Source of the DNA: Candidatus Bipolaricaulis sibiricus
GTDB lineage: Bacteria > Bipolaricaulota > Bipolaricaulia > Bipolaricaulales > Bipolaricaulaceae
Reading direction: 5' to 3'
NCBI GenBank assembly: GCA_004102645.1
Contig: CP034928.1
Location: forward strand, 992,001-1,056,000
Length of the DNA stretch: 64,000 nucleotides
Shown in pieces: positions 1-64,000 of this stretch. The position numbers and the translations under genes were made by a program. Below the pieces are notes generated by a model. It did not search any database. It was not told the DNA's origin and was given only the letters and a program-made list of their open reading frames with translations. Numbering within the stretch: position 1 is the stretch's first letter; every line of letters starts with the position of its first letter.

Positions 1-88
1 CCGGCAGCGGCTCACGCGCTCAGGTATACTTCGTTCTACTCTGAACCTTGGAGCAGCTGGGGAGAGGGCAACACAGATCCGCGTCGAG

Positions 89-958
89 GTGCACCCAACT
101 GCCGCGGAGTTCCTGGCGTCGGCCGAGGAGACACTCCTTCGCGACGAGGGGCTTCACAACCTCATCCTCGGTCTGGCGTCCCGCGTCCGAGACGGCCGGT
201 CGTACGGGGACACCCCCCCGTACTTCCTGACCGTCGAGGAGAGAGGAGAGGTTCTCGTCGCCGCCGCCCGCACCCCACCCCATCCGCTCGTCCTCGCAGT
301 ACCGAGTGGGAACGCGACGGGGATCGAACTGCTTGTCGACCACCTCCTCGAGTCCGATCCTGACCTTCCCGGAGTCAACGGTCTCATCCCCCATGCGACG
401 GCGTTCGCCACGCTCTGGGCCGCGCGCAGGCCAGCGGCAGTGAAGGTGGCGATGGAGCTGCGAATACACGAGCTGCGGAAGGTGATCCCGCCCGCCGGGG
501 TGCCGGGGTTCCTGCGCCCAGCCCTGGATCGGGAGCGCGACCTCCTCGCGGAGTGGATTCAGGGATTCCAGGCCGAAGCCGTGCCTGACGATCCGCCCGT
601 TGACCCCTACGATATCCTGGATCGCTTCAGCGCCGCTCCGGCTACGCTTCGGGTGTGGGACCACGGAGGGCCAGTGTCGATGGCAGGAAGCTCCCGCGTC
701 TCGGCGCGTGGGGCGAGGGTGAGTCTCGTCTACACCCCTCCCGCGCACCGAGGACACGGATACGCATCGGCGTGCGTGGCCGGTCTGAGTCAGTTCCTCC
801 TCGATCAGGGGTACGCGTTCTGCACCCTGTACACCGATCTCGCCAATCCGGTCTCAAACAAGATCTACCACCGAATCGGCTATCGCCCGATTGGCGATGC
901 CGCAGTCTATCGCTTCTCCCCGCACTCGCAGCCCGCGCGGAAACCCGGCGGTCCGTAG
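89..958 (+). CDS. GNAT-family N-acetyltransferase
   Basis: A 289-residue protein with a GNAT fold in its C-terminal third. The region around residues 208-270 reads ARGARVSLVYTPPAHRGHGY followed by ACVAGLSQFLLDQG, which matches the acetyl-CoA pyrophosphate-binding motif (R-x-x-G-x-G/A), and then NKIYHRIGYRP, the usual C-terminal strand and helix of the family. The N-terminal 200 residues are a divergent region typical of two-lobed GNAT proteins. The start is GTG at 89. A GGAGAGG lies about 21 bases upstream, further than ideal, and a TATACT -10-like box lies at 25-30. The substrate is unknown. It is convergent with the downstream carboxypeptidase. Family is confident; acceptor cannot be inferred. 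Confidence 0.8.
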   Translation: MHPTAAEFLASAEETLLRDEGLHNLILGLASRVRDGRSYGDTPPYFLTVEERGEVLVAAARTPPHPLVLAVPSGNATGIELLVDHLLESDPDLPGVNGLIPHATAFATLWAARRPAAVKVAMELRIHELRKVIPPAGVPGFLRPALDRERDLLAEWIQGFQAEAVPDDPPVDPYDILDRFSAAPATLRVWDHGGPVSMAGSSRVSARGARVSLVYTPPAHRGHGYASACVAGLSQFLLDQGYAFCTLYTDLANPVSNKIYHRIGYRPIGDAAVYRFSPHSQPARKPGGP

Positions 959-1115
959 ACCTGCCGGGCGCAGCTGTGTCGTCGGCTACCCATGATCCGC
1001 TGTCGGTGCGGGATCGTTCGACTACGGAACACGGACAGCAGGCCCCGGTTCTTCCCGCGGGGGATCCGGACCTCTGTCCTGGGCCGACAGCTGAGGCGCG
1101 CTCTCAGCCAGGCCG

Positions 1116-2609
1116 TTAGCGCGTGTCTCCACCTGTCGAGGCGGCAATGAAGCCGCGCACGTCCTCGCGAAACGCCGCGAGCGACGGGAGATCGAGGTAG
1201 AACATGTGACCGGCTTCATAGCACTCCATCTCGAGGTTCCCGCGGAACGCCGGGTCCACGTTCATGTGGGACAGCATGTACTCCGTGGCGAAGACCGGGG
1301 TGGCCAGGTCATAGTAACCCTGCGCTACGAGAACCTTGGTGTACGGATTCTTGGCGATCGCGCCCCGCAGGGTCTCGCCGGTGGCTGGCATGTGGCCCTT
1401 CTCCCACTCCCACTTCTCGTTCACGGTGCGGCTGAGGGTTTCGTAGGTGAGGTCGGTCTCGATCCCCAGCTCGCTGCGGACGTACTGGTTGAACGCCGCG
1501 GTGTAGGGCGGGGTGATGGCAAGCATGGATGGATCGAACTCTGGGCGCTCCGTGACCGCGAGAGCCTCCACCCCCTTGAACCGCGAGTCGAGCCGGCCCA
1601 CGCTCCGCCGCTCGCCGCGGAGGAGTTCCTTGCAGAAGCGGTGGATCTCGACCCGGAGGTTTGTCCCGAGGATGTAGTCGAGGCTCAGCCCCGTGTACCG
1701 CGCAAGCCTCTTCCCGACCGAGCGGCGTTCCGCGTCGGTGAGGCGATCGCCCTTCATCAGCGCCAGGGTGAAGTCCCCCTCCGCCCATGCCTTCACTTCG
1801 GCGACAAGGTCGGGCAGGGCGCGCTTCTGGAGGTCGCCCGCCAGTCGGCCGTGGTACCACGCCGTGGCGGCGTAGGAAGGGACGAACAACTGGTACGGAA
1901 GATCGTTCGCGGGCATGAACCGAATCGCCGCGAGGTCCAACACCGTGGAGATGAGCACGATTCCGTTGAACGCGATACCCCGGTCCACGAGATGGCCAGC
2001 CAGACCCGCAGCACGCGTTGTACCGTAGCTCTCACCTGCCAAGAACAGCGGTGACGTCCACCTCCTGTAGCGGGTGAGGTAGAGGCGGATGAACTCCCCC
2101 ATCGACTCGATGTCACCCTTGAAGCTCCAGAACTTCTTGTCGAAGTCTTCCTTTGCCGCCCGGCTGAACCCCGTGCCGACCGGGTCAACGAACACGAGGT
2201 CGGTCTGATCGAGCCAGGTGAAGGGGTTGCTCTCGTAGCGGTAGGGCGGTGCGGGCATCCATCCTTCCTTCTCCATCACGACCCGCTTGGGACCCAGTGC
2301 CCCCATGTGCAACCAGATCGAGGCAGATCCGGGTCCCCCGTTGAACGCAAACGTGAGCGGCCGCGCGGAACGATCCACCGCGCCATCGAGCTCGTACGCA
2401 GTGAAGAAGACCTCGGCCTCCACCTCATCGAACGGATCCTTGAGCGGAATCGCACCGGCCCGCGCTGTGTACGGGAGTGACTCGCCTCGCAGCTGAAGCA
2501 CGTGACGGGTCTCCGTCGGTTCGACCCCGAGGAGCTTGCGTCTCTTCTCCTTGGTCTCCGAAAGCTCGTTGGCCTTCTTCACCTCGGGCTTCGCCTTCTC
2601 ATCTGCCAT
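1116..2609 (-). CDS. serine carboxypeptidase-like protein (peptidase family S10)
   Basis: A 497-residue alpha/beta-hydrolase-fold peptidase. FNGGPGSASIW at about 89-99 is the S10 oxyanion region. The catalytic Ser is in GESYGTTRA (about Ser194), the Asp in AQGYYDLATP (about 434) and the His in EAGHMFYLD (about 468), so the triad looks complete. The family removes C-terminal residues from peptides at acidic pH. No signal peptide is visible: the N-terminus is charged and lysine-rich, so a cytoplasmic role is likely. I chose the ATG at 2609 because a GAGGAGGAGGAG ribosome-binding site sits just upstream; the open frame runs further but without homology. A TACAAT box lies at 2649-2644. Bacterial S10 members are usually annotated only as peptidases, so the natural substrate is unknown. 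Confidence 0.85.
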   Translation of the reverse strand: MADEKAKPEVKKANELSETKEKRRKLLGVEPTETRHVLQLRGESLPYTARAGAIPLKDPFDEVEAEVFFTAYELDGAVDRSARPLTFAFNGGPGSASIWLHMGALGPKRVVMEKEGWMPAPPYRYESNPFTWLDQTDLVFVDPVGTGFSRAAKEDFDKKFWSFKGDIESMGEFIRLYLTRYRRWTSPLFLAGESYGTTRAAGLAGHLVDRGIAFNGIVLISTVLDLAAIRFMPANDLPYQLFVPSYAATAWYHGRLAGDLQKRALPDLVAEVKAWAEGDFTLALMKGDRLTDAERRSVGKRLARYTGLSLDYILGTNLRVEIHRFCKELLRGERRSVGRLDSRFKGVEALAVTERPEFDPSMLAITPPYTAAFNQYVRSELGIETDLTYETLSRTVNEKWEWEKGHMPATGETLRGAIAKNPYTKVLVAQGYYDLATPVFATEYMLSHMNVDPAFRGNLEMECYEAGHMFYLDLPSLAAFREDVRGFIAASTGGDTR

Positions 2610-3358
2610 CTCTGTTCTCCTCCTCCTCGTAGGTGAAGGCTCCATTGTACCGGTGACAGCAGACGGCACGGCCGGCCACGGCCCGTCCTTCCGTTGTGGT
2701 CGCTGCGCCACAGTCCGGCAGCAGGTTGCCGAACGACGCAATCGACGTTGCCAACACACGTGGCACTCCTCGGCTTGGTCGAGGGACTCCTGCCTCAGGA
2801 GCCCAGTGAAATCCTGCTCCTCGCCCGGCACGAAGACCGCTCGCCCCGTGGATGGCCAACATCCTTGGTGCGGGACGGGTTCGCTTCGGACACGGGGCGC
2901 GACAACGCCAGAGCCATGCACATTCGAGCCCATCCTGAGGTCGATTCTGTCGTGCTCCTGGCGCGCGGGGCGGACGCAGGTTACCTCCGCGCCGCCAGCA
3001 CTGCGGTCGAGGCGCCGGGCCGGGAGGGGCACGACCCGTGGAACTGGGGCGCGGGCCTCAGCGTGGCTGCCGACGCGCCTGGGGCCTGGCTGCCCCGGGA
3101 TCATGGTCGTTCAGATCGAGCCGACCACGGTGCAGATCAACGTCCCAGGCCCCCAGGCGAGGATGAACTGCTGAATGGCCTGATTCATCCAGCGACAAGC
3201 GTTCGACGATCATCTTCGGGCAGGTCGGGCCGACCGTGGGGCCGGACCTCCACCGAGGAGAAACCCCTGGGCCCGAGCTCGGACTCGCGCTCCCCAACCC
3301 GCGCCGGGATCCGTCGCACAGGGGTCACGTGGGATCACCGCGATCCCAACGGATGACC
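2610..3358. other. 750-base gap with no gene I can support
   Basis: The part near 2610-2650 holds the ribosome-binding site and TACAAT promoter box of the minus-strand carboxypeptidase. Several frames are open across the rest, including a 220-codon plus-strand frame at 2694-3356 and an upstream extension of the carboxypeptidase frame. Their translations are Arg/Pro/Gly-rich with no recognisable domain. A 25-codon hydrophobic minus-strand ORF (MNQAIQQF...) lies near 3150 but has no clear ribosome-binding site. This may be a decayed region. Confidence 0.4.
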
Positions 3359-3364
3359 TACACT
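3359..3364 (+). promoter_or_regulatory. -10 box (TACACT) of the diguanylate cyclase gene
   Basis: TACACT ends eight bases before the ATG at 3373 and there is no Shine-Dalgarno sequence, so the mRNA is predicted to be leaderless or nearly so. Confidence 0.5.
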
Positions 3365-3372
3365 GCCCACAG

Positions 3373-5016
3373 ATGACCTGGCAGTGGACGGCCCCTTCGA
3401 GCGTGCTCCTCGCCACAGCGCTGCTCGCGCTGTCCGTGGCGAGCGCCCTGCTCCGGCGCCGGATGGTTCCCGGAGCGTCGGTGCTCGGGATGGCGATGCT
3501 CAGTGGGGCGTGGTGGTCGCTCGCCGCCTGCCTGGAGGCCACCGCTGTGCCTCTGGGAGCGAAAGTCCTGTTCTCGACCCTCGAGTACGTCGGCTCAGGA
3601 AACATGGCCACGCTGTTCCTGGTGTTCGCACTTCGGTACACGGGTCGGATAGCGCGGCCGTTCGGGTCTCGGCTAGCCTTGCTCTGGGCCCTCCCGGTGG
3701 TCGCGGTCTCCGTTGCTGCAACAAACGAGCTCCACCACCAGTTGTGGGTCGGGTTCAGCGAGGGTCCGGCGGGGTCCAACAGCGTGATCTACCACCACGG
3801 GCCGGCCTTCTTCGGCATCCTTGTTCTGATCTATGCGTACACCTCTATCGCCGCGTACGTGCTCGTCACGGCCACGGTGGGGGCGTCAGCTGTTCAGCGA
3901 CGTCAGTCCGCGACCATCCTCATCGCCATCGCGTTCCCGGTGATCGGGAGCGCCCTCTACGCCCTTGGCGTCACCCCCGCGCCCGGGTTGAATCTCTCGC
4001 CGCTCAGTTTCGTAGCCACCGGAGCCACCCTCGCGATCGGCGTCATCCCCCTGCGCCTGTTCAACCTGGTCCCCGTAGCGCGCGAAGCGCTTCTGCAGGC
4101 GATGAGCGATGCAGTTCTTGTCCTCGACTCGGCTCAGCGGGTGGTGGACTTCAACCCGGCAGCCGTGCGCCTGCTCGGCTTGAGGTCGGACAGCATCGGG
4201 AGCGAGGCCTCTCGGGGACTGACGTTGGGGCCGAGACTCGCACCGTTCATCGTCCCCGATCGCGAGTCGCACATCGAGCTCACCGTGTCCGAGAATCCGT
4301 TGCTGCACCTCGACGTACGCGTGACGCCCCTGCGGAGGAAGGCCGGCCAGGCCGCGGGGGCGCTCATCGTCGCCCGCGACATCTCTGCCCGTCTTCGTGC
4401 CGAGCGACTGCTGCAGGACGCTCATGAGCGCCTTCAGGGTCAGCTCAGGGAGATCGAACGCTTGCAGGCAGAGCTTCGCGAGCAAGCGATCCGCGACGAG
4501 CTGACCGGATTGTTCACCCGTCGCTACCTCGGTGAGGAGCTGCCGCGGATCATCGAGCGAGCATCCATCGACCGGGCACCGGTGTCCGTGATCATGTTCG
4601 ACATCGACCACTTCAAGCTGGCCAACGACGCGCATGGTCACCGCACGGGGGACGCGCTGCTCGTCGCACTGGCGAAGCTCCTTGCGCGCTCGTCCCGGCC
4701 CGGGGACATCGCCTCCCGACTTGGTGGGGACGAGTTCGTGCTCGTCTTGCCCGGGACACCCCTCGAGGTCGCGGAGCAGCGCGCCGAGGACATCCGCCGG
4801 GACTTCCGCCGCGCGCCGATCCCCGAGCACGGTCTGACCGAGCGACCGACCGTGTCAGCCGGAGTCGCCGAGTTCCCGACGCATGGTCAGACGTGGCAGG
4901 ATCTCCTCCACGCCGCTGATGAGACGCTGTACAGGGCGAAGAACGCGGGGCGTGACCGCACACGGTCGGCGGTCTCAGACGCCATAGGGCAGAACCCATC
5001 GCGACCTCGCGCCTAG
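3373..5016 (+). CDS. membrane-bound diguanylate cyclase (7TM-PAS-GGDEF)
   Basis: A 547-residue protein predicted to make cyclic di-GMP from two GTP at the inner face of the membrane. Residues 1 to about 225 are strongly hydrophobic with about seven membrane segments, resembling the N-terminal 7TM sensor of some histidine kinases. Residues about 235-335 form a PAS domain (LLQAMSDAVLVLDS, FNPAAVRLLG). A short coiled linker (about 340-372) leads into the GGDEF domain from RDELTGLFTRRYLG on. The active-site GGDEF is intact at about 451-455. The upstream RPGD forms an RxxD inhibitory I-site with the expected spacing, so product inhibition is likely. No EAL domain is present. Its likely start is the ATG eight bases after a TACACT box. 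It is convergent with the glycosylase pseudogene. Confidence 0.88.
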   Translation: MTWQWTAPSSVLLATALLALSVASALLRRRMVPGASVLGMAMLSGAWWSLAACLEATAVPLGAKVLFSTLEYVGSGNMATLFLVFALRYTGRIARPFGSRLALLWALPVVAVSVAATNELHHQLWVGFSEGPAGSNSVIYHHGPAFFGILVLIYAYTSIAAYVLVTATVGASAVQRRQSATILIAIAFPVIGSALYALGVTPAPGLNLSPLSFVATGATLAIGVIPLRLFNLVPVAREALLQAMSDAVLVLDSAQRVVDFNPAAVRLLGLRSDSIGSEASRGLTLGPRLAPFIVPDRESHIELTVSENPLLHLDVRVTPLRRKAGQAAGALIVARDISARLRAERLLQDAHERLQGQLREIERLQAELREQAIRDELTGLFTRRYLGEELPRIIERASIDRAPVSVIMFDIDHFKLANDAHGHRTGDALLVALAKLLARSSRPGDIASRLGGDEFVLVLPGTPLEVAEQRAEDIRRDFRRAPIPEHGLTERPTVSAGVAEFPTHGQTWQDLLHAADETLYRAKNAGRDRTRSAVSDAIGQNPSRPRA

Positions 5017-5234
5017 TGGCGGCCCGCCAGGGAGCCCGAGGTCTGAGGCCCCGGCGACACGGGCCGGCGGCACCGATCTTCGTGACCCGCCACGCGTGCT
5101 TCGCTGCCCGTGCAGGAGTCGTTCGGTCCGCGGAGGATCGAGGAGGCACCGCGGTGGTTGTCGCAGAGATCCTGCCGTCCCCGAGGGGCCGAGGAGTTCC
5201 CGCGTCCACCCCTCGCCTGGGCTGCCAGGCCGCC

Positions 5235-5925
5235 GCGGGTTGGCACTGCGAACAGACGCAGCTCCTCGTGCTCCCCACGCGGAGTTCATCGTTCGCTGTG
5301 TCACAGCGCGGGCCGGGCGCCCGGCCCGGTAGCCGATCTGAAGGTGGTCCGCGTAGCGGCCTCCGACCCCACCCATCACGCTCCCCCGGTCCCCCACCGC
5401 ACCGGATGCGCTCCTCGAGCACGTGGCCCGCTGCGCGATGGAGCCGAACCACGTCTGCCGGGGAGAGGTCCCGCGCCGGGGTACGGGGGTGGAGTCCGGC
5501 GTGCCACAGGGTGTCCTGCACGTACGCGCTCCCCACCCCAGCCACGAAGCTCGGGTCAAGAAGGAAGCGCCGGAGCGCCCCCAGCGCTCTCGGCGTGAAC
5601 GCTGGATCGAGAGGATCCGGTCCCCGCTTCCGCAACTGGGGATGTAGCGGCAGATCGCCTCCCGAAACGAGACGGACATACCCGAACCACCAGAAGTGGA
5701 CCCACAGCTGGTCACGTTCGGCGAATCGGAACACGACCCTCTTCTGAGTGGGGTCCGGCTGTTCGTCAGCCGAGCAAAACCGTACCTCTCCCCCATTCCG
5801 AGGCTCACCCCCACGGTGTCTCCCCGCTGAAGATCGAACAGGGCCCACTTCTCACGCGGCCGAACCCCGACGATCGTCTGCCCCATCACTGTGCTCGCGA
5901 CCGTGGGCGGAGGCAGGTTGAGGCA
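5235..5925 (-). pseudogene. decayed formamidopyrimidine-DNA glycosylase (Fpg/Nei family)
   Basis: Pieces of an Fpg/MutM-type base-excision glycosylase are spread over two frames. In order: TIVGVRPREKWALFDL and SLGMG in one frame; then, after a run of five G near 5785, RVVFRF, FGYVRLV, RKRGPDPLDP and FVAGVGSAYVQDTLWHAGLHP (the helix-two-turn-helix region) in another; then GRYADHLQIGYRAGRP back in the first; and finally the zinc-finger remnant PRCDT...VGSTRSCVCSQCQ in the second. At least three frameshifts are needed. The N-terminal MPELPE start with its catalytic Pro/Glu is gone (the equivalent stretch reads LNLPPP) and the first zinc-finger cysteine is missing. Two shifts fall at G runs, so some could be assembly errors, but the missing residues argue for true decay. 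Confidence 0.75.
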
Positions 5926-6022
5926 CTTGGGCTAGGCGACCTCTACCCCGGTGATCTCCTGTCCCGCCACCGCCCGATCGCAGCTCGGGCCCAGACCACG
6001 AGGTCGGGAACCTCGGGCACGG

Positions 6023-7063
6023 CTATTGCCGAGCTGCGACGTAGGCCAGCGCCCTGTCCACTGGCAGCTGCCACAGGGTGATCGTGTTGTACAGGCGAAA
6101 CCCCAGCTCGTGGTTGATCTTCAGCATCGGGGCGTTCGAGTTCGCATTCCCGGTCCGCACGAACTTGACCTGCGGCCGCCCAGCGAGCACTCGGGCGAGC
6201 ATCGCCGCCTTCAGCCACCGGCCCAACCCGTGATTGCGGAACTCCGGAAACACGCCCGTCCCCCACTGATGGAGAATCTCTGGCTCGCTCGAATCCCATC
6301 CGACCTCGGTGAAACCAGCGATGCGTCCAGTGGGACGGTGTCGAACGTAGATCGTCCACCGCTCCACACCGCGCTTGCGCAGAGACTCCTCTTGGTCGCG
6401 AATCACGGCCGGAGTCCAGTGGAAGTCCTCCATCTCTAGGCTCCCGCGGGGCGCGGTGTTCATCACCTCGTGCATCTTCACCACGTCGGCTAGGTCCGGC
6501 TCCGGGTAGGGCCCCTCCCAGACCCCAAGGTAGAACTCATCCTCAGGGGCACGCCGCTGCCACGCCTGGAGAAGCGTCGGGTCCACGTCGGCGATGCGCA
6601 GTTGGTTGATGTTCTGGGTCAAGCCAGGTGTCGCGCCCAGCCGGCGTGCGAACGCCTCTCCCGCGGGGGCATTGAGAGCTGTGCCCCAGGTGAGAAGCCG
6701 ACGGCCATCGTTCTGAGCTGCCGTGGCCACCGTTCCGAGAAGCGCTGCGCCGATGCCCCGGCGCCGGTGATCGGGATCGACGTAGACGTCACACCAGGCG
6801 TGGTGACGGTTCTCTGACATCTGGCTTAGCTCGACCTCGGCCCCTCCCACGACCCGGCCGTGCCGCCACGCCGCCCACCACCGCAGGCCCCAGACCGGCG
6901 GCACGGAGGTCATCATGGTCTTCAGGACCGCGAGCGAGCGCGGCGGATCGTCCGGCCACCATTCCGCACGGACCCGGTTGGAAAGCGCGTGGTACCCCCG
7001 CCAAGCGTCAGACCGTGCGACCGCAGGGTCAAACTGCTCGATCCAGATCTCTGATCGTGACAT
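6023..7063 (-). CDS. tandem-GNAT acetyltransferase (two GNAT domains)
   Basis: A 346-residue protein with two GNAT domains. The first has VYVDPDHRRRGIGAALL (about residues 92-108), a canonical acetyl-CoA-binding R-R-x-G-I-G motif. The second has TGVFPEFRNHGLGRWLKAAM (about 268-287), followed by FVRTGNANSNAPMLKINHELGF, the typical C-terminal strand. Tandem GNATs of this layout include mycothiol synthase-like and antibiotic-modifying enzymes, but nothing here fixes the substrate. The start is the ATG at 7063, preceded by AGGAGGGG six bases upstream. A TATGAT box at 7096-7091 probably gives the promoter. The longer open frame upstream to 7453 has no domain. Confidence 0.85.
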   Translation of the reverse strand: MSRSEIWIEQFDPAVARSDAWRGYHALSNRVRAEWWPDDPPRSLAVLKTMMTSVPPVWGLRWWAAWRHGRVVGGAEVELSQMSENRHHAWCDVYVDPDHRRRGIGAALLGTVATAAQNDGRRLLTWGTALNAPAGEAFARRLGATPGLTQNINQLRIADVDPTLLQAWQRRAPEDEFYLGVWEGPYPEPDLADVVKMHEVMNTAPRGSLEMEDFHWTPAVIRDQEESLRKRGVERWTIYVRHRPTGRIAGFTEVGWDSSEPEILHQWGTGVFPEFRNHGLGRWLKAAMLARVLAGRPQVKFVRTGNANSNAPMLKINHELGFRLYNTITLWQLPVDRALAYVAARQ

Positions 7064-7096
7064 GCCCCCCTCCTTGGAGCGAAGGGACCGATCATA

Positions 7097-7437
7097 GCCG
7101 ATCGCGTCGCGGTGGCCACAACTGCCACCCGCACGCGGTGTGCGGCGGCAGCGGGCCGCGTCTGCGGAAGACCAGACCCTCCCCCACCCGACGAGGAGAC
7201 AACGGCGGACAGGACTCGCCGGGCACCTCCGGCGGTGGCGGCGGCATCCGCCGACGCCCCGGTTCTCGCCAGCCCGTGTGTCCGGGCAGGCCGCGGGGTG
7301 AGCTTTCCGCTTCGCTGCCTGCACTCGTTCACATCGCCCCGCTGTTTCACCATCGAGCCGACCCGATCCTCGGCATCCGGACCGCTTTCTTGGGAGGCGG
7401 CGGCACACGCCGTGAGGAGAGAGAGCCCGTTCTGCGC
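7097..7437. other. 341-base intergenic region between divergent genes
   Basis: Between the promoter of the tandem GNAT gene (minus) and that of the ABC exporter (plus). All frames are open in places but translations are low-complexity Arg/Pro/Gly. I see no RNA gene or repeat. Confidence 0.4.
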
Positions 7438-7443
7438 TACACT
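7438..7443 (+). promoter_or_regulatory. -10 box (TACACT) upstream of the ABC exporter
   Basis: TACACT eight bases before the ATG of a 17-codon leader ORF (7452) and 66 bases before the exporter ATG. No good -35 box at 17 bases. Confidence 0.4.
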
Positions 7444-7451
7444 TCGGCGCC

Positions 7452-7505
7452 ATGACCGTCAGCCGAAGTCCCGTTGTGCACCGGAACCGCAGCGGCAGGG
7501 AGTGA
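7452..7505 (+). CDS. possible 17-residue leader peptide ahead of the ABC exporter
   Basis: ATG at 7452, eight bases after a TACACT box, opens a frame reading MTVSRSPVVHRNRSGRE with TGA at 7503-7505, four bases before the exporter ATG at 7510. The exporter's GGGAG ribosome-binding site lies inside the end of this ORF, so translation of the leader could control exporter translation. This is inferred only from position; the peptide has no recognisable feature beyond basic residues. Confidence 0.3.
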   Translation: MTVSRSPVVHRNRSGRE

Positions 7506-7509
7506 CGTG

Positions 7510-9285
7510 ATGAGATCTCTGCGGTGGGTGTTTCGCTACGTCCAGCGATACAGGTTGGCCCTCGCGCTGACCATTGTCAGCATGATCGCCCTCGTTGGCA
7601 TCCAGCTCGTGGCCCCGTGGGTCATCCGAACGATGGTCGCCACGGTCACCGATCCCGAGGCGAGCCCCGACGCCCTTCGCGTTGTGGCCCGGCTGGCGCT
7701 GATCGCGTTTGCGGTCTACATCCTGCGTGCCCTGATGCAGTTCGTGCGGTCCTACGCCGCCCACGTTGCCGGATGGCACGTGGTCGCCGATGTCCGGCGC
7801 GATGTGTACTGCCATCTCCAGCGTCTGTCGTTGCGCTTCTACGAGGACAAGCAGACGGGGCAGCTCATGTCCCGCACGGTCAACGACTCCGACCTGCTCG
7901 AGCAGCTCGTGGCGCATGCTGTCCCGGACGTGCTCGTGAACGTGCTGTTGTTGGCTGGTGTCACCGCAGTGTTGGTCCGCCTGAGCTGGCAGCTCGCCCT
8001 GCTATCGATGATTCCTATCCCGTTCATCATCCTGGCGATGCGTGGCTTTGCCCGCTACGTGCGGCCAGCGTTCCGGCAACGCCAGGTCGAGCTCGGGGAG
8101 CTCAATGCTGCTTTGAACGATAACCTGTCGGGCATCCGCGAGATCCAGGCCTTCACCCGGGAGGATGCCGAGGCGAGTCGGATCTGGAGCCGCATCGTTC
8201 GGTACCGCGACTCCCTCCTCCGGGCCCTGCGACTGATGGCCGTGTTTCACCCGTCCGTCGAGTTCGCTGCCGCGATGGGGACCATTGTCCTCATCTACTT
8301 CGGCGGGCGGTTGGTTCTCGAGAGAACCCTCCCGATCGCTGACCTCGTCGCCTACTTCCTCTACCTCGAGCTCCTCTATCAGCCGGTTCGCGCGTTGAGC
8401 AATGTGTGGGAGAGCATCCAGCAGTCAATGGCCGGGGCGGAGCGCATCGCAGAGCTCCTCGACCAAGAGCCCGATGTGGCCGAGCGGCCTGGCGCGATCG
8501 AGCTCGCAGGGCGGGCCGCGGGGGCGATTCGGTTTGAGAACGTGAGTTTCGGCTACAGCACGGGGGAGATGGTTCTGGAGAACATCGACCTCGACATCGC
8601 CCCAGGCTCGGTGGTCGCCCTCGTTGGGCCGACCGGTGTGGGCAAGACCACACTATCCATGCTCATCCCTCGCTTCTACGACGTCTGCGGGGGGCGCATC
8701 ACCCTCGATGGACACGATCTGCGCGACCTCACCCTTGACAGCCTGCGCCGTCAGATCAGCATCGTCCTTCAGGAGGTGTTCCTCTTCCACGGCACGGTTC
8801 GCGAGAACATTCTGTTCGGGCGCCCTGACGCCACGGACGAGCAGCTGATCGCAGCGGCGCGTGTCGCCAACGCTCACGGGTTCATCTGCGAGCTTCCGCA
8901 AGGTTACGACACCCTCATCGGCGAACGGGGGGTCAGGCTCTCCGGGGGCCAGCGGCAGCGTCTGGCCATCGCCCGGGCCGTGCTCAAGGACGCCCCGATC
9001 CTCATCCTTGACGAGGCGACCTCGTCAGTGGATACCGAGACCGAGCTTCTCATTCAGCAGGCGCTGCAGAGGCTGATCGCGGGGCGGACAACGATCGTCA
9101 TTGCCCACCGGCTGTCGACCGTGCGCCGAGCAGACAAGATCGTCGTACTCCAAGATGGGCGGATCGTGGAGCAGGGAACACACGACGAGCTCATGGCGCA
9201 GGACGGGCTGTACCGACACCTCAGCCGGGTGCAGGTCGAAGACGAGCTCTGGAAGAGCGCGGTTCGTCAGATCGGTCGCAGCTAG
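7510..9285 (+). CDS. ABC transporter, fused permease-ATPase (multidrug/lipid exporter type)
   Basis: A 591-residue half-transporter of the MsbA/LmrA type that would work as a dimer in the inner membrane, coupling ATP hydrolysis to export of a hydrophobic drug, lipid or peptide. Residues 1 to about 310 carry six membrane helices (ABC membrane domain), including the coupling-helix region with IREIQAFTRE. The ATPase domain has Walker A GPTGVGKTT (about 371-379), Q-loop VLQEVFLF, signature LSGGQRQR, Walker B ILILDEATS and the H-loop in VIAHRLST. All ATPase motifs are intact. The start is the ATG at 7510 with a GGGAG site, rather than the upstream in-frame GTG at 7474. No partner subunit lies next door, consistent with a homodimer. 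Substrate unknown. Confidence 0.9.
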   Translation: MRSLRWVFRYVQRYRLALALTIVSMIALVGIQLVAPWVIRTMVATVTDPEASPDALRVVARLALIAFAVYILRALMQFVRSYAAHVAGWHVVADVRRDVYCHLQRLSLRFYEDKQTGQLMSRTVNDSDLLEQLVAHAVPDVLVNVLLLAGVTAVLVRLSWQLALLSMIPIPFIILAMRGFARYVRPAFRQRQVELGELNAALNDNLSGIREIQAFTREDAEASRIWSRIVRYRDSLLRALRLMAVFHPSVEFAAAMGTIVLIYFGGRLVLERTLPIADLVAYFLYLELLYQPVRALSNVWESIQQSMAGAERIAELLDQEPDVAERPGAIELAGRAAGAIRFENVSFGYSTGEMVLENIDLDIAPGSVVALVGPTGVGKTTLSMLIPRFYDVCGGRITLDGHDLRDLTLDSLRRQISIVLQEVFLFHGTVRENILFGRPDATDEQLIAAARVANAHGFICELPQGYDTLIGERGVRLSGGQRQRLAIARAVLKDAPILILDEATSSVDTETELLIQQALQRLIAGRTTIVIAHRLSTVRRADKIVVLQDGRIVEQGTHDELMAQDGLYRHLSRVQVEDELWKSAVRQIGRS

Positions 9286-9296
9286 GAACCTACACG

Positions 9297-9917
9297 CTAC
9301 TCCGCCTTCCCCTTCCGACTCCCCATGGGGTGGTCGTTATCCATGGTAACCGGAGGCGTCACCGTGAGCAGCGCACGTGTATTTCGGGTCAGCGGAGCCG
9401 TCGCATGGGGGGTGCCCGGTGGAATGTAGATCATCTCCTGGGGTCCCCACGCGCGGTCCTCGCCGTTCATCTGCACGCGCACCCGTCCCGCAAGGACAGT
9501 GATCCAGAAGTGGCTCTCGTCGAACACGAGGACGGGGGTGGGCGCCTTGTTGCCGTCGCGGGCGCGGAGCTCACCGATCTGGAGCTCCCCATCCGAGCTC
9601 CGGTAGAGCTCGGTCCCCTCCCAGCTTCCGAGGACCCACGTCTTGTTCTCGGAATCGCGTCGGGCGACCTCCAGTGCCCGCTTGTAGCCCACACGAAGGT
9701 CCTTTGTGGCCCGAGCCACCGCCTGGTCGTACTCCTGGCGCGAGATCTTCCCCGACTCCACGAGCTTCTCGACGATCAGCTCATCCATCGTGGGGATGGA
9801 CAGCGCCGCGCGCAGCGCTGAATTGCCGATCTCCTTCACCGTGACACCCGTGGTTCGTTTGCGAGCCTTGAGGGCCTTGTGCACGTCGTCATCGAGCACC
9901 AGATGCTGAATCTTCAC
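9297..9917 (-). CDS. RHH-like N-terminus plus C-terminal cupin domain
   Basis: A 206-residue protein. The first 45 residues (KIQHLVLDDDVHKALK, TTGVTVKEIGNSALRAAL) look like a ribbon-helix-helix DNA-binding segment. A helical linker follows. Residues about 120-200 form a cupin barrel, with RVRVQMNGEDRAWGPQ and MIYIPPGTPHATAPL matching the two cupin motifs; the His in GTPHA is the usual metal ligand. The pairing suggests a small-molecule-sensing repressor or a cupin enzyme with a binding domain; function is not known. The start is GTG at 9917 with AAGGAG seven bases upstream. A strong promoter (TTGCAC, 17 bases, TATGAT) lies at 9983-9955. The stop is 11 bases from the ABC exporter's stop, tail to tail. 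Confidence 0.65.
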   Translation of the reverse strand: MKIQHLVLDDDVHKALKARKRTTGVTVKEIGNSALRAALSIPTMDELIVEKLVESGKISRQEYDQAVARATKDLRVGYKRALEVARRDSENKTWVLGSWEGTELYRSSDGELQIGELRARDGNKAPTPVLVFDESHFWITVLAGRVRVQMNGEDRAWGPQEMIYIPPGTPHATAPLTRNTRALLTVTPPVTMDNDHPMGSRKGKAE

Positions 9918-9954
9918 CTTCCATCTCCTTAAGCGTACTCGTTCAGGATTAACC

Positions 9955-9983
9955 ATCATACGCACGGCATACCCGTCGTGCAA
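9955..9983 (-). promoter_or_regulatory. sigma-70-type promoter of the RHH-cupin gene
   Basis: On the minus strand TTGCAC (9983-9978), a 17-base spacer and TATGAT (9960-9955). This is one of the best-matching promoters in the window, about 38 bases from the GTG start, leaving room for the ribosome-binding site. Confidence 0.55.
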
Positions 9984-10084
9984 GCGCTCGGGGCGAGCTC
10001 GTTCCCCGGTACCCCCCGAGCGCGGGGGCGCCGCCGATGGTCTGGGATCGGAGAACTGCGTACTGCCGGATCCAGACTCGTCGC

Positions 10085-11284
10085 TCACTCGGCGCGACGC
10101 CGTCGCAGGCGGACCGTGGTCCGCCGCTCGATGCGCGCAACGGCGAGGATCGCTGCGCGGGCCTCCTCGGAGAGATCCCCTTCTCGGACCATCTTTCGCA
10201 GTCGATCCAGGCTCAACGTGGCACAGGCCTCCCACAGGCCGAGACGCCGCAGATGCCCCTCGAGGTCGGCCCTCGCGGGATCGGCCGAACTGGGAAAGGC
10301 AATCGTCTCTTCCTCGGCAACCGCTGCCTCGGCAGTGGTCCCCACAACCACAGCAAAGCCATGCGCCCGGGCGTAGGCGCTGAGTGCCTCCTCGAGCTGG
10401 GCGATCTCCGCCTCCAGCCGCGCGGTCGTTTGCTTCAACTCGGCCTTCAGCTTCGCCAGCCGATCCACGAGGACGACCCCCGGCTCCCCGAGGTAGCGGT
10501 TCACCGGAAGAGCTGCCACCACCTGGCGATGTCCTTTGGCCGGGCAGATCCCGCAGTACTCGCACCACGCACACAGGGCTGACTCATGGGGCGGGAACTC
10601 CGTGGCGCGCTCGATCTCCCGGACCCGGTTCACGGTGTCGGCCCGCAACGCCCCAAGCTCCTCCGGGGACCGGGTGGTGACCAACCGCTCGTCGAACCGG
10701 AGGTAGTGCCACACCAGGCGAACCTCCCGTGCGTGGGGGAACCTCGACCGCACGGCCAGCGCGTACAGCCCACCCTGAACGTCCCGCGCTGCCTCCTCGG
10801 GCTTCGGTAGGGTCCCGCTCGTCTTGTAGTCGTGGACCTCGTAGATGTCGCCATCCTGCTTCATCAGGCGGTCCATGAACCCAGCCAGCTCGATCCCCTC
10901 GCCGAGGTCGAGCGAGAACGGCTCCTCCAGGCCGAGGACAACACCCTCCGAGAACGGAGCGTGGCGCGCGTGGTAGAGTCGGAGGCACTTCTCTCCCAGC
11001 TGGCGGTAGCTGTCGGCAGCCATTCCCGGGCGCACGATGCGTACGGCATCGGTCCACTCTGCATCCCACACCTCGCCGTACCGGGCGAGGACCTCGTCCA
11101 CCGACGGCGTGAGACCGAGCTGCACTTGACGGTAGAGCCACTCCAGCGCATCGTGAACCCGGGAACCGAGAAAGGCCTCCACCGATGGACCCACCTCCAC
11201 CTTCACTCGGTCCACGTACTGAAACTTGTACTTGAGTGGGCAACTGGCGTACGTGTCGAGCCGGGAGTACGAGTACCGTGCCAC
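10085..11284 (-). CDS. PD-(D/E)XK nuclease with Cys cluster (RecB/Cas4-like)
   Basis: A 399-residue protein of the RecB-type nuclease superfamily. SYSRLDTYASCPLKYKFQYV at the N-terminus is the usual opening with the first Cys. GSRVHDALEWLY follows, and AGFMDRLMK then VHDYKTSG supply the catalytic D and the D/E-x-K motif. The C-terminal CAWCEYCGICPAKGH (about 288-302) adds cysteines that, with the N-terminal one, would bind an iron-sulfur cluster as in AddB and Cas4. A helical tail of about 100 residues with a coiled-coil stretch follows. There is no CRISPR array or helicase partner nearby, so a general repair or recombination role is inferred. The start is uncertain: GTG at 11284 keeps all conserved parts; a GTG at 11320 is possible. 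Confidence 0.78.
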   Translation of the reverse strand: MARYSYSRLDTYASCPLKYKFQYVDRVKVEVGPSVEAFLGSRVHDALEWLYRQVQLGLTPSVDEVLARYGEVWDAEWTDAVRIVRPGMAADSYRQLGEKCLRLYHARHAPFSEGVVLGLEEPFSLDLGEGIELAGFMDRLMKQDGDIYEVHDYKTSGTLPKPEEAARDVQGGLYALAVRSRFPHAREVRLVWHYLRFDERLVTTRSPEELGALRADTVNRVREIERATEFPPHESALCAWCEYCGICPAKGHRQVVAALPVNRYLGEPGVVLVDRLAKLKAELKQTTARLEAEIAQLEEALSAYARAHGFAVVVGTTAEAAVAEEETIAFPSSADPARADLEGHLRRLGLWEACATLSLDRLRKMVREGDLSEEARAAILAVARIERRTTVRLRRRRAE

Positions 11285-11392
11285 GGCCCCATTGTGCACA
11301 GCTCGTGCTGGGTGTTCCACACAGGCCCGGCCGCGTTCCGCGGTTTCGTCGTCGCCGAGCCCATGCTATGCTCGTCACAGGAGGTGATCTAG

Positions 11393-11988
11393 CTGTCCAG
11401 ACTAGGAGCGTTCGTTGGGATCACGTTCGTGGCGTGCGCCGCCAGCGCTTGCCCTGCCCGCTGTGCTGCGGTCTGGGAGGCAGCACCTGTGCACGTCCCG
11501 GCGTCGGCCATCGTGGTCGTGGGTGAGTTCGCCAACGAGGCCGATCGGAGCCCCGCCGAGCCCGATGCCGAACTTCCCGCGCACGCACACCGCTGGTGGG
11601 AGCTCCGGCTACGCGTCTCGAACCCGACGACGGACCCGGTGGCCGTGTTCTGGACCGATTCCTACCTCGTCCTCCCAGCGGGCCGGGCCGTCCCCCTGTT
11701 GTCTCTCACGGTGGGCTCGCTGCCGAGCTCGGTTCCCCCCCGGTCATCAATCGAGACGCGGTTCAGGTTCGAGGCGACCTTCCCTCCGAGGCCACCGTCG
11801 GCGTGTCGCTCATCTGGAGGGGGTGCTGCCAAGCCGAGTCCGCGCAGTGGACGTGGCGGCTCGTCCGTAGCGGTCCAGCGGTCGACGCCATACCCCCTCA
11901 GCCGAGAGCGGACGAGCTGCCGTGGGGGTGGATCCTGGTCGGGGGCATCCTCGCCGTGGGTCTGATCGCGATCCTTCTTCAGCTGTAG
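11393..11988 (+). pseudogene. frameshifted secreted or membrane-anchored protein with probable CTG start
   Basis: A perfect anti-SD match, AGGAGGTGATC (11379-11389), precedes a CTG at 11393 that opens LSRLGAFVGITFVACAASAC, a plausible signal peptide or lipoprotein signal. The frame continues with VVVGEFANEADRSPAEPDAE, RLRVSNPTTDPVAVFWTDSY and LSLTVGSLPSSVPPRSSI. Near 11785-11795 it must drop to the -1 frame to continue into ATVGVSLIWRGCCQAESAQW and a C-terminal membrane helix (WGWILVGGILAVGLIAILLQL region) ending at 11988. The hydrophobic C-terminus only makes sense as the end of this protein, so one base is missing or there is a sequencing error. No slippery heptamer is seen. A TATGCT box lies at 11367-11372. 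Family not recognised. Confidence 0.55.
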
Positions 11989-12585
11989 ACCGAGGCGTTC
12001 AGATCGCGGTTCTCGCTGGGGGAGGAAGCCCACCGTCCCCATCGCGATCGGATCCGAGGGAGCACGGGCGTCACCCAGGGAAAAGGGCCCCTCGTGGGGC
12101 CCGTTGTCTCTCCCTTGAGGATGGTAGGGAAGCGGGCTAGGCATCCTACACGCTCGGATTGTCCTCGCGGGACGTCGAGGGACCGCGGGGAATCGGTGGA
12201 GAACCCGCGGAGCCCGTCACGTGCTGAGCTGGACGCTGTCGCCGTGGGTCGTGCCGCGGCTCCGCCTTGTGGTGGAAACCCTTCCGGCGCGCGGATGAGC
12301 GAACGTGAATGGGATGATACGCCCCGGCGGTCCGAGCATGAAGCGAGAGCGCCGACGCCAAGAGCTAGACCGCACTGCTTCGGTCTGGCCGCAGGACAGG
12401 ACGCCCACACGATCGGACCTCGTCTGTGACCGCCCAGGCCCCTCGGCGGCGGGCGACGGCTGGACAAGGAATCCTCAACCCACGCCGGCCCGACTGCCCC
12501 CGCGGTGGTGCAACGCCGTCGACTCATCCAGTCGCGTACCATGTCGTGACCCAGATCACGGGCGGGGAGGAGGGGCCAGCACGAA
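11989..12585. other. 597-base gap without a supported gene
   Basis: Contains the hairpin at 12085-12102 and then about 430 bases in which open frames exist on both strands (a 220-codon minus-strand frame at 11979-12641 among them), but their translations are rich in Ser/Arg/Pro and match no family I know. GGAGGAGG just before the GTG at 12586 belongs to the MATE gene. I looked for tmRNA, RNase P, SRP RNA and tRNA signatures and saw none. Confidence 0.45.
12085..12102 (+). terminator. perfect 7-bp hairpin, possible terminator
   Basis: GGGCCCC, loop TCGT, GGGGCCC, preceded by AAAA and followed by a pyrimidine-rich GTTGTCTCTCCCTT. About 97 bases after the frameshifted gene. The T-tract is poor, so intrinsic termination is only possible. 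Confidence 0.4.
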
Positions 12586-13968
12586 GTGGACCACAGCACA
12601 CAGCTTGGCACGGAACGGATCGGACGGCTCCTCGTCCGCATGTCGGCCCCGGCGATGGTCGGCCTGGTCGTCCAGGCGCTCTACAACCTGACGGACACGA
12701 TCTTCGTCGGGCGGGGCGTGGGCTCGCTCGCCATCGCCGGTATCGCGGTCTCGTTTCCGGTACAGATTCTGGTCATGGCGGTCGCGCAGACGTTTGGGAT
12801 CGGAGCGGCTTCGATCGTGTCCCGCGCGCTCGGCGCGGGCGATCGGCCTCGGGCGAGACGCACGCTGGGGAACCTGCTCTCCATCGTTATCCTCTCCAGC
12901 GCGGTCATCGCTGGCCTGGGCAGCCTCTACCTGGAACCGCTGCTGCGCCTGTTCGGGGCCACGGAGACCATCCTCCCCTACGGCGCGGATTACCTGGGAA
13001 TCATCCTCGTCGGCACGCCGTTCTTCCTGTTCGCGATGGCCACGAATGCGGTGGTGCGCGGCGAGGGGAATGCCCGTGTGGCGATGGGAACGATGATCAT
13101 TTCCGGGCTCCTCAACATCGGGCTCGACCCGTTGTTCATCTACGGGTTGGGGATGGGCGTTCGCGGCGCGGCGTTGGCGACGGTGCTCGCCCAGGCGACC
13201 ACCGTCGCCTACCTCGTCTACTACTTCGCCTCGCGCCGCACGAGCCTCAGGGTGAAGCTTTCTGACTTCCGCCTCGACGGGGGAATCGTGGGGGAGTCGT
13301 TCGCGGTGGGCATCGGGTCCGGACTGCGCGCGGCGGCGGGGAGCATCACGGTGGTCCTCCTCAACAACACCCTCGCCCTGTACGGGGGCGACCTGGCGAT
13401 CGCTTCGTATGGGGTGATCAACCGGATCATCATGTTCCTGTTCCTGCCCATGATCGGGATCGGGCAGGGGATGATGCCGATCGTTGGCTACAACTACGGC
13501 GCGGGGCAGCTCGACCGGGCCCGGGACGCGATCCGCCTGTCCACCCTCGCCGCGACGGCGATGTCGGCTGCCGCCACCGCGATCTTGGTTGCCTTCCCCG
13601 ACTTCCTCCTAAGGATCTTCACTAACGATGGGGAGCTCATCGCGATGGCCGTGCCCGCAGCGCGCCTGATCGTGATCGCGTTCCCCACGGTTGGGTTCCA
13701 GCTCGTCGCCGCCGGGGTGTTCCAGGCCCTCGGTCGACCGCTGCCGGCGATGGTGCTCGCCGTCCTACGCCAGGTGATCCTCCTCGCGCCGCTCGTCCTC
13801 CTCCTACCGCGGTCTCTCGGGCTCGCCGGGGCGTGGGCGGCGTTCCCGATCGCCGACGGCGTGGCCGGACTGATGACGCTCGCCCTCGCCGTTCCCGCAG
13901 TCCGCGCGCTCCGCGATGCGCCGCGGGAGCAGGCGGGCACAGCCGCCGTGGAACCTGCTGAACCGTAG
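12586..13968 (+). CDS. MATE-family multidrug/cation exporter
   Basis: A 460-residue inner-membrane protein with about twelve hydrophobic segments in two six-helix halves, the layout of MATE transporters. Diagnostic stretches are PAMVGLVVQALYNLTDTIFV in helix 1 and FGIGAASIVSRALGAGD between helices 2 and 3. The second half repeats the pattern with IGIGQGMMPIVGYNYGAGQ. The family exports cationic drugs or metabolites in exchange for sodium ions or protons. The sequence is closest in flavour to the DinF/NorM-like bacterial branch. Start is GTG at 12586 with GGGGAGGAGG upstream. It is probably transcribed alone; the next GNAT gene has its own -10 box (TACACT, 13995-14000). Confidence 0.9.
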   Translation: MDHSTQLGTERIGRLLVRMSAPAMVGLVVQALYNLTDTIFVGRGVGSLAIAGIAVSFPVQILVMAVAQTFGIGAASIVSRALGAGDRPRARRTLGNLLSIVILSSAVIAGLGSLYLEPLLRLFGATETILPYGADYLGIILVGTPFFLFAMATNAVVRGEGNARVAMGTMIISGLLNIGLDPLFIYGLGMGVRGAALATVLAQATTVAYLVYYFASRRTSLRVKLSDFRLDGGIVGESFAVGIGSGLRAAAGSITVVLLNNTLALYGGDLAIASYGVINRIIMFLFLPMIGIGQGMMPIVGYNYGAGQLDRARDAIRLSTLAATAMSAAATAILVAFPDFLLRIFTNDGELIAMAVPAARLIVIAFPTVGFQLVAAGVFQALGRPLPAMVLAVLRQVILLAPLVLLLPRSLGLAGAWAAFPIADGVAGLMTLALAVPAVRALRDAPREQAGTAAVEPAEP

Positions 13969-14041
13969 CCCGCGCCGCCGCAGCGCGGGTGCGCTACACT
14001 CCCGCCCTAGATCCGCTACCACGGCCTGGAGGAGGAGACAC

Positions 14042-14509
14042 GTGGAGTACCGTGAGCCGACAACCGAAGAGCGCGCCGAGCTGCTCCGGATGATCCTCGA
14101 CCAGCTCGGGGGAGATTCCCAGGGTGCGCTCGCGTTTCTGGGCCTGACACCTGAGGAGTTTGCCCACATCTACCGGACCACGGGCGAGGTGCGTGTGGTG
14201 CGGGACGCGGGGACCGACGTTGGGTACCTCTGGATCGAGGAGCGAGATCGGACACTCCACGTCCACGCGATCATCCTCCATCGTGCGGCGCGGGGACAAG
14301 GGATCGGGACGCGCGTCTTCCGGGCGTTGATGACGGAGTTCTCCCCGCGCGCGGACGCGATCGAGCTGGGCGTCCAGGACACGAACGCGGCGGCCATCCG
14401 GTTCTATGAGCGCCTCGGTTTCCGCAAGATCGCGATCCAGACCGCACCGGGGTTCACGGTGTTGCGGCTGCCGTTGAACCCCGCGCCGGACGACGGGGAA
14501 GGAACCTGA
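14042..14509 (+). CDS. small GNAT-family acetyltransferase
   Basis: A 155-residue single-domain GNAT. HAIILHRAARGQGIGTRVFR (about 77-96) is motif A with R-G-Q-G-I-G for acetyl-CoA, and ELGVQDTNAAAIRFYERLGF (about 112-131) is the motif B strand-helix. The N-terminal 45 residues (ERAELLRMILDQLGGD...) are helical and unusual for the family. The start is GTG at 14042, preceded by GGAGGAGG; a TACACT box lies at 13995-14000. Substrate unknown; it could acetylate a small amine or a ribosomal protein. Confidence 0.8.
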   Translation: MEYREPTTEERAELLRMILDQLGGDSQGALAFLGLTPEEFAHIYRTTGEVRVVRDAGTDVGYLWIEERDRTLHVHAIILHRAARGQGIGTRVFRALMTEFSPRADAIELGVQDTNAAAIRFYERLGFRKIAIQTAPGFTVLRLPLNPAPDDGEGT

Positions 14510-14600
14510 TCGGTCCGAAGCACAGGGTCGGCCTCAGCCAACGGGACGCCGAACCGGCGGCATCGCCCGGCCGTCTCGCGGCCCGCGGACGAACGCGCCC

Positions 14601-15197
14601 GTGGTGACGATCGTGGACGTCGGGTACCGCTCGACCCACTACTGGGTACTGAGCGTGGGCACGTCCCGGTTGCTCGTGGACATCGGCTGGCCGGGCACGC
14701 TTGGGGCGATGAAGGGAAACCTCAGGCGGATGGGGATTCCCCTCCCTGAGCTGCGGTACGCGCTTGCCACCCACTACCACCTCGACCACGCCGGCCTGGC
14801 GGAGGAGATGAAGCGCGAGGGTGTCCCGCTTCTCGTCCTCGACGTTCAGGTACCAGCCATCCCACGCCTGAAGGCGTGGACCAAACCGCGGGACAACTAC
14901 GTGGAGATCACAGACCAGGGAAACGTTGTGATCTCCGCCGACCAGAGCCGGGAGGTGCTCGACCGGATCGGGATCCACGGGGAGATCCTTCCCACCCCCG
15001 GCCACACCGAGCATTGTGTCTCGCTCCTCCTCGACGACGGATCGGCCTTCACCGGCGATCTCCCGCCGGAGAGCTACGCCGCGAGCAACCCGGTCGCCCT
15101 CCAGACGTGGCGCCGCCTGCGCGAGCGAGGGGTGCGCCGGGTGTACCCCGCCCACGGCCCGCCGTGGACACTCCAAGACCCCGTGCGCGCGCAGTGA
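14601..15197 (+). CDS. MBL-fold metallo-hydrolase
   Basis: A 198-residue metallo-beta-lactamase-fold protein. THYHLDHAG (about 57-65) is the metal-binding HxHxDH motif, PTPGHTEHC supplies the third-site His, FTGDLPPE the bridging Asp, and YPAHGPPW the last His, so a two-metal site is predicted. This family includes glyoxalase II-like thioesterases, lactonases and RNA-processing enzymes. The protein is compact, with no extra domain, and nothing in the neighbourhood indicates the substrate. Start GTG at 14601 (GTG GTG) has no strong ribosome-binding site. Confidence 0.8.
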   Translation: MVTIVDVGYRSTHYWVLSVGTSRLLVDIGWPGTLGAMKGNLRRMGIPLPELRYALATHYHLDHAGLAEEMKREGVPLLVLDVQVPAIPRLKAWTKPRDNYVEITDQGNVVISADQSREVLDRIGIHGEILPTPGHTEHCVSLLLDDGSAFTGDLPPESYAASNPVALQTWRRLRERGVRRVYPAHGPPWTLQDPVRAQ

Positions 15198-15300
15198 GCC
15201 CGCGCAGCGCCCCCCGGGAAGTCGTATCATGCCTTCCCGGGCCTGCGCGAGAGACTGTGGTCCGCTCGACGGCCGCGCCGTCTCCAAGGAGGAGATCGAG

Positions 15301-16410
15301 ATGAAGAGCATACGTGCACGAGTGGTGTTGCTGGCGTTCGTTCTCGGATCGCTTGGGATTCCCGCACTAGGCGAGGGCATCCTCGTCCTGAACGAACAGT
15401 GCAACAAGAGCGCAGCGTTCTTCCCGGCAGCGCTGGACGCCCTCGGACTGGCCTACACGGAGGTCAACGACGAGTACGACTTCTTCCTCGCCCTCACCGG
15501 CGGCGGATCTTGGGATCTGGTCATCGTCGATGAGTACTCGAGCCGTCTGTATGACGACACGCTCGACGCCATCGCCGCCTACATCGTCGCGGGAGGGCGC
15601 GTGTACATGAACTATTGGGAGTGGGACAAGGCCATCGCGGCTGCGTTCGAGGCCGAAGTCGGCGACCACTACTTCGATCCCATCCCCATCTACGTTTGGG
15701 AGGCAGCGCATCCGTTGTTGACGACACCCAACGCCGTGGGCGCCCTCAACCCCACCACGAACACGTGCGACTCAGATGGTGCCTACTTTAGGGCGATGGG
15801 CAACGGCGTGGAGATCGCAGGCTACAGCCCAGAGTCGGCAACCCTCCAGGCGGCGATCGTCGTTGGCAACGACGGACGGACGGTGCTGTTCGGTGGCATC
15901 CTCGGCCTGTTCTCGGGTGACGAGAACGGAGATGGTCGCGCCGACGGGTTGGAGTTCGCCGAGAACGTGGTTGCGTTCCTTCTTGGGACACCGATTGTCC
16001 GGCCTCGTCCTTCTCTGTGGTCTGCGGTGTCGACGGCCGACCTCGACCGACTCCTGTCAGAGATGGAGATCACGTTTGAGCGGACAGCGACCCCGGACGG
16101 TCGGCCGGTGTGGTCCTTCGAGCTGGGCGGGGTTCTGGCGACGCTGTTCGCCTACGACCTGAGCGGGGAAGGGTACACCAGCCTGCAGTTCTACACGACG
16201 TGGGAGCTCCCGGCACAGGGCGCTGTTCCCGCCGTCAACTCGTGGAACCTGACCCACCGGGGATCACGAGCGTATGTCAACCGCGACGGGGAGATCGCGC
16301 TCGACGCGGACCTCTACCTCGCGGGCGGCGTGAACTGGCGCGCCGTGAGGGCGTTCATCGCGCGGTTCGAGCAGACGATTACGGAGTTCAGAAGGCACCT
16401 CGGACGGTAG
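15301..16410 (+). CDS. secreted protein with ThuA-like N-terminal region, EF-hand-like loop and YbjN-like C-terminus
   Basis: A 369-residue exported protein. Residues 1 to about 24 are a signal peptide (MKSIRARVVLLAFVLGSLGI, then ALGEG). Residues about 25-220 resemble the glutamine-amidotransferase-like/ThuA fold used for polysaccharide-associated proteins (VIVDEYSSRLYDDTLDAIAA, then GGRVYMNYWEW). A loop DENGDGRADGLEF at about 216-228 has the spacing of a calcium-binding EF-hand/dockerin loop. The last 120 residues (LQFYTTWELPA, VNSWNLTHRGSRAYVNRDGE, VNWRAVRAFIARFEQTI) match the YbjN type III secretion chaperone-like fold. The ATG at 15301 has AAGGAGGA seven bases upstream, and a TATCAT box lies at 15225-15230. 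The combination is unusual; domain calls are by eye. Confidence 0.6.
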   Translation: MKSIRARVVLLAFVLGSLGIPALGEGILVLNEQCNKSAAFFPAALDALGLAYTEVNDEYDFFLALTGGGSWDLVIVDEYSSRLYDDTLDAIAAYIVAGGRVYMNYWEWDKAIAAAFEAEVGDHYFDPIPIYVWEAAHPLLTTPNAVGALNPTTNTCDSDGAYFRAMGNGVEIAGYSPESATLQAAIVVGNDGRTVLFGGILGLFSGDENGDGRADGLEFAENVVAFLLGTPIVRPRPSLWSAVSTADLDRLLSEMEITFERTATPDGRPVWSFELGGVLATLFAYDLSGEGYTSLQFYTTWELPAQGAVPAVNSWNLTHRGSRAYVNRDGEIALDADLYLAGGVNWRAVRAFIARFEQTITEFRRHLGR

Positions 16411-16434
16411 CCGCCGCTCGACAGGTTCGGAGCG

Positions 16435-16461
16435 AGGCGCAGGGCACAGCGCCCTGCGCCT
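16435..16461 (+). terminator. perfect 11-bp hairpin after the YbjN-like gene
   Basis: AGGCGCAGGGC, five-base loop, GCCCTGCGCCT, beginning 25 bases after the stop at 16410. Very stable but without a T-run, so it may act as an mRNA-stabilising 3' end or a Rho-assisted stop. Confidence 0.5.
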
Positions 16462-16685
16462 GCTGGTCCAGTCCCACTCGCTGCTGCGATCCCCAACGTG
16501 TTCCCTCCCGTCGGACTCAGACCCGTGTGGGGTATACTCACCGCGACGGGCACGGCCCGAGCCGATCGCTGGGCGTGGCTGAGCGAGGCGCTGCCCGAGG
16601 GCGGCGGCCGAGGCGCCGGCACGATCCGCTGGGCCGCGTGTCGTCTCCGGACGGGACGAGCGGAATGAGGAGCCAGCACAGTCTG

Positions 16686-17300
16686 ATGAGGTTGACCCGG
16701 CAAGCGATCCCAACGGCAGCGGCCAGCCTCGCGGCGGCGTTTCGAGATTACCCGCTGCTCGTTCACGCCACCTCCGACGAGAGAGAGCGAACTGCACTGG
16801 CCCTAGCGTTCTGCTCGGTGGCCCTCCACTACGCCGTCCGGTGGGGAGAAGCCTATGCCAGCTCCCCCGCGTGCGAGGGCGTGGCCGCCTGGCTGCCCGC
16901 GGAGTGCTTCCCGATGACCCTAGGCAAGTCCCTGCGTGCGATCCCCCTGTCGGTGCTTCTCTCCCTGGGGCGCCACGGTGGTTCCCGACTCCGCACGGCG
17001 GGCGCGTACCTCGACGCGATGCACCGCCGCCTCGCGCCCCCCGGCCATCTTTTTCTGTTCGTCCTCGGCGTGGCCCCCCAGCACCAGGGCGCGGGTCATG
17101 CCAGTGCGCTCCTTCGCCCGGTCCTCGCTCGCCTGGATCGAGACCACCGACCCTGCTACGTGGACACCGTGAACGGAGACGCCGTCCCTCTGTACGAGCA
17201 CCTGGGATTCACGGTCGTCGAACGGGCACGGATCCCCGGCACGGAGCTCACGGCGTGGGCGCTGGTGCGCGAGCCTGCTTCCTCCGCCGCAGACACCTGA
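16686..17300 (+). CDS. GNAT-family acetyltransferase
   Basis: A 204-residue GNAT. FLFVLGVAPQHQGAGHASAL (about 118-137) is motif A with Q-H-Q-G-A-G, and PCYVDTVNGDAVPLYEHLGF (about 153-172) is the motif B region; the overall layout resembles GNATs annotated near polyketide or puromycin-acetyltransferase relatives, where the N-terminal half is helical. I chose ATG 16686, with GAGGAG 13 bases upstream; ATG 16665 in the same frame is an alternative. A TATACT box at 16533-16538 may be the promoter, leaving a leader of about 140 bases. Substrate unknown. Confidence 0.75.
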   Translation: MRLTRQAIPTAAASLAAAFRDYPLLVHATSDERERTALALAFCSVALHYAVRWGEAYASSPACEGVAAWLPAECFPMTLGKSLRAIPLSVLLSLGRHGGSRLRTAGAYLDAMHRRLAPPGHLFLFVLGVAPQHQGAGHASALLRPVLARLDRDHRPCYVDTVNGDAVPLYEHLGFTVVERARIPGTELTAWALVREPASSAADT

Positions 17301-17317
17301 CGAGACCCAGGGTCGAG

Positions 17318-17349
17318 GAGAGAGGGGCGGCAGCGCCGTCTCCTCTCTC
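17318..17349. terminator. inverted repeat between convergent genes
   Basis: GAGAGAGG (17318-17325) pairs with CCTCTCTC (17342-17349), with an inner CGGC-AGC-GCCG hairpin. It sits between the stop of the GNAT gene and the stop of the small ORF after floA, where it could serve both strands. No T-tract. Confidence 0.4.
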
Positions 17350-17356
17350 CGCCCCG

Positions 17357-17491
17357 TCAGCGATCCCAGGGCCGCGGCGGAGCGTCGGGGGCGCCCACCG
17401 GCGGCCCGAGGATCTCCCCCAGCACGATGGCCACCCGCGGGTCACCGCGCACGATCTCCTGCAGCTGGAGCGGGAGGGTCTTCTCCGTCAC
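17357..17491 (-). CDS. 44-residue small protein coupled to floA
   Basis: A short frame whose GTG (17491-17489) overlaps the floA TGA (17490-17488) as GTGA, the classic arrangement for translational coupling. The peptide begins [14 protein letters not shown], then [17 protein letters not shown] and a Pro-rich end. It has no membrane segment and no family I recognise. A coding signal is suggested by the coupling and by the non-repetitive, mixed-hydrophobic N-terminus, which differs from the Arg-rich shadow frames around it. It may be a small partner of the flotillin. Confidence 0.45.
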
Positions 17492-18495
17492 CGCTTCCCC
17501 CCGGTCGCTGGCGGCTCATCCTGTGTGCGAGGCTTGGACTCGGGCTTGGCGATCCCCTCGCGCATCGCGGTGTCGGCCTGGATGTTCTTCATCCGGTAGT
17601 AGTCCATGATCCCGAGCTGGCCCTTGCGGAACGCCTCGGCGATCGCCCGCGGGATCTCCGCCTCGGCTTCCACCACCGCCGCGCGGCGTTCCTGAACGAG
17701 GGCGAGCATCTCCTGCTCGCGGGCGATGGCCATTGCGCGCCGCTCCTCGGCCTTGGCCCGTGCCACCTTGAGGTCGGCCTCGGCCTGGGCGGTCTGGAGC
17801 TCGGCGCCGATGTTCCGACCTACGTCGACGTCGGCGATGTCGATGGACAAGAGCTCGAACGCGGTCCCGGCGTCGAGTCCCTTCGAAAGGACCAGTTTCG
17901 AGATCGAATCGGGGTTCTCGAGCACGGCCTTGTGGGTGCTGGCCGACCCGATCGCAGACACGATACCTTCCCCAACGCGGGCGATCACGGTGGCCTCGGT
18001 GGCACCGCCAACCAGCCGCTCGATGTTTGCCCGCACGGTGATCTTCGCCACCGCAAGAAGCTCGATCCCATCCTTGGCCACGGCTGCCACCTTCGGGGTC
18101 TCGATCACCCGCGGGTTGACGCTCATCGCCACCGCGTCGTAGACGTCCCGCCCGGCGAGGTCGATCGCCGCCGCGCGCTGGAACCCCAACGCGATGCCCG
18201 CCTTGTCGGCCGAGATAAGGGCCCGCACCACACGCTCGATGTTCCCGCCTGCCAGGTAGTGGGCCTCGAGGTCCGAGGTGGTCAGCTTGATGCCCGCCTT
18301 CCACGCCGCGATCATGGGCATGATCACGCGGTGAGGATTCACCTTTCGGAGGCGCATCCCGATGAACGTGCCTGGCCCGACCGGGACCCCCGCCGCAAGG
18401 GCAGAGATCCACAATCCGACAGGGACGAAGTAGAAGAACAACCACAAGAACACAACCGCCAGACCAATGAGCACGTACACGCCGATGCCTTCCAT
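17488..18495 (-). CDS. floA: flotillin-like membrane scaffold FloA (YqfA, SPFH family)
   Basis: A 335-residue protein with one N-terminal membrane hairpin ([20 protein letters not shown]) followed by the SPFH-type domain and a long Ala/Glu-rich coiled coil (about 230-300: [39 protein letters not shown]). These match bacterial FloA/YqfA proteins, about 330 residues long, that oligomerise in detergent-resistant membrane patches. Conserved stretches include [17 protein letters not shown] and [20 protein letters not shown]. It directly follows nfeD (the nfeD stop adjoins the floA start codon), the standard operon in which NfeD and flotillin act together. Start ATG 18495 has a GGAGGGG site. Confidence 0.92.
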
Positions 18496-19836
18496 CTACC
18501 CCTCCTTGACGATCCGGACGACCTTGCGGTACCCCTCGTCCCGCACGATCACGACGGCCTCTCCCCTGGAGATGAAGCCCCCATCGGCCACGACATCCAC
18601 CCGTTCGCCATCGAACTCCGCCGCCCCCGCGGGCCGGAGATCGGTGAGCGCAGTTCCCCGCCGGCCAACCCACGGCGTCGGTCGAACCTCCTCACGGTCG
18701 CTTGCCCGCCCCAGGATCGCAGTCTGGAGGATCGTGCCCCCAAGCCGGAGGCGAGACCGGGGCAGCCGGGCGATGACCACCGCGGTCACCACCACCCCGG
18801 CGACCAGCGCCGAGGACACGACAGCGACTGCCGTTCCGGCTTGCGCGGGCTGGGTGAACGGCCCCACCATCCCCCGGTACAGGCCGAGCCCGATGAGCAG
18901 GAGGCCCACGATCCCCGCAAGCCCGAAGTCAGACGCGGTGAACACGAGGATCTCCAGCGCAATCGCGACCACACCCGCTGCCAAGAACACGATGGACTCC
19001 CAGCCCGCCAGCCCGGCCAGGTAGTGCGCCCAGAAGAACACGACCAGCGAGCCCAAGCCCACCACGCCCGCCGCCCCGAACCCCGGAGTGAGGATCTCCC
19101 ACAGGAGGCCGAGCACACCCACCATGATCAGGAGCGCTGCCACTCCAGGCAGGGTCAGGGTATCCACCGCCGCGTCCACCCAGCGGGGGGTGAACTTCTC
19201 CACCGTGGAGCCCGCCAGGCCCGCCATCGCGAGAAGCTGGGCGAGCGTGGCCACCTCACCGTCGGCGTATCCCCACTCGGCAGCCGATTTCGCCGTCAAG
19301 GTTAGCAGCTTGCCGCGTTCGATCAGGTCGGGAACCTCTACGTCTGGGTCGACCATCGCCTCGGCCACAGCCGGATCGCGTCCCCGTTCCTCCGCAGTGG
19401 CCCGGAACAGGGCGCGTACTGCCGAGACCACTTTCTCCGAAGCGATCCTCATCTCACCGCTCGCGTCGAAGTACACCGGCGTCGCTGCCCCCATCACCCC
19501 GCCCGGCGCGAAGTAGATCCGCTCGCAGGCCAGGGCCAGCAGCGCGCCCGCCGAGTACGCCTCCCGGTTCACGTACGCGACCGTGGGTAGCCGCGCCCCC
19601 AGAATGAGGTCGCGACAGGCCATCGCTGCATCAAGGTAGCCGCCGGGGGTGGCAAACTCGAACACCACCGCGGCCGCGCCGGCAGCTTCCGCGTCGAGAA
19701 GGCCTTTCCGGACAAACGAGACGGTTCCGCGCCCGATCTCACCCTCGACCCGGAGGAGCCAGACCTCCGTACCCGCTCCAGACCACCCGAGCACTGCGGC
19801 GCCCACCACCACAGCCACGACCGTCGCCATGCGCAT
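18496..19836 (-). CDS. nfeD: NfeD-family membrane protein with ClpP-class protease domain
   Basis: A 446-residue long-form NfeD. A signal/anchor helix (VVAVVVGAAVLGWSG) is followed by a ClpP/crotonase-fold serine protease region: FEFATPGGYLDAA, AYVNREAYSAGALLALACE (the Ser of YSAGA is the predicted nucleophile) and GAATPVYFD. Four or five membrane helices (about 255-375) come next, then an OB-fold NfeD domain at the C-terminus (VGRRGTALTDLRPAGAAEFD, GERVDVVADGGFISRGEAVV). Long NfeD proteins cleave or regulate flotillin-like partners. The stop adjoins the floA start, so the two are one operon. There is no Shine-Dalgarno; a TACAAT box ends exactly six bases before the ATG, predicting a leaderless mRNA. 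ATG 19830 is an alternative start. Confidence 0.9.
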   Translation of the reverse strand: MRMATVVAVVVGAAVLGWSGAGTEVWLLRVEGEIGRGTVSFVRKGLLDAEAAGAAAVVFEFATPGGYLDAAMACRDLILGARLPTVAYVNREAYSAGALLALACERIYFAPGGVMGAATPVYFDASGEMRIASEKVVSAVRALFRATAEERGRDPAVAEAMVDPDVEVPDLIERGKLLTLTAKSAAEWGYADGEVATLAQLLAMAGLAGSTVEKFTPRWVDAAVDTLTLPGVAALLIMVGVLGLLWEILTPGFGAAGVVGLGSLVVFFWAHYLAGLAGWESIVFLAAGVVAIALEILVFTASDFGLAGIVGLLLIGLGLYRGMVGPFTQPAQAGTAVAVVSSALVAGVVVTAVVIARLPRSRLRLGGTILQTAILGRASDREEVRPTPWVGRRGTALTDLRPAGAAEFDGERVDVVADGGFISRGEAVVIVRDEGYRKVVRIVKEG

Positions 19837-19842
19837 GGAGAC

Positions 19843-19848
19843 ATTGTA
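19843..19848 (-). promoter_or_regulatory. -10 box (TACAAT) of nfeD-floA
   Basis: TACAAT on the minus strand ends six bases before ATG 19836, so the A of the ATG falls at the expected +1. Confidence 0.55.
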
Positions 19849-19933
19849 GGGACTTCGGCCGCCCCCAACCACGCGACGGCTGACGGCCGCTCCGAACAGC
19901 AGAACCTCCGTGGGGTACCGGCGGGCGTCCTGG

Positions 19934-19962
19934 TTGCCCCCGGGTGGCGGTTGGTGTTCAAT
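19934..19962 (+). promoter_or_regulatory. promoter of the alpha/beta hydrolase gene
   Basis: TTGCCC (19934-19939), 17-base spacer, TTCAAT (19957-19962), ending seven bases before ATG 19970. The same TTGCCC box is found ahead of glgB and the 43265 gene. Confidence 0.5.
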
Positions 19963-19969
19963 GGGCGCG

Positions 19970-20827
19970 ATGACCGAGACGGGCGGCGAGGGACTGACCA
20001 CTGCAGACGGCCTGTCGTTGTTCGTTCGGTCCTGGCCAGGGGCGGGGCGGGGTGTGGTCGGGATCGTGCACGGTTACGGAGAGCACTCAGGTCGGTACCA
20101 CGAGTTCGCCCGGTGGCTCAACGAGCTTGGATGGTCGGTCGAGGCGTGCGATCTGCGGGGCCACGGGAGGAGTCCAGGGCGACGCGGCCACGTAGCGCGG
20201 TTCGGCGAGTACCTCCTCGACGTTGCCGCGCTGGTCCGTCGCCTGCAGGACCGCGCAGCGGGCACACCGCTGTTCCTCTTCGGCCACTCGCTGGGGGGAT
20301 TGATCGCGGTTCGCTACGTTGAGCAGGAAGCCCGCGGGCTGACGGGGCTCATCCTCAGCGCACCCTTTCTGGGAGTCGAACTCGTCATTCCTCGGTGGAA
20401 GAGGGTCGTCGCGCGCGTCGTCTCGCAGGTCTGGCCTTCCCTGTCCACTCCCAGTGGGCTGACGGGGACGACGGTCAGCCGTGACCCCGAAGTCATCGCC
20501 CACTACGAGGCCGACCCCCTCATGCACAAGCAAGCCACGGTGCGGTGGTTCACTGAGGTCATCCGGACGCAGCACGCCGCGCTGAGCGAGGCCCGACGCG
20601 TGAGCCTTCCGCTGCTCGTCCTTCACGGTGACGCGGATCCCATCGCTCGGGTCGCGGTCACTCGCCAGTTCTTCGCCGCTGTCGGATCTCCCGACCGGAC
20701 CCTCACCCTCTACGGCGGGTTCCTCCATGAAGTCCTGAACGAGATCGGTAAGGAGCGAGTGTGGGAGGACATCGCTGCCTGGCTTGATGCGCATGCCCGG
20801 ACCGACGACCCAGCGTCCGTCACGTGA
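19970..20827 (+). CDS. alpha/beta hydrolase (lysophospholipase/monoacylglycerol lipase-like)
   Basis: A 285-residue serine hydrolase. VGIVHGYGEHSGRY (about 27-40) is the oxyanion HG motif characteristic of monoacylglycerol lipases. CDLRGHGRSPG follows. GHSLGG (about 103-108) holds the nucleophilic Ser, HGDADPIA the Asp and GGFLHEVLNE the His, so the triad is complete. The family hydrolyses monoacylglycerols or lysophospholipids. No signal peptide is present. ATG 19970 fits a leaderless mRNA from the TTGCCC/TTCAAT promoter; ATG 19961 in the same frame is possible. Confidence 0.85.
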   Translation: MTETGGEGLTTADGLSLFVRSWPGAGRGVVGIVHGYGEHSGRYHEFARWLNELGWSVEACDLRGHGRSPGRRGHVARFGEYLLDVAALVRRLQDRAAGTPLFLFGHSLGGLIAVRYVEQEARGLTGLILSAPFLGVELVIPRWKRVVARVVSQVWPSLSTPSGLTGTTVSRDPEVIAHYEADPLMHKQATVRWFTEVIRTQHAALSEARRVSLPLLVLHGDADPIARVAVTRQFFAAVGSPDRTLTLYGGFLHEVLNEIGKERVWEDIAAWLDAHARTDDPASVT

Positions 20828-20893
20828 ACGGCGGGGAGCACGGCCGCGGGGGGACCGCCCTCAGGATGGACAGAGCAACACGAAGGAGGAAGA

Positions 20894-21265
20894 GTGCTGA
20901 AGAAAATCAACATCCAGACGATGCAGCGTGAGGAGGCGCGCGACCTGACGGCCGAGATCCAACACGCGGTGGCCGAGTCGGGGATCCGCGAGGGGTTCGT
21001 GATCATCTACGTCCCCCACGACGCGGCGGCGATCAGCATCCATCGCACGCTCGCGGACGTGGACGCTCCCAAGCTCGACCGCATTTTGGAGGCTGTGAAC
21101 CCAGACCACGAGACGCCGGAGTACACGAAGGCCGCGTTTGTGGCACCGACGGAGGTGGGGGTGGTCGAGGACGGCCAGATGGTGCTCGGTGACGACCAGC
21201 GCGTGTACTTCTACGAGTTCGACGGCCCCCAGAAGCGGTCCGTGTACGTGTACGTGGGACGGTAG
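20894..21265 (+). CDS. YjbQ/UPF0047 family protein (divergent)
   Basis: A 123-residue compact beta-rich protein. REGFVIIYVPHDAAAISIH and VLGDDQRVYFYEFDGPQKRS match the start and end of the YjbQ family, whose members show weak thiamin-phosphate synthase activity and form trimers. The usual PHTTAG is changed to PHDAAA, and the HxEGNxxAHLKAS motif that supplies active-site histidines is replaced by ETPEYTKAAFVAP, so the known residues are missing and activity is doubtful. Start GTG 20894 has AAGGAGGA just upstream. The ABC genes follow closely, possibly in one transcript. Confidence 0.7.
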   Translation: MLKKINIQTMQREEARDLTAEIQHAVAESGIREGFVIIYVPHDAAAISIHRTLADVDAPKLDRILEAVNPDHETPEYTKAAFVAPTEVGVVEDGQMVLGDDQRVYFYEFDGPQKRSVYVYVGR

Positions 21266-21325
21266 GCGGTGACCCAGCCCGGCATTGAACCGTCCCCCCG
21301 GGCAACGGGCACTCACCGGCGAACC

Positions 21326-22264
21326 ATGGACGCCGTCGTGGTGAGTGAACTCGTGAAGGACTACCGAACCCGGAAGGGCTCGGTGCGCGCCCTATCGGGC
21401 ATCTCGTTCCAGGTGCGGGAAGGGGAGATCGTCGGACTGCTGGGAGCCAACGGGGCCGGTAAGACCACGGCAATCAAGGTGCTGTCCGGTCTCCTGCACG
21501 CCACATCCGGCCGGGCCGAGGTGTTCGGGGTCCCCTCGTCGCGGCCCGAGGTCGCACGGTACGTGGCGGCCCTCCTGGAGGGGTCGCGCAACGTGTACTG
21601 GCGGCTGTCGGTCGAGGAGAACCTGCGGTTCTTCGCCGGGCTGCAGGGCGTGCCGCCGCGCGAGGCCCGGCGCCGGAGCGCCGACCTCGTGGCCCGATTC
21701 GGCCTGGGCGACAAGCGGCGGACGACGGCCAACCTCCTCTCCCAGGGGATGAAGCAGAAGCTGGCCCTGGCCTGTGCGCTCGTGAAGGGGACGCCGCTCC
21801 TGCTTCTCGACGAACCCACCCTCGGCCTGGACGTGGAGACGAGTCACGAGCTTCGGGGAATGATCCGCGAGCTGGTGGTGAGCGAAGGCAAGACGGTCCT
21901 TCTCTCCTCCCATGACATGGGGGTCGTCGAGGACACCTGCGCCCGAGTGGTCATCCTCTCCCGGGGAAGGATCGTGGCCGACGATCTAGTCCCCAATCTC
22001 CTGGCCCTGTTCCAGACCCGGGCGTACCGGGTGAGCCTGCGGGACGGGCTGCCCGCGCAGGCACGCGCACAGCTTGCTGCACGGCTTCCCACCTTGCGGC
22101 CCCTGGAGGCGGAGCGGGCGCTCGAGGTGGAGCTCTCGCCGGATCAGGATGTCTACGTCCTTATGGACGCCCTGCGGGAGGCCGGCGTCGCGGTGGAGGG
22201 CGTGAGCCGCGCTGAACCCGACCTCGAGGACGTGTTTCTGCGCATCGTGCGGGGCGAACGATGA
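21326..22264 (+). CDS. ABC-2 type transporter, ATP-binding subunit
   Basis: A 312-residue ATPase with Walker A GANGAGKTTA, Q-loop region, signature LSQGMKQKL, Walker B LLLLDEPTLG and H-loop SSHDMG. The C-terminal 80 residues are the extra domain seen in ABC-2 exporters (drug, lipid or polysaccharide type). It overlaps the permease gene by four bases (ATGA), so the two are coupled. I chose ATG 21326, which starts just before the conserved region; GTG 21269, four bases after the YjbQ stop, would add 19 residues and is an alternative. Substrate unknown. Confidence 0.88.
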   Translation: MDAVVVSELVKDYRTRKGSVRALSGISFQVREGEIVGLLGANGAGKTTAIKVLSGLLHATSGRAEVFGVPSSRPEVARYVAALLEGSRNVYWRLSVEENLRFFAGLQGVPPREARRRSADLVARFGLGDKRRTTANLLSQGMKQKLALACALVKGTPLLLLDEPTLGLDVETSHELRGMIRELVVSEGKTVLLSSHDMGVVEDTCARVVILSRGRIVADDLVPNLLALFQTRAYRVSLRDGLPAQARAQLAARLPTLRPLEAERALEVELSPDQDVYVLMDALREAGVAVEGVSRAEPDLEDVFLRIVRGER

Positions 22265-23037
22265 GGTACCTCTGGACCTTCCGGGCAGTGCTGGTGCGGT
22301 TTCTGATCGAACTCAAGCGCTACCCTCTGAACACGCTGTCGAGCCTGGCCACGCTGTACATCGTGTTCCTGATCCTGTTCACTGGGGCTCGCTACGCCCA
22401 GGGGCTGGGGGTGAACCTGTTCGGGGAGGGCCTCGAGGGGCTGGTCGTGGGCTACCTGGTGTGGACGTTCGCGATCATCGCCTACTCCGACCTCTCCTGG
22501 GAGCTGATGCGGGAGGCCCAGCAGGGAACGCTCGAGCAGCTCTACATGTGCCCGCTCGGGTTCCGATTCGTGAGCACCTCGTGGATCGTCGCGTCGTTCG
22601 TGGTGAGCCTGGCCTGGATAGCAGCGCTCCTGGGGTTGATGATGGTGACAACGGGCCAGTTCCTTCTCCTCCCCCTGGGAAGCCTCGTTCCCCTCCTTCT
22701 GCTCACGGTGACGCCGGTGTACGGGATCGGCTTCATGATGGCCGGGCTCGCACTCGTCTACAAGCGGATCCAGGCGTTCTTCCAGATCCTTCAGTTCGTG
22801 TTCGTGGCCTTGGTCGCCTTTCCCGCGGACACCCTGTGGGCAAAGGCGCTCCCGCTCTCGCTCGGCACTCGGCTCCTCGGGCGTGTAATGGTGGACGGCG
22901 ACACCCTCGCCACGTTGCCCCTGACGGATGTACTCGTCCTTGTGGCCACGGCGGTGTTCTACCTCGTCCTCGGCATCGGGGTGTTCCGGCTGTTCGAGGG
23001 GGTCGCCAAGGATCGGGGGCTCCTGGCCCACTACTGA
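22261..23037 (+). CDS. ABC-2 type transporter, permease subunit
   Basis: A 258-residue integral membrane protein with six predicted helices, the first preceded by an amphipathic basic segment (VRFLIELKRYPLNTLSSLAT). This is the ABC2_membrane layout. The ATG overlaps the stop of the ATPase gene, and the pair would assemble as a 2+2 exporter. The gene ends 52 bases before the tRNA-Asn gene. The substrate cannot be inferred. Confidence 0.85.
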   Translation: MRYLWTFRAVLVRFLIELKRYPLNTLSSLATLYIVFLILFTGARYAQGLGVNLFGEGLEGLVVGYLVWTFAIIAYSDLSWELMREAQQGTLEQLYMCPLGFRFVSTSWIVASFVVSLAWIAALLGLMMVTTGQFLLLPLGSLVPLLLLTVTPVYGIGFMMAGLALVYKRIQAFFQILQFVFVALVAFPADTLWAKALPLSLGTRLLGRVMVDGDTLATLPLTDVLVLVATAVFYLVLGIGVFRLFEGVAKDRGLLAHY

Positions 23038-23089
23038 GGCACCTTGGGACTTGGCACACGCAGTCTGAGGCAGTACCATCACGGCGTAC

Positions 23090-23423
23090 TCCCCGGTAGC
23101 TCAGTTGGCAGAGCAGCCGGCTGTAGGGACTGCAGCTTCTGCGGGAAACCGCAGTCGAAACACCGGGTGAATTCAGGGAAGCCTGCTCCAGTCGGCGGAA
23201 CGCCGATCGGAACGGTAACCCTGAGCGAAGCCTGCCGAAAGGGCAACGCGTAGGCAGGAACGTGCAGAGACTAGAGGCTGAGGAGCCCTTACCGATAACG
23301 CCTCACAAGCGCCCGGCGCCCTACCCTGGAAACAGGCGGGCGATGAGATAGTCCAAGCCCGGCAGAAACGTCGGGGCACTTGTAACCGGCGGGCCGGAGG
23401 TTCGAGTCCTCCCCGGGGAGCCA
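23090..23423 (+). tRNA. tRNA-Asn(GUU) interrupted by a group I intron
   Basis: The 5' exon is 23090-23124 and the 3' exon 23383-23423, giving a 76-nt tRNA with encoded CCA. Acceptor TCCCCGG pairs with CCGGGGA. The D stem is GCTC/GAGC, the anticodon stem GCCGG/CCGGC, and the T arm GGAGG-TTCGAGT-CCTCC. The spliced anticodon loop is CUGUUAA with GUU anticodon and G73, both as in bacterial tRNA-Asn. A loop reading tRNA-Tyr (CUGUAAA) or tRNA-Thr (CUUGUAA) can be drawn with other splice points, but only the Asn reading gives a 5' exon ending in U and an intron ending in G, as group I splicing requires. Confidence 0.88.
23125..23382 (+). ncRNA. self-splicing group I intron in the anticodon loop of tRNA-Asn
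   Basis: A 258-nt intron with no ORF. P1: exon GCUGU (23120-23124) pairs with guide GCAGC (23132-23136), placing a U-G wobble exactly at the splice site. P2 is CTGCGG-GAAA-CCGCAG (23139-23154). P4 is TCAGGG (23173-23178) with CCCTGA (23219-23224). The R-type core GTGCAGAGACTAGAG covers 23262-23276. P7 is GACTA (23269-23273) with TAGTC (23349-23353) in the S-type element GAGATAGTCC. The terminal base before the 3' exon is the conserved G. The short, ORF-less form resembles subgroup IC3 introns of cyanobacterial tRNA-Leu. It interrupts between anticodon positions 35 and 36. Confidence 0.88.
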
Positions 23424-23503
23424 CGCCAACGCTCTGAACTGCTGCGCAGGCCGCTCCGGCCTTCGCCGGTACCCGCTTCGAGCTGTGATGCTCCAACTCC
23501 TGC

Positions 23504-23509
23504 TACACT
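23504..23509 (+). promoter_or_regulatory. extended -10 (TGCTACACT) of the helicase gene
   Basis: TG-C-TACACT ends six bases before GTG 23516, so the G of the start codon is at the expected +1: predicted leaderless. Confidence 0.5.
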
Positions 23510-23515
23510 CTGGCC

Positions 23516-25549
23516 GTGGCCCAACCTGATCTGCGCTGGCTCGATGATCTCAATCCCGCTCAGCGGGAGGCCGTTGCCCACGGCGATGGCCCGCTCCTCG
23601 TCATCGCTGGCGCAGGCACGGGCAAGACCCGCACCCTTGCCTACCGTGTGGCGTACCTCATCGCCCAGGGTGTCCCCCCCGATCGGCTGCTCCTCCTCAC
23701 CTTCACCCGCCGCGCTGCCGAGGAGATGCTGTCCCGGGCAGCAGGGGTCGTGCGTCACCTCGGCCCGATTCGAGAGCGGGTCTGGGGGGGAACGTTCCAC
23801 GCTACCGCGAACCGTCTCCTCCGCATCCATGCCGCCCGGGCTGGCCTGAGCCCGGAATTCACCGTGCTCGACCAGGGCGATGCCGAGAACCTGATCGGTC
23901 TCCTGCGTCACGATCTTGGCCTCGCCCCGCGTGACAGACGATTCCCCCGCAGGTCGACCTGTCTCGCCATCTACTCGCGCACTGTGAACGGCGCGGAGTC
24001 CCTCCCCGAGGTCCTCGCGCAGCACTTCCCGTGGGTCGCGGGGTGGGAGAACGAGCTCAAGACCCTGTTCCGATCGTATGTCGAGAGGAAGCAGAAGCTC
24101 AACGTGCTCGACTTCGACGACCTCCTCCTCTACTGGAACGAGATCCTGTCCGACCCCAGCGTCGCCCGGGAGCTTTCTGGCCAGTTCGAGCATGTCCTCG
24201 TCGACGAGTATCAGGACACGAACCGCGTCCAAGCGCAGATCCTGCGCGGGATGCGGACCGGTAACGACAACGTGACTGTGGTGGGGGACGATGCACAGAG
24301 CATCTACCGGTTCCGCGCGGCGACGGTGCGGAACATCCTTGACTTCCCGAAGGAGTTCCCCGGCACGCGCATCGTGACCCTTGAGGAGAACTACCGGTCC
24401 ACGATGCCGGTGCTCGCGACGGCGAACGCGGTCATCGCCCAGGCGCGGGAGCGGTACACGAAGAACCTCTGGTCCAGCCGCACCACCGGCCCGAGGCCGC
24501 TTCTCGTCACCTGTCCAGACGAGGCGAGCCAGGACGCCTATGTGATCGAACGGGTGCTTGCCCTGTACGAACAGGGAATCCCTCTGCGGAAACAGGCGGT
24601 CCTGTTCCGCGCTGCCCACCACTCGGCGTCCCTCGAGGTCGAGCTGTCGCGGCGGGAGATCCCGTTTCACAAGTTCGGAGGCTTGCGGTTCTTGGAGGCC
24701 GCGCATGTCAAAGATGCGCTCGCGTTCTTGCGGGTCGCGGAGAACCCGCGGGACGAACTGGCCTGGTTCCGCATCCTGCAGCTCTTCGACGGCGTGGGCC
24801 CGGCAAACATTGCCCGAGCGCTCGCGCACGTGGCCCACGAGCACCACGACCCGCGGTCGATCGCCTCGTTTGCGGGACCCTCCGGGTCCCGTGATGACCT
24901 GGTCCGACTTGGGCGCCTGTTCACGGAGCTGGGCAGCGGCCTCCCCGTCCCCGCCCAGGTGGAGCGAGTACGACGGTTCTACGAACCGTACGTCGAGAAG
25001 CTCTACGACTACCCCCAGGCGCGGGTTCGAGATCTGGAAAGCCTCGAGCAGATCGCGTCAGCGTATCGGTCGCGGCGGAGCTTCCTCGCCGACCTGCAGC
25101 TCGACCCACCGAGCTCGACGAGCGACCTCGCTGGCCCGCCCCACAAGGACGACGACTGGCTTGTCCTCTCGACGATCCATTCCGCCAAAGGGGGCGAGTG
25201 GGACGCGGTGTACCTGATCCACGCTGCGGATGGGTTCCTCCCTTCAGATCTCGCCACTGGATCCCAGGACGAAATCGAGGAGGAGCTGCGCCTCACGTAC
25301 GTCGCCCTGACCCGGGCCAAGACGCACCTCACCGTGATCTGGCCGCTGCGCTACCACTACCGGCGTCGAGAGCTTGCCGACGGCCACGGGTTCGCCCAGC
25401 TGTGCCGGTTCTTCACCGAGGAGGTCCGGGGGACGATGGAGCGGGTCACCGCCGGGGCCGCCCCTCTTCCGGGAGGGCAGCCGGGGAGCGGAGCCGGGCG
25501 GGAGCCGCGACTGGATGTGGCCCGCGCCGTCCGCGCGCGGTGGGAGTAG
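23516..25549 (+). CDS. UvrD/PcrA-like superfamily 1A DNA helicase
   Basis: A 677-residue 3'-5' helicase. LNPAQREAV is the Q motif, GAGTGKT (about 32-38) is motif I, LTFTRRAAEEM motif Ia, VDEYQDTN motif II, VVGDDAQSIYRFRAA motif III, LEENYRS motif IV, VLSTIHSAKGGEWDAVYL motif V and EEELRLTYVALTRAK motif VI. All are intact. At 677 residues it is a little shorter than UvrD/PcrA (720) and lacks a clear C-terminal RNA-polymerase-binding extension. Roles would be nucleotide-excision or replication-fork repair. It is convergent with dinB, one base separating the stops. The GTG start has no Shine-Dalgarno but a -10 box six bases upstream. Confidence 0.92.
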   Translation: MAQPDLRWLDDLNPAQREAVAHGDGPLLVIAGAGTGKTRTLAYRVAYLIAQGVPPDRLLLLTFTRRAAEEMLSRAAGVVRHLGPIRERVWGGTFHATANRLLRIHAARAGLSPEFTVLDQGDAENLIGLLRHDLGLAPRDRRFPRRSTCLAIYSRTVNGAESLPEVLAQHFPWVAGWENELKTLFRSYVERKQKLNVLDFDDLLLYWNEILSDPSVARELSGQFEHVLVDEYQDTNRVQAQILRGMRTGNDNVTVVGDDAQSIYRFRAATVRNILDFPKEFPGTRIVTLEENYRSTMPVLATANAVIAQARERYTKNLWSSRTTGPRPLLVTCPDEASQDAYVIERVLALYEQGIPLRKQAVLFRAAHHSASLEVELSRREIPFHKFGGLRFLEAAHVKDALAFLRVAENPRDELAWFRILQLFDGVGPANIARALAHVAHEHHDPRSIASFAGPSGSRDDLVRLGRLFTELGSGLPVPAQVERVRRFYEPYVEKLYDYPQARVRDLESLEQIASAYRSRRSFLADLQLDPPSSTSDLAGPPHKDDDWLVLSTIHSAKGGEWDAVYLIHAADGFLPSDLATGSQDEIEEELRLTYVALTRAKTHLTVIWPLRYHYRRRELADGHGFAQLCRFFTEEVRGTMERVTAGAAPLPGGQPGSGAGREPRLDVARAVRARWE

Positions 25550-25550
25550 C

Positions 25551-26792
25551 TCACGCCCCGTTGCGCCGGCAGGTGAGGGCGATCTCCTTTTGGCGGCCCA
25601 TTCCGCCTGTTGCCATGGTGAGGATTCGACACGCGTACACGGTCCCCCTACCCACCGCGCCCTCTCCGTACCGGTTCCGAATCCGATCGCAGGCAAGGGC
25701 GAGCCGCTCCCGGCGACCTTCCTCGGGGAACAGGGGGCGGGGGGTCATCACCTTGGGCTGAAGGTCGTCCACCCTCACCCCGACCAACGTCGTCTCGTCG
25801 GGGAACCCACCGTGATCCTTGATCAGGTCAAGAGTGGTCTGGAAGATCGTGTCCTCATCATCGGTTGGCACCTCGAGTGCCCGCTGGGCACCAGCGTACC
25901 TCATTCCAGCGTCGCGGAGCCCGTAGTGGATGACCCGACCCACGAACCCCTTCGCCCGCAGCCGGCGTGCAGTTCGGTCGCACAGGTAGAGGAGTACACT
26001 CCGCGCCCCGTCGGGGTGGCGGAGGGCCCGCGGGATCGCGTGGGAATGGCCGATGCTCTTGACCTCATCTTCTTGCCAGTACGGGAGAAGGGGGTTGGGA
26101 TCCAACCCCTGTCCCCACAGCGACAACACTGATCCCTGAACCCCGAACGCATGTTTGAGGCGTGCCGGTGGGTACCGACCGAGATCGGCAAGGGTGCGGA
26201 TCCCCATCATCTCTAGCCGCTTCGCGATCCGTGGCCCGATCCCACACACCGCACCAACCGGGGTTTCCGCAAGAACCGCCGGAACTTCCTCGGGGACAAT
26301 CCACGCTACGCCGCCGGGCTTGGCCTTCTCCACGGCGAGCTTGGCAAGCATCTTGTTCGGAGCAATTCCCACCGAACAGGTAATCCACTGTCCCAGTTCA
26401 GCCCGCAACTCGTCCTGGATCCGCCGCGCCAGCGCGAGGGGTCCTCCGTGGCGGGGCGCTTCCTGGGTCACATCAAGGAATACCTCGTCGATCGAGTACA
26501 CCTCGACCATTGGCGTGTAGCGGATGAGGATCTCCACAAACCGCCGGGTAACCGTTTCGTACTTGTCGGGATCCCCGGGGACGAACACAACGTGCGGGCA
26601 GAGCCTGGCCGCCTCCCAGGTGGTCATTCCGGACCGGACCCCATACCGCTTGGCCTCACGGGATGCCGCCGCGACAACCGAGTGGATGTCCGGCCGGCCG
26701 GAGACGACGATCGGTTTTCCCCGTAGGCGGGGGTTGGCCTGTTGCTCCACCGAGGCGAAGTAGGAATCCATGTCGAGATGGAGGATGATCAC
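25551..26792 (-). CDS. dinB: DNA polymerase IV (Y-family)
   Basis: A 413-residue translesion polymerase. ILHLDMDSYFASVEQQ carries the first catalytic Asp, YSIDEVFLDVT the Asp-Glu pair, CSVGIAPNKMLAKLA the fingers/palm junction, and VCGIGPRIAKRLEMMGI the helix-hairpin-helix thumb. The little-finger domain follows. There is no clear C-terminal beta-clamp QLxLF motif, though the tail is short and basic. It is the last gene of a five-gene operon and overlaps the small upstream ORF by four bases (GTGA). Start is GTG 26792 with GAGGAGGG just upstream. The palindrome-covered promoter 280 bases upstream would give it damage- or ligand-responsive control. Confidence 0.92.
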   Translation of the reverse strand: MIILHLDMDSYFASVEQQANPRLRGKPIVVSGRPDIHSVVAAASREAKRYGVRSGMTTWEAARLCPHVVFVPGDPDKYETVTRRFVEILIRYTPMVEVYSIDEVFLDVTQEAPRHGGPLALARRIQDELRAELGQWITCSVGIAPNKMLAKLAVEKAKPGGVAWIVPEEVPAVLAETPVGAVCGIGPRIAKRLEMMGIRTLADLGRYPPARLKHAFGVQGSVLSLWGQGLDPNPLLPYWQEDEVKSIGHSHAIPRALRHPDGARSVLLYLCDRTARRLRAKGFVGRVIHYGLRDAGMRYAGAQRALEVPTDDEDTIFQTTLDLIKDHGGFPDETTLVGVRVDDLQPKVMTPRPLFPEEGRRERLALACDRIRNRYGEGAVGRGTVYACRILTMATGGMGRQKEIALTCRRNGA

Positions 26793-27049
26793 GGTCCCTC
26801 CTCGTCGAGGATCCCGTCCACATACCATCGGGCGTGCTCGGGATCGAACCGGAGCTCAACCACGGTCCCCCCCACGGTGAGGGAGTAGACGAGGTATCGA
26901 ATCGCCCCCTCCCGCCGTTCGTGAACCAGGTGGACCTCCTCGACGGGATACCGTTGCCCACGCCAGTGCACCCACCGCGGAATGGGGTACAGCTTGCGGG
27001 CGGGGAACACGACTCCGACGTCGACCGCTTCGTGGATGTGGTGAAGCAT
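26789..27049 (-). CDS. small DUF6504-like protein preceding dinB
   Basis: An 86-residue protein: PRWVHWRGQRYPVEEVHLVH followed by YLVYSLTVGGTVVELRFDP and ARWYVDGILDEEGP. The W-R-G-x-x-Y/W-x-V-E-E-V pattern and the beta-strand layout match small proteins found beside Y-family polymerases in other bacteria (DUF6504 type); the link to dinB is therefore known at the level of neighbourhood, not function. ATG 27049 has GAGAGG seven bases upstream; a TTG at 27067 lies inside the -10 box and is unlikely. It overlaps dinB by four bases, implying coupled synthesis. Confidence 0.6.
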   Translation of the reverse strand: MLHHIHEAVDVGVVFPARKLYPIPRWVHWRGQRYPVEEVHLVHERREGAIRYLVYSLTVGGTVVELRFDPEHARWYVDGILDEEGP

Positions 27050-27058
27050 CGTCTGCCT

Positions 27059-27085
27059 CTCGGTCAAGCGTAACCCTTGACCGAG
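27059..27085 (-). promoter_or_regulatory. perfect 10-bp inverted repeat (operator candidate)
   Basis: CTCGGTCAAG, seven-base spacer, CTTGACCGAG. It covers the -10 box and part of the spacer of the promoter for the small ORF and dinB. Further half-sites (TCGGTCAAG at 27088-27096; GACCGAG at 27107-27113) lie upstream. In RNA it would also form a hairpin just before the ribosome-binding site. Confidence 0.6.
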
Positions 27086-27095
27086 CGTCGGTCAA
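27067..27095 (-). promoter_or_regulatory. internal promoter for the DUF6504-like gene and dinB
   Basis: Minus strand TTGACC (27095-27090), 17-base spacer, TACGCT (27072-27067). The -35 falls in one GGTCAAG half-site and the -10 inside the palindrome at 27059-27085, so a protein bound there would block polymerase. Confidence 0.55.
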
Positions 27096-27658
27096 GGATC
27101 TTGGTCGACCGAGACGAGGGACCGGGCGAAGTGCTGGAGCCCGCCCACCGGACGGGCTTGGGAGATCACGTGAATCAAGCGGAGTTCGGCAAGCTGAGCG
27201 ATTCGCGTCGCCGCGGCACGGGGCGATACCCCGAACGCCTGGGCAAGGTCTCCGCTCGTTGCCTCGCCGTGGGCAATGATCCACTGCAGACTCTCCGCGA
27301 GGTACCGGGGCAGACGGCCGAGAAGAACACAACCCTTGCCGTCCACCATCGCGAGCAGGGCGAGTTTTCGCTGGACGAGTTTCGCTGCCAGGTCGTCGAG
27401 AAGGTCCTCCCGCGGCGCGCGCATGACAAGATATCGGCCAGGAAGCTCGCCGGTCACAAGCCGGGCTACCGGCTCGACAAGTGCCTCGTCGGCAAACGAC
27501 CCGCTCAGAACCTCGATCCCGGAGAGATCGGCGGCGAGGATCCCCCCCTCCGGCAGAGAGGCGAGCTCCTGCCACAATGCCTTCTGCGCCGCGCGGCCCT
27601 CACCACGGGTGCCGACCCGCGTTCCGAACTGGGCGAAGAGGATGGTCCGCGTCTTCAT
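27092..27658 (-). CDS. STAS-like (DUF4325-type) protein with C-terminal winged HTH
   Basis: A 188-residue protein. The N-terminal part (LWQELASLPEGGILAADLSG, then EVLSGSFADEALVEPVARL) matches the DUF4325 STAS-like fold, where a D-x-S-G...S-x-S-F-A-D motif takes the place of the anti-sigma-antagonist site. The C-terminal 70 residues (AESLQWIIAHGEATSGDLAQ, then AFGVSPRAAATRIAQLAELRL) form a helix-turn-helix/winged-helix domain. DUF4325 proteins usually accompany a GHKL ATPase, as here. The role inferred is a partner-switching regulator that also binds DNA; the repeats around its own stop codon are a possible target. ATG 27658 has no Shine-Dalgarno; a TACGAT box ends ten bases upstream. Confidence 0.65.
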   Translation of the reverse strand: MKTRTILFAQFGTRVGTRGEGRAAQKALWQELASLPEGGILAADLSGIEVLSGSFADEALVEPVARLVTGELPGRYLVMRAPREDLLDDLAAKLVQRKLALLAMVDGKGCVLLGRLPRYLAESLQWIIAHGEATSGDLAQAFGVSPRAAATRIAQLAELRLIHVISQARPVGGLQHFARSLVSVDQDP

Positions 27659-27706
27659 TGGCCCACCGATCGTAGCGGGAGGCGTCCCGGCTGCCCAGCG
27701 TGAGTC

Positions 27707-28579
27707 TCATTCGTTCCCATCGTTGCCCCCTGGCTCGAACAGGGCTCGGGGGAGCCGGATCGAGATCTGGACACCAGGGAACGGAGCAACCATCCCCGCC
27801 GACCACTCGACGTCCTCCTGCAACAACGCCCCGCTCCCGGACCGAACGTAGAACCGACCCGAGCTTGCTACCACCGCCTCGCGGATACGGCGCAGAGCCC
27901 CTCCCCGCCCTGGATCGTCGAACCGCGACGCACCGTCCACCAGAGCCGCCTCCAGTGCCTGTGCCGCGTCCAGCCCAGCGTACCGTGGGTTGAGCCCAAG
28001 GCTCCCGGCGAGCCCGATCCCCTTGTCGCCAATCGCAAGGTGAAGATGGTCGTGATCTTCCTCCAATGCGGCGAGCCCAAACGGGTCGACGTCACGCGTG
28101 GGCGACGCGTGGTGGGGAATGTTCTGGAGAAGCTCGATCACAGCCCCAACGAGAAGGCGGTTCGCCTTCTCTCCGAACGGAAACCGTCGCTCGAGTCGCT
28201 CCCCGACTGCGTCCGCGATCGGGCGGACACTGCCCTCGTCGTGAACACGCACCGCAGCAACCTCGGGGTCCGTCGACAGGTCCGGAGGCAGTGGAGTGTC
28301 CGTCCAGTACGATCCCGCTAGGTAGTGGAACAGACCTGACCTCGCGAGGCGATCCCGAATCCGGACGCCCGCCGGGAGGAGTACCCGCATCTTCCCGCCC
28401 GCCTCGAGGCACCGCCGTCCGTAGAGAATGAGCACGAGCAGGCCGAACGGGTCGAACCGGGTGAGACGGGAGAGATCGACGAGCGGGCGAGGGAACCCCG
28501 CCTCCCACGCCGGCAGTTCCCGCTCAACGGTCAGAACGTCCAGCCGACGGGGCGCGCGGAATGGAATGGCCTGGCTCAT
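27707..28579 (-). CDS. STAS-like domain fused to a GHKL ATPase domain
   Basis: A 290-residue protein. Residues 1-100 (VERELPAWEAGFPRPLVDLS, FGLLVLILYGRR) look like a STAS or STAS-like fold. Residues about 125-285 have the Bergerat ATP-binding fold of anti-sigma kinases and histidine kinases: ELLQNIPHHA (N box), LAIGDKGIGL (G1) and GRGGALRRIREAV (G2). There is no phosphoacceptor His domain. STAS and anti-sigma kinase domains are normally separate partners; fusion in one chain next to a DUF4325 partner is unusual. The ATG overlaps the DUF72 stop by four bases. It probably signals to the downstream STAS-HTH protein. Confidence 0.6.
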   Translation of the reverse strand: MSQAIPFRAPRRLDVLTVERELPAWEAGFPRPLVDLSRLTRFDPFGLLVLILYGRRCLEAGGKMRVLLPAGVRIRDRLARSGLFHYLAGSYWTDTPLPPDLSTDPEVAAVRVHDEGSVRPIADAVGERLERRFPFGEKANRLLVGAVIELLQNIPHHASPTRDVDPFGLAALEEDHDHLHLAIGDKGIGLAGSLGLNPRYAGLDAAQALEAALVDGASRFDDPGRGGALRRIREAVVASSGRFYVRSGSGALLQEDVEWSAGMVAPFPGVQISIRLPRALFEPGGNDGNE

Positions 28580-29424
28580 CCAAACAGGGGATCCCTTGTC
28601 GCATCCCACGGGGGAACATAGTCCGGGCCGCGCAGGTGGAGCTGTCGAAGGAGTTTCACCGCGTCGCGAACGCTCTTCCCCATGTGGCAGTTGTTCATGA
28701 ACACGAACGTCGTCCGAGATTCGCGCGCCACCCGCTCGATCGTCGGCACCCACTCCGCAAGCTCCGCGTTGGAGTACGCGTAGTCGTACCGCTGGCTCGC
28801 CGTCGCGTGCTGCCACCACTGGGCCGCGTTCCGGCCGTGGAACCGGAAGTACCCGATTCCGTTCGTGACGATTCCCGTCTTCTCCTGGGGGAGGTTGGGA
28901 AGCGGAGGGAGGTCTACGTTCACGAACCCGAGGCCGTGGTCGCGGAGGAACGCGTAGACCTCCTGCCTGTACCAGTGCGCGTGGCGGAACTCGACATGGA
29001 CGGGAATCTCCGCCGGGATCGCCGTACGCAGTTTCTCGAGATGGCCGAATGCGTCCTCACCCTCCCGCGGGAGGGAGTACGGGAACTGGGCGAGCAGCGC
29101 CCCCAAGCATCCCCCATCCCGAAGGGGCTCGATGCCCGCAAGAAACGGGGCCACGGTCTCGTCGAACTTGCCCCGATCGTGGGTCATCTCCCCCGGCACC
29201 TTCACCACGAACACGAACTTCGTGGGGTCCACTTTGCGCACCAGAGCAGCGGTCATGTGCGGGGACGGGACGCGGTAGTAGGTCGAGTTGATCTCGACAG
29301 CATCGAACTCCCGGGCGTAGTAGGAGAGCCACTCCTTGGAGGGCAGGGTCGTGGGGTAGATCGGCCCAACCCAGTCCCGGTAGCTGTACCCGGACGTCCC
29401 AACCCGTAGAGTCCCTGTGCCCAT
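28576..29424 (-). CDS. DUF72 family protein (YecE-like TIM barrel)
   Basis: A 282-residue protein with the DUF72 signature VGTSGYSYRDWVGPIYP at the start, YYAREFDAVEINSTYYRVP, FVFVVKVPGEMTHDR, LLAQFPYSL, VHVEFRHAHWY and YFRFHGRN, all in the expected order. The TIM-barrel family is widespread but its activity is unsettled. It is the first gene of the operon ending in dinB, and a TATAAT box ends six bases before the ATG with no Shine-Dalgarno, so the transcript should be leaderless. Confidence 0.85.
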   Translation of the reverse strand: MGTGTLRVGTSGYSYRDWVGPIYPTTLPSKEWLSYYAREFDAVEINSTYYRVPSPHMTAALVRKVDPTKFVFVVKVPGEMTHDRGKFDETVAPFLAGIEPLRDGGCLGALLAQFPYSLPREGEDAFGHLEKLRTAIPAEIPVHVEFRHAHWYRQEVYAFLRDHGLGFVNVDLPPLPNLPQEKTGIVTNGIGYFRFHGRNAAQWWQHATASQRYDYAYSNAELAEWVPTIERVARESRTTFVFMNNCHMGKSVRDAVKLLRQLHLRGPDYVPPWDATRDPLFG

Positions 29425-29430
29425 GGGGGG

Positions 29431-29436
29431 ATTATA
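29431..29436 (-). promoter_or_regulatory. -10 box (TATAAT) of the DUF72-to-dinB operon
   Basis: Consensus TATAAT on the minus strand, six bases before ATG 29424. Confidence 0.55.
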
Positions 29437-29528
29437 GGACCGCCGGCAGCTGGCCGGCCTACCGCTCGACGGCGGATCGCGGCGGAACCGTTGCCACCAC
29501 CGGACGCGCGGCCAGCCGGCAAAGGACC

Positions 29529-31679
29529 CTACGCCGGATCTGGCCCAGGGACCTGCGTTCTCGGTTCCGCTGGTGTCAACGCCGCGAGGTAAAGCTCGGT
29601 GTACTCCCGCATCATCCGGCGGGCACAGAACCGCGGGGCCACCGTTCGGATCGCCTCTTTCATCACCCGGACGAACCCGTGGGGGATCCCATCGGGCCCT
29701 CGGTCGTAGTACAGCGGAGCGATCTCCCCCTCCAACAGGGCGTACAACGCGGCAGCGTCGGCGGCGGTGCGATCACCGTCGATCGTCTCCCCGCCGAACG
29801 CCCACCCGTTCGAACCGGTCTGCCCTTCAGGCCACCACCCGTCGAGGATAGACAGGACGGGCACACCGTTGACCGACGCCTTCATCCCGCTCGTTCCGCT
29901 CGCCTCAAGTGGTGGCAACGGGGTGTTCAGCCACACATCAACCCCGGCGACGAGGTACTTGGCCAGATGCTGGTCGTATTCGGGAACGAACGCGATCCGT
30001 CCCGCGAATCGGGGATCGAGGGCCAGGCGATAGACCTGCTGGATGAGCCGTTTGCCCTCGAGATCTGCCGGGTGGGCCTTCCCGGCAAACACGAGCTGCA
30101 CCGGCCGCAGCGGGTCAGTGATCAGCCGCAGCAGCCGATCGAGATCGTGCAGGATGAGGGTCGGCCGCTTGTAGGAGGTGAACCGGCGCGCGAAGCCAAG
30201 GGTGAGGATGTTGGGGTCAAGAAGGGCCCCGGTGGGGACGATGCTGGCCGCGTTGGCGATCCCTGCCTGCCACCGTCGACGGGCGCGGCTGTCGATCTCG
30301 GCAAGGAGTGCTACCTTCCGGTCCTCGTGGATCGCCCACAGCTCCTCATCGGGGATGCCAGCCACCGCCTCCCAGACCGCGGGATCGTCGGGGCGGTCGC
30401 GCCATGAGGGGCCGAGGTACCGGTCGAAAAGGGTCTGAACCCGCAGCGGCTCGATCCACGTCGAGAGGTGAATGCCGTTCGTGATCCCCCGAATCGTGAC
30501 GGGCGTGTGATCCCAACGCACGCTGGACCACATGGCGCTCGCTACCTCGGCGTGACGCCGGCTCACGGCGTTCGTGGCCCGGCTAGCCCGGATCGCGAAC
30601 GCGGTCATGTTGAACCCCGCCCCTGGATCGTGCGGGTTCAGCCCGAGCGCGAGGAACGCGTCGCGGGGTATCCCCACGCGCTCGCAGTACGGAAGAAGAT
30701 GTTTCTCCATGAGTGGGAATGGAAACACGTCCGTACCGGCGTGGAGCGGCGTGTGGGTCGTGAATAGGGTTCTCTCCCGAACCGCGTCCAGCGCTTCGAG
30801 CCAGGTCGCCCCGTCCGCCAACCGAGTGGCAAGGCGTTCCAGAATGGCGAACGCAGGGTGCCCCTCGTTGAGGTGGACCACGCCCGGCACGATCCCGAGG
30901 GCCTGCAGGGCACGCATCCCGCCGATCCCAAGAACGATCTCCTGCCGGAGTCGCTGCTCGAGATCGCCCGTGTATAGGTTCTGAGAGATCGCCCGATCCC
31001 ACGGGTGGTTGCCCTCGACGTCAGTCGTGAGTAGGTAGAGCGGGACACGTCCGACCTGGGCTGTCCACACCGCGACCCGGAGCGGAGGATCGAACAGGGG
31101 AACCGACACGACAAGGGGTTGCCCATCGGCCGATCGAGCAGGGCGGATGGGGTACGACGAGCTGTCCAGGGGCTCGTGGACCTCCTCCTGCCACCCGTCG
31201 TCCCGAATCCGCTGGCGGACGTAACCGTGGGAGTAGATGAGCCCCACCCCGACCATCGGCAGCCCAAGGTCGCTCGCCTCCTTGAGCGTGTCGCCAGCGA
31301 GGATCCCCAGGCCTCCCGCGTACACCGGCAGCGACACGTGAACTCCGAATTCCGCCGAGAAGTACGCCACCGGACCTTGCGGTCCTTCGGGCTGTCCAGG
31401 AAGTCCACGCAACGGTGATCCCATCTCAGCACGGAACTGCTCCATCACCCGGTCGTAGCGGGCGAGGAAGGCTGGGTCCTGTGCCGCACGGGCGAGAACT
31501 GCGGGCGACACCATACTCAGAATGCGCACCGGGTTGTGCACGCTCTCCCGGTACGCCTGAAGATCGAGGGCGCGCAGAAGCTCCCGGGCCTCGGGGTGCC
31601 AACTCCACCACAGGTTGTAGGCCAGCTCGCCCAGGCCCGCGATGCGCGGTGGCAGGTGCTGAAGCGGTGAGTTCTCCAT
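29529..31679 (-). CDS. glgP: alpha-glucan (glycogen/maltodextrin) phosphorylase
   Basis: A 716-residue GT35 phosphorylase of the short bacterial/archaeal type. It releases glucose-1-phosphate from glycogen or maltodextrins with a pyridoxal-phosphate cofactor. Visible are LAYNLWWSWHPEA (start of the family), YFSAEFGVHVSLPVYAGGLG, HLNEGHPAFA, GFARRFTSYKR, the PLP-region LPPLEASGTSGMKA (the Lys binds PLP) and NGVPVLSILDGWW. It lacks the N-terminal regulatory extension of the long enzymes. I chose ATG 31679 because a TACAAT box ends ten bases upstream; ATG 31691 lies inside that box. It is divergent from glgB, so the two glycogen genes share a 100-base intergenic region. Confidence 0.93.
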   Translation of the reverse strand: MENSPLQHLPPRIAGLGELAYNLWWSWHPEARELLRALDLQAYRESVHNPVRILSMVSPAVLARAAQDPAFLARYDRVMEQFRAEMGSPLRGLPGQPEGPQGPVAYFSAEFGVHVSLPVYAGGLGILAGDTLKEASDLGLPMVGVGLIYSHGYVRQRIRDDGWQEEVHEPLDSSSYPIRPARSADGQPLVVSVPLFDPPLRVAVWTAQVGRVPLYLLTTDVEGNHPWDRAISQNLYTGDLEQRLRQEIVLGIGGMRALQALGIVPGVVHLNEGHPAFAILERLATRLADGATWLEALDAVRERTLFTTHTPLHAGTDVFPFPLMEKHLLPYCERVGIPRDAFLALGLNPHDPGAGFNMTAFAIRASRATNAVSRRHAEVASAMWSSVRWDHTPVTIRGITNGIHLSTWIEPLRVQTLFDRYLGPSWRDRPDDPAVWEAVAGIPDEELWAIHEDRKVALLAEIDSRARRRWQAGIANAASIVPTGALLDPNILTLGFARRFTSYKRPTLILHDLDRLLRLITDPLRPVQLVFAGKAHPADLEGKRLIQQVYRLALDPRFAGRIAFVPEYDQHLAKYLVAGVDVWLNTPLPPLEASGTSGMKASVNGVPVLSILDGWWPEGQTGSNGWAFGGETIDGDRTAADAAALYALLEGEIAPLYYDRGPDGIPHGFVRVMKEAIRTVAPRFCARRMMREYTELYLAALTPAEPRTQVPGPDPA

Positions 31680-31689
31680 CTTGAACAGC

Positions 31690-31695
31690 ATTGTA
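31690..31695 (-). promoter_or_regulatory. -10 box (TACAAT) of glgP
   Basis: TACAAT, ten bases before ATG 31679; no Shine-Dalgarno. The -35 region is poor. Confidence 0.45.
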
Positions 31696-31727
31696 GCCGC
31701 CGATTCCATCGTTCCCCAGGTCGTGAG

Positions 31728-31756
31728 TTGCCCTGGCCTGAACTGAACCCTATCAT
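31728..31756 (+). promoter_or_regulatory. promoter of glgB
   Basis: TTGCCC (31728-31733), 17-base spacer, TATCAT (31751-31756). Transcription would begin about 17 bases before ATG 31780, leaving room for the AAGGAG site. Confidence 0.6.
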
Positions 31757-31779
31757 GGCGAATGAAGGAGTGATCCACG

Positions 31780-33691
<1,912 letters not shown>

Positions 33692-33702
<11 letters not shown>

Positions 33703-34378
33703 TCTCCACGGTCGACCCTTGCCGGGCTTGGACGAGCCACGCCTGCCAGACGGCCTCGCCCTTGTCCCGGCGGATCAGCGTTTCGATCCTGTCTCGGACG
33801 TCGTCGAGGGCCAGGGGCTGCCCATCCTCATCGACGAATCGCGACGGGTCTTCATCGTAGTACGCCTGGATCTCCTCGTCAGACACCGCGATCTCGGCCA
33901 CCACGGACGCCTTGAGCGCGGCCAGAAGCAACCTCTCGCGGTGGTCGCGGGCGATGTCCTCTCTGTACCGCTCCAGGGTGTACCCTTGGGCAAGCAGCCG
34001 TTCCTCGAACTCGGCTTCGGTCAGTCCGTAGTGGGCGTAGATCTGGGCCAGCGTGCCCCGGGTGCGCTGGGCAACCTCGCCTTCGTCCACGGCCAGACCG
34101 CGGCGGGTCGCCTCCTGGAGCTGAATGCGTCGGAGGATCAGCTTCTCCAGAACATCCCGTTCGTAGCGAGCAACAAACGCCTTCCCCTCATCCGTGAGCA
34201 ACAGGGATTGAGCGAACCCCGGGAACTGCTGCGACAACATGAACACGATCTCAGCTAGACCGGTTGCCCGATCCAGCTCCTCTCTCAGGATAGGCTCACC
34301 GTTGACCACCGCCACCGGATCACTGGCCAGAGCGGCCATTCCCACTGCCAGACAGGCGATGACCCCGTAGCGGATCAC
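33692..34378 (-). CDS. SurA N-terminal-like periplasmic chaperone
   Basis: A 228-residue protein with an N-terminal signal peptide ([14 protein letters not shown]) followed by [19 protein letters not shown], the hallmark of SurA_N/trigger-factor-type helical chaperones, then long helices ([40 protein letters not shown]) and the end [20 protein letters not shown]. No parvulin (PPIase) domain is present, so it is a foldase-like chaperone without isomerase activity. The start codon is GTG, overlapping the cdc48 stop by four bases, so an export chaperone is co-translated with a cytoplasmic unfoldase. Confidence 0.7.
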
Positions 34379-36675
34379 GACGACGGCTCCTTGTCTTCAT
34401 CGGGGACCAGTCCGATCCGCCGCACGGCTCCCCGCAGGTTTCGAGCCAACCGTTTGTACTGCTCCTCGAGCTCAGGAGTCACCGACCGCGGCGTCTTCTC
34501 CAGCGCCTGCTCGAAGTGGGGCATCGTGACCGCGGTGGCAGTCAGCGATTCGCGCAAGGCGATTCGTCCGGCCTTGCGACACACTTCGGCGATGTCGGCC
34601 CCCGTGTACCCTGCGGTGCGAGCGGCCAGACGTTCGAGATCCACGTCGGGTGACAGGGCCATCCCCCGCGTGTGCACGCGGAAGATCGCCAGCCGGGCGC
34701 CCACATCCGGGATTGGAACGTAGATCAGCTCATCGAATCGCCCTGGACGGAGGAGAGCCGGATCCACAAGGTCGGGCCGGTTCGTCGCCCCAATGACAAC
34801 CACCCGCCGCAGCTCCTCGAGTCCGTCCATCTCGGCAAGCATCTGGTTCACGATCCGCTCTGTGACGTGGGGCTCGCCGAGCGCCGACCCGCGACGAGGC
34901 ACGAGCGCATCAAGCTCGTCCAGGAACACCACCGCCGGCGCAACCTGTCGCGCCCGACGGAACACCTCGGCGATCCGCTGCTCGCTCTCGCCGTACCACT
35001 TGGAGAGAAGCTCGGACCCCTTGGCGGTGATGAAGTTCGCTTGGGACTCGCTCGCCACGGCCTTCGCCAGCGTTGTCTTCCCCGTCCCGGGCGGACCGTA
35101 GAGGAGGATCCCCTTGGGAGGGGTAACCCCCAGCCGCTGGAACGCCTCCGGGGTCGTCAGGGGGAGCTCCACGGCCTCACGCAACAGCTGTTGGACCTCC
35201 TGGAGGCCCCCGATGTCGGCCCATGTGACGGTGGGAACCTCCACCATCACCTCGCGCATCGCCGACGGGCGGACCTCCTTCAGCGCCCGATCGAAGTCCT
35301 CCCACCGCACGATGAGCTCCTCGATCACCTCCGGGGCGATCCCCTCTTCGTCGAGGTTGATCTTGGGAAGGAGCTTCCGGAGAACGTTCATCGCCGCCTC
35401 GCGGGCCAGCGCAGCGATGTCCGAGCCCACGAACCCATGCGTCAGCCCCGCGAGCTTGTCCAGGTCAACATCCGAGGCCAGCGGCATCCCCCGGGTGTGG
35501 ACCATCAAGATCTCCTTCCGGCCATCGCGGTCTGGAACGCGAACCTCGATCTCCCGGTCGAACCGGCCTGGACGACGCAGGGCGGGGTCGATGGCCTCGA
35601 CCCGGTTGGTGGCCGCGATCACGATCACGTTCCGCCGCTGCTTGAGCCCGTCCATGAGGGTGAGGAGCTGCGCCACCACGCGCCGCTCGACCTCACCCGT
35701 CACCTCGGCGCGGCGGGGGGCAATCGAGTCCAGCTCATCGATGAAGATGATCGCCGGTGCGTTCTTCTCTGCCTGCTCAAAGATCTCCCGCAGGCGGCCC
35801 TCGGACTCCCCGTAGAACCGCGACATGATCTCCGGTCCAGAGAGTGCGATGAAGTGGGCATCGGTCTCCGTGGCCACCGCCTTCGCAAGCAAGGTCTTCC
35901 CTGTTCCCGGTGGTCCGTGAAGAAGGACCCCGCGGGGAGGTTCGATCCCGAGACGATCGAACAGCTCGGGCTTTTTCAGCGGAAGCTCGACCATCTCGCG
36001 GATCTTGTGGATCACGTCGCGGAGGCCCCCGATGTCCTCGTAGGCGACCTCCGGCACGTCGCGGCCCCGCTCCGCAACCTCGACGTGCTCCGGAAGGAGT
36101 TCGATTGCGGTATCGGGGGTGATGCGGACGAGGCCGCCCGGCTGGGTGCTGACAACCTTGAGGTGAATCTCGCCGAGGCCGAACCCAGGTGCCATCTGGG
36201 CGAACTCCCGGAAGATGCGCTCGAACAGAAGGTTGTCGCCGAACGGGCTCCCCTCAGCTCGGGCCGCCGTGGACACGACGTCGCCGGTGCGCACGACGCG
36301 GCCGGCGAGGATCGCCCGCAGGCTGTCCGGGGGAGCAACGAGGTGGAGTCCCTTCCGCGCCGGAGCCAGTGTGACATGAGCAGCGGGCTTCCACTTCGCC
36401 CTTCGTACCTGGACGGTCTCCCCCACACCTACGCCGGCGTTGGCGCGGATCAAACCATCGATGCGAACGATGTCGAGGCCAGCGTCCGCCTGGTACGCCA
36501 CGGCGGCAATCGCCCCCGTCACGCGAGCTCCCTCGAGCTCGATGGGCTCGCCCGGCGAGACCCCGAGCGCCTCGATGTTCTCGGAGGTCAGACGGGCGAT
36601 CCCCCGTCCGACATCCGGCTGGTGGGCTTCGGCCACCTTCAGCTTGAGCTCAACCTGTTCCTCTTTCGGCGCCAT
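34375..36675 (-). CDS. Cdc48/VCP-type AAA+ ATPase (two ATPase domains)
   Basis: A 766-residue homologue of archaeal Cdc48/VAT. An N-domain (residues 1 to about 200: [20 protein letters not shown], the double-psi barrel, and DTAIELL) is followed by D1 with Walker A GPPGTGKT (about 254-261), [14 protein letters not shown] and [23 protein letters not shown], and D2 with GPPGTGKT (about 527-534), [13 protein letters not shown] and [19 protein letters not shown]. Pore residues FYGESEGR and WYGESEQR are intact. The protein is expected to be a hexamer that threads ubiquitin-free substrates. Full-length Cdc48 is standard in archaea and occasional in bacteria, suggesting an ancient transfer or retention. 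I chose the second ATG (36675) because AAGGGAG is six bases upstream of it; the first, at 36681, abuts that site. Confidence 0.92.
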
Positions 36676-36736
36676 CGCCATCTCCCTTGAGTCGGGAGAT
36701 GGTAGCGCGGGGCGCCGGGGCGCGCTACACCGGGGC

Positions 36737-36742
36737 TATAAT
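36737..36742 (+). promoter_or_regulatory. -10 box (TATAAT) of the RNA-repair operon
   Basis: Consensus TATAAT ending eight bases before ATG 36751, no Shine-Dalgarno, no clear -35. Confidence 0.5.
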
Positions 36743-36750
36743 CGGCCCCG

Positions 36751-37314
36751 ATGCGCCTCTTCTACTGCGTGGAGCTGCCGGCGGACGTCCGGGCAACGGT
36801 GGCGCGGGCCACCCGCCCGCTGCAGACCAGGATCCGCGGCGCGACGTGGGTCAGCGAGGACAACCTCCACATCACGCTGCGATTCCTGGGGGAGGTCGGC
36901 GAGGACCTCCTTCCCGCGCTTCGTGACCTCGGGGAGGGCATCGCCCGGGAGACAACGCCGTTTGATCTCTCTTTGGAGCGGCTGGGCGCGTTTCCCCATC
37001 CGAGCCGAGCCCGCGTGGTGTGGGTTGGGCCGACCGCCGAGAGCGCCTTGTTTGCGATCCTCGCTCAGCGAGTCGAGGATGACGTCCAGACGCTCGGCTT
37101 CCCCCCCGAACGCCGACCGGCTCACCCCCACGTCACGCTGGCGCGGCTCCGTATTCCGCAGGACCTGGCCGCACTTGTCGAGGGGACCGCTCTGCCCCTG
37201 CTCCGCACCACCGTCGACAGTCTGACGCTGATGAGTTCAGAGTTGCGTCCCCAGGGCCCCCTCTACACGCCGGTCGCCCGGTGGCCGCTCCGAGGGGGAT
37301 CGGGTGCCCTATGA
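36751..37314 (+). CDS. thpR: RNA 2',3'-cyclic phosphodiesterase (2H family)
   Basis: A 187-residue 2H phosphoesterase. The two HxT/Sx catalytic motifs are HITLRFLG (about 41-48) and HVTLARLR (about 126-133), with the opening MRLFYCVELPADV typical of the ThpR/LigT family. The enzyme opens 2',3'-cyclic phosphates on RNA. It overlaps the archease gene by 11 bases and heads the operon thpR-archease-rtcB, which would act together on broken RNA: RtcB ligates 2',3'-cyclic phosphate ends, while ThpR hydrolyses them. A leaderless start is predicted from the TATAAT box. Confidence 0.9.
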   Translation: MRLFYCVELPADVRATVARATRPLQTRIRGATWVSEDNLHITLRFLGEVGEDLLPALRDLGEGIARETTPFDLSLERLGAFPHPSRARVVWVGPTAESALFAILAQRVEDDVQTLGFPPERRPAHPHVTLARLRIPQDLAALVEGTALPLLRTTVDSLTLMSSELRPQGPLYTPVARWPLRGGSGAL

Positions 37315-37726
37315 AATCCTCGATCACGTCGCGGATGCCGGGGTCCGGGGAATCGGGCGAACGGTTGACGAGGCGTTCGCCGAGGCCGCCCGAGGGACAT
37401 TCGCCCTGATGGGCGACCTCGATCGAATCGAGCCCAAGACCGCTGTGACCTTGGAGGTGGAGGCCGACTCCCTGGAGAGCCTTCTTGTCGAATGGCTCGG
37501 AGAGCTGTTGCGGGAGCGCGATGTGCAGGGGATGCTCTTCTCCCGGTTCGAGACCCGAATCACCGCGCGAGGTCAACGATGGCACCTCATCGGGCAGGCT
37601 TGGGGGGAACCGATCGACCGTCGTCGGCACCGACTGGGGGTCGAGGTGAAGGCAGCCACCTACGCCGGGGTCCGGGTCAAGCCTACACACGACGGATGGA
37701 TGGCGCAGTGCGTCGTCGATCTCTAG
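37304..37726 (+). CDS. archease, RtcB activator
   Basis: A 140-residue protein of the archease family: YEILDHVADAGVRGIG at the start (the Asp-rich metal-binding loop), TVDEAFAEAARGTFALMGDL, ESLLVEWLGELL, and VEVKAATYAGVRV near the end, in the usual order. Archease speeds the guanylylation of RtcB and gives it multiple turnovers. GTG 37304 lies inside the end of thpR; the stop is eight bases before the rtcB ATG. The context makes the role firm. Confidence 0.9.
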   Translation: MPYEILDHVADAGVRGIGRTVDEAFAEAARGTFALMGDLDRIEPKTAVTLEVEADSLESLLVEWLGELLRERDVQGMLFSRFETRITARGQRWHLIGQAWGEPIDRRRHRLGVEVKAATYAGVRVKPTHDGWMAQCVVDL

Positions 37727-37734
37727 GAGGACAG

Positions 37735-39213
37735 ATGACCACAGAGAACCTGATCCGACGAGGGGAGTACATGTGGGAACTTCCCCCAACTGGTGAGATG
37801 CGGGTTCCGGGTTGGGTGTTCGTGTCTCAGCCTCTGCTCCAGCCACTGCTGTCCGGAGCGGCCGAGGCGGACGGCGAGGGCGGCGGCGGGCACGACTGGA
37901 ACGCCCTGACCCAGATTCGCAACGTAGCCTGCCTCCCGGGAATCGTGAAGGCGTCGATCGCGATGCCCGACGTCCACCCCGGCTATGGGTTCCCGATCGG
38001 CGGAGTGGGAGCCTTTGACCCTGCTGACGGAGTTGTGGCGATGGGCGGGGTAGGGTTCGACATCAACTGCGGGGTGCGGGTCCTCACCGCTCCTCTCTCC
38101 CGGGAGGACATTGAGCCCCGGAAGGACCAGCTCGCCGACGTTCTGTTCGCTCACGTTCCGGCGGGGCTGGGTTCGGAAGGAACGATTCGCCTCAGTCTGC
38201 AGGGAGTGGACGAGGTGTTGGAGAAGGGCGCTCGGTTCGCCCTCGACCGCGGCTATGGCCTTCCCGAAGACCTCGAGTACATCGAAGAGAATGGACAGAT
38301 GGATCGGGCTGACCCATCGGCGGTCTCTCTCAAGGCCAAGGAACGGGAGTTCCGCCAGATTGGAACTCTGGGCTCAGGCAATCACTACCTCGAAGTCCAG
38401 TACGTGGAGGAAGTCCACGATCTCGAGGCCGCTCGGGCCTACGGCCTGGAGAAGAACCAGATCTTGATCGCCATCCACTGCGGGTCGCGGGGTCTCGGGC
38501 ACCAGATCGGCCAGGACGCACTACCGGAACTCGAGCGGGCAAGCCGGAAGTACGGGATCCCGATCCGAGAGCGCGAGCTGGTGTGTGCTCCCATCCAGTC
38601 CCCCGAGGGACAGAAGTACCTCGCGGCGGTCTACGCCGGCATCAACTGCGCGTTTGCCAACCGCCAGGTCATCGCCCACCTCGTCCGCGAGGCACTCGCC
38701 CCTCTGTTCTCCCTCCCACCGGGCAAGATCCGGACGCTGTACGACGTCGGGCACAACAACGTGAAGTTCGAGCAGCACGTGGTCGATGGGAACCCGAAGA
38801 AGCTGCTCGTTCACCGCAAGGGTTCCACGCGCGCTTTCGGGCCCGGCCGGCCCGAGAACCCTGACCGGTACCGGAAGGTGGGGCACCCCATCTTCGTCGG
38901 GGGGACGATGGGGACGGCCTCGTACATCCTTCGGGGAACTGACCTCGGGATGGACAAGGCGTTCGGCTCTGGCGTGCACGGGGCGGGGCGAGCGATGTCC
39001 CGGGCAAAGGCCAAGAAACGATGGCGAGGGCAGGAGCTGATCCGGGATCTCGCGGGTCAGGGAATCGCAGTCCGGGCGCACTCCTACGCGGGAGCAGCGG
39101 AAGAGGCGCCAGGAGCCTACAAGGACGTGGATCTCGTGGTCGAGGCGGCGGTGGGTTCCGGCCTGAACGCCCTTGTGGCGCGGGTCCGGCCCCTCGTGTG
39201 CATCAAGGGGTGA
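37735..39213 (+). CDS. rtcB: RNA-splicing ligase RtcB
   Basis: A 492-residue GTP-dependent RNA ligase that joins 2',3'-cyclic phosphate (or 3'-phosphate) and 5'-OH ends. Visible motifs: MPDVHPGYGFPIGGVG, GVGFDINCGVRVL (metal-binding Asp and Cys), GSGNHYLEVQ, CGSRGLGHQIG, DVGHNNVKFEQH (metal-binding His), GGTMGTASYIL and HGAGRAMSR (the His that accepts GMP). All are intact. ATG 37735 has AGGAGG four bases upstream. Archease precedes it, as in many archaea. In this genome the nearest tRNA with an intron is a self-splicing one, so RtcB is probably for repair rather than splicing. Confidence 0.94.
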   Translation: MTTENLIRRGEYMWELPPTGEMRVPGWVFVSQPLLQPLLSGAAEADGEGGGGHDWNALTQIRNVACLPGIVKASIAMPDVHPGYGFPIGGVGAFDPADGVVAMGGVGFDINCGVRVLTAPLSREDIEPRKDQLADVLFAHVPAGLGSEGTIRLSLQGVDEVLEKGARFALDRGYGLPEDLEYIEENGQMDRADPSAVSLKAKEREFRQIGTLGSGNHYLEVQYVEEVHDLEAARAYGLEKNQILIAIHCGSRGLGHQIGQDALPELERASRKYGIPIRERELVCAPIQSPEGQKYLAAVYAGINCAFANRQVIAHLVREALAPLFSLPPGKIRTLYDVGHNNVKFEQHVVDGNPKKLLVHRKGSTRAFGPGRPENPDRYRKVGHPIFVGGTMGTASYILRGTDLGMDKAFGSGVHGAGRAMSRAKAKKRWRGQELIRDLAGQGIAVRAHSYAGAAEEAPGAYKDVDLVVEAAVGSGLNALVARVRPLVCIKG

Positions 39214-39216
39214 TCG

Positions 39217-40146
39217 ATGCGGCGGATCGGATGGGTGTTGGCAGTCGCATGGGCAGCTACCGCGGGGGCTGCTCCCGACGTGGTTACGGCCTGGAACGTC
39301 GGGTGGCTCTCCTCGGCCACCTTTTCCCCCGACGGCGCGTACCTCGCTGTGGGAACGCACTACGGCGTGATCCTCTACGGGACAGACACGTGGGAGGAGT
39401 GGGCACGGCTGCCGTTTCCTGACACGACCGTATTTGCGCTCGCGTTCTCCCCGGACAGCGCGATGTTGGCCGCGGCGGCCGTGAACGAGGTCCGCGTGTG
39501 GAGTGTCAGGGATCAGGAGCTCATCGTCACCGTCCGCGGGGCGTTCGGGCGGGCGCTGGGGATCGCGTTCGGCCCGCCGGGGACCCTCCTCATCGGCGGA
39601 AGCGACGGCACCCTGTCGCTGTGGAACCTGGGCCGAGGGGGGCCGCTGTGGGTCAAGACCCCGCACACCGTTCCCATCCAGAAGGTAGCGTTCTCCCCCG
39701 ATGGATCGCTTGCGGTCTCGGCGGGCCATGACCGAGCCATCCTCTGGGACGCAGCGACCTGGACCGAGATCCGTTCACTTCCTGGGAAGGCGTGGGACGT
39801 GGCCTTCACTCCAGACGGGTACTTCGTTGTTGTGGGATGGGGCAAGATCCTACGGGTCTGGGATACCGCAGTGGGCTTCCTCTACCACAACGAGCTGTGG
39901 GGGCACGAGAGCTGCGCGATCACAGTTGCGGTGTCGCCCGATGGGCGGCTGTACCTCTCGGGATCCCTCGATGAGACCGCCCGGCTGTGGGACGCAGAGA
40001 CGGGGCACTGCGTGGCGGTCCTCGAAGGACACGGCGCTGTGGTCCAAGAGGTCGGGTTCTCCCCTTGCGGGATGCTGATTGTCACGGCTTCCGACAACGG
40101 AGTGGTACGCATCTGGCGTGTGGCTGACGTCTTGGCCGAACCATGA
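39217..40146 (+). CDS. secreted seven-bladed WD40-repeat protein
   Basis: A 309-residue protein with a signal peptide (MRRIGWVLAVAWAATAGAA) and seven WD40 blades, each opening with a variant of xVxFSPDGxxLxxG and closing with xxLWD (for example ATFSPDGAYLAVGTHYGVIL, VAFSPDGSLAVSAGHDRAIL, VAVSPDGRLYLSGSLDETAR). One full seven-bladed propeller is predicted, with no extra domain. The signal peptide puts it outside the cytoplasm, so the connection with rtcB (three bases between stop and ATG) is probably operon economy. The stop overlaps the methyltransferase ATG (ATGA). Confidence 0.8.
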   Translation: MRRIGWVLAVAWAATAGAAPDVVTAWNVGWLSSATFSPDGAYLAVGTHYGVILYGTDTWEEWARLPFPDTTVFALAFSPDSAMLAAAAVNEVRVWSVRDQELIVTVRGAFGRALGIAFGPPGTLLIGGSDGTLSLWNLGRGGPLWVKTPHTVPIQKVAFSPDGSLAVSAGHDRAILWDAATWTEIRSLPGKAWDVAFTPDGYFVVVGWGKILRVWDTAVGFLYHNELWGHESCAITVAVSPDGRLYLSGSLDETARLWDAETGHCVAVLEGHGAVVQEVGFSPCGMLIVTASDNGVVRIWRVADVLAEP

Positions 40147-41192
40147 CGATCGAGGAGTGGATCCGCGACCGCGTGCCCCTCGAGCCCGCCACCTCGGCTG
40201 CCCTTCGCTACGAGCGAATGGTCTGGCAGTCTGCAGAGGCCCTTCCGTGGGTTCACCGTCCTGCGGACCCCACTCAACCGTTCGATTGGGTGGAGGAGGC
40301 ACGGATCGGATCCTTTCTCGCTCCACTTCGCGCTCCACGCCGCGTCCTGGACATCGGGACCGGCGACGGCTGGCCCGCACTACCGCTGGCTCGACACGTG
40401 CCCGAGGTCGTCGCGCTTGACCCGTCGCCGCGGCGCGCTGCCCTGGCCCGGGAGAACGCTCACCGGCTCGGGCTGGCCAACGTGACCGTCGTGTGCGCAC
40501 CGGCCGAGGACCTCCCCTTTCCAGATGGCTCCTTTGATGGTGTGGTGTCCGCGTGCGCGATTGAGCAGAGCACCGATCCGGAGACGGCCCTTCGTGAGGC
40601 AGCTCGCGTGTTGCAGCCAGGCGGATGGTTCGCGGCCACGTTCGAGGACCTGTCCGCCGAGCTGCGGACCCCGGTCGAGGAGGCAGCCGAGCTGTACCTG
40701 GATGGGGAGCAGGTTGTGTACCGGCTCGTCCACCGCTCGTTGGCCCCCCCGCGCGAGGCCGAGTACGAGCTTCGCTTCCGAGCCGACGCCGACCTTCGCC
40801 GCGCCGTCGAGCACGTCGCGCCCGTCCCCACGTTCCAGACAGCCGGAGACGGTCCTGGGCTGCGCCCTGTCTCATCCGACGACCCCAACCTCGGGGTCCC
40901 GATCCTCGAGGGGGCCCGGCCGCGCCTCCTCCGGGGGCGGTTCTTCGAGCTGCGGCACCGAACCCCCGACGAGACGATCGACGTCGTCGTCACCGCGGGT
41001 TTCAGAGGCGCCCGGGCGTACGGAAACATCACCTGGCTCGCGCGGGAGTTCTTCCTCGGTCTCCACACAGCGGGGCATCTCGCCCCGCTTGCGCCGCACA
41101 TGGACGCGATCACCCGCGCGTTCGGCCGGATGTACGGCGCGGTTCCCGTTGGGAGAACATCGGTGTTCTTCGTTGTGGCGGAGAGGGCGTAG
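40143..41192 (+). CDS. class I SAM-dependent methyltransferase
   Basis: A 349-residue enzyme. VLDIGTGDGWPALPLA (motif I, about 69-84) binds SAM; VVALDPSPRRAALARENAHR carries the acidic residue of motif post I; APAEDLPFPDGSFDGVVSAC (motif II) and REAARVLQPGGWFAATF (motif III) follow. The last 150 residues are an unassigned extension (VSSDDPNLGVPILEGARPRL). The UbiE/small-molecule type is suggested by motif II. Start ATG overlaps the WD40 stop. Substrate unknown; a link to RNA repair is possible only by position. Confidence 0.8.
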   Translation: MTIEEWIRDRVPLEPATSAALRYERMVWQSAEALPWVHRPADPTQPFDWVEEARIGSFLAPLRAPRRVLDIGTGDGWPALPLARHVPEVVALDPSPRRAALARENAHRLGLANVTVVCAPAEDLPFPDGSFDGVVSACAIEQSTDPETALREAARVLQPGGWFAATFEDLSAELRTPVEEAAELYLDGEQVVYRLVHRSLAPPREAEYELRFRADADLRRAVEHVAPVPTFQTAGDGPGLRPVSSDDPNLGVPILEGARPRLLRGRFFELRHRTPDETIDVVVTAGFRGARAYGNITWLAREFFLGLHTAGHLAPLAPHMDAITRAFGRMYGAVPVGRTSVFFVVAERA

Positions 41193-41526
41193 CCGCTGTG
41201 CGACGCGGCACCGTTCATCACCGTGGCGCGTGCAGGTGCCGGGACGAAACGGCGATCCGCGGGTGGCCTGCCCCGTCTCATCAATGAGGCCAACTGCCAT
41301 TCGATCTTGCTCGTTCCAGTTTGCCGTCTGCTCGTATCACCCGCGGGGGGACGGCGGCAGCGGTTGGGCGAACAGGCCTCGCGGTCAGCGTCCCCCGGTC
41401 GGATGGGGCCGACGCTCAGAGGGCGAACGGGGTGCGTCGGGTCCGGATGCCGAGGATGTCGGCTATCACCTCACCCTCGGTTCCCCCTAGCCACCGGCGC
41501 GCGGCGACACGATCCGAGAGGAGGGG
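41193..41526. other. 334-base gap, no supported gene
   Basis: Open frames exist but are Gly/Arg-rich. One minus-strand frame near 41500-41420 reads RWLGGTEGEVIADILGIRTR and ends LRTRRTPFAL-like, which looks protein-like, but I find no start codon with a ribosome-binding site; it may be a remnant of an older gene. Confidence 0.35.
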
Positions 41527-41553
41527 GGGGAGGGGTCGGGGAAGCCCCTCCCC
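41527..41553 (-). terminator. 9-bp hairpin downstream of the DUF4384 gene
   Basis: GGGGAGGGG (41527-41535) pairs with CCCCTCCCC (41545-41553), 20 bases past the stop of the minus-strand gene. Very G-rich; no T-tract on the minus transcript. Confidence 0.45.
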
Positions 41554-41572
41554 CTGGGGAGGCTGGCCCTCG

Positions 41573-42322
41573 CTAGGGGCAGTTCCCGAAGCACAGCTGA
41601 ATCTTGAAGTTCCACCTTCCGTCAGGGCCGAGATACCAGCACCAGCCGGGACCGCTGGGGCAGTCTCCGACGAAGAACCTCCAGGTCCCTGTCGCGTCCA
41701 GGAACCACCCCGCACCTGACCCAACGAACCCAAACCCCGAACAGGGCGGGCACGGACCGAGCCCCCAGCAGGGCGGACACGGCCAGAACCCGGACCCTGA
41801 TGACGCGCTCACGATCTGAAACGTGGTCCACGCCGTGACACAGCACCCGCAGCCGGGCTCGGGAACCAGGCCAAGCACTGCCGCCCGCCCCGACTCCGGG
41901 TCCGGTCCGAGAAGCGGGTAGGGATCGGAGTAGCTTCCCAACGGCATGGAGAGCGGTCGGGTGCAAGCGACGAGCTGGAGGGTCTCGGTTCCCATCGGGG
42001 GAGCGACGCGAAACTGATAGGTCGGCTGGTCGGGAAGGGCATGGGTTCCCGCAGGACGGTAGGCATTCGGGGAGTATGGGTTGGGGAAGATCAGGCGGAC
42101 TCTTCCGGTGGGTTCGATGTCAAAGATGTACACGTACGCAGCTTGGGAGATGGAGAAGTGGATGCGGGCGGTCTCGCCCACCGCGTACTGGGGCTTCTCA
42201 GTCCAAATCGAAGCGGACAGGCCAGGGACCGGAGTCGGGACCAGTCCCAGCGGGGACGGCCCTGACTGGGCCCACCCGGCAACGCTTGCCAGGACAACGA
42301 TCGCGGCAAGGCTCTTCTTCAT
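41573..42322 (-). CDS. secreted DUF4384 protein with Cys/Pro/Gly-rich C-terminus
   Basis: A 249-residue exported protein. A signal peptide (MKKSLAAIVVLASVAGWAQ) is followed by the DUF4384 region: SIWTEKPQYAVGETARIHFS, AAYVYIFDIEPTGRVRLIFP, FPNPYSPNAYRPAG. That domain binds or displays surface structures in other bacteria. The last 90 residues are a low-complexity stretch with repeated CPPC (FWPCPPCWGLGPCPPCSGFG), then a Trp/Gly-rich end with CFGNCP, suggesting a disulfide-stabilised or metal-binding surface tail. ATG 42322 has GGAGGTGA five bases upstream. The gene is divergent from plsY. Confidence 0.65.
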   Translation of the reverse strand: MKKSLAAIVVLASVAGWAQSGPSPLGLVPTPVPGLSASIWTEKPQYAVGETARIHFSISQAAYVYIFDIEPTGRVRLIFPNPYSPNAYRPAGTHALPDQPTYQFRVAPPMGTETLQLVACTRPLSMPLGSYSDPYPLLGPDPESGRAAVLGLVPEPGCGCCVTAWTTFQIVSASSGSGFWPCPPCWGLGPCPPCSGFGFVGSGAGWFLDATGTWRFFVGDCPSGPGWCWYLGPDGRWNFKIQLCFGNCP

Positions 42323-42396
42323 TCCAGTCACCTCCATCCGATATACACCGGGACACGGGGAGTGGTTCACGGGCGTGCACGGCGAGCTGCTCGCGC

Positions 42397-42402
42397 TATG
42401 AT
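42397..42402 (+). promoter_or_regulatory. -10 box (TATGAT) of plsY
   Basis: TATGAT ends seven bases before ATG 42410. An in-frame upstream ATG at 42398 lies inside the box and is unlikely to be used. Confidence 0.5.
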
Positions 42403-42409
42403 CGACACG

Positions 42410-43060
42410 ATGTTCGTGGCTTCTTGTGCGGTCCTGTTTGTCGTTGGTTACCTCTTGGGCGGTGTTCCGACGGCGTTTGTCGTGGGACGGCTGCGGGGGG
42501 TGGACATCCGTCGCCTCGGATCGGGCAACGTGGGGGGGACGAACGCACTTCGGGTGTGGGGGGCCAAGGTGGGCGTCGCAGTGATGGCAGCGGACGTGGC
42601 CAAGGGGTTCGTGGCTGCCGGCCTCCTCCCGAACCTTCCCTGGTGGGTGGGAGACCGGCCCTACCTCGGACTGTGCGCCGGGGGAGGGGCGGTGGTCGGG
42701 CACATCCTCTCGCCATACTTGCGATTTCGCGGGGGAAAGGGGGTCGCGGCCGCGGCCGGAGTGCTCCTTGCCCTTGCCCCGCTCCCCACCGCGATCGCCG
42801 TGGGAGTGTTCGCCCTGGTTGTGCTTGCGTCAGGGATCGTTTCGGTGGCGTCGCTCACCGCGGCGGCGACGCTGCCTCTGGCGGCGTACCTGCTTCACAG
42901 GACGGGGACGGCCAGTCTGCACCCGGCCGTGCAGGCGCTGACCTTGGGTCTCGTGCCCGTTGTGTTCTTCACCCACCGGGCGAACATCCGGCGCCTGGTC
43001 CGCGGCGAGGAGAACCGGTTCCGTCGGCTGTGGGAGAGGCGGGGCGGGCGAGTAACGTGA
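42410..43060 (+). CDS. plsY: acyl-phosphate:glycerol-3-phosphate acyltransferase
   Basis: A 216-residue inner-membrane enzyme that transfers a fatty acid from acyl-phosphate to glycerol-3-phosphate, the first step of phospholipid synthesis. About five membrane helices are visible. The three PlsY signatures are present: LGSGNVGGTNALRVWG (with the SGNxGxTN loop), GHILSPYLRFRGGKGVA, and HRANIRRLVRGEENRF at the C-terminus. The short N-terminus MFVASCAVLFVVGYLLGGVP is normal for the family, supporting ATG 42410. plsX is not in the window. Confidence 0.92.
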   Translation: MFVASCAVLFVVGYLLGGVPTAFVVGRLRGVDIRRLGSGNVGGTNALRVWGAKVGVAVMAADVAKGFVAAGLLPNLPWWVGDRPYLGLCAGGGAVVGHILSPYLRFRGGKGVAAAAGVLLALAPLPTAIAVGVFALVVLASGIVSVASLTAAATLPLAAYLLHRTGTASLHPAVQALTLGLVPVVFFTHRANIRRLVRGEENRFRRLWERRGGRVT

Positions 43061-43152
43061 GCGCAGTGGCGGCACCAGGCAGACAGGATCGGCAAGGCAG
43101 TCTCGCGGGACGAAACCAGGCCGAGGGCATCCCCCCCGTCACCACCGTCCCG

Positions 43153-43180
43153 TTGCCCGACACGGGGCGAGCTGTAGAAT
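43153..43180 (+). promoter_or_regulatory. promoter of the 43265 gene
   Basis: TTGCCC (43153-43158), 16-base spacer, TAGAAT (43175-43180). The leader of about 78 bases carries the GGGGGGAGG site. Third example of a TTGCCC -35 in the window. Confidence 0.5.
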
Positions 43181-43264
43181 CCCGTTCTCGGGGTCGCTCC
43201 CAGTTGCGCTTAGAGCCCGTGGATACCTGTTTCGGACAGGAGCCGGTGAGGTCAAGGGGGGAGG

Positions 43265-44155
43265 GTGAAGGTCTCCGACAGACGCATCGCCGAGTGGTGG
43301 GAAGCACCGGGGATCGAGGCCCGGGATGCGTTTGATGAGGAGATTCTTTACCTCAATGCCCTGACTGAGGAGATAGCGCTCCCGCGGTGGGCGATCCTTG
43401 TCCGCGATCGGATGCCGCGGTGGGGATTCGAGCCGTGCGCGCATCGATTCCTCGAGGGTCTGGAGCAGGTACTCGCCATGATCGGGGCAGGGCGGGTGTG
43501 GGCGCGATTCGGGGGGTGCGGGGACGTTCCGTTGTCGGTGCAGCGCAAGCTGGATGCTTTCGGGGCGGCCCTTGTGCAGTGGTCGGACAACGGGGGCCGT
43601 GCTGCGGGCGATCCGCTCGTTCGTCGGCTCGGGGCGCACACAGCGGACCGGGCCGAGGCAGCACGCGCGATGGGAGAGGTGATCCTGGGGATCGGTCGCG
43701 GCCCGGCTGAGGTCGACGCGGTCCTCGAGCGATGGGCCGAGCGCGCCCAGTTCTCCCCGGCGCGGATCCTTGTGGATGGGGAGGAAGCGCCGCTGGCCGT
43801 TATCGCGCACCATCCCTGCGCGTACACCCTCCTGTGGAACGTCGAGCGCCTCGCTCACTGCATCGGCAACGGGGAACCACCGTCGGCTGTGGTATGCGTC
43901 CCCGCCCTCCGGATCGCTCCGAAGCTCGATCCAGAAAGGATCGCGATCCTACGCGAGATCGGGGATTCCCTTGCCGATTGGCTCCAAGAGCGCACGCCGC
44001 GGACCGTGATCGGGCAGAAGGTCCACGCGCTGATCGGCCCTCGCGATGAAGTGCGACACTGGCTCGTTGCTTCGCTCTACAAGACGCTCAAGCTGTGGCA
44101 AGTGCACCTGGACAACGTTCTCGGCGAGAAGCACGACTACCTCTCCCTCATCTAG
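43265..44155 (+). CDS. hypothetical protein, family not recognised
   Basis: A 296-residue cytoplasmic protein with no membrane segment or signal peptide. It is mostly helical with a balanced charge pattern. Possible landmarks are LPRWAILVRDRMPRWGFEPC near the start, CGDVPLSVQRKLDAFGAALV in the middle, and ASLYKTLKLWQVHLDNVLGE near the end; none matches a family I know. The GTG start is preceded by AGGGGGGAGG, and the TTGCCC/TAGAAT promoter fits. It is followed 40 bases later by upp, but with no shared pathway evident. Codon use matches the surrounding genes, so it is probably real. Confidence 0.6.
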   Translation: MKVSDRRIAEWWEAPGIEARDAFDEEILYLNALTEEIALPRWAILVRDRMPRWGFEPCAHRFLEGLEQVLAMIGAGRVWARFGGCGDVPLSVQRKLDAFGAALVQWSDNGGRAAGDPLVRRLGAHTADRAEAARAMGEVILGIGRGPAEVDAVLERWAERAQFSPARILVDGEEAPLAVIAHHPCAYTLLWNVERLAHCIGNGEPPSAVVCVPALRIAPKLDPERIAILREIGDSLADWLQERTPRTVIGQKVHALIGPRDEVRHWLVASLYKTLKLWQVHLDNVLGEKHDYLSLI

Positions 44156-44195
44156 GGTTGCGATCGTCTTCTCGGACGCTACCCTAGGCCACGAC

Positions 44196-44819
44196 ATGGC
44201 CACGTTTGTCCTCGTCGAGCACCCGCTGATTCACGCCAAGCTCACCCTGCTGCGTGACCGGCGCACGGACCGTCTCCAGTTCAGGCAGATCCTCGAGGAG
44301 ATCACCGCGCTCATGGTGTACGAGATCACCCGCGACTTTCCCCTCCGCGAGATCGAGGTGGAAACCCCCCTCGAGCGCACCGCGGGGGTGGAACTGGCGC
44401 GGCCGGTGGTGCTGGTCCCCGTCCTCCGAGCGGGGATCGTGATGCTCGACGGCGTGCTGTCCCTCATTCCCAGCGCCCGCGTTGGCCACATCGGGATCTA
44501 CCGCGACCCAGCCACGCTCCAGCCCGTGGAGTACTTCGCCAAGCTCCCCGCCCACCTCGGGGATGCGTTGGTCATCGTCGTCGACCCGATGCTGGCCACC
44601 GGCGGTTCGGCAGCGCATGCAGTTCAGATCGTCAAGGAGCGCGGAGCGCAGGACGTGCGGTTCCTGTGCCTTGTCGCGGCCCCGGAGGGGTTGAAGGTGC
44701 TTCAGACGGCCCACCCGGATGTCCCGGTGTACGCGGCAACCCTCGATCGAGAGCTCGACGCCCACGGCTACATCCGCCCGGGGCTTGGCGACGCCGGCGA
44801 CCGGCTGTTCGGCACCTAG
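44196..44819 (+). CDS. upp: uracil phosphoribosyltransferase
   Basis: A 207-residue salvage enzyme that makes UMP from uracil and PRPP. The opening HPLIHAKLTLLRDRRTD, the loop VLVPVLRAGIVMLDGVLSLI, the PRPP-binding VVDPMLATGGSA (about 128-139) and the uracil-binding GYIRPGLGDAGDRLFGT at the end are all as in the family. Length is standard. No Shine-Dalgarno; a TACCCT hexamer ends ten bases before ATG 44196. The neighbouring SDR gene starts 13 bases after the stop. Confidence 0.93.
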   Translation: MATFVLVEHPLIHAKLTLLRDRRTDRLQFRQILEEITALMVYEITRDFPLREIEVETPLERTAGVELARPVVLVPVLRAGIVMLDGVLSLIPSARVGHIGIYRDPATLQPVEYFAKLPAHLGDALVIVVDPMLATGGSAAHAVQIVKERGAQDVRFLCLVAAPEGLKVLQTAHPDVPVYAATLDRELDAHGYIRPGLGDAGDRLFGT

Positions 44820-44832
44820 GAGCCCTGGTCCC

Positions 44833-45570
44833 GTGAAACGGTGCGCATTGGTGACGGGTGGGTCCCGCGGGATCGGCGCGGCGGTCGCCGTGAAGCTGGC
44901 TGCGCGGGGGTGTGACGTCGCCATCAGCTACCGTACCCAGCGCACGGCTGCGGAGGAAGTGGCAGCCGAGGTTCAGCGCCTTGGAAGCCGGGCGCTCATC
45001 CTTCAGGCCGACCTCGCCGACCTTGGACAGGCGCGGAGTCTCGTCCACGAGGCGGCGGAGGGACTGGGGGCGCTCCACATTCTTGTCAACAACGCCGGTT
45101 ATGTGCAGCGCGTCCCATGGGAGGAGCTATCGCTGGAGGACTGGGACCGCATGCTGCGCGTCGGCCTCACCGCGCCGTTCGTTCTTGCGCGGTGCGCGGT
45201 GCCCTACATGCGAGAGGGAGGGTTCGGGCGAATCGTCAACATCTCGTCCCTCCGCGCGCTGACCGGCGCCGCCCACGGGATCCACTACGCCACGGCCAAG
45301 GCCGGACTCCTCGGGTTCACCAAGTCCCTCGCTCTGGCAGTGGCACCGTATGGCATCACGGTGAACGCGGTGTGTCCGGGATTCGTGGCGACCGAGATCA
45401 ACCGGGAGGCCCTCGCCGCGCGCGGTGACGAGATCCGCGCTCAGATTCCCCTCGGGCGCGTCGCGAGCGCGGAGGAGATCGCGGCCGTCGTCGGTTTCCT
45501 GTGCGCCGACGAGGCGAGCTACATCACCGGGGAGACGGTGTCTGCCAACGGCGGACTCCGTATGGACTAG
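44833..45570 (+). CDS. short-chain dehydrogenase/reductase, FabG-like
   Basis: A 245-residue SDR with TGGSRGIG (NADP-binding, about 8-15), NNAGYVQ, the catalytic Ser in NISSLRA, and YATAK (Tyr and Lys catalytic), followed by PGFVATEI and GETVSANGG at the C-terminus. It looks closest to FabG-type 3-oxoacyl-ACP reductases, though the window has no other fatty-acid genes and a different ketone substrate is possible. GTG 44833 has AGGAG ten bases upstream, overlapping the upp stop. The next gene starts two bases after the stop. Confidence 0.82.
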   Translation: MKRCALVTGGSRGIGAAVAVKLAARGCDVAISYRTQRTAAEEVAAEVQRLGSRALILQADLADLGQARSLVHEAAEGLGALHILVNNAGYVQRVPWEELSLEDWDRMLRVGLTAPFVLARCAVPYMREGGFGRIVNISSLRALTGAAHGIHYATAKAGLLGFTKSLALAVAPYGITVNAVCPGFVATEINREALAARGDEIRAQIPLGRVASAEEIAAVVGFLCADEASYITGETVSANGGLRMD

Positions 45571-45572
45571 CG

Positions 45573-46388
45573 ATGGATCGGCGTCGACTTGGGCTCTCGA
45601 CGTTCCTGTGGCCGGGGATGTCCTGCAGTAGGTGGATTGAGCTTGCTGTGGACCTGGGACTGGGTGGGGTCGAGTTGCGGGCCGACCCGCGGGCAGCCGG
45701 GCCCCGCGATCTCGCGCCCGAGGCGCGGGAGCGACTCCGCGAGCAGTTCGCGGAGCGGGGACTGTGGACCACCGTCCATGCCCCGATCTACGACATGAAC
45801 CTCAGCTCCCCGTCGCCAGCCCTGTCCGCGGCGGCGCTGGGAGAGGTGATCCAAGCGGTCGATCTCGCGGCCGACGTGGGGGCACAAGTCGTGGTCGTTC
45901 ACCCCGGCCACGTGGACGAGGACTACCTGCCGCTCGATGGCGAACGCGACCGTGCCTGGCGTCGGTTCTCGTTCGCAATGGACGCCATCCTCGCTCACGC
46001 GGGGGCGAGGGAGGTCCAGGTCGCACTGGAGAACAAGCAACGCGGCAGAGGGTGGGACATGGTCCACACTCCGGCGGAGCACCTTCGGGCACTGGAGCAG
46101 TTCCCGACGCTCCAGGCCTGTCTCGATCTCGGACATCTCCACACCACGAGCGGAGACCCGGCCGCGTACATCGCTGCCCTGACGGGACGTCTCGTCCACG
46201 TCCACCTCCACGACAACCGGGGAGACCGAGACGAGCACCTACCCCTGGGCCGCGGCACCGTGGCGTGGCAGCCCGCACTGGCCGCGTTGGACGAGGCAAG
46301 GTACGCCGGCCCGGTCGTGCTCGAGATTCCTGATCCCGACGGCTTGCGGGCGTCGCTGGCCGTGCTCGCGAGGACAGCGGAGTCATGA
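45573..46388 (+). CDS. sugar phosphate isomerase/epimerase-like TIM barrel
   Basis: A 271-residue AP-endonuclease-2-type TIM barrel: RLGLSTFLWPG at the start, GGVELRADPR, TTVHAPIYDMNL, VVVHPGHVDEDYL, VQVALENKQRG (Glu ligand), CLDLGHLHTTSG (Asp and His ligands), HVHLHDNRGDRDEHLPLGRG (metal site) and EIPDPDG at the end. The metal-binding set is complete. The family includes xylose isomerase-like enzymes and endonuclease IV; the substrate is unclear, but HDNRGDRDEHLPLG is the sugar-isomerase form. It overlaps the MFS gene by four bases, so a transported sugar or polyol is a fair guess. Confidence 0.78.
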   Translation: MDRRRLGLSTFLWPGMSCSRWIELAVDLGLGGVELRADPRAAGPRDLAPEARERLREQFAERGLWTTVHAPIYDMNLSSPSPALSAAALGEVIQAVDLAADVGAQVVVVHPGHVDEDYLPLDGERDRAWRRFSFAMDAILAHAGAREVQVALENKQRGRGWDMVHTPAEHLRALEQFPTLQACLDLGHLHTTSGDPAAYIAALTGRLVHVHLHDNRGDRDEHLPLGRGTVAWQPALAALDEARYAGPVVLEIPDPDGLRASLAVLARTAES

Positions 46389-47656
46389 GAGCCCCGCGCT
46401 GGTACTGGGCGTTCGTTCTGTCCAATGCCGCGATGGGCGCGGCCTCCCCCCTCCTGCCGTTGTACGCTTACTTCCTCGGAGCGACGGCGGGCGGGGTGGG
46501 AACGCTCACCGCCGTCGGTAGCGCGATGAACGTCGTCGCGAGCCTCGTGTGGGGCCGGATCCTCGATGCCACACCCCGTCGCCGTCTGTTCATCTCGGTG
46601 AGCTTCCTGGGCGTTGCGATCGCCTATCTTGCGCTGCCGCTCGTCACTCAGCTTCCCCAGCTGTTCCTCGTGAACGGCTGGGCCGCGTTCTCCTGGATGG
46701 CGGGGTCGTCGGTGTCGTTCTTGCTCGTGCTGGCCCGGTTCCCCAAGGAGCAGTGGGAGAAGGAGATCGCACGGTTCAACGTGTACTGCGGCGTCGGTTG
46801 GACGGTGGGTCTCGCCGTGGGTGCGGCCTGGACGTCTCTTGTCATCCAGTGGCTAGGTGAGGGGTGGGGGCTCCGTTCGCTCGGTCTGCTCGTTGGTGCT
46901 CTGTCGCTGGCAGCGATTGCCTTTGCCGTACGGTCGATCCGAGATCCGCAGCAGGGCGTCGCGCCCCCGTCGTTCCGTGACGTGGTCCTCAGCGTCGGCA
47001 ACTTCCTCTACGAGCGGTTCCGGACGGGCCCGATTCACCTCTACGAGGCCCTGCGACCGTCGCAGCTTGTGCGGTTCCTTCAGGGACGGACTTCATTCGG
47101 TCCCGATCTTGTTCTGGTCTATTACTCAGCGCTGCTGGCGTTCGTTGGATTCGCGATGGTGTTCGCCCCGTTCCCGGTGTTCGTGCGGCAGGCAATGGGA
47201 TGGTCAAGCGCGCTCGTGTTCGCCCTGTCCGTGGCCCACCACGGGGTGAGCGTGGTGGCCTTCGGCTGGGCCCGGAAGGCGGTTGCCAAGTGGGGTCACC
47301 GCCCCGCCGCGGCCCTTGCCCTCCTTGGACGAGCCGGAATGTTCGTTGGGTTCGCGCTTGCCACCCCTGTGACCGCCCGCTGGCTGCTCCCCATCTTGTG
47401 GGGAGTTGCCGGGGCGACATGGGCGTTCTTCCAGCTCTCCGTGACTTCAATCGTGTCCCGCCTCTCACCCCACGCACAGCAGGGTCAGGGACTCGGGATC
47501 TACAACGCGGTCGCCGGGCTTGGGAACGTGCTCGGTGCCCTCGCCGGCGGTTTCGTGGCCGACTTCATCGGGTTCCGTGCCGCGTTCCTGTTCGGGGCGA
47601 TGCTGATGGTGGTCACCCTCCCCATCCTGTTGGTGGAGGGGCGCCCGGTGTCGTAG
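46385..47656 (+). CDS. MFS transporter
   Basis: A 423-residue protein with about 12 membrane helices. The N-half loop WGRILDATPRRRLFISVSFL resembles the RxxGR/DR signature between helices 2 and 3, and a matching WARKAVAKWGHRPAAALALL is seen in the second half. A central loop of about 50 residues separates the halves. Overlaps the isomerase-like gene by four bases (ATGA) and ends four bases from rpmF, convergent. The substrate is unknown. Confidence 0.85.
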   Translation: MRAPRWYWAFVLSNAAMGAASPLLPLYAYFLGATAGGVGTLTAVGSAMNVVASLVWGRILDATPRRRLFISVSFLGVAIAYLALPLVTQLPQLFLVNGWAAFSWMAGSSVSFLLVLARFPKEQWEKEIARFNVYCGVGWTVGLAVGAAWTSLVIQWLGEGWGLRSLGLLVGALSLAAIAFAVRSIRDPQQGVAPPSFRDVVLSVGNFLYERFRTGPIHLYEALRPSQLVRFLQGRTSFGPDLVLVYYSALLAFVGFAMVFAPFPVFVRQAMGWSSALVFALSVAHHGVSVVAFGWARKAVAKWGHRPAAALALLGRAGMFVGFALATPVTARWLLPILWGVAGATWAFFQLSVTSIVSRLSPHAQQGQGLGIYNAVAGLGNVLGALAGGFVADFIGFRAAFLFGAMLMVVTLPILLVEGRPVS

Positions 47657-47660
47657 GGGG

Positions 47661-47852
47661 TTACTTCTTCTTCTCGCCGGTCTCCACCACAGCCATGCCG
47701 TTGTAGTACCCGCAGGACGGGCACACGCGGTGGGGGAGGCGGAACTCGTGACACTGGGGGCACGAGGTGGCGGGCACCATCCGCGCCCGCCAGTGGGTTC
47801 GGCGGAGCCTCACCTCGCGGTGGGATCGTCTCGATTTGGGAACTGCAGCCAT
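47661..47852 (-). CDS. rpmF: 50S ribosomal protein L32
   Basis: A 63-residue zinc-ribbon ribosomal protein. AVPKSRRSHREVRLRRTHW is the basic N-terminus and CPQCHEFRLPHRVCPSCGYY holds the four cysteines (CxxC twice), so the zinc-binding C+ form. AAGGAGG precedes the ATG. In most bacteria rpmF is followed by plsX; here the neighbour is dtd upstream and MFS downstream, so the classic lipid-synthesis link is broken. Confidence 0.93.
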   Translation of the reverse strand: MAAVPKSRRSHREVRLRRTHWRARMVPATSCPQCHEFRLPHRVCPSCGYYNGMAVVETGEKKK

Positions 47853-47861
47853 CCATCCTCC

Positions 47862-48323
47862 TTAGGTGTGGCCCAATTGTGCCGGCACGCGCTCCAAGAT
47901 CAAGGTCACCGGCCCATCGTTGACGAGCGCGACCTCCATCCGTGCCCCAAACACGCCGCTCCTGACCGGGACATCTTCCTCACGAAGCAGACGGACAAAT
48001 CGCTCGTACAGGGCGGAGGCCAGGGGACCGGGTGCTGCCTGGTCGAACCCGGGGCGGCGGCCACGAGTGGCATCACCGTACAAGGTGAACTGGGACACGC
48101 ACAGGATCTCGCCCTTCACCTCCCGCAGCGAACGGTTCATCCGGCCGTTGTCGTCGTGGAACACGCGCAGGTCGGGGATCTTCCGCGACCAGAACTGCAG
48201 CTCGTCTTCCGCGTCCCCGCGTCCGATCCCAACCAAGAGGAGCAGGCCACGGCCGATCCGCGCGACCTCGTGGCCACCGACGCTTACGGACGCCTGGGTC
48301 ACGCGCTGCAGGACAATGCGCAT
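47862..48323 (-). CDS. dtd: D-aminoacyl-tRNA deacylase
   Basis: A 153-residue enzyme that removes D-amino acids (and glycine from tRNA-Ala) mischarged onto tRNA. VLQRVTQASVSV at the start, LCVSQFTLYGDATRGRRPGF (the SQFTL motif), and VNDGPVTLILE (the Gly-cisPro motif that excludes L-amino acids) are all present. ATG 48323 is seven bases after the RNase HI-like stop, so the two are co-transcribed; rpmF follows nine bases after the dtd stop. Confidence 0.92.
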   Translation of the reverse strand: MRIVLQRVTQASVSVGGHEVARIGRGLLLLVGIGRGDAEDELQFWSRKIPDLRVFHDDNGRMNRSLREVKGEILCVSQFTLYGDATRGRRPGFDQAAPGPLASALYERFVRLLREEDVPVRSGVFGARMEVALVNDGPVTLILERVPAQLGHT

Positions 48324-48330
48324 TCTGCGT

Positions 48331-48846
48331 CTACGACCGAAGCGAGCGCACGTGGACAACGAGCCGACGCAGCTCCTCCACGGACAGGCCTTCGATCAAG
48401 TAATGGATCTCCCGAGCCAGCTCGGTGCGCTCCCGCTCCAGACGATTCCGCTCCCGGAACGCCTGTTCCGCCAGCCGGTGCGCGGGATGGTTGATCTCGC
48501 GCTCGACGTAGTTCACACGCCAGCGGGGAAGTCTGGACAGAAGATCGAGAGCCTGGCGGTTGAGGAGATCGAGGTGCGGCTCACGAGCCTGGTAGAACCC
48601 GTTCACCTGGTTGGCCACGAGCTGATTGTCGGTAAGGAACACCGCTTCCTCCGGAGAAAGCCCGATCGCAAGACGGATCCCCTCGAGGAGGGCCTTGTAC
48701 TCCGCGGCGTCGTTGGTCCCCCGCCCCACAAGCGCGGACCGCTGCTCCAGGACCTGGCCTTTGTCGTCGGTGATGATCACCCCGACCGCCGACTCCCCGG
48801 GGTTACCGCGCGACGTTCCGTCGACGTTCACGAAGATCTTGCGCAC
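48331..48846 (-). CDS. ribonuclease HI family protein with C-terminal helical tail
   Basis: A 171-residue protein with the RNase H fold: VNVDGTSRGNPGESAVGV (first Asp), AAEYKALLEGIRLA (Glu), FLTDNQLVANQV (second Asp). The fourth position, normally Asp in NxxADxLA, is His (NHPAHRLAEQ). Work on E. coli RNase HI showed that Asp-to-His at this site keeps activity, so the enzyme is probably functional on RNA-DNA hybrids. The last 45 residues (NRLERERTELAREIHYLIEG) are a charged helical extension not found in RnhA. GTG 48846 has GGAGGAGG four bases upstream. The gene follows tRNA-Met and precedes dtd. Confidence 0.82.
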   Translation of the reverse strand: MRKIFVNVDGTSRGNPGESAVGVIITDDKGQVLEQRSALVGRGTNDAAEYKALLEGIRLAIGLSPEEAVFLTDNQLVANQVNGFYQAREPHLDLLNRQALDLLSRLPRWRVNYVEREINHPAHRLAEQAFRERNRLERERTELAREIHYLIEGLSVEELRRLVVHVRSLRS

Positions 48847-48886
48847 GATTCCTCCTCCCCCCACCGTCTTGCGCCGCGCCGGCCTG

Positions 48887-48958
48887 TGGGCCCGGCAGGG
48901 CTCGAACCTGCGACCCACCGGTTATGAGCCGGCTGCTCTACCCCTGAGCTACGGACCC
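48887..48958 (-). tRNA. tRNA-Met(CAU), overlapping the tkt stop codon
   Basis: A 72-nt cloverleaf: acceptor GGGTCCG/CGGGCCC with A73, D arm GCTC-AGGGGTA-GAGC, anticodon arm GCCGG-CTCATAA-CCGGT with CAU, variable loop GGGTC, T arm GCAGG-TTCGAGC-CCTGC. CCA is not encoded (ACAGG follows), unlike the tRNA-Asn gene. The G1-C72 pair rules out the initiator; elongator Met or a TilS-modified Ile(CAU) cannot be separated by eye. Its first ten bases are also the last codons and TAG stop of transketolase on the same strand. Confidence 0.85.
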
Positions 48959-51048
48959 GCCTGCCCATGGTAGTCCCCGCGCCTGCCGACGGCAACCCTA
49001 TTCAGGGCTCGCTGGCCTGCGGTGACCACGGCGGCGGCGGTGATCCCGAACTCCCGCAGAAGGACGGGGCCAGGCGCGCTGGCCCCGAACGATGACAGCC
49101 CGACGATTTCTCCGTCCAGGCCAACGTAATGTTCCCACCCGATCCGGTGCGCGGCCTCGACTGCCACCCGCGCACGGACCTGGGGAGGGAGGACCTGGTC
49201 CCGGTAGTCACGCGGCTGGAGGTCGAACAACTCCCAGCTCGGGAGCGCGACGACCCTCACCGGGAGGCCGTCCCGGGCCAGCTGCTCCCCCGCGTCGAGC
49301 GCGATGTGGACCTCCGATCCGGTCGCGATGAGGATCAGATCAGGATCATTCCCCGGTGCGCTCTCCCACAGGATGTACCCCCCCCGGTGCAGGCCGTCAG
49401 GGGAGGCAACACGGGTCCGGTCGAGGACGGGGAGGTCCTGCCGCGTGAGGATGAGGGCCGTGGGGCCATCCCGCCGGCGGAGAGCAGCCCGCCATGCCTC
49501 CACGGTCTCGGCGGCATCGGCGGGACGGATCACGGTCAGGTTCGGAATCGCGCGCAGCGCGACCAGGTGTTCGACCGGCTGGTGGGTCGGGCCGTCCTCG
49601 CCAAGGGCAATCGAGTCATGGGTGAACACGAACACGACCGGCACGTGCATGAGGGCGGACATGCGGATCGAGGGGCGCATGTAATCCGAGAAGACGAGGA
49701 ACGTGCCCACAAATGGCCGCACCCCACCGTGACGGGCCATTCCCACCGCAATCGCCCCCATCGCGTGCTCGCGGACCCCGAAGTGAACGTTCCGGCCGCC
49801 GTAGCTCCAGCCGCCGCCCACCTCGCCTTGTGGGTCCGCCGGTCCCGGCGGGTTCCCGAAGTCGCCCTCACCGCGAAGCCAGGTCAGGCACGACGGATTG
49901 AGGTCTGCCGACCCCCCCACAAGCTCGGGGACGTTTGGGGCGAGTCCTTGGAGGACGGCCTCGGAAGCCTTGCGGGTCGAGATGCCCTTTGCTCCTCCCG
50001 GGAACTGAGGCACGTCCCGGTCCCAGCCCCCCGGGAGATCGCCGCTCACCCGGCGCGCGAACTCACGGGCCAGCTCCGGGTGATCCACCGCATAGCGCGC
50101 CACGGCCTCAGTCCACCGCCGCTCGGCCTCCGCCCCGCGGGCCGCCGCCTCCTCAAACGGCCTCCGTGCCCCGTCCGGGACAGAGAACGGGGGCTCGTCG
50201 GGCCAGCCCAGCGCGTGCTTCGTTGCCCGCAGCTCCGCTTCCCCCAGCGGGGCACCGTGGACGTGAAACGTCCCGGCCTTCGTTGGCGCACCATAGCCGA
50301 TCGTCGTCCGCACGCAGAGGAGGGACGGCTGGTCCGCTCTCTCCTTCGCCGCCGCGAGGGCGCGATCCACCGCCGACAGGTCGTTCCCGTCGTCGACCTC
50401 GACCACGTGCCACCCCTGCGCCGCAAACCGGTCCGGGACGTCTTCGCTGAACGCAAGATCGGTAGCGCCGGCGAGTGAGATCCCGTTCTGGTCGTAGAGG
50501 ACGATCAGCTTCCCGAGGCGGAGGTGTCCGGCAAGGGCACACGCCTCCGCTGATATCCCCTCCATGAGGTCGCCATCGCTGGCCAAGACGTAGGTTCGAT
50601 GGTCGACCACGAGATGGCCCGGCCGGTTGAACCGCGCCGCGAGGTGGGCTTCCGCCATGGCCATCCCGACAGCCATGGCCAACCCCTGGCCCAAAGGGCC
50701 GGTCGTGGCCTCGACCCCCGGCGTGAGGCCAGCCTCGGGGTGGCCGGGGGTGCGACTTCCCCACTGGCGGAACCGCTGCAGCTCGTCGAGGGATAGATCG
50801 TACCCCGCGAGGTGGAGGAGGGCGTACAGCAAGGCCGAGCCATGCCCAGCCGACAGGACGAACCGATCGCGATCCGGCCACGTGGGATCGCGTGGGTTGT
50901 GCTTGAGGTGACGCGTCCACAGCGTGCACGCCATCGGTGCTGCGCCGAGGGGGAGTCCGGGATGGCCGGACTTCGCCCGCTCCACCATCTCCACGGCAAG
51001 GATGCGCGCAGCGCTCACCGCTAGGCGTTCGTCATCGGTTCGGCTCAC
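48949..51048 (-). CDS. tkt: transketolase
   Basis: A 699-residue thiamin-diphosphate enzyme of the pentose-phosphate pathway. Visible: [20 protein letters not shown] (start), [39 protein letters not shown] (the TPG-V-E-x-T-T-GPLGQG loop), [13 protein letters not shown] (GDG TPP motif), [32 protein letters not shown] (catalytic Glu in VREHAM), and [19 protein letters not shown]. All standard. GTG 51048 has GAGGAGGGG three bases upstream. Its TAG stop lies inside tRNA-Met, so processing of that tRNA would cut off the stop codon. The TTCGGA/TATAAT promoter is at 51101-51073. Confidence 0.94.
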
Positions 51049-51072
51049 GGGCCCCTCCTCATCGTGGCAGGG

Positions 51073-51101
51073 ATTATAGCCAGCGCGTCCGTCGCTCCGA
51101 A
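51073..51101 (-). promoter_or_regulatory. promoter of tkt
   Basis: Minus strand TTCGGA (51101-51096), 17-base spacer, TATAAT (51078-51073), about 25 bases before the GTG. Confidence 0.6.
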
Positions 51102-51323
51102 CACGAAAGAACGTTGCGCCCACTCCTGCCCATCCCAAGCTGCTCGTGCTGCAAGGTACACCGGACGCGTCGACCACCGCGGGTCGCCAGGCGCTCCCCC
51201 GCATCGCGGCGTGGACATCGCGCACAGCAGGACCGTACCCGACGCGCCCCCTCCGGTCCGGGCGCTGCTCCGGGACTCCTCAGTGGCCGCCGCCGTGGGG
51301 ACCGCGTACACCCCCCAACCGAG
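51102..51323. other. part of the 311-base gap between tkt and purB
   Basis: Outside the two promoters at its ends I see no gene, repeat or RNA structure; open frames are low complexity. Confidence 0.4.
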
Positions 51324-51353
51324 TTGGCATCTGGGGCAGGAACGGTCTATCCT
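51324..51353 (+). promoter_or_regulatory. promoter of purB
   Basis: TTGGCA (51324-51329), 18-base spacer, TATCCT (51348-51353), ending six bases before GTG 51360, so a leaderless mRNA starting at the G of GTG. Confidence 0.55.
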
Positions 51354-51359
51354 CTCTCC

Positions 51360-52661
51360 GTGACGCACGACCGTTATGCGCTCGTCCCGATGTCCGACCT
51401 CTGGACGCCCGATGCCCAGTACTCGACGTGGTTGAAGGTCGAGCTCGCTGCTCTGGCCGCGTTGGAGAAGCACGGGGTGGTCCCCTCCGGCACTGCCGCT
51501 GCGGTCTCCGCGCGGGCGCGCGTCGACCCTGAGCGAATCCGGTTCTGGGAGGGGGAGGTTGGACACGACCTCGTGGCCTTCCTGTGGGCGGTGGAGGAGA
51601 CGGCCGGACGGGAGGGCCGCTGGCTCCACTACGGGCTCACCTCGTCCGACGTGAAGGACACCGCGCTCGCCCTGACCCTTGTCCGGGCCCTTGACCTTGT
51701 GCGCACCCGAGCGACGCGCCTCGAGGCCACGCTGCGCAAGCTCGCGGTGCAACACCGCGACACCCCGGTTCTCGGCCGAACCCATGGCCAGGCTGCGGCG
51801 CCAACCACGTTCGGCCTCAAGGTACTGGCGTGGGCGGATGAGCTGGGCCGCGTGCTGGACCGCCTTGACCGAGCGCGCGACCGAATCGCAGTGGGCAAGC
51901 TCTCCGGAGCGGTGGGAACCCATGCCTTCTTCCCTCCCCAGGCCGAAGAGACGGCCCTCGCCTCGCTCGGGCTCCGGCCGTGCCCGGTCACGACCCAGGT
52001 GGTGTCCCGCGACCGCCACGCCGAGGTCGTGTTCGCCCTCGCCTCGGCCGCGTCGCTCGTGGAGAAGGTTGCCCTCGAGGTGCGGCTCCTGTCGCGGTCC
52101 GAGGTAGGGGAAGTTGCCGAGGGAACCCCGGAGGGGTCGTCGGCCATGCCCCACAAGCAGAACCCGATCCTGTCCGAGCGGCTGTGCGGTCTGGCGCGGG
52201 TCGTGCGGGCTGCAGTCAACCCGGCCCTGGAGGACAATGCTCTGTGGCACGAGCGGGACATGTCCCATTCATCGGTCGAACGGGTGCTCCTTCCCCAGTG
52301 CTTCACCCTTGTCGACTACATGCTGGCCCGGGCAGCGGATCTTGTGGACAGGCTCGTCGTCTTTCCGGATCGCATGAAGGAGCACCTCGTCGAAGCAGGC
52401 GGGCTTCCCTTCTCCGAGGGGCTCCTTCTCGCGCTCGTGCGGTCGGGATTGGGCCGGCGAGAGGCTCACGCCCTGGTCGCCCGTCTGGCATCCCAAGCTC
52501 GGGAGCGCAGAGCAGACCTCGCCCGCGTTGCTGGCGAAGACCCGGCCATCCGCGACCGGCTGAGCCGCGAGGAGCTGGAGGCTGTGTTCGACCTGAGCAA
52601 CTCGCTTCGCGACGCCGGCGTGGCGTTCGACCGGGCATGGCCCCACGGGTATACTGGGTGA
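51360..52661 (+). CDS. purB: adenylosuccinate lyase
   Basis: A 433-residue fumarase-superfamily enzyme acting twice in purine synthesis. YGLTSSDVKDTALAL (TSSDVxDTA motif, about 91-105), GRTHGQAAAPTTFGLKV (general acid/base His), and the signature GSSAMPHKQNPILSERLCGL are all intact. C-terminal domain SREELEAVFDLSNSLRDAGV is normal. The gene heads a plus-strand run with ileS and purA; a TATACT hexamer and a hairpin in the purB-ileS gap hint at a separate ileS start. No Shine-Dalgarno; a promoter six bases upstream predicts a leaderless mRNA. Confidence 0.94.
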   Translation: MTHDRYALVPMSDLWTPDAQYSTWLKVELAALAALEKHGVVPSGTAAAVSARARVDPERIRFWEGEVGHDLVAFLWAVEETAGREGRWLHYGLTSSDVKDTALALTLVRALDLVRTRATRLEATLRKLAVQHRDTPVLGRTHGQAAAPTTFGLKVLAWADELGRVLDRLDRARDRIAVGKLSGAVGTHAFFPPQAEETALASLGLRPCPVTTQVVSRDRHAEVVFALASAASLVEKVALEVRLLSRSEVGEVAEGTPEGSSAMPHKQNPILSERLCGLARVVRAAVNPALEDNALWHERDMSHSSVERVLLPQCFTLVDYMLARAADLVDRLVVFPDRMKEHLVEAGGLPFSEGLLLALVRSGLGRREAHALVARLASQARERRADLARVAGEDPAIRDRLSREELEAVFDLSNSLRDAGVAFDRAWPHGYTG

Positions 52662-52702
52662 GGAGATCACGATGCCTGCGCCACACTGGGCCTGCCGACG
52701 CA

Positions 52703-52724
52703 TCCTGCCCCCCCAAGGGCAGGA
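52703..52724 (+). terminator. 8-bp hairpin between purB and ileS
   Basis: TCCTGCCC, six-base loop, GGGCAGGA, 42 bases after the purB stop, followed by AATAACG rather than a T-run. It may end purB transcripts or attenuate ileS. No T-box specifier or AGGGUGGNACCGCG antiterminator motif is present. Confidence 0.4.
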
Positions 52725-52803
52725 ATAACGTACTCCAGCGCATTCCGGTAGTCAGCAACAGCAGAGCAGAGTATTGGGTTCGTGCTTGGGGAAGGAGGAA
52801 GGC

Positions 52804-55800
52804 GTGGGGTTCATGAAGCTTGAGGCAGATCCAGGGGCCCGCGAACGCGCGGTGCTCGCGTTCTGGGAGGAGAGCCAGGCGTTCGCGCGGTCACTCGACG
52901 CGCGCCGCAACGGGCCACGGTTTGTGTTCTATGAGGGGCCGCCGACAGCCAACGGGCGCCCCCACATCGGGCACCTCCTCGCCCGACTGCAGAAGGACCT
53001 CTTCCCCCGCTACCACACGATGCGGGGCCGCTATGTGGGCCGCAAGGCGGGTTGGGACTGCCACGGCCTGCCCGTGGAGCTCGAAGTGGAGAAGGCGTTG
53101 GGCATCACCACCAAGGCCGAGATCGAGCAGTACGGAGTCGAAGCGTTCGTCACCCGGTGCCGGGAGTCGGTGCAGACGTACATCCGCGCCTGGGAGGAGA
53201 TGATCCGACGCCTCGGGTTCTGGATCGACCTCAGCAACCCCTATACGACGTACGCCGACGACTACGTGGAGACCCTGTGGTGGGAGCTCAAGGAGATCCA
53301 CGCGCGGGGGCTCCTCTACCCTGGTCACAAGATCCTCCCCTATTGCCCCCGCTGCGGAACTTCGCTGTCCTCGCACGAGGTGGCCCAGGGTTACGCCCGG
53401 GTGGCGGACCCCTCGGTGTTCGTCCGAATGCCCCTGGCTGATGCGCCGAACGTGGCATTGCTGGTGTGGACGACAACCCCGTGGACGCTGCCCGCCAACG
53501 TTGCGGTCGCCATCCAGCCCGAGGCCCCGTACGCTGAGGTCGAGTACAACGGGGAGCGCCTCGTTCTTGCCGCGTCCCGGGTGTCGGCGGTGCTCGGCGA
53601 CGACGCGCGGGTCCTCCGGCTCCTGCCGGGACACGAACTCGTGGGCAAGGCGTACGAACCTGTGTACCGGTTGGCGACGGGCGAGGCGGCGTACCGAGTG
53701 CAGCCGGCGGGCTTCGTGTCGCTGGACGAGGGGACGGGAATCGTCCACATCGCTCCTGCGTTTGGGGAAGAGGACTACTCGCTGGGCCGAGAGGCCAATC
53801 TACCCTTCCTCCAACCGGTGGACCGGGGAGGGCGGTTCACCGACGAGTTCAAGCTTGCAGCCGGCATGTTCGTGAAAGACGCAGACCCAACCATCCTCCG
53901 GGATCTTGCCGAGCGAGGGCGGCTGTTCCGCAGAGAGGACTACGAGCACGACTACCCGTTCTGTTGGCGGTGCGACACGCCGCTCCTGTACTACGCCCTC
54001 GACTCGTGGTTCATCGCCACCACGCAAGCCAAGGACGAGATCATCACGGCGAGCCAGACCGTGGCGTGGCACCCCCCGCACGTCGGGGAGAGCCGATTCG
54101 GGGACTTCCTCGCCTCGATGCGGGACTGGGCCCTGTCACGGGACCGATACTGGGGGACTCCCCTGCCAGTCTGGACGTGCACGGGGTGTGGCGCGGTGCG
54201 GGTTGTCGGGTCCCGCGCCGAGCTTGTGGAGTGGGCGGTCGACCCCGACCTCGCGCGCACGGTGGAACTCCATCGACCCTACGTGGACCGGGTCGAGCTC
54301 CGCTGTCGGTGCGGCCGCACCCTGCGCCGCGTGCCGTACGTGCTCGACACGTGGTTTGACTCCGGGTCGATGCACACCGCGCAGTGGCACTACCCGTTCG
54401 AGAACCAGGATCAGTTCACGGCGAACTATCCCGCGGACTTCATCAGCGAGGGGCTCGACCAAACGCGAGGTTGGTTCTACACGATGCTCGTCACGGGGGT
54501 CCTCCTGCACGGGTCAGCCCCGTACCGGAACGTCCTCGTCACCGGGATGGGACTCGATCGCGAGGGTCAGAAGATGAGCAAGTCACGGGGCAACGTGCTC
54601 GACCCGATGCCCCTCGTCGAGGCTCACGGCGCCGACGCGGTGCGGTGGTACCTCGCCTCCGAATCCGCCCCATGGAACGAGCGGCGCTACGATGAGAGCG
54701 GGGCCCAACAGGCCCGGTTCGGGTTCCTCGACACGGTGCGCAACTGCCATGACTTCTTCGTTCTCTACGCCGAGATCGACGGGTTCTCCGCGGACATGGC
54801 GGTCCGTCCGGTCGCGGAGCGTCCCCCGCTCGATCGGTGGCTCGTCTCCCGCGTGGCAACCACAGTCGAACGGGTCACAGCAGCACTCGATGGGTTCGAC
54901 CCCCTCGCTGCAACCCGCGAGATCGGGGCCCTCGTCGATGACCTCTCCAACTGGTACATCCGTCTCTCCCGTCCCCGGTTCTGGGGCGGGGGGCTGACCC
55001 AAGACAAGATCGCGGCCTACGGAACCCTGTACGAGGCGCTGCGGACACTCGCCCTCCTTCTTGCCCCGTTCACCCCATTCCTCGCCGAAGCGCTGTGGAT
55101 GTCGCTTCGGATGGACCACGACCCAGATTCGGTGCACCTTGCGGACTGGCCGACGGCACCGCAGCGCGATCCCGCCCTCGAGGCGCAGATGACCCGCGTG
55201 CGAAGCGTGGCCTCGCTCGCGCTCTCGGCGCGCAACCTGGCCAAGGTCAAGGTCCGCCAACCCCTGTCCACCCTCTACGTCCTCCACCGCGACGGAGACG
55301 AGAGTATCCCAGACGAGCTGTGGGCCCTGGTCCGTGACGAGGTGAACGTCAAGGCGGTTGTCCGGGCCGATACCTTCGATCCCTACCGCGTTCCCAGGCT
55401 ATCTCCCGACTTCCGGCGGCTGGGCCCCGCTTACGGGGACCGGGCGCCCAAGATCGCCGCCGCCCTCAGCCACACCGACCCCCGCCGCGCCGCGGCCGAC
55501 CTCGCAACCCGAGGTCGGATCGAGCTGAAGATCGACGGCGAGGTGCTCACGCTCGACTCCGACCTGGTCCGGGTGGAGTGGAAGGCGACCGAGGGGTACG
55601 CCGTGGCAGCGGGCCCGGATGGAGCCGTGGCCCTTGACCTCAAGCTCGACGAGGTGCTCAAGGCGGAGGGCGACCTGCGGGAACTCGTCCACCGCCTCCA
55701 GCTCGCCCGCAAGGAGGCGGGGTTTGCAGTCACGGACCGGATCGAACTCGGGTACGATGGACCGATCGGCGCGATCTTCCGTCGCTTCTCGGACCGTATC

Positions 55801-55920
55801 GGGGCCGAGGTCCTCGCCGTGGCCATCACCCAAGGGGAGCTACCCGGCGCTGAACACGAGGTGGATCTCGTGGTCCACGGTCGCAGCGGGACAGTCTGGC
55901 TCAAGCGGAGCAGGAGGTAG
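52804..55920 (+). CDS. ileS: isoleucyl-tRNA synthetase (type 2-like)
   Basis: A 1038-residue class I synthetase. PPTANGRPHIGHLL (HIGH), GWDCHGLPVELEVEK (the form typical of eukaryotic/archaeal-type, often mupirocin-insensitive IleRS), YCPRCGTSLSSHEVAQGY (zinc site), WTTTPWTLPANVAV (editing CP1), FVSLDEGTGIVHIAPAFGEE, DTWFDSGSMHTAQWHYPFEN, and QKMSKSRGN (KMSKS) are all intact. The C-terminal domain is long, with no zinc ribbon. GTG 52804 is chosen because GGAGG is five bases upstream; ATG 52813 and GTG 52774 are alternatives. purA begins two bases after the stop. Confidence 0.94.
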   Translation: MGFMKLEADPGARERAVLAFWEESQAFARSLDARRNGPRFVFYEGPPTANGRPHIGHLLARLQKDLFPRYHTMRGRYVGRKAGWDCHGLPVELEVEKALGITTKAEIEQYGVEAFVTRCRESVQTYIRAWEEMIRRLGFWIDLSNPYTTYADDYVETLWWELKEIHARGLLYPGHKILPYCPRCGTSLSSHEVAQGYARVADPSVFVRMPLADAPNVALLVWTTTPWTLPANVAVAIQPEAPYAEVEYNGERLVLAASRVSAVLGDDARVLRLLPGHELVGKAYEPVYRLATGEAAYRVQPAGFVSLDEGTGIVHIAPAFGEEDYSLGREANLPFLQPVDRGGRFTDEFKLAAGMFVKDADPTILRDLAERGRLFRREDYEHDYPFCWRCDTPLLYYALDSWFIATTQAKDEIITASQTVAWHPPHVGESRFGDFLASMRDWALSRDRYWGTPLPVWTCTGCGAVRVVGSRAELVEWAVDPDLARTVELHRPYVDRVELRCRCGRTLRRVPYVLDTWFDSGSMHTAQWHYPFENQDQFTANYPADFISEGLDQTRGWFYTMLVTGVLLHGSAPYRNVLVTGMGLDREGQKMSKSRGNVLDPMPLVEAHGADAVRWYLASESAPWNERRYDESGAQQARFGFLDTVRNCHDFFVLYAEIDGFSADMAVRPVAERPPLDRWLVSRVATTVERVTAALDGFDPLAATREIGALVDDLSNWYIRLSRPRFWGGGLTQDKIAAYGTLYEALRTLALLLAPFTPFLAEALWMSLRMDHDPDSVHLADWPTAPQRDPALEAQMTRVRSVASLALSARNLAKVKVRQPLSTLYVLHRDGDESIPDELWALVRDEVNVKAVVRADTFDPYRVPRLSPDFRRLGPAYGDRAPKIAAALSHTDPRRAAADLATRGRIELKIDGEVLTLDSDLVRVEWKATEGYAVAAGPDGAVALDLKLDEVLKAEGDLRELVHRLQLARKEAGFAVTDRIELGYDGPIGAIFRRFSDRIGAEVLAVAITQGELPGAEHEVDLVVHGRSGTVWLKRSRR

Positions 55921-55922
55921 CG

Positions 55923-57164
55923 GTGTCGGCGATCGCCGTGATCGGCGCCCAATGGGGCGATGAAGCGAAGGGAAAGGTCGTTCACCACCTGTGCCGGAAG
56001 GCGCGGATGTGCGTCCGGTTCAACGGAGGAGCCAACGCGGGGCACACGGTGGAGGACGAGTGGGGCACAGCCCGCCTTCACCTCGTGCCGTCCGGGGCAC
56101 TGCACCCCGAGTGCCAGGGGGTGATCGGCCACGGTGTAGCCCTTGACCCATGGGGTTTGGAACAGGAGCTCGCCGAGCTCCGTACGCAGGGACGCCCAGA
56201 GCCGGACCTCTACCTCTCGGATCGGGTTCACCTCGTCCTCCCCTACCACCGCACGCGGGAACTGGCGAGCGGAGATGCCGACCGGATTGGCACGACCCGC
56301 CGCGGAATCGGGCCCGCCTACGAGGACCGCGTTGCCCGGCGCGGCCTCCGACTGGCCGACCTCGACGACAGGCTGTTTGTCGAGGAGCACGTGCACCGGT
56401 CCGCCCGCGACGCGGCGTACACGGGCGATCTCGATCGGATCGTCGCCGATCTTCTTCGGTTCCGCGAGCGGTTCTCCTCCCGGATCGGCGACGCTCGGGA
56501 GTGGATCACCGCAGCCCTCGACCGCGGGGAGCCCGTGGTGTTTGAGGGTGCTCAGGGCACCCTCCTCGACCTCGACCTCGGCACGTACCCCTATGTGACC
56601 TCCTCCGTGACCACCGTTCACGGGATCTGCTGGGGAACGGGGGTCCGCGCTGAGCCAACCCGGATCATCGGCGTGACCAAGGCGTACACAACCCGGGTCG
56701 GTGAGGGGCCGTTCCCGAGCGAGGACACGGGCCCGGCCGGCGAGCGATTGCGCAACAGGGGGAAGGAGTACGGCGCGACCACCGGGCGGCCCCGGCGCTG
56801 CGGGTGGCTCGATCTCGTTGCCCTACGGTACGCCCACGAGGTGAACCGGTTCACCGGGCTTGCGCTGACCAAGCTCGACGTTCTCTCTGGGCTGGACGAG
56901 ATCGCGGTCGCCGTCGGGTATCGGATCGGGGGACGGACCGTGGACCGATTCCCGGCCCGGGCAGCTGACCTCGCCCGTGCCGAACCCGTCTACGATCGCC
57001 TCCCGGGCTGGGATGCGGACATCGCTGGCGCTCAGGACTTCGCGGCACTCCCCCCCGCTGCCCAGCGGTTCGTGCGACGGATCGAAGACGAGGTAGGAGC
57101 CGCGGTGGAACTCATCGGCACAGGGCCGGGCGCCGCGGCGATCATCGAGCGGGAGGGCGGATGA
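55923..57164 (+). CDS. purA: adenylosuccinate synthetase
   Basis: A 413-residue GTP-dependent enzyme making adenylosuccinate from IMP and Asp. The P-loop-like GAQWGDEAKGK has Ala where most bacteria have Gly (GDEGKGK); the catalytic Asp and Lys are kept. FNGGANAGHTV (His-41 equivalent), GTTRRGIGPAYEDRVARRGL (IMP loop), VVFEGAQGTLLDLDLGTYPY, and TKLDVLSGL near the end are as expected. With purB upstream it completes IMP to AMP. It overlaps the FAH-family gene by four bases. Confidence 0.94.
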   Translation: MSAIAVIGAQWGDEAKGKVVHHLCRKARMCVRFNGGANAGHTVEDEWGTARLHLVPSGALHPECQGVIGHGVALDPWGLEQELAELRTQGRPEPDLYLSDRVHLVLPYHRTRELASGDADRIGTTRRGIGPAYEDRVARRGLRLADLDDRLFVEEHVHRSARDAAYTGDLDRIVADLLRFRERFSSRIGDAREWITAALDRGEPVVFEGAQGTLLDLDLGTYPYVTSSVTTVHGICWGTGVRAEPTRIIGVTKAYTTRVGEGPFPSEDTGPAGERLRNRGKEYGATTGRPRRCGWLDLVALRYAHEVNRFTGLALTKLDVLSGLDEIAVAVGYRIGGRTVDRFPARAADLARAEPVYDRLPGWDADIAGAQDFAALPPAAQRFVRRIEDEVGAAVELIGTGPGAAAIIEREGG

Positions 57165-57901
57165 GGATTGTCCGGTTCGGCCGTGGAACCTGGGGTGCCG
57201 TCGATGATGACAGGGTCTGGGTCACCCTTGGCCCAGGTGGACGTCGCACGGGACGGGCGTTCGCCCTCGACGCGGTCCGCCTGCTCCCGCCGGCGCGGCC
57301 AACGAAGATCGTGTGTGTGGGACGGAACTATCGGGAGCACATCCGCGAGATGGGACACCCTGACGAGGCTCCGGCCGAGCCGGGGTTGTTCCTCAAGGCC
57401 CCCAATGCCCTCGCTGCGCCCGGAGCGACGATTCCGTACCCTCCGTTCACCCGCTCGCTGTCCTACGAGGGCGAGCTCGCCGTCGTCATCGGAAAGTCGA
57501 TGCGGTCGGTCCCCGAGCAGACCGCATTGGACCACGTCCTCGGCTACACGTGTGCCATCGACCTTACGGCCCGCGACCGTCAGAAGAGCGATCTGCAGTG
57601 GGTTCGAGCGAAGTCAGCCGACGGCTTCCTGCCGCTGGGGCCCTGGGTGGAGACCACCCTCGACCCCCAGCACGTGTCGCTCCGGACCCGTGTGAACGGG
57701 GAGCTTCGTCAGGATGGGCGCACAGAGGACATGATCTTCCCCGTGTCGCGGGTTCTTGCGTTTGCCAGCTCGTTCATGACGTTGGTTCCCGGAGACGTAG
57801 TCCTTACCGGTACCCCCGCTGGAGTGGGGGAACTCCACCCCGGAGACGAGGTCGAGGTCACCATCGAGGGGATTGGCGCTCTCCGCGTGCGCATCGGATG
57901 A
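57161..57901 (+). CDS. fumarylacetoacetate hydrolase family protein
   Basis: A 246-residue FAH-fold enzyme. KIVCVGRNYREHIREMG (start of the fold), FLKAPNALAAPGATIPYP, SLSYEGELAVVIGKSM (metal-binding Glu), YTCAIDLTARDRQKSDLQWV (second metal site), and VLTGTPAGVGELHPGDEVEV at the end are conserved. The family covers oxaloacetate decarboxylases, acylpyruvate hydrolases and isomerases, so the exact reaction is not given. The ATG overlaps the purA stop (ATGA). Confidence 0.85.
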   Translation: MRIVRFGRGTWGAVDDDRVWVTLGPGGRRTGRAFALDAVRLLPPARPTKIVCVGRNYREHIREMGHPDEAPAEPGLFLKAPNALAAPGATIPYPPFTRSLSYEGELAVVIGKSMRSVPEQTALDHVLGYTCAIDLTARDRQKSDLQWVRAKSADGFLPLGPWVETTLDPQHVSLRTRVNGELRQDGRTEDMIFPVSRVLAFASSFMTLVPGDVVLTGTPAGVGELHPGDEVEVTIEGIGALRVRIG

Positions 57902-57939
57902 CGGAGTCCTCTCCGGTTGATGTCCGCAGCGCGGGCGCT

Positions 57940-57945
57940 TATGAT
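57940..57945 (+). promoter_or_regulatory. -10 box (TATGAT) upstream of rplM
   Basis: TATGAT 25 bases before ATG 57971; leader carries GGAGGAAGGG. Confidence 0.4.
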
Positions 57946-57970
57946 CCCGGTCCAATACGAGGAGGAAGGG

Positions 57971-58414
57971 ATGCAGAAGACCTACATGGCCAAGAAGGGC
58001 GACGCGGGGGTCACGTTCCGCCGCGAGTGGCTTGTCGTGGACGCCACCGACCAGCCGCTCGGACGGCTCGCCTCCAAACTGGCGACGATCCTTCAAGGCA
58101 AGCACAAGCCAACCTACACCCCGTTCTTTGACGTAGGCGACTACGTGATCGTGATCAACGCCGACCGGGTACGTCTCACGGGCAAGAAGTGGGACCAGAA
58201 AATGTACTATCGCCATTCCGGGTACGTGGGGCACCTCACCGCGACCCCCTACCGGGAGGTCCAGAAGCGCCATCCAGAGATTCCGATCCGGATCGCGGTC
58301 CGAAGGATGCTCCCCAAGAACGAGCTCGGAAGGCGCATGCTGCGCAAGCTCAAGATCTACCCGGGCTCCGAGCACCCGCACGCTGCGCAGGCTCCGTCGC
58401 CGCTCTCGCTGTAG
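57971..58414 (+). CDS. rplM: 50S ribosomal protein L13
   Basis: A 147-residue ribosomal protein: KTYMAKKGDAGVTFRREWLV at the start, DATDQPLGRLASKLATILQG, KHKPTYTPFFDVGDYVIVIN, RLTGKKWDQKMYYRHSGY, and MLPKNELGRRMLRKLKIYPG are standard L13 motifs. GGAGGAAGGG precedes ATG 57971. rpsI (S9), its nearly universal downstream partner, is missing: the next gene is a secreted PKD protein over 200 bases away. Confidence 0.94.
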   Translation: MQKTYMAKKGDAGVTFRREWLVVDATDQPLGRLASKLATILQGKHKPTYTPFFDVGDYVIVINADRVRLTGKKWDQKMYYRHSGYVGHLTATPYREVQKRHPEIPIRIAVRRMLPKNELGRRMLRKLKIYPGSEHPHAAQAPSPLSL

Positions 58415-58632
58415 ACACCACGCGCCCTTCTCCGAGGTGACCTAGGTCCCTTCGTCCCCAGACAAACCAGGGGCGGGGGGTCCTCCTCTTTCCTCCGGCT
58501 CCGCCTCAGCCTCGGGTAGCCTCTCCCTCCGAAGACCATGATCAGGACGAAGGTGGGGGGTGATCCCAGTTACAGACACAGCCAGGATTTGCCGCTAGAC
58601 TGGCAGAGGTCCACAAGGTAAGGAGGTTGACA

Positions 58633-60849
58633 ATGCTGAGGAAGACCAGCCTATGGTTCTTGGTTTCCCTGGTGGTCGCTGTGCCTTTGAGTGCGCAGGG
58701 CTACTTCCAGGTGACCCAGGGAGCGGTGAAGGCCGCGATCCCCCCCATCGCAGGGGCGAGGACGGCCGCGGAGTTCTACGCCTACGACAGTGGTCAGTCC
58801 CGCAGCAACATGGACGACCGGTTCCCCGAGACCGGCAACCTGGTGATGTTCCTGTATCGCGAGCCGTCCACGCTGAATCTCTACCTGATGTTCATCGTGA
58901 ACAAGGCCAACACCGGAACGGGGGGCAGCCTGAGGTTGACGATCCAGGACTTCCCCGCGGGCGCAGATTGGGTCGTGAAGGATGACGACGGGTTCCCCCT
59001 GTTCGCGATCTTCCTTCCGGAGCTCAACGACGAGTACGTGCGCACGAACAGCGAGTACCAGGTCCTCTGGACCTGGGTTGCCAACAACACGGACGGCGGT
59101 GTGTTCGGCCCGTTGGGCGACGAGTTCAAGATCACGGTCACGCCGGGTGCCATGAGCGGGGTTCAGCGGATCGTGTTCAAGTCGGGGAACATCAACGCAC
59201 CGACCCGGCTCGAGCTCAACACGACCGACCCGATCGTGATCCAGGGGATGAAGAACCAGCCGCCGATAGCGAACCTGGTCGTGTCGCCGGCCGCCCCCCG
59301 CGCGCGCCAGCAGGTGAAGTTTGACGCGTCTGGGAGCCGAGATCCCGACGGCACGATCGTGCGCTACCGCTGGGACTTCAACGGCGACGGAGTCGTCGAC
59401 CTCGAGAGCACCGAGCCTGTCGTCCAGTACGCCTACCTCGCGGGAGGATCCTACACCGTGCGGCTGACGGTGGTGGACAACGTTGGCATGGAGGGCACGT
59501 TCACCCTGCCGTTGTACGTGTCGCCGGTGACCGTCACCGCAGTCCGGTCGATCTCGACCACAACCGCCCTTCCCGGCTACACATTCCGGGTCCAGGTGAG
59601 GATCCACACTGATCAGGACCTGGCCGGAGCCGGTCTGGACGAGAACCCGCCAGTGGGATGGGAGATCACCCCGGTGGCCAACGGAGGAGCGATCTTCAAG
59701 CGCGCCGAGGTGCAGTGGGTGTTCCTCGAGCCGATCAAGGCGGGCACCGAGCGGGTGATCATCTACGATGTGACGGTCCCGCGCGTCGAGTTGCTCGCGT
59801 CGATCCGTCTCCCTCAGCAGTTCTGCATCACGGGTACATTCCAGGCCAAGGCGCCTGACTTTGAGTTCGAGGTCGCTGGCGAGTCGTGCTTCCTCGTCAA
59901 CGACTGCTTGTCGATCCTCGAGGCCGTCGCTCACCTCGTCCCCGCCAGCATGCCAGGGGAAGAGGACCGAATCGACCTCCGGCTGTCGGAGGCGATCACG
60001 ATGGAACAGCTCGAGCGCGCCACCGAGCTGTGGCGGACCGATCGACCCGTGGTGAAGACCTGTGGCGAACGGATCAGCCTGTCCATGCTGAAGCTCATCG
60101 CTGCCTACGCCATCAGCTGCACCGCGATCGATCAGCCGCTACCCACGATGCCTCCGGCAAACCTCCAGGCACGGCGGTGGATCATCACCCCCATCCCCTG
60201 CGAGGGCGTCGTCATTGGCTTCTACGACTCCGCGGGCAACGTGGTCGGCAACAGGTTCACAGTGAAGGTCGAGATCACCACCGACCGCGATGTCTACGGC
60301 GTGGGCCTTGACGAGGACCTCCCGATCGGCTGGCGGGTGACCCCGATCCAGAACGACGGCTTCGTCTACAAGCCAGGTGTGGATCAGTGGGCGTTCACTG
60401 GAGTGCTCAAGGCTGGGCAGACGAAGACGATCATCTATCAGGTCGAAGTTCCGCCCACGGTAACGGTCGAGACGACACCGCCAGACCCGTGCAAGATCCT
60501 CTCCACGGCGCTCATCGCCGGGCGTGCCGACAGCGGCCATCCCTGCATTGAGGTCGAGGTCACGGGGGCCAACCGCGTGGATCTGACGGACTGCCTCAAC
60601 GTGATCGTGGCCATCTCGCGGTGGGATGTCGCTCGGGACACCATCGATCTCTCGCTCTCCGACAAGATCACGTTCCCACAGGTGCAACGCGCGATCGCGT
60701 TCTGGCTCGAGGGGACGAAGGTCCCGCGGACCTGCGCTCCAGGGGTCGTGGACTACGAGACGATGAAGATGATCATCGCCCTCTGGATCACGGGCACCCC
60801 GATTTGTGAAGCGCTGCCCGGTCGAGCACCGGGAATCTGCGACCGCTGA
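58633..60849 (+). CDS. secreted modular protein: PKD domain plus two copies of a module followed by dockerin-like segments
   Basis: A 738-residue exported protein. Signal peptide MLRKTSLWFLVSLVVAVPLS. Residues about 210-290 are a PKD domain (FDASGSRDPDGTIVRYRWDF). Then two tandem copies of a 70-residue module (about 315-386 and 538-611) share the pattern D-x-x-G-x-GLDE-x-x-P-x-GW-x-x-TP, QW-x-F, KAG and IIY-x-V-x-VP. Each is followed by a segment resembling dockerin type I (DCLSILEAVAHL..., about 423-499, and DCLNVIVAISRW..., about 653-729) but lacking the usual calcium-loop residues. The architecture fits a cell-surface or extracellular scaffold protein. ATG 58633 has AGGAGG eight bases upstream. 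The downstream gene encodes a shorter paralogue. Confidence 0.72.
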   Translation: MLRKTSLWFLVSLVVAVPLSAQGYFQVTQGAVKAAIPPIAGARTAAEFYAYDSGQSRSNMDDRFPETGNLVMFLYREPSTLNLYLMFIVNKANTGTGGSLRLTIQDFPAGADWVVKDDDGFPLFAIFLPELNDEYVRTNSEYQVLWTWVANNTDGGVFGPLGDEFKITVTPGAMSGVQRIVFKSGNINAPTRLELNTTDPIVIQGMKNQPPIANLVVSPAAPRARQQVKFDASGSRDPDGTIVRYRWDFNGDGVVDLESTEPVVQYAYLAGGSYTVRLTVVDNVGMEGTFTLPLYVSPVTVTAVRSISTTTALPGYTFRVQVRIHTDQDLAGAGLDENPPVGWEITPVANGGAIFKRAEVQWVFLEPIKAGTERVIIYDVTVPRVELLASIRLPQQFCITGTFQAKAPDFEFEVAGESCFLVNDCLSILEAVAHLVPASMPGEEDRIDLRLSEAITMEQLERATELWRTDRPVVKTCGERISLSMLKLIAAYAISCTAIDQPLPTMPPANLQARRWIITPIPCEGVVIGFYDSAGNVVGNRFTVKVEITTDRDVYGVGLDEDLPIGWRVTPIQNDGFVYKPGVDQWAFTGVLKAGQTKTIIYQVEVPPTVTVETTPPDPCKILSTALIAGRADSGHPCIEVEVTGANRVDLTDCLNVIVAISRWDVARDTIDLSLSDKITFPQVQRAIAFWLEGTKVPRTCAPGVVDYETMKMIIALWITGTPICEALPGRAPGICDR

Positions 60850-60931
60850 TCTGAAAGCGCTGGTTCTTCCTCACCATGAGGGTGGCGGGGGCCGGAAGAC
60901 GGCCCCCGCCTGCCCGCCGAAGGAGGCGATG

Positions 60932-61582
60932 ATGCGAACGCTCGTCCTAGCTACATGTTCCGGCGTACTGGCAGGAGTTCTGGGTCTCGCGCAGACCATG
61001 GCCCTCGTCCCGTCCACCGCGATCCCCAATCCCGGGACCGAGATCTCGTTCCAGGTGACAGGTGCCCCGGCTGGGGCGCAGTTTCGCTGGGACTTCAACG
61101 GAGACGGGCGCCCCGATGCGACAACGAACCAGCCGTGGGCCAGCTGGACAGTCCCCGCGGGGTACTGGGAGGTCACGGTGGAGGTCGTTCAGAACGCGCG
61201 AGTCCTGTCGCGACTCAGCGCGGCCGTAGCCGCCAATGCCCAACTGGGCGCGTTCCGCGTCGCGCGCTGGAACGCAGGCGCCCTCGAGGTGACCGTGACC
61301 CTCTTCGCCAAGCAGTCCCTCGTTGCGCCAGCCCTCACCGAGACCGTCCCCCCGGGCTGGGCAGCGGTCGTGGTGGACGATGGCGGGGCGGTGTACCGGC
61401 GGGGCGATGTGCTCGAGGTCCTCTGGTCCACGTACCTCGACCCGGGAATGGCTGTCCAGATCGTGTACGCGCTGTATCCCCCCTCGGCTGCGGGATCTTC
61501 AGCGCGGCTCTCGGGAACGGCCAGCGCCTACCAGGCTGGCCGGAGGATCGAGGCGCGCATCGCGGGCGTGGTGAGCTTCTAG
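60932..61582 (+). CDS. secreted PKD-like protein, paralogue of the 58633 product
   Basis: A 216-residue protein with a signal peptide (MRTLVLATCSGVLAGVLGLA), a PKD-like domain (AQFRWDFNGDGRPDATTNQP, about 30-95) and one copy of the module seen twice in the upstream protein (LTETVPPGWAAVVVDDGGAV, YRRGDVLEVLW, then VQIVYALYPP, about 110-175). No dockerin-like segment. ATG 60932 has AAGGAGG five bases upstream; ATG 60929 is too close to it. It ends overlapping the phospholipase D-like gene by four bases, tail to tail. Confidence 0.68.
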   Translation: MRTLVLATCSGVLAGVLGLAQTMALVPSTAIPNPGTEISFQVTGAPAGAQFRWDFNGDGRPDATTNQPWASWTVPAGYWEVTVEVVQNARVLSRLSAAVAANAQLGAFRVARWNAGALEVTVTLFAKQSLVAPALTETVPPGWAAVVVDDGGAVYRRGDVLEVLWSTYLDPGMAVQIVYALYPPSAAGSSARLSGTASAYQAGRRIEARIAGVVSF

Positions 61583-62631
61583 GGCTGTGGGCGCGCGCCA
61601 TCCCACAGGCTGTCAAACCAGTGGCGCAGTGGGAGCGCGAGCTCGGGGACGCCGAGGAAGGCCAGCCCGGCCTCCACGTTCTGGACGAGCGAGTAGTAGG
61701 ACCAGTTGGCGGAGCTGACCAGAACATCCCGGTCGTCCACGATCAGCCCCTTCGCGTGCAGCGTGGTTCCCGGGCTGTCCCACCGAACGGCGACCCCACA
61801 GGCGGCGAGATAGGCTGCCGACACGCGGTTGCCGTGGGCGAGATCGGCGAAGTCCTCCCCGCCCTCCAGCAGGACCCGCACTTCCACACCCCGCGCTGCG
61901 GCGCGACACAGCTCGTCCACGATCAGGTTCGACGGACTGCCCGCGTACGCGGGGTAGTAGGTCAGCCGGTAGAGGAGCACCTGGAGCGATCTCCCTGCCG
62001 CGCGGACCATCTCGGGGACCGTCTGGGCATGCAGCCCCCCCTGGGGGAAGTCAAGCAACGGAACCACAGCGGGACGAGGCCACGGGGGTGGCGACAGCTC
62101 GGGGATCGCTCGCAGCTGTCCATCCCACAGCAGATCGAAGAACCGTCCGAACGCGTCGCCCAGCTGCTCGTCCTCGACGGCGATATCCAGCTGCACGCTT
62201 CGCGTGAGCGCTGACATCGTCCAGTGCGTCGACCCGACGACCACCCAGCGCCGATCGATCACGACGAACTTCGCGTGCAGCGTCACCTCGGGATCATCCC
62301 ACCGCACGGCGACCCCCCGCCCCTCGAGGTAGGCGAACGCCGCTCTCTGGTCCGGGCCGGGTCCGGCAGCCCGCGCCTCCCCAAGCACCCGAACGTCGAT
62401 CCCCCGCTGCGCAGCAGCGGCGAGCGCACCCAGCAGGTCCGCCGTCGCCCCGTTGCCCGCGTAGGCACGGATGTCCGACAGAGCAGCGAGAACCTCCCGC
62501 TCCGCCGACGCGATGAGCTGGGTCACGAACGGGTCGTACATGGGGAGCTCCGGCGTCGTCCCCAGCGGCACCACTGGGATCCCGACCCCTGTCCACGCCA
62601 CCGCGAAGACCAGAATGGCAAAGCACTTCAT
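61579..62631 (-). CDS. secreted phospholipase D-like protein
   Basis: A 350-residue protein with a signal peptide (MKCFAILVFAVAWTGVG) and two HKD motifs: HAKFVVIDRRWVVVGS (about 118-133) and HAKGLIVDDRDVLVSSAN (about 294-311). This makes it an active-site-complete PLD-superfamily member, exported, acting on phospholipids or nucleic acids. ATG 62631 has no Shine-Dalgarno; the shared -10 element at 62639-62645 ends eight bases upstream on its strand. Divergent from the Lon-related gene. Confidence 0.85.
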   Translation of the reverse strand: MKCFAILVFAVAWTGVGIPVVPLGTTPELPMYDPFVTQLIASAEREVLAALSDIRAYAGNGATADLLGALAAAAQRGIDVRVLGEARAAGPGPDQRAAFAYLEGRGVAVRWDDPEVTLHAKFVVIDRRWVVVGSTHWTMSALTRSVQLDIAVEDEQLGDAFGRFFDLLWDGQLRAIPELSPPPWPRPAVVPLLDFPQGGLHAQTVPEMVRAAGRSLQVLLYRLTYYPAYAGSPSNLIVDELCRAAARGVEVRVLLEGGEDFADLAHGNRVSAAYLAACGVAVRWDSPGTTLHAKGLIVDDRDVLVSSANWSYYSLVQNVEAGLAFLGVPELALPLRHWFDSLWDGARPQP

Positions 62632-62638
62632 CGCTGGT

Positions 62639-62645
62639 TATCATA
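62639..62645. promoter_or_regulatory. symmetrical bidirectional -10 (TATCATA/TATGATA)
   Basis: Plus strand TATCAT (62639-62644) serves ATG 62654 with nine bases between; minus strand TATGAT (62645-62640) serves ATG 62631 with eight. Both starts lack a Shine-Dalgarno. One 7-bp near-palindrome thus seems to serve two leaderless transcripts. Confidence 0.55.
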
Positions 62646-62653
62646 GCAGACCC

Positions 62654-64000
62654 ATGAGCCGCGAGCTGGCCCCCCACGAACTCCGCCGGGTGTGCGATCC
62701 GCAGACGTTCTCTTTCGCGACCACCGACAGCCTGGAGCCCCTCACGGACATCGTCGGGCAAGCGCGGGCGATGGAAGCCCTCTGGCTCGGGCTCTCGCTT
62801 GACGATCCCCAACACCGGTACAACCTCTACGTGTCGGGCGAACCAGGGCTGGGCAAGACCTCCGCCATATCGCGGCTCCTGGCCCAGGTATCCCAGAACA
62901 GGCCCGTACCCCCGGACATCTGCTATGTCCACAATTTCCGGGTGCCCCACGTTCCGCGGTACCTCCTCCTGCCCGCAGGACGTGGTCAGGAGCTCAAGCT
63001 CGACATGGAGCGCTGCATCGAGTTCCTGTCCCATGAGCTGCCGCGGGTGCTCGATTCCGACGAGTTCAAGGCCCGGGCGAAAAAGGAGCGCGATCGGTTC
63101 TCCCGCGAGCGCGAGGCCGAGTTCCACGAACTGGAGAGAAAGGCAACCCAGCTGGGGTTCTCCATCCAGCGCACCCCGGTCGGCATCAACACCATCCCTC
63201 TCAAGGAGGACGGGACCCCCTACTCCCAGGAGGAGTACGGATCGCTGTCCGAAGGCGAGCGAAGCGAGATCCTGCGCCGGCAGGAGGAGCTTCAGGGGTT
63301 GATCCGGGATGCGTTTCAGCGTCTGAACCGGCTCGACGAGACTTGGCAGGAGGCTCAGCACCTTCTGACCAAACAGGCGGTCGAGTTCCTCGTCGAGCCG
63401 CGGTTCGCCCAGCTCCGGGACAAGTACAGCGGCCTCGAGCGGGTGCAGACGTTCCTCGCCGAGGTGAAGGCCGACATCCTGGAGAACGTCGAGCAGCTCC
63501 AGGGCGCGAACAAGAAAGCCCCACCCATGCTCCCGATTCCCGTTCCCGACACGGGAGACCGGTTCCTGCGGTATCGGGTCAACGTGGTCGTCGATCGGTC
63601 GGGGTGCACTGGAGCGCCGGTGGTCGTGGAGGGCAACGCCACCTACAGCAACCTGTTCGGGACCATTGAGCGTCGCGTCCAGTTCGGTGCCGTGACCACG
63701 GACTTCACCCAGATTCGAGGAGGGGCCCTTCATCGGGCGAACGGGGGGTACCTCGTCCTCACCGCGACGAACCTCCTCCGGTTTCCCCTGTCCTGGGAGG
63801 CGCTCAAGATCGCGCTCAAGGCCGGGCAGATCCGGATCGAGGACCCCGCGCAAATGCTCGGCTTCGCGTCCACGGAGGGGCTGCGGCCGGAGCCGCTCCC
63901 CCTCGATGTGAAGATCCTCCTTGTGGGGTCTCCGTACCTATACTACCTCCTCCACTACTACGACGAGGACTTCCGGAAGTTCTTCGGAATCCGCGCCGAC
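62654..64000 (+). CDS. Lon-related ATP-dependent protease (AAA_32/LonB-like), 3' end cut by the window
   Basis: The first 449 residues of a Lon-like protease. DPQTFSFATTDSLEPLTDIV is the family opening, GEPGLGKTS the Walker A, and VHNFRVPHVPRYLLLPAG the following conserved strand. A long coiled-coil insertion (FSREREAEFHELERKATQLG onward) and GNATYSNLFGTIERRVQFG, then FTQIRGGALHRANGGYLVL, are all typical of the 'Lon-related putative ATP-dependent protease' type rather than LonA. The serine-lysine protease domain would follow after the window. ATG 62654 has no Shine-Dalgarno and uses the shared -10. Confidence 0.88.
   Translation, partial: MSRELAPHELRRVCDPQTFSFATTDSLEPLTDIVGQARAMEALWLGLSLDDPQHRYNLYVSGEPGLGKTSAISRLLAQVSQNRPVPPDICYVHNFRVPHVPRYLLLPAGRGQELKLDMERCIEFLSHELPRVLDSDEFKARAKKERDRFSREREAEFHELERKATQLGFSIQRTPVGINTIPLKEDGTPYSQEEYGSLSEGERSEILRRQEELQGLIRDAFQRLNRLDETWQEAQHLLTKQAVEFLVEPRFAQLRDKYSGLERVQTFLAEVKADILENVEQLQGANKKAPPMLPIPVPDTGDRFLRYRVNVVVDRSGCTGAPVVVEGNATYSNLFGTIERRVQFGAVTTDFTQIRGGALHRANGGYLVLTATNLLRFPLSWEALKIALKAGQIRIEDPAQMLGFASTEGLRPEPLPLDVKILLVGSPYLYYLLHYYDEDFRKFFGIRAD

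What the first reader, a model, noticed from the sequence alone, without database searches (positions are those of the whole stretch)
27092..28579. STAS-ATPase fusion with a DUF4325-HTH partner, operonic with Pol IV
Seen: an N-terminal STAS-like domain fused to a GHKL ATPase, followed by a DUF4325-type protein that carries its own winged HTH, all between DUF72 and dinB. Known: STAS proteins and GHKL anti-sigma kinases normally act as separate partners. Inference: a compact switch whose output is direct DNA binding rather than sigma release, controlling translesion synthesis.
Basis: partly seen in the sequence, partly recalled or inferred. Interest (0 to 1): 0.65.

Follow-up and report, generated by a model that had tools for sequence, protein, structure and literature searches.

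The report
CapKS-type switch controlling Pol IV
In a group of bacteria that lack LexA, the usual master repressor of the DNA-damage (SOS) response, a kinase-plus-repressor gene pair related to the recently described CapK/CapS damage switch sits where LexA sits in their relatives, in front of an error-prone DNA polymerase, and very probably switches it on when DNA is damaged.

Summary
P0001 (27707-28579, minus strand) is a STAS-GHKL fusion and P0002 (27092-27658, minus) is a STAS-like (DUF4325-type) protein with a winged HTH, between DUF72 and dinB. P0002 matches the crystal structures of CapS (9z72/9z73, 9z71). With CapK it forms a DNA-damage-activated kinase/repressor pair that, in the 2026 paper describing it, controls immune operons. 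The CapS phosphoserine (S54) is invariant in 28/28 homologues and the GHKL N-box in 27/27. A palindrome covers the -10 of the P0003-dinB promoter. Its half-site drifts between relatives while symmetry is kept, and in family f2 it has the E. roggenkampii layout (wide TTCA-N10-TGAA, narrow TTCA-N1-TGAA). In the window's genome the wide motif occurs only here. Over the 100 held genomes of the phylum, capS and LexA never co-occur. In LexA-bearing families lexA occupies the same slot (lexA-P0003-dinB), and both kinds of linked DinB form one clade apart from housekeeping DinB. Best reading: a CapKS-like pair replaced LexA as switch of a translesion-synthesis cassette. Induction by DNA damage is inferred; the CapK ssDNA-binding tryptophan is not conserved.

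The parts
28576..29424 (-). DUF72 gene (PF01904), directly upstream; its stop overlaps the P0001 start (ATGA)
   Evidence: Pfam 9.5e-61; DUF72 also lies beside the dinB cassette in other relatives, including the lexA type L090
27707..28579 (-). P0001, CapK-like kinase: N-terminal STAS + C-terminal GHKL ATPase, 290 aa; N-box E149/N153, G1 box D185-x-G187-x-G189
   Evidence: Er CapK E214/N218 equivalents invariant in 27/27 homologues
27092..27658 (-). P0002, CapS-like repressor: STAS-like (DUF4325-type) domain + winged HTH, 188 aa; predicted phosphoserine S54
   Evidence: S54 aligns with E. roggenkampii CapS S54 and is invariant in 28/28
27059..27085 (-). operator O1, 27-bp perfect palindrome CTCGGTCAAG-ggttacg-CTTGACCGAG over the -10 of the P0003-dinB promoter
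27088..27112 (-). operator O2, second copy of the palindrome (2 mismatches), overlapping the P0002 stop codon and the -35
   Evidence: sequence
27067..27095 (-). putative sigma-70 promoter of P0003-dinB: TTGACC (27090-27095) - 17 nt - TACGCT (27067-27072)
   Evidence: read from sequence; the generic scan did not report it; TACAAT/TACACT at the same place in family f2
26789..27049 (-). P0003, small beta-rich protein (86 aa from the ATG; TTG at 27067 possible): DUF6504-like, candidate standalone ImuB-C subunit
   Evidence: invariant P28, W35 and C-terminal W81 in 14/14; DUF6504 in 2 of 14 members
25551..26792 (-). P0004, DinB (DNA polymerase IV), 413 aa, SOS-type clade
   Evidence: Pfam IMS 3e-48 and IMS_C 1e-18; DinB tree

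Best explanation
P0001/P0002 are a chromosomal CapK/CapS-type switch dedicated to a translesion-synthesis cassette (P0003, a candidate ImuB-C subunit, plus DinB), standing in for LexA. Unphosphorylated P0002 dimer binds the two palindromes over the P0003-dinB promoter and blocks it (homology plus conserved operator). On DNA damage the STAS-GHKL kinase P0001 is activated and phosphorylates S54 of P0002, the dimer falls apart, the operator is freed and P0003 + Pol IV are made (inferred from CapKS). The switch took the place that lexA holds in sister families, once, in the lineage of families f1 and f2. Shown here: domains, invariant catalytic and acceptor residues, conserved operator, linkage, LexA absence and the lexA-occupied equivalent operon. 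Inferred: kinase activity, the damage/ssDNA signal, direction of the replacement.
For: Homology to CapS crystal structures and to the CapK/CapS layout. S54 28/28, N-box 27/27. Operator with compensating changes: 97-98% of arm pairs kept, 0/500 shuffles as high. Wide TTCA-N10-TGAA and narrow TTCAATGAA 13 bp before capS in 13 f2 loci, shuffles mean 0.03; E. roggenkampii-type plasmid DNA has TTAA-N10-TTAA twice (the first overlapping the capS stop, as O2 does here) and TTAA-N1-TTAA in the capK-capS gap. Only two wide sites in the 1.70 Mb genome, both here. SOS-type DinB in 34/100 phylum genomes: 25 carry capS, 7 an adjacent lexA, 2 neither. LexA over cut-off in 17 genomes, none with capS; no S24 peptidase at all in this genome. 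lexA-P0003-dinB in sister families with an SOS-box-like palindrome upstream of lexA in five. One DinB clade for both linkages, 99/99 support.
Against: The ssDNA-contacting W68 of E. roggenkampii CapK is not conserved (R in P0001) and its basic residues have no counterpart, so the signal may differ. CapK's N-terminal HTH is missing. CapS DNA-contact residues N145/K151 are not conserved. Absence of LexA and presence of capKS follow family lines, so they represent one or two events rather than many independent ones. In G062, G090 and G091 dinB lies on another contig; G078 has the DinB without capS or lexA. No expression data exist.
Confidence: 0.75

Rival explanations
1. P0001/P0002 repress P0003-dinB through the operator as described, but the kinase is driven by another signal (nucleotide or energy state, stationary phase, a partner protein) and not by DNA damage.
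For: W68 and the basic residues of the CapK ssDNA groove are not conserved; the CapK HTH is absent; STAS/GHKL partner switches generally serve varied signals (family knowledge).
Against: Every linked target found in families f1/f2 is a DNA-repair polymerase cassette. lexA occupies the same slot in relatives. Outside the phylum a P0002-like gene stands directly before a methylpurine-DNA glycosylase and a UvrD helicase-nuclease (G172) and near an SbcD-like nuclease (G313).
Confidence: 0.17
2. The pair is a passing immune-type (Cap) regulator that happens to lie beside dinB; dinB is not its target.
For: Published CapKS sit mostly beside immune operons (PMC13373217), and a related pair in another phylum (G119) brackets a methylase and neighbouring genes resembling a restriction system.
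Against: The operator lies on the P0003-dinB promoter and stays with P0003 when a gene is inserted (L029, L031). It also precedes P0003-dinB on contigs without capS (L103, L105). Inheritance follows the DinB tree. No hit of P0001 on plasmids or of P0002 in phages.
Confidence: 0.04
3. The palindromes are RNA hairpins (attenuator or terminator), not repressor sites.
For: Arms of 8-11 bp around a 7-nt loop in family f1 would fold in RNA.
Against: The loop is the -10 element, which is upstream of the transcription start. In f2 the conserved core is TTCA-N10-TGAA, the CapS wide spacing. No T-run terminator was found.
Confidence: 0.04

Closest known systems
CapK/CapS (Chambers et al. 2026, EMBO J, PMC13373217; PDB 9z71-9z73)
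   Same: Adjacent kinase + STAS-wHTH repressor genes; S54 acceptor and N-box; repressor sites as wide palindromes over the downstream -10 (and narrow ones before capS in family f2); second wide site at the capS stop codon
   Different: Target is a Pol IV cassette, not an immune operon; kinase lacks the N-terminal HTH; W68 not conserved; chromosomal and vertically inherited in LexA-less families; half-site differs
LexA-controlled lexA-imuB-C-polY cassettes (Geobacter type, PMC6511836; Aravind 2013, PMC3765255)
   Same: Repressor gene + small beta-rich protein + Y-family polymerase; the same P0003-DinB pair is under lexA in sister families of this phylum
   Different: LexA (RecA-stimulated self-cleavage) is replaced by a kinase and a phosphorylatable repressor
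VapKSC (PMC13373217)
   Same: HTH-less STAS-GHKL kinase with a STAS partner
   Different: VapS has no wHTH and inhibits the VapC toxin; no VapC here
SpoIIAB/SpoIIAA and RsbW/RsbV anti-sigma switches
   Same: GHKL kinase phosphorylating a Ser of a STAS protein
   Different: The STAS protein itself carries the DNA-binding domain; no sigma factor gene beside it
Other LexA-independent damage regulators (UmuDAb/DdrR of Acinetobacter PMC11332147; Deinococcus radiation response PMC8072749; DdiA of Myxococcus PMC12288472)
   Same: Damage-response control by something other than, or besides, LexA
   Different: No STAS/GHKL phosphorylation switch described in those (abstracts read only)

Membership tests
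CapK/CapS | capK immediately followed by capS | tested here: met
   48 nt apart in the window
CapK/CapS | CapS = STAS + C-terminal wHTH, homologous to 9z71/9z72 | tested here: met
   E 2e-7 (single), 4e-13 (profile)
CapK/CapS | conserved phosphoserine S54 in CapS STAS | tested here: met
   S in 28/28; P0002 S54
CapK/CapS | GHKL N-box (E214, N218) in CapK | tested here: met
   27/27; P0001 E149/N153
CapK/CapS | N-terminal HTH in CapK | tested here: not met
   P0001 starts at the STAS domain; also absent in the Bub-linked CapK of Sphingobium, and dispensable in E. roggenkampii (PMC13373217)
CapK/CapS | ssDNA-contacting W68 | tested here: not met
   R in P0001; W found only in E. roggenkampii-type and Sphingobium
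CapK/CapS | wide palindrome over the downstream promoter | tested here: met
CapK/CapS | narrow palindrome between capK and capS | tested here: inconclusive
   present in family f2 (13 exact of 16 loci), not in f1 including the window
CapK/CapS | located beside an immune operon | tested here: not met
   neighbours are DUF72, P0003, dinB
CapK/CapS | ssDNA-activated phosphorylation that releases the repressor | not testable with these tools
   needs biochemistry
LexA | wHTH + S24 self-cleaving peptidase | tested here: not met
   no TIGR00498 hit and no PF00717 hit in the genome
VapKSC | VapC toxin gene next to VapS; VapS without wHTH | tested here: not met
   P0002 has a wHTH; next gene is P0003
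SpoIIAB/SpoIIAA anti-sigma switch | single-domain STAS partner and a sigma factor as final target | tested here: not met
   P0002 carries its own wHTH; no sigma gene among the neighbours
standalone ImuB-C (for P0003) | beta-rich domain with conserved C-terminal Trp, beside dinB/lexA | tested here: inconclusive
   C-terminal W81 14/14 and context fit; no direct profile match made; weak DUF6504

The most novel reading that the evidence does not exclude
Two families of the phylum Bipolaricaulota run SOS-type mutagenesis without LexA or RecA-stimulated proteolysis: a CapKS-type ssDNA/damage kinase and its repressor displaced LexA from the lexA-ImuB-C-dinB cassette. CapKS-type pairs would then be general DNA-damage transcription switches, of which immune control is one branch.
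Probability: 0.6. Interest if true: 0.85.

Novelty: new variant of a known kind. Interest (0 to 1): 0.77.

Why it matters
How LexA-less bacteria control mutagenic polymerases is largely open. Here one lineage appears to have exchanged a protease-type repressor for a phosphorylation switch in front of an orthologous polymerase cassette. That makes the question testable with two small proteins and a 60-bp operator. It also moves CapK/CapS from an accessory of immune operons to a core DNA-damage regulator, and gives a natural experiment in rewiring of a stress response.

Tried and rejected
P0001 is not found on plasmids and P0002 not in phages. Near matches (3 mismatches) to the overlapping 3-bp-spacer pattern elsewhere in the genome were not pursued as targets. 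The LexA-like hit in G038 lies on a short GC-rich contig whose genes look Thermus-like, probably contamination (by eye). The generic promoter scan found nothing in the region. Anti-sigma control was considered and rejected because P0002 has its own DNA-binding domain. RNA-hairpin reading of the palindrome rejected because its centre is the -10. A search for papers linking Bipolaricaulota to the SOS response found none, and the CapKS paper does not mention dinB, LexA or SOS in its main text.

Full report
What is there. The window lies in a single-contig genome of 1.70 Mb (G000, window = C1:992001-1056000). The closest named relative found is a Candidatus Bipolaricaulota MAG with the same gene order. 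On the minus strand five genes follow each other: DUF72 (29424-28576), P0001 (28579-27707), P0002 (27658-27092), P0003 (27049-26789, or from a TTG at 27067) and dinB (26792-25551). DUF72 and P0001 overlap by ATGA, and P0003 and dinB overlap by GTGA, so the two groups are tightly packed; between P0002 and P0003 lies a promoter.

Domains. P0001 is STAS + GHKL: weak in Pfam on its own, clear as a family. P0002 is a STAS-like (DUF4325-type) domain plus a winged HTH. P0002's best solved relatives are 9z72/9z73 and 9z71, the CapS structures described by Chambers et al. 2026 (PMC13373217). There, CapK is an ssDNA-activated GHKL kinase, CapS a dimeric repressor, and phosphorylation of CapS S54 breaks the dimer and opens the downstream operon. 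Fetching a plasmid copy of the same proteins (WP_001567865/6) allowed residue-by-residue comparison. CapS S54 equals P0002 S54 and is Ser in 28/28 homologues; CapK E214/N218 equal P0001 E149/N153, invariant in 27/27. Not conserved: CapK W68 and the basic ssDNA residues, the N-terminal HTH of CapK, and CapS N145/K151.

Operator. Between P0002 and P0003 the minus strand reads TTGACC-17 nt-TACGCT with a perfect palindrome CTCGGTCAAG-ggttacg-CTTGACCGAG centred on the -10, and a second copy with two mismatches at the P0002 stop codon. A whole-genome scan (up to 3 mismatches) finds these two sites and no others, so the wide motif has one target locus in this genome. In relatives the palindrome stays at the same distance from P0003 while its sequence changes symmetrically (CTCGATAAAG..CTTTATCGAG, CTCGTCCAAG..CTTGGACGAG, TATCGTTCAG..CTGAACGATA). 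Counted as pairs, 97% (family f1) and 98% (f2) of arm positions remain complementary, with changes on both sides at four positions each, and no shuffle or slid register comes near. When another gene is inserted after capS (L029, L031) the palindrome stays with P0003, and it is also present before P0003-dinB on contigs without capS (L103, L105). Not every f2 genus keeps the upstream half-site. In f2 the core is TTCA-N10-TGAA, and TTCA-N1-TGAA stands 13 bp before the capS start in 13 of 16 loci (15 within one mismatch; shuffles 0.03). In some of these loci it also encodes the FNE end of CapK, in others (L019, L022, L036) it is intergenic. These are the two spacings shown for E. roggenkampii CapS (TTAA-N10-TTAA and TTAA-N1-TTAA), which I also read in the plasmid DNA, including a wide site at the capS stop codon.

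LexA. Of the 100 phylum genomes held, 17 have LexA over the cut-off, all in families f3, f4, f5, f6 and f8; capS of this type is in 26, all in f1 and f2 (plus one distant copy in f9); none has both. The window's complete genome has no LexA and no S24 peptidase. In f5 genomes the operon is lexA-P0003-dinB with TACTAAAC-N4-GTTTAGTA upstream of lexA; in G043 (f4) it is lexA - a gene whose sequence reads as recA - P0003 - dinB - DUF72; in G058 (f8) lexA - small ORF - dinB. A DinB tree puts all lexA-linked Bipolaricaulota DinB and all capKS-linked DinB in one clade (99/99) apart from a housekeeping DinB clade with neither neighbour; the capKS-linked ones form a clade within it (99/97), with G078's unlinked DinB and those on contigs without capS (L103, L105) inside. 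Of 34 genomes with this DinB type, 25 have capS, 7 an adjacent lexA, G014 has a capK piece at a contig end, and G078 has neither. This fits a replacement of LexA by a CapKS pair in the shared lineage of f1 and f2; since it follows family lines, it is one or two events, not a statistical sample. Members of f1/f2 without capKS mostly lack this DinB as well.

P0003. Its family has an invariant Trp near the C-terminus and weak DUF6504 matches. Small beta-rich standalone ImuB-C proteins with a conserved C-terminal Trp, encoded with dinB and lexA, are described (PMC3765255, PMC6511836). I consider P0003 a likely ImuB-C, unproven.

Outside the phylum. P0002-like genes occur in 9 of about 289 other genomes sampled. 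In G172 one stands directly before a methylpurine-DNA glycosylase and a UvrD-type helicase-nuclease; in G313 before a PHP-like protein and an SbcD-like nuclease; in G119 kinase and repressor bracket an AAA ATPase, an ORF without Pfam hit and a DNA methylase; in others the neighbours are not repair genes.

Mechanism, graded. Shown by sequence: domain make-up, invariant kinase and acceptor residues, a conserved operator over the dinB promoter, genetic linkage, absence of LexA, lexA in the same slot in sister families. Inferred from CapKS: P0002 dimer represses; P0001 phosphorylates S54; release induces P0003-dinB. Least certain: that ssDNA is the direct signal. Overall confidence 0.75. Novelty: a new variant of a known kind; the target, the LexA replacement and the housekeeping setting are what is new.

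Noticed in passing
L196 (G172:C7:18500-28000), 482-4770: Outside the phylum, an orphan STAS-wHTH gene directly precedes a methylpurine-DNA glycosylase and a UvrD-type helicase-PDDEXK nuclease; suggests CapS-like repressors govern other repair genes.
   Followed up: partly
L195 (G313:C120:36000-41147), 1846-4971: STAS-wHTH gene followed by a PHP-like protein and an SbcD-like metallophosphoesterase nuclease.
   Followed up: partly
L098 (G119:C7:1-12000), 152-6694: CapK-like and CapS-like genes bracket an AAA ATPase, an ORF without Pfam hit and an N6/N4 DNA methylase: an apparent restriction-type locus inside the pair.
   Followed up: partly
L197 and L198 (G235, G372): STAS-wHTH gene directly upstream of a large AAA ATPase, with an AraC-like gene upstream, conserved in two genomes of one genus.
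   Followed up: no
window 28576-29424; L090, L100, L160, L161: A DUF72 gene recurs beside the SOS-type dinB cassette in both lexA- and capKS-bearing relatives, on either side of it; role unknown.
   Followed up: no
G062:C175, G090:C122 (L159, L158) and L160, L161: capK-capS-P0003 without dinB behind it; dinB is on another contig with its own divergent P0003-like gene.
   Followed up: partly
G016 (L102, L103, L104): Two capKS copies and two P0003-dinB copies in one genome, possibly a duplication or a mixed bin.
   Followed up: no
window 23516-25549 (+): A UvrD-like helicase gene (by eye) converges on dinB.
   Followed up: no
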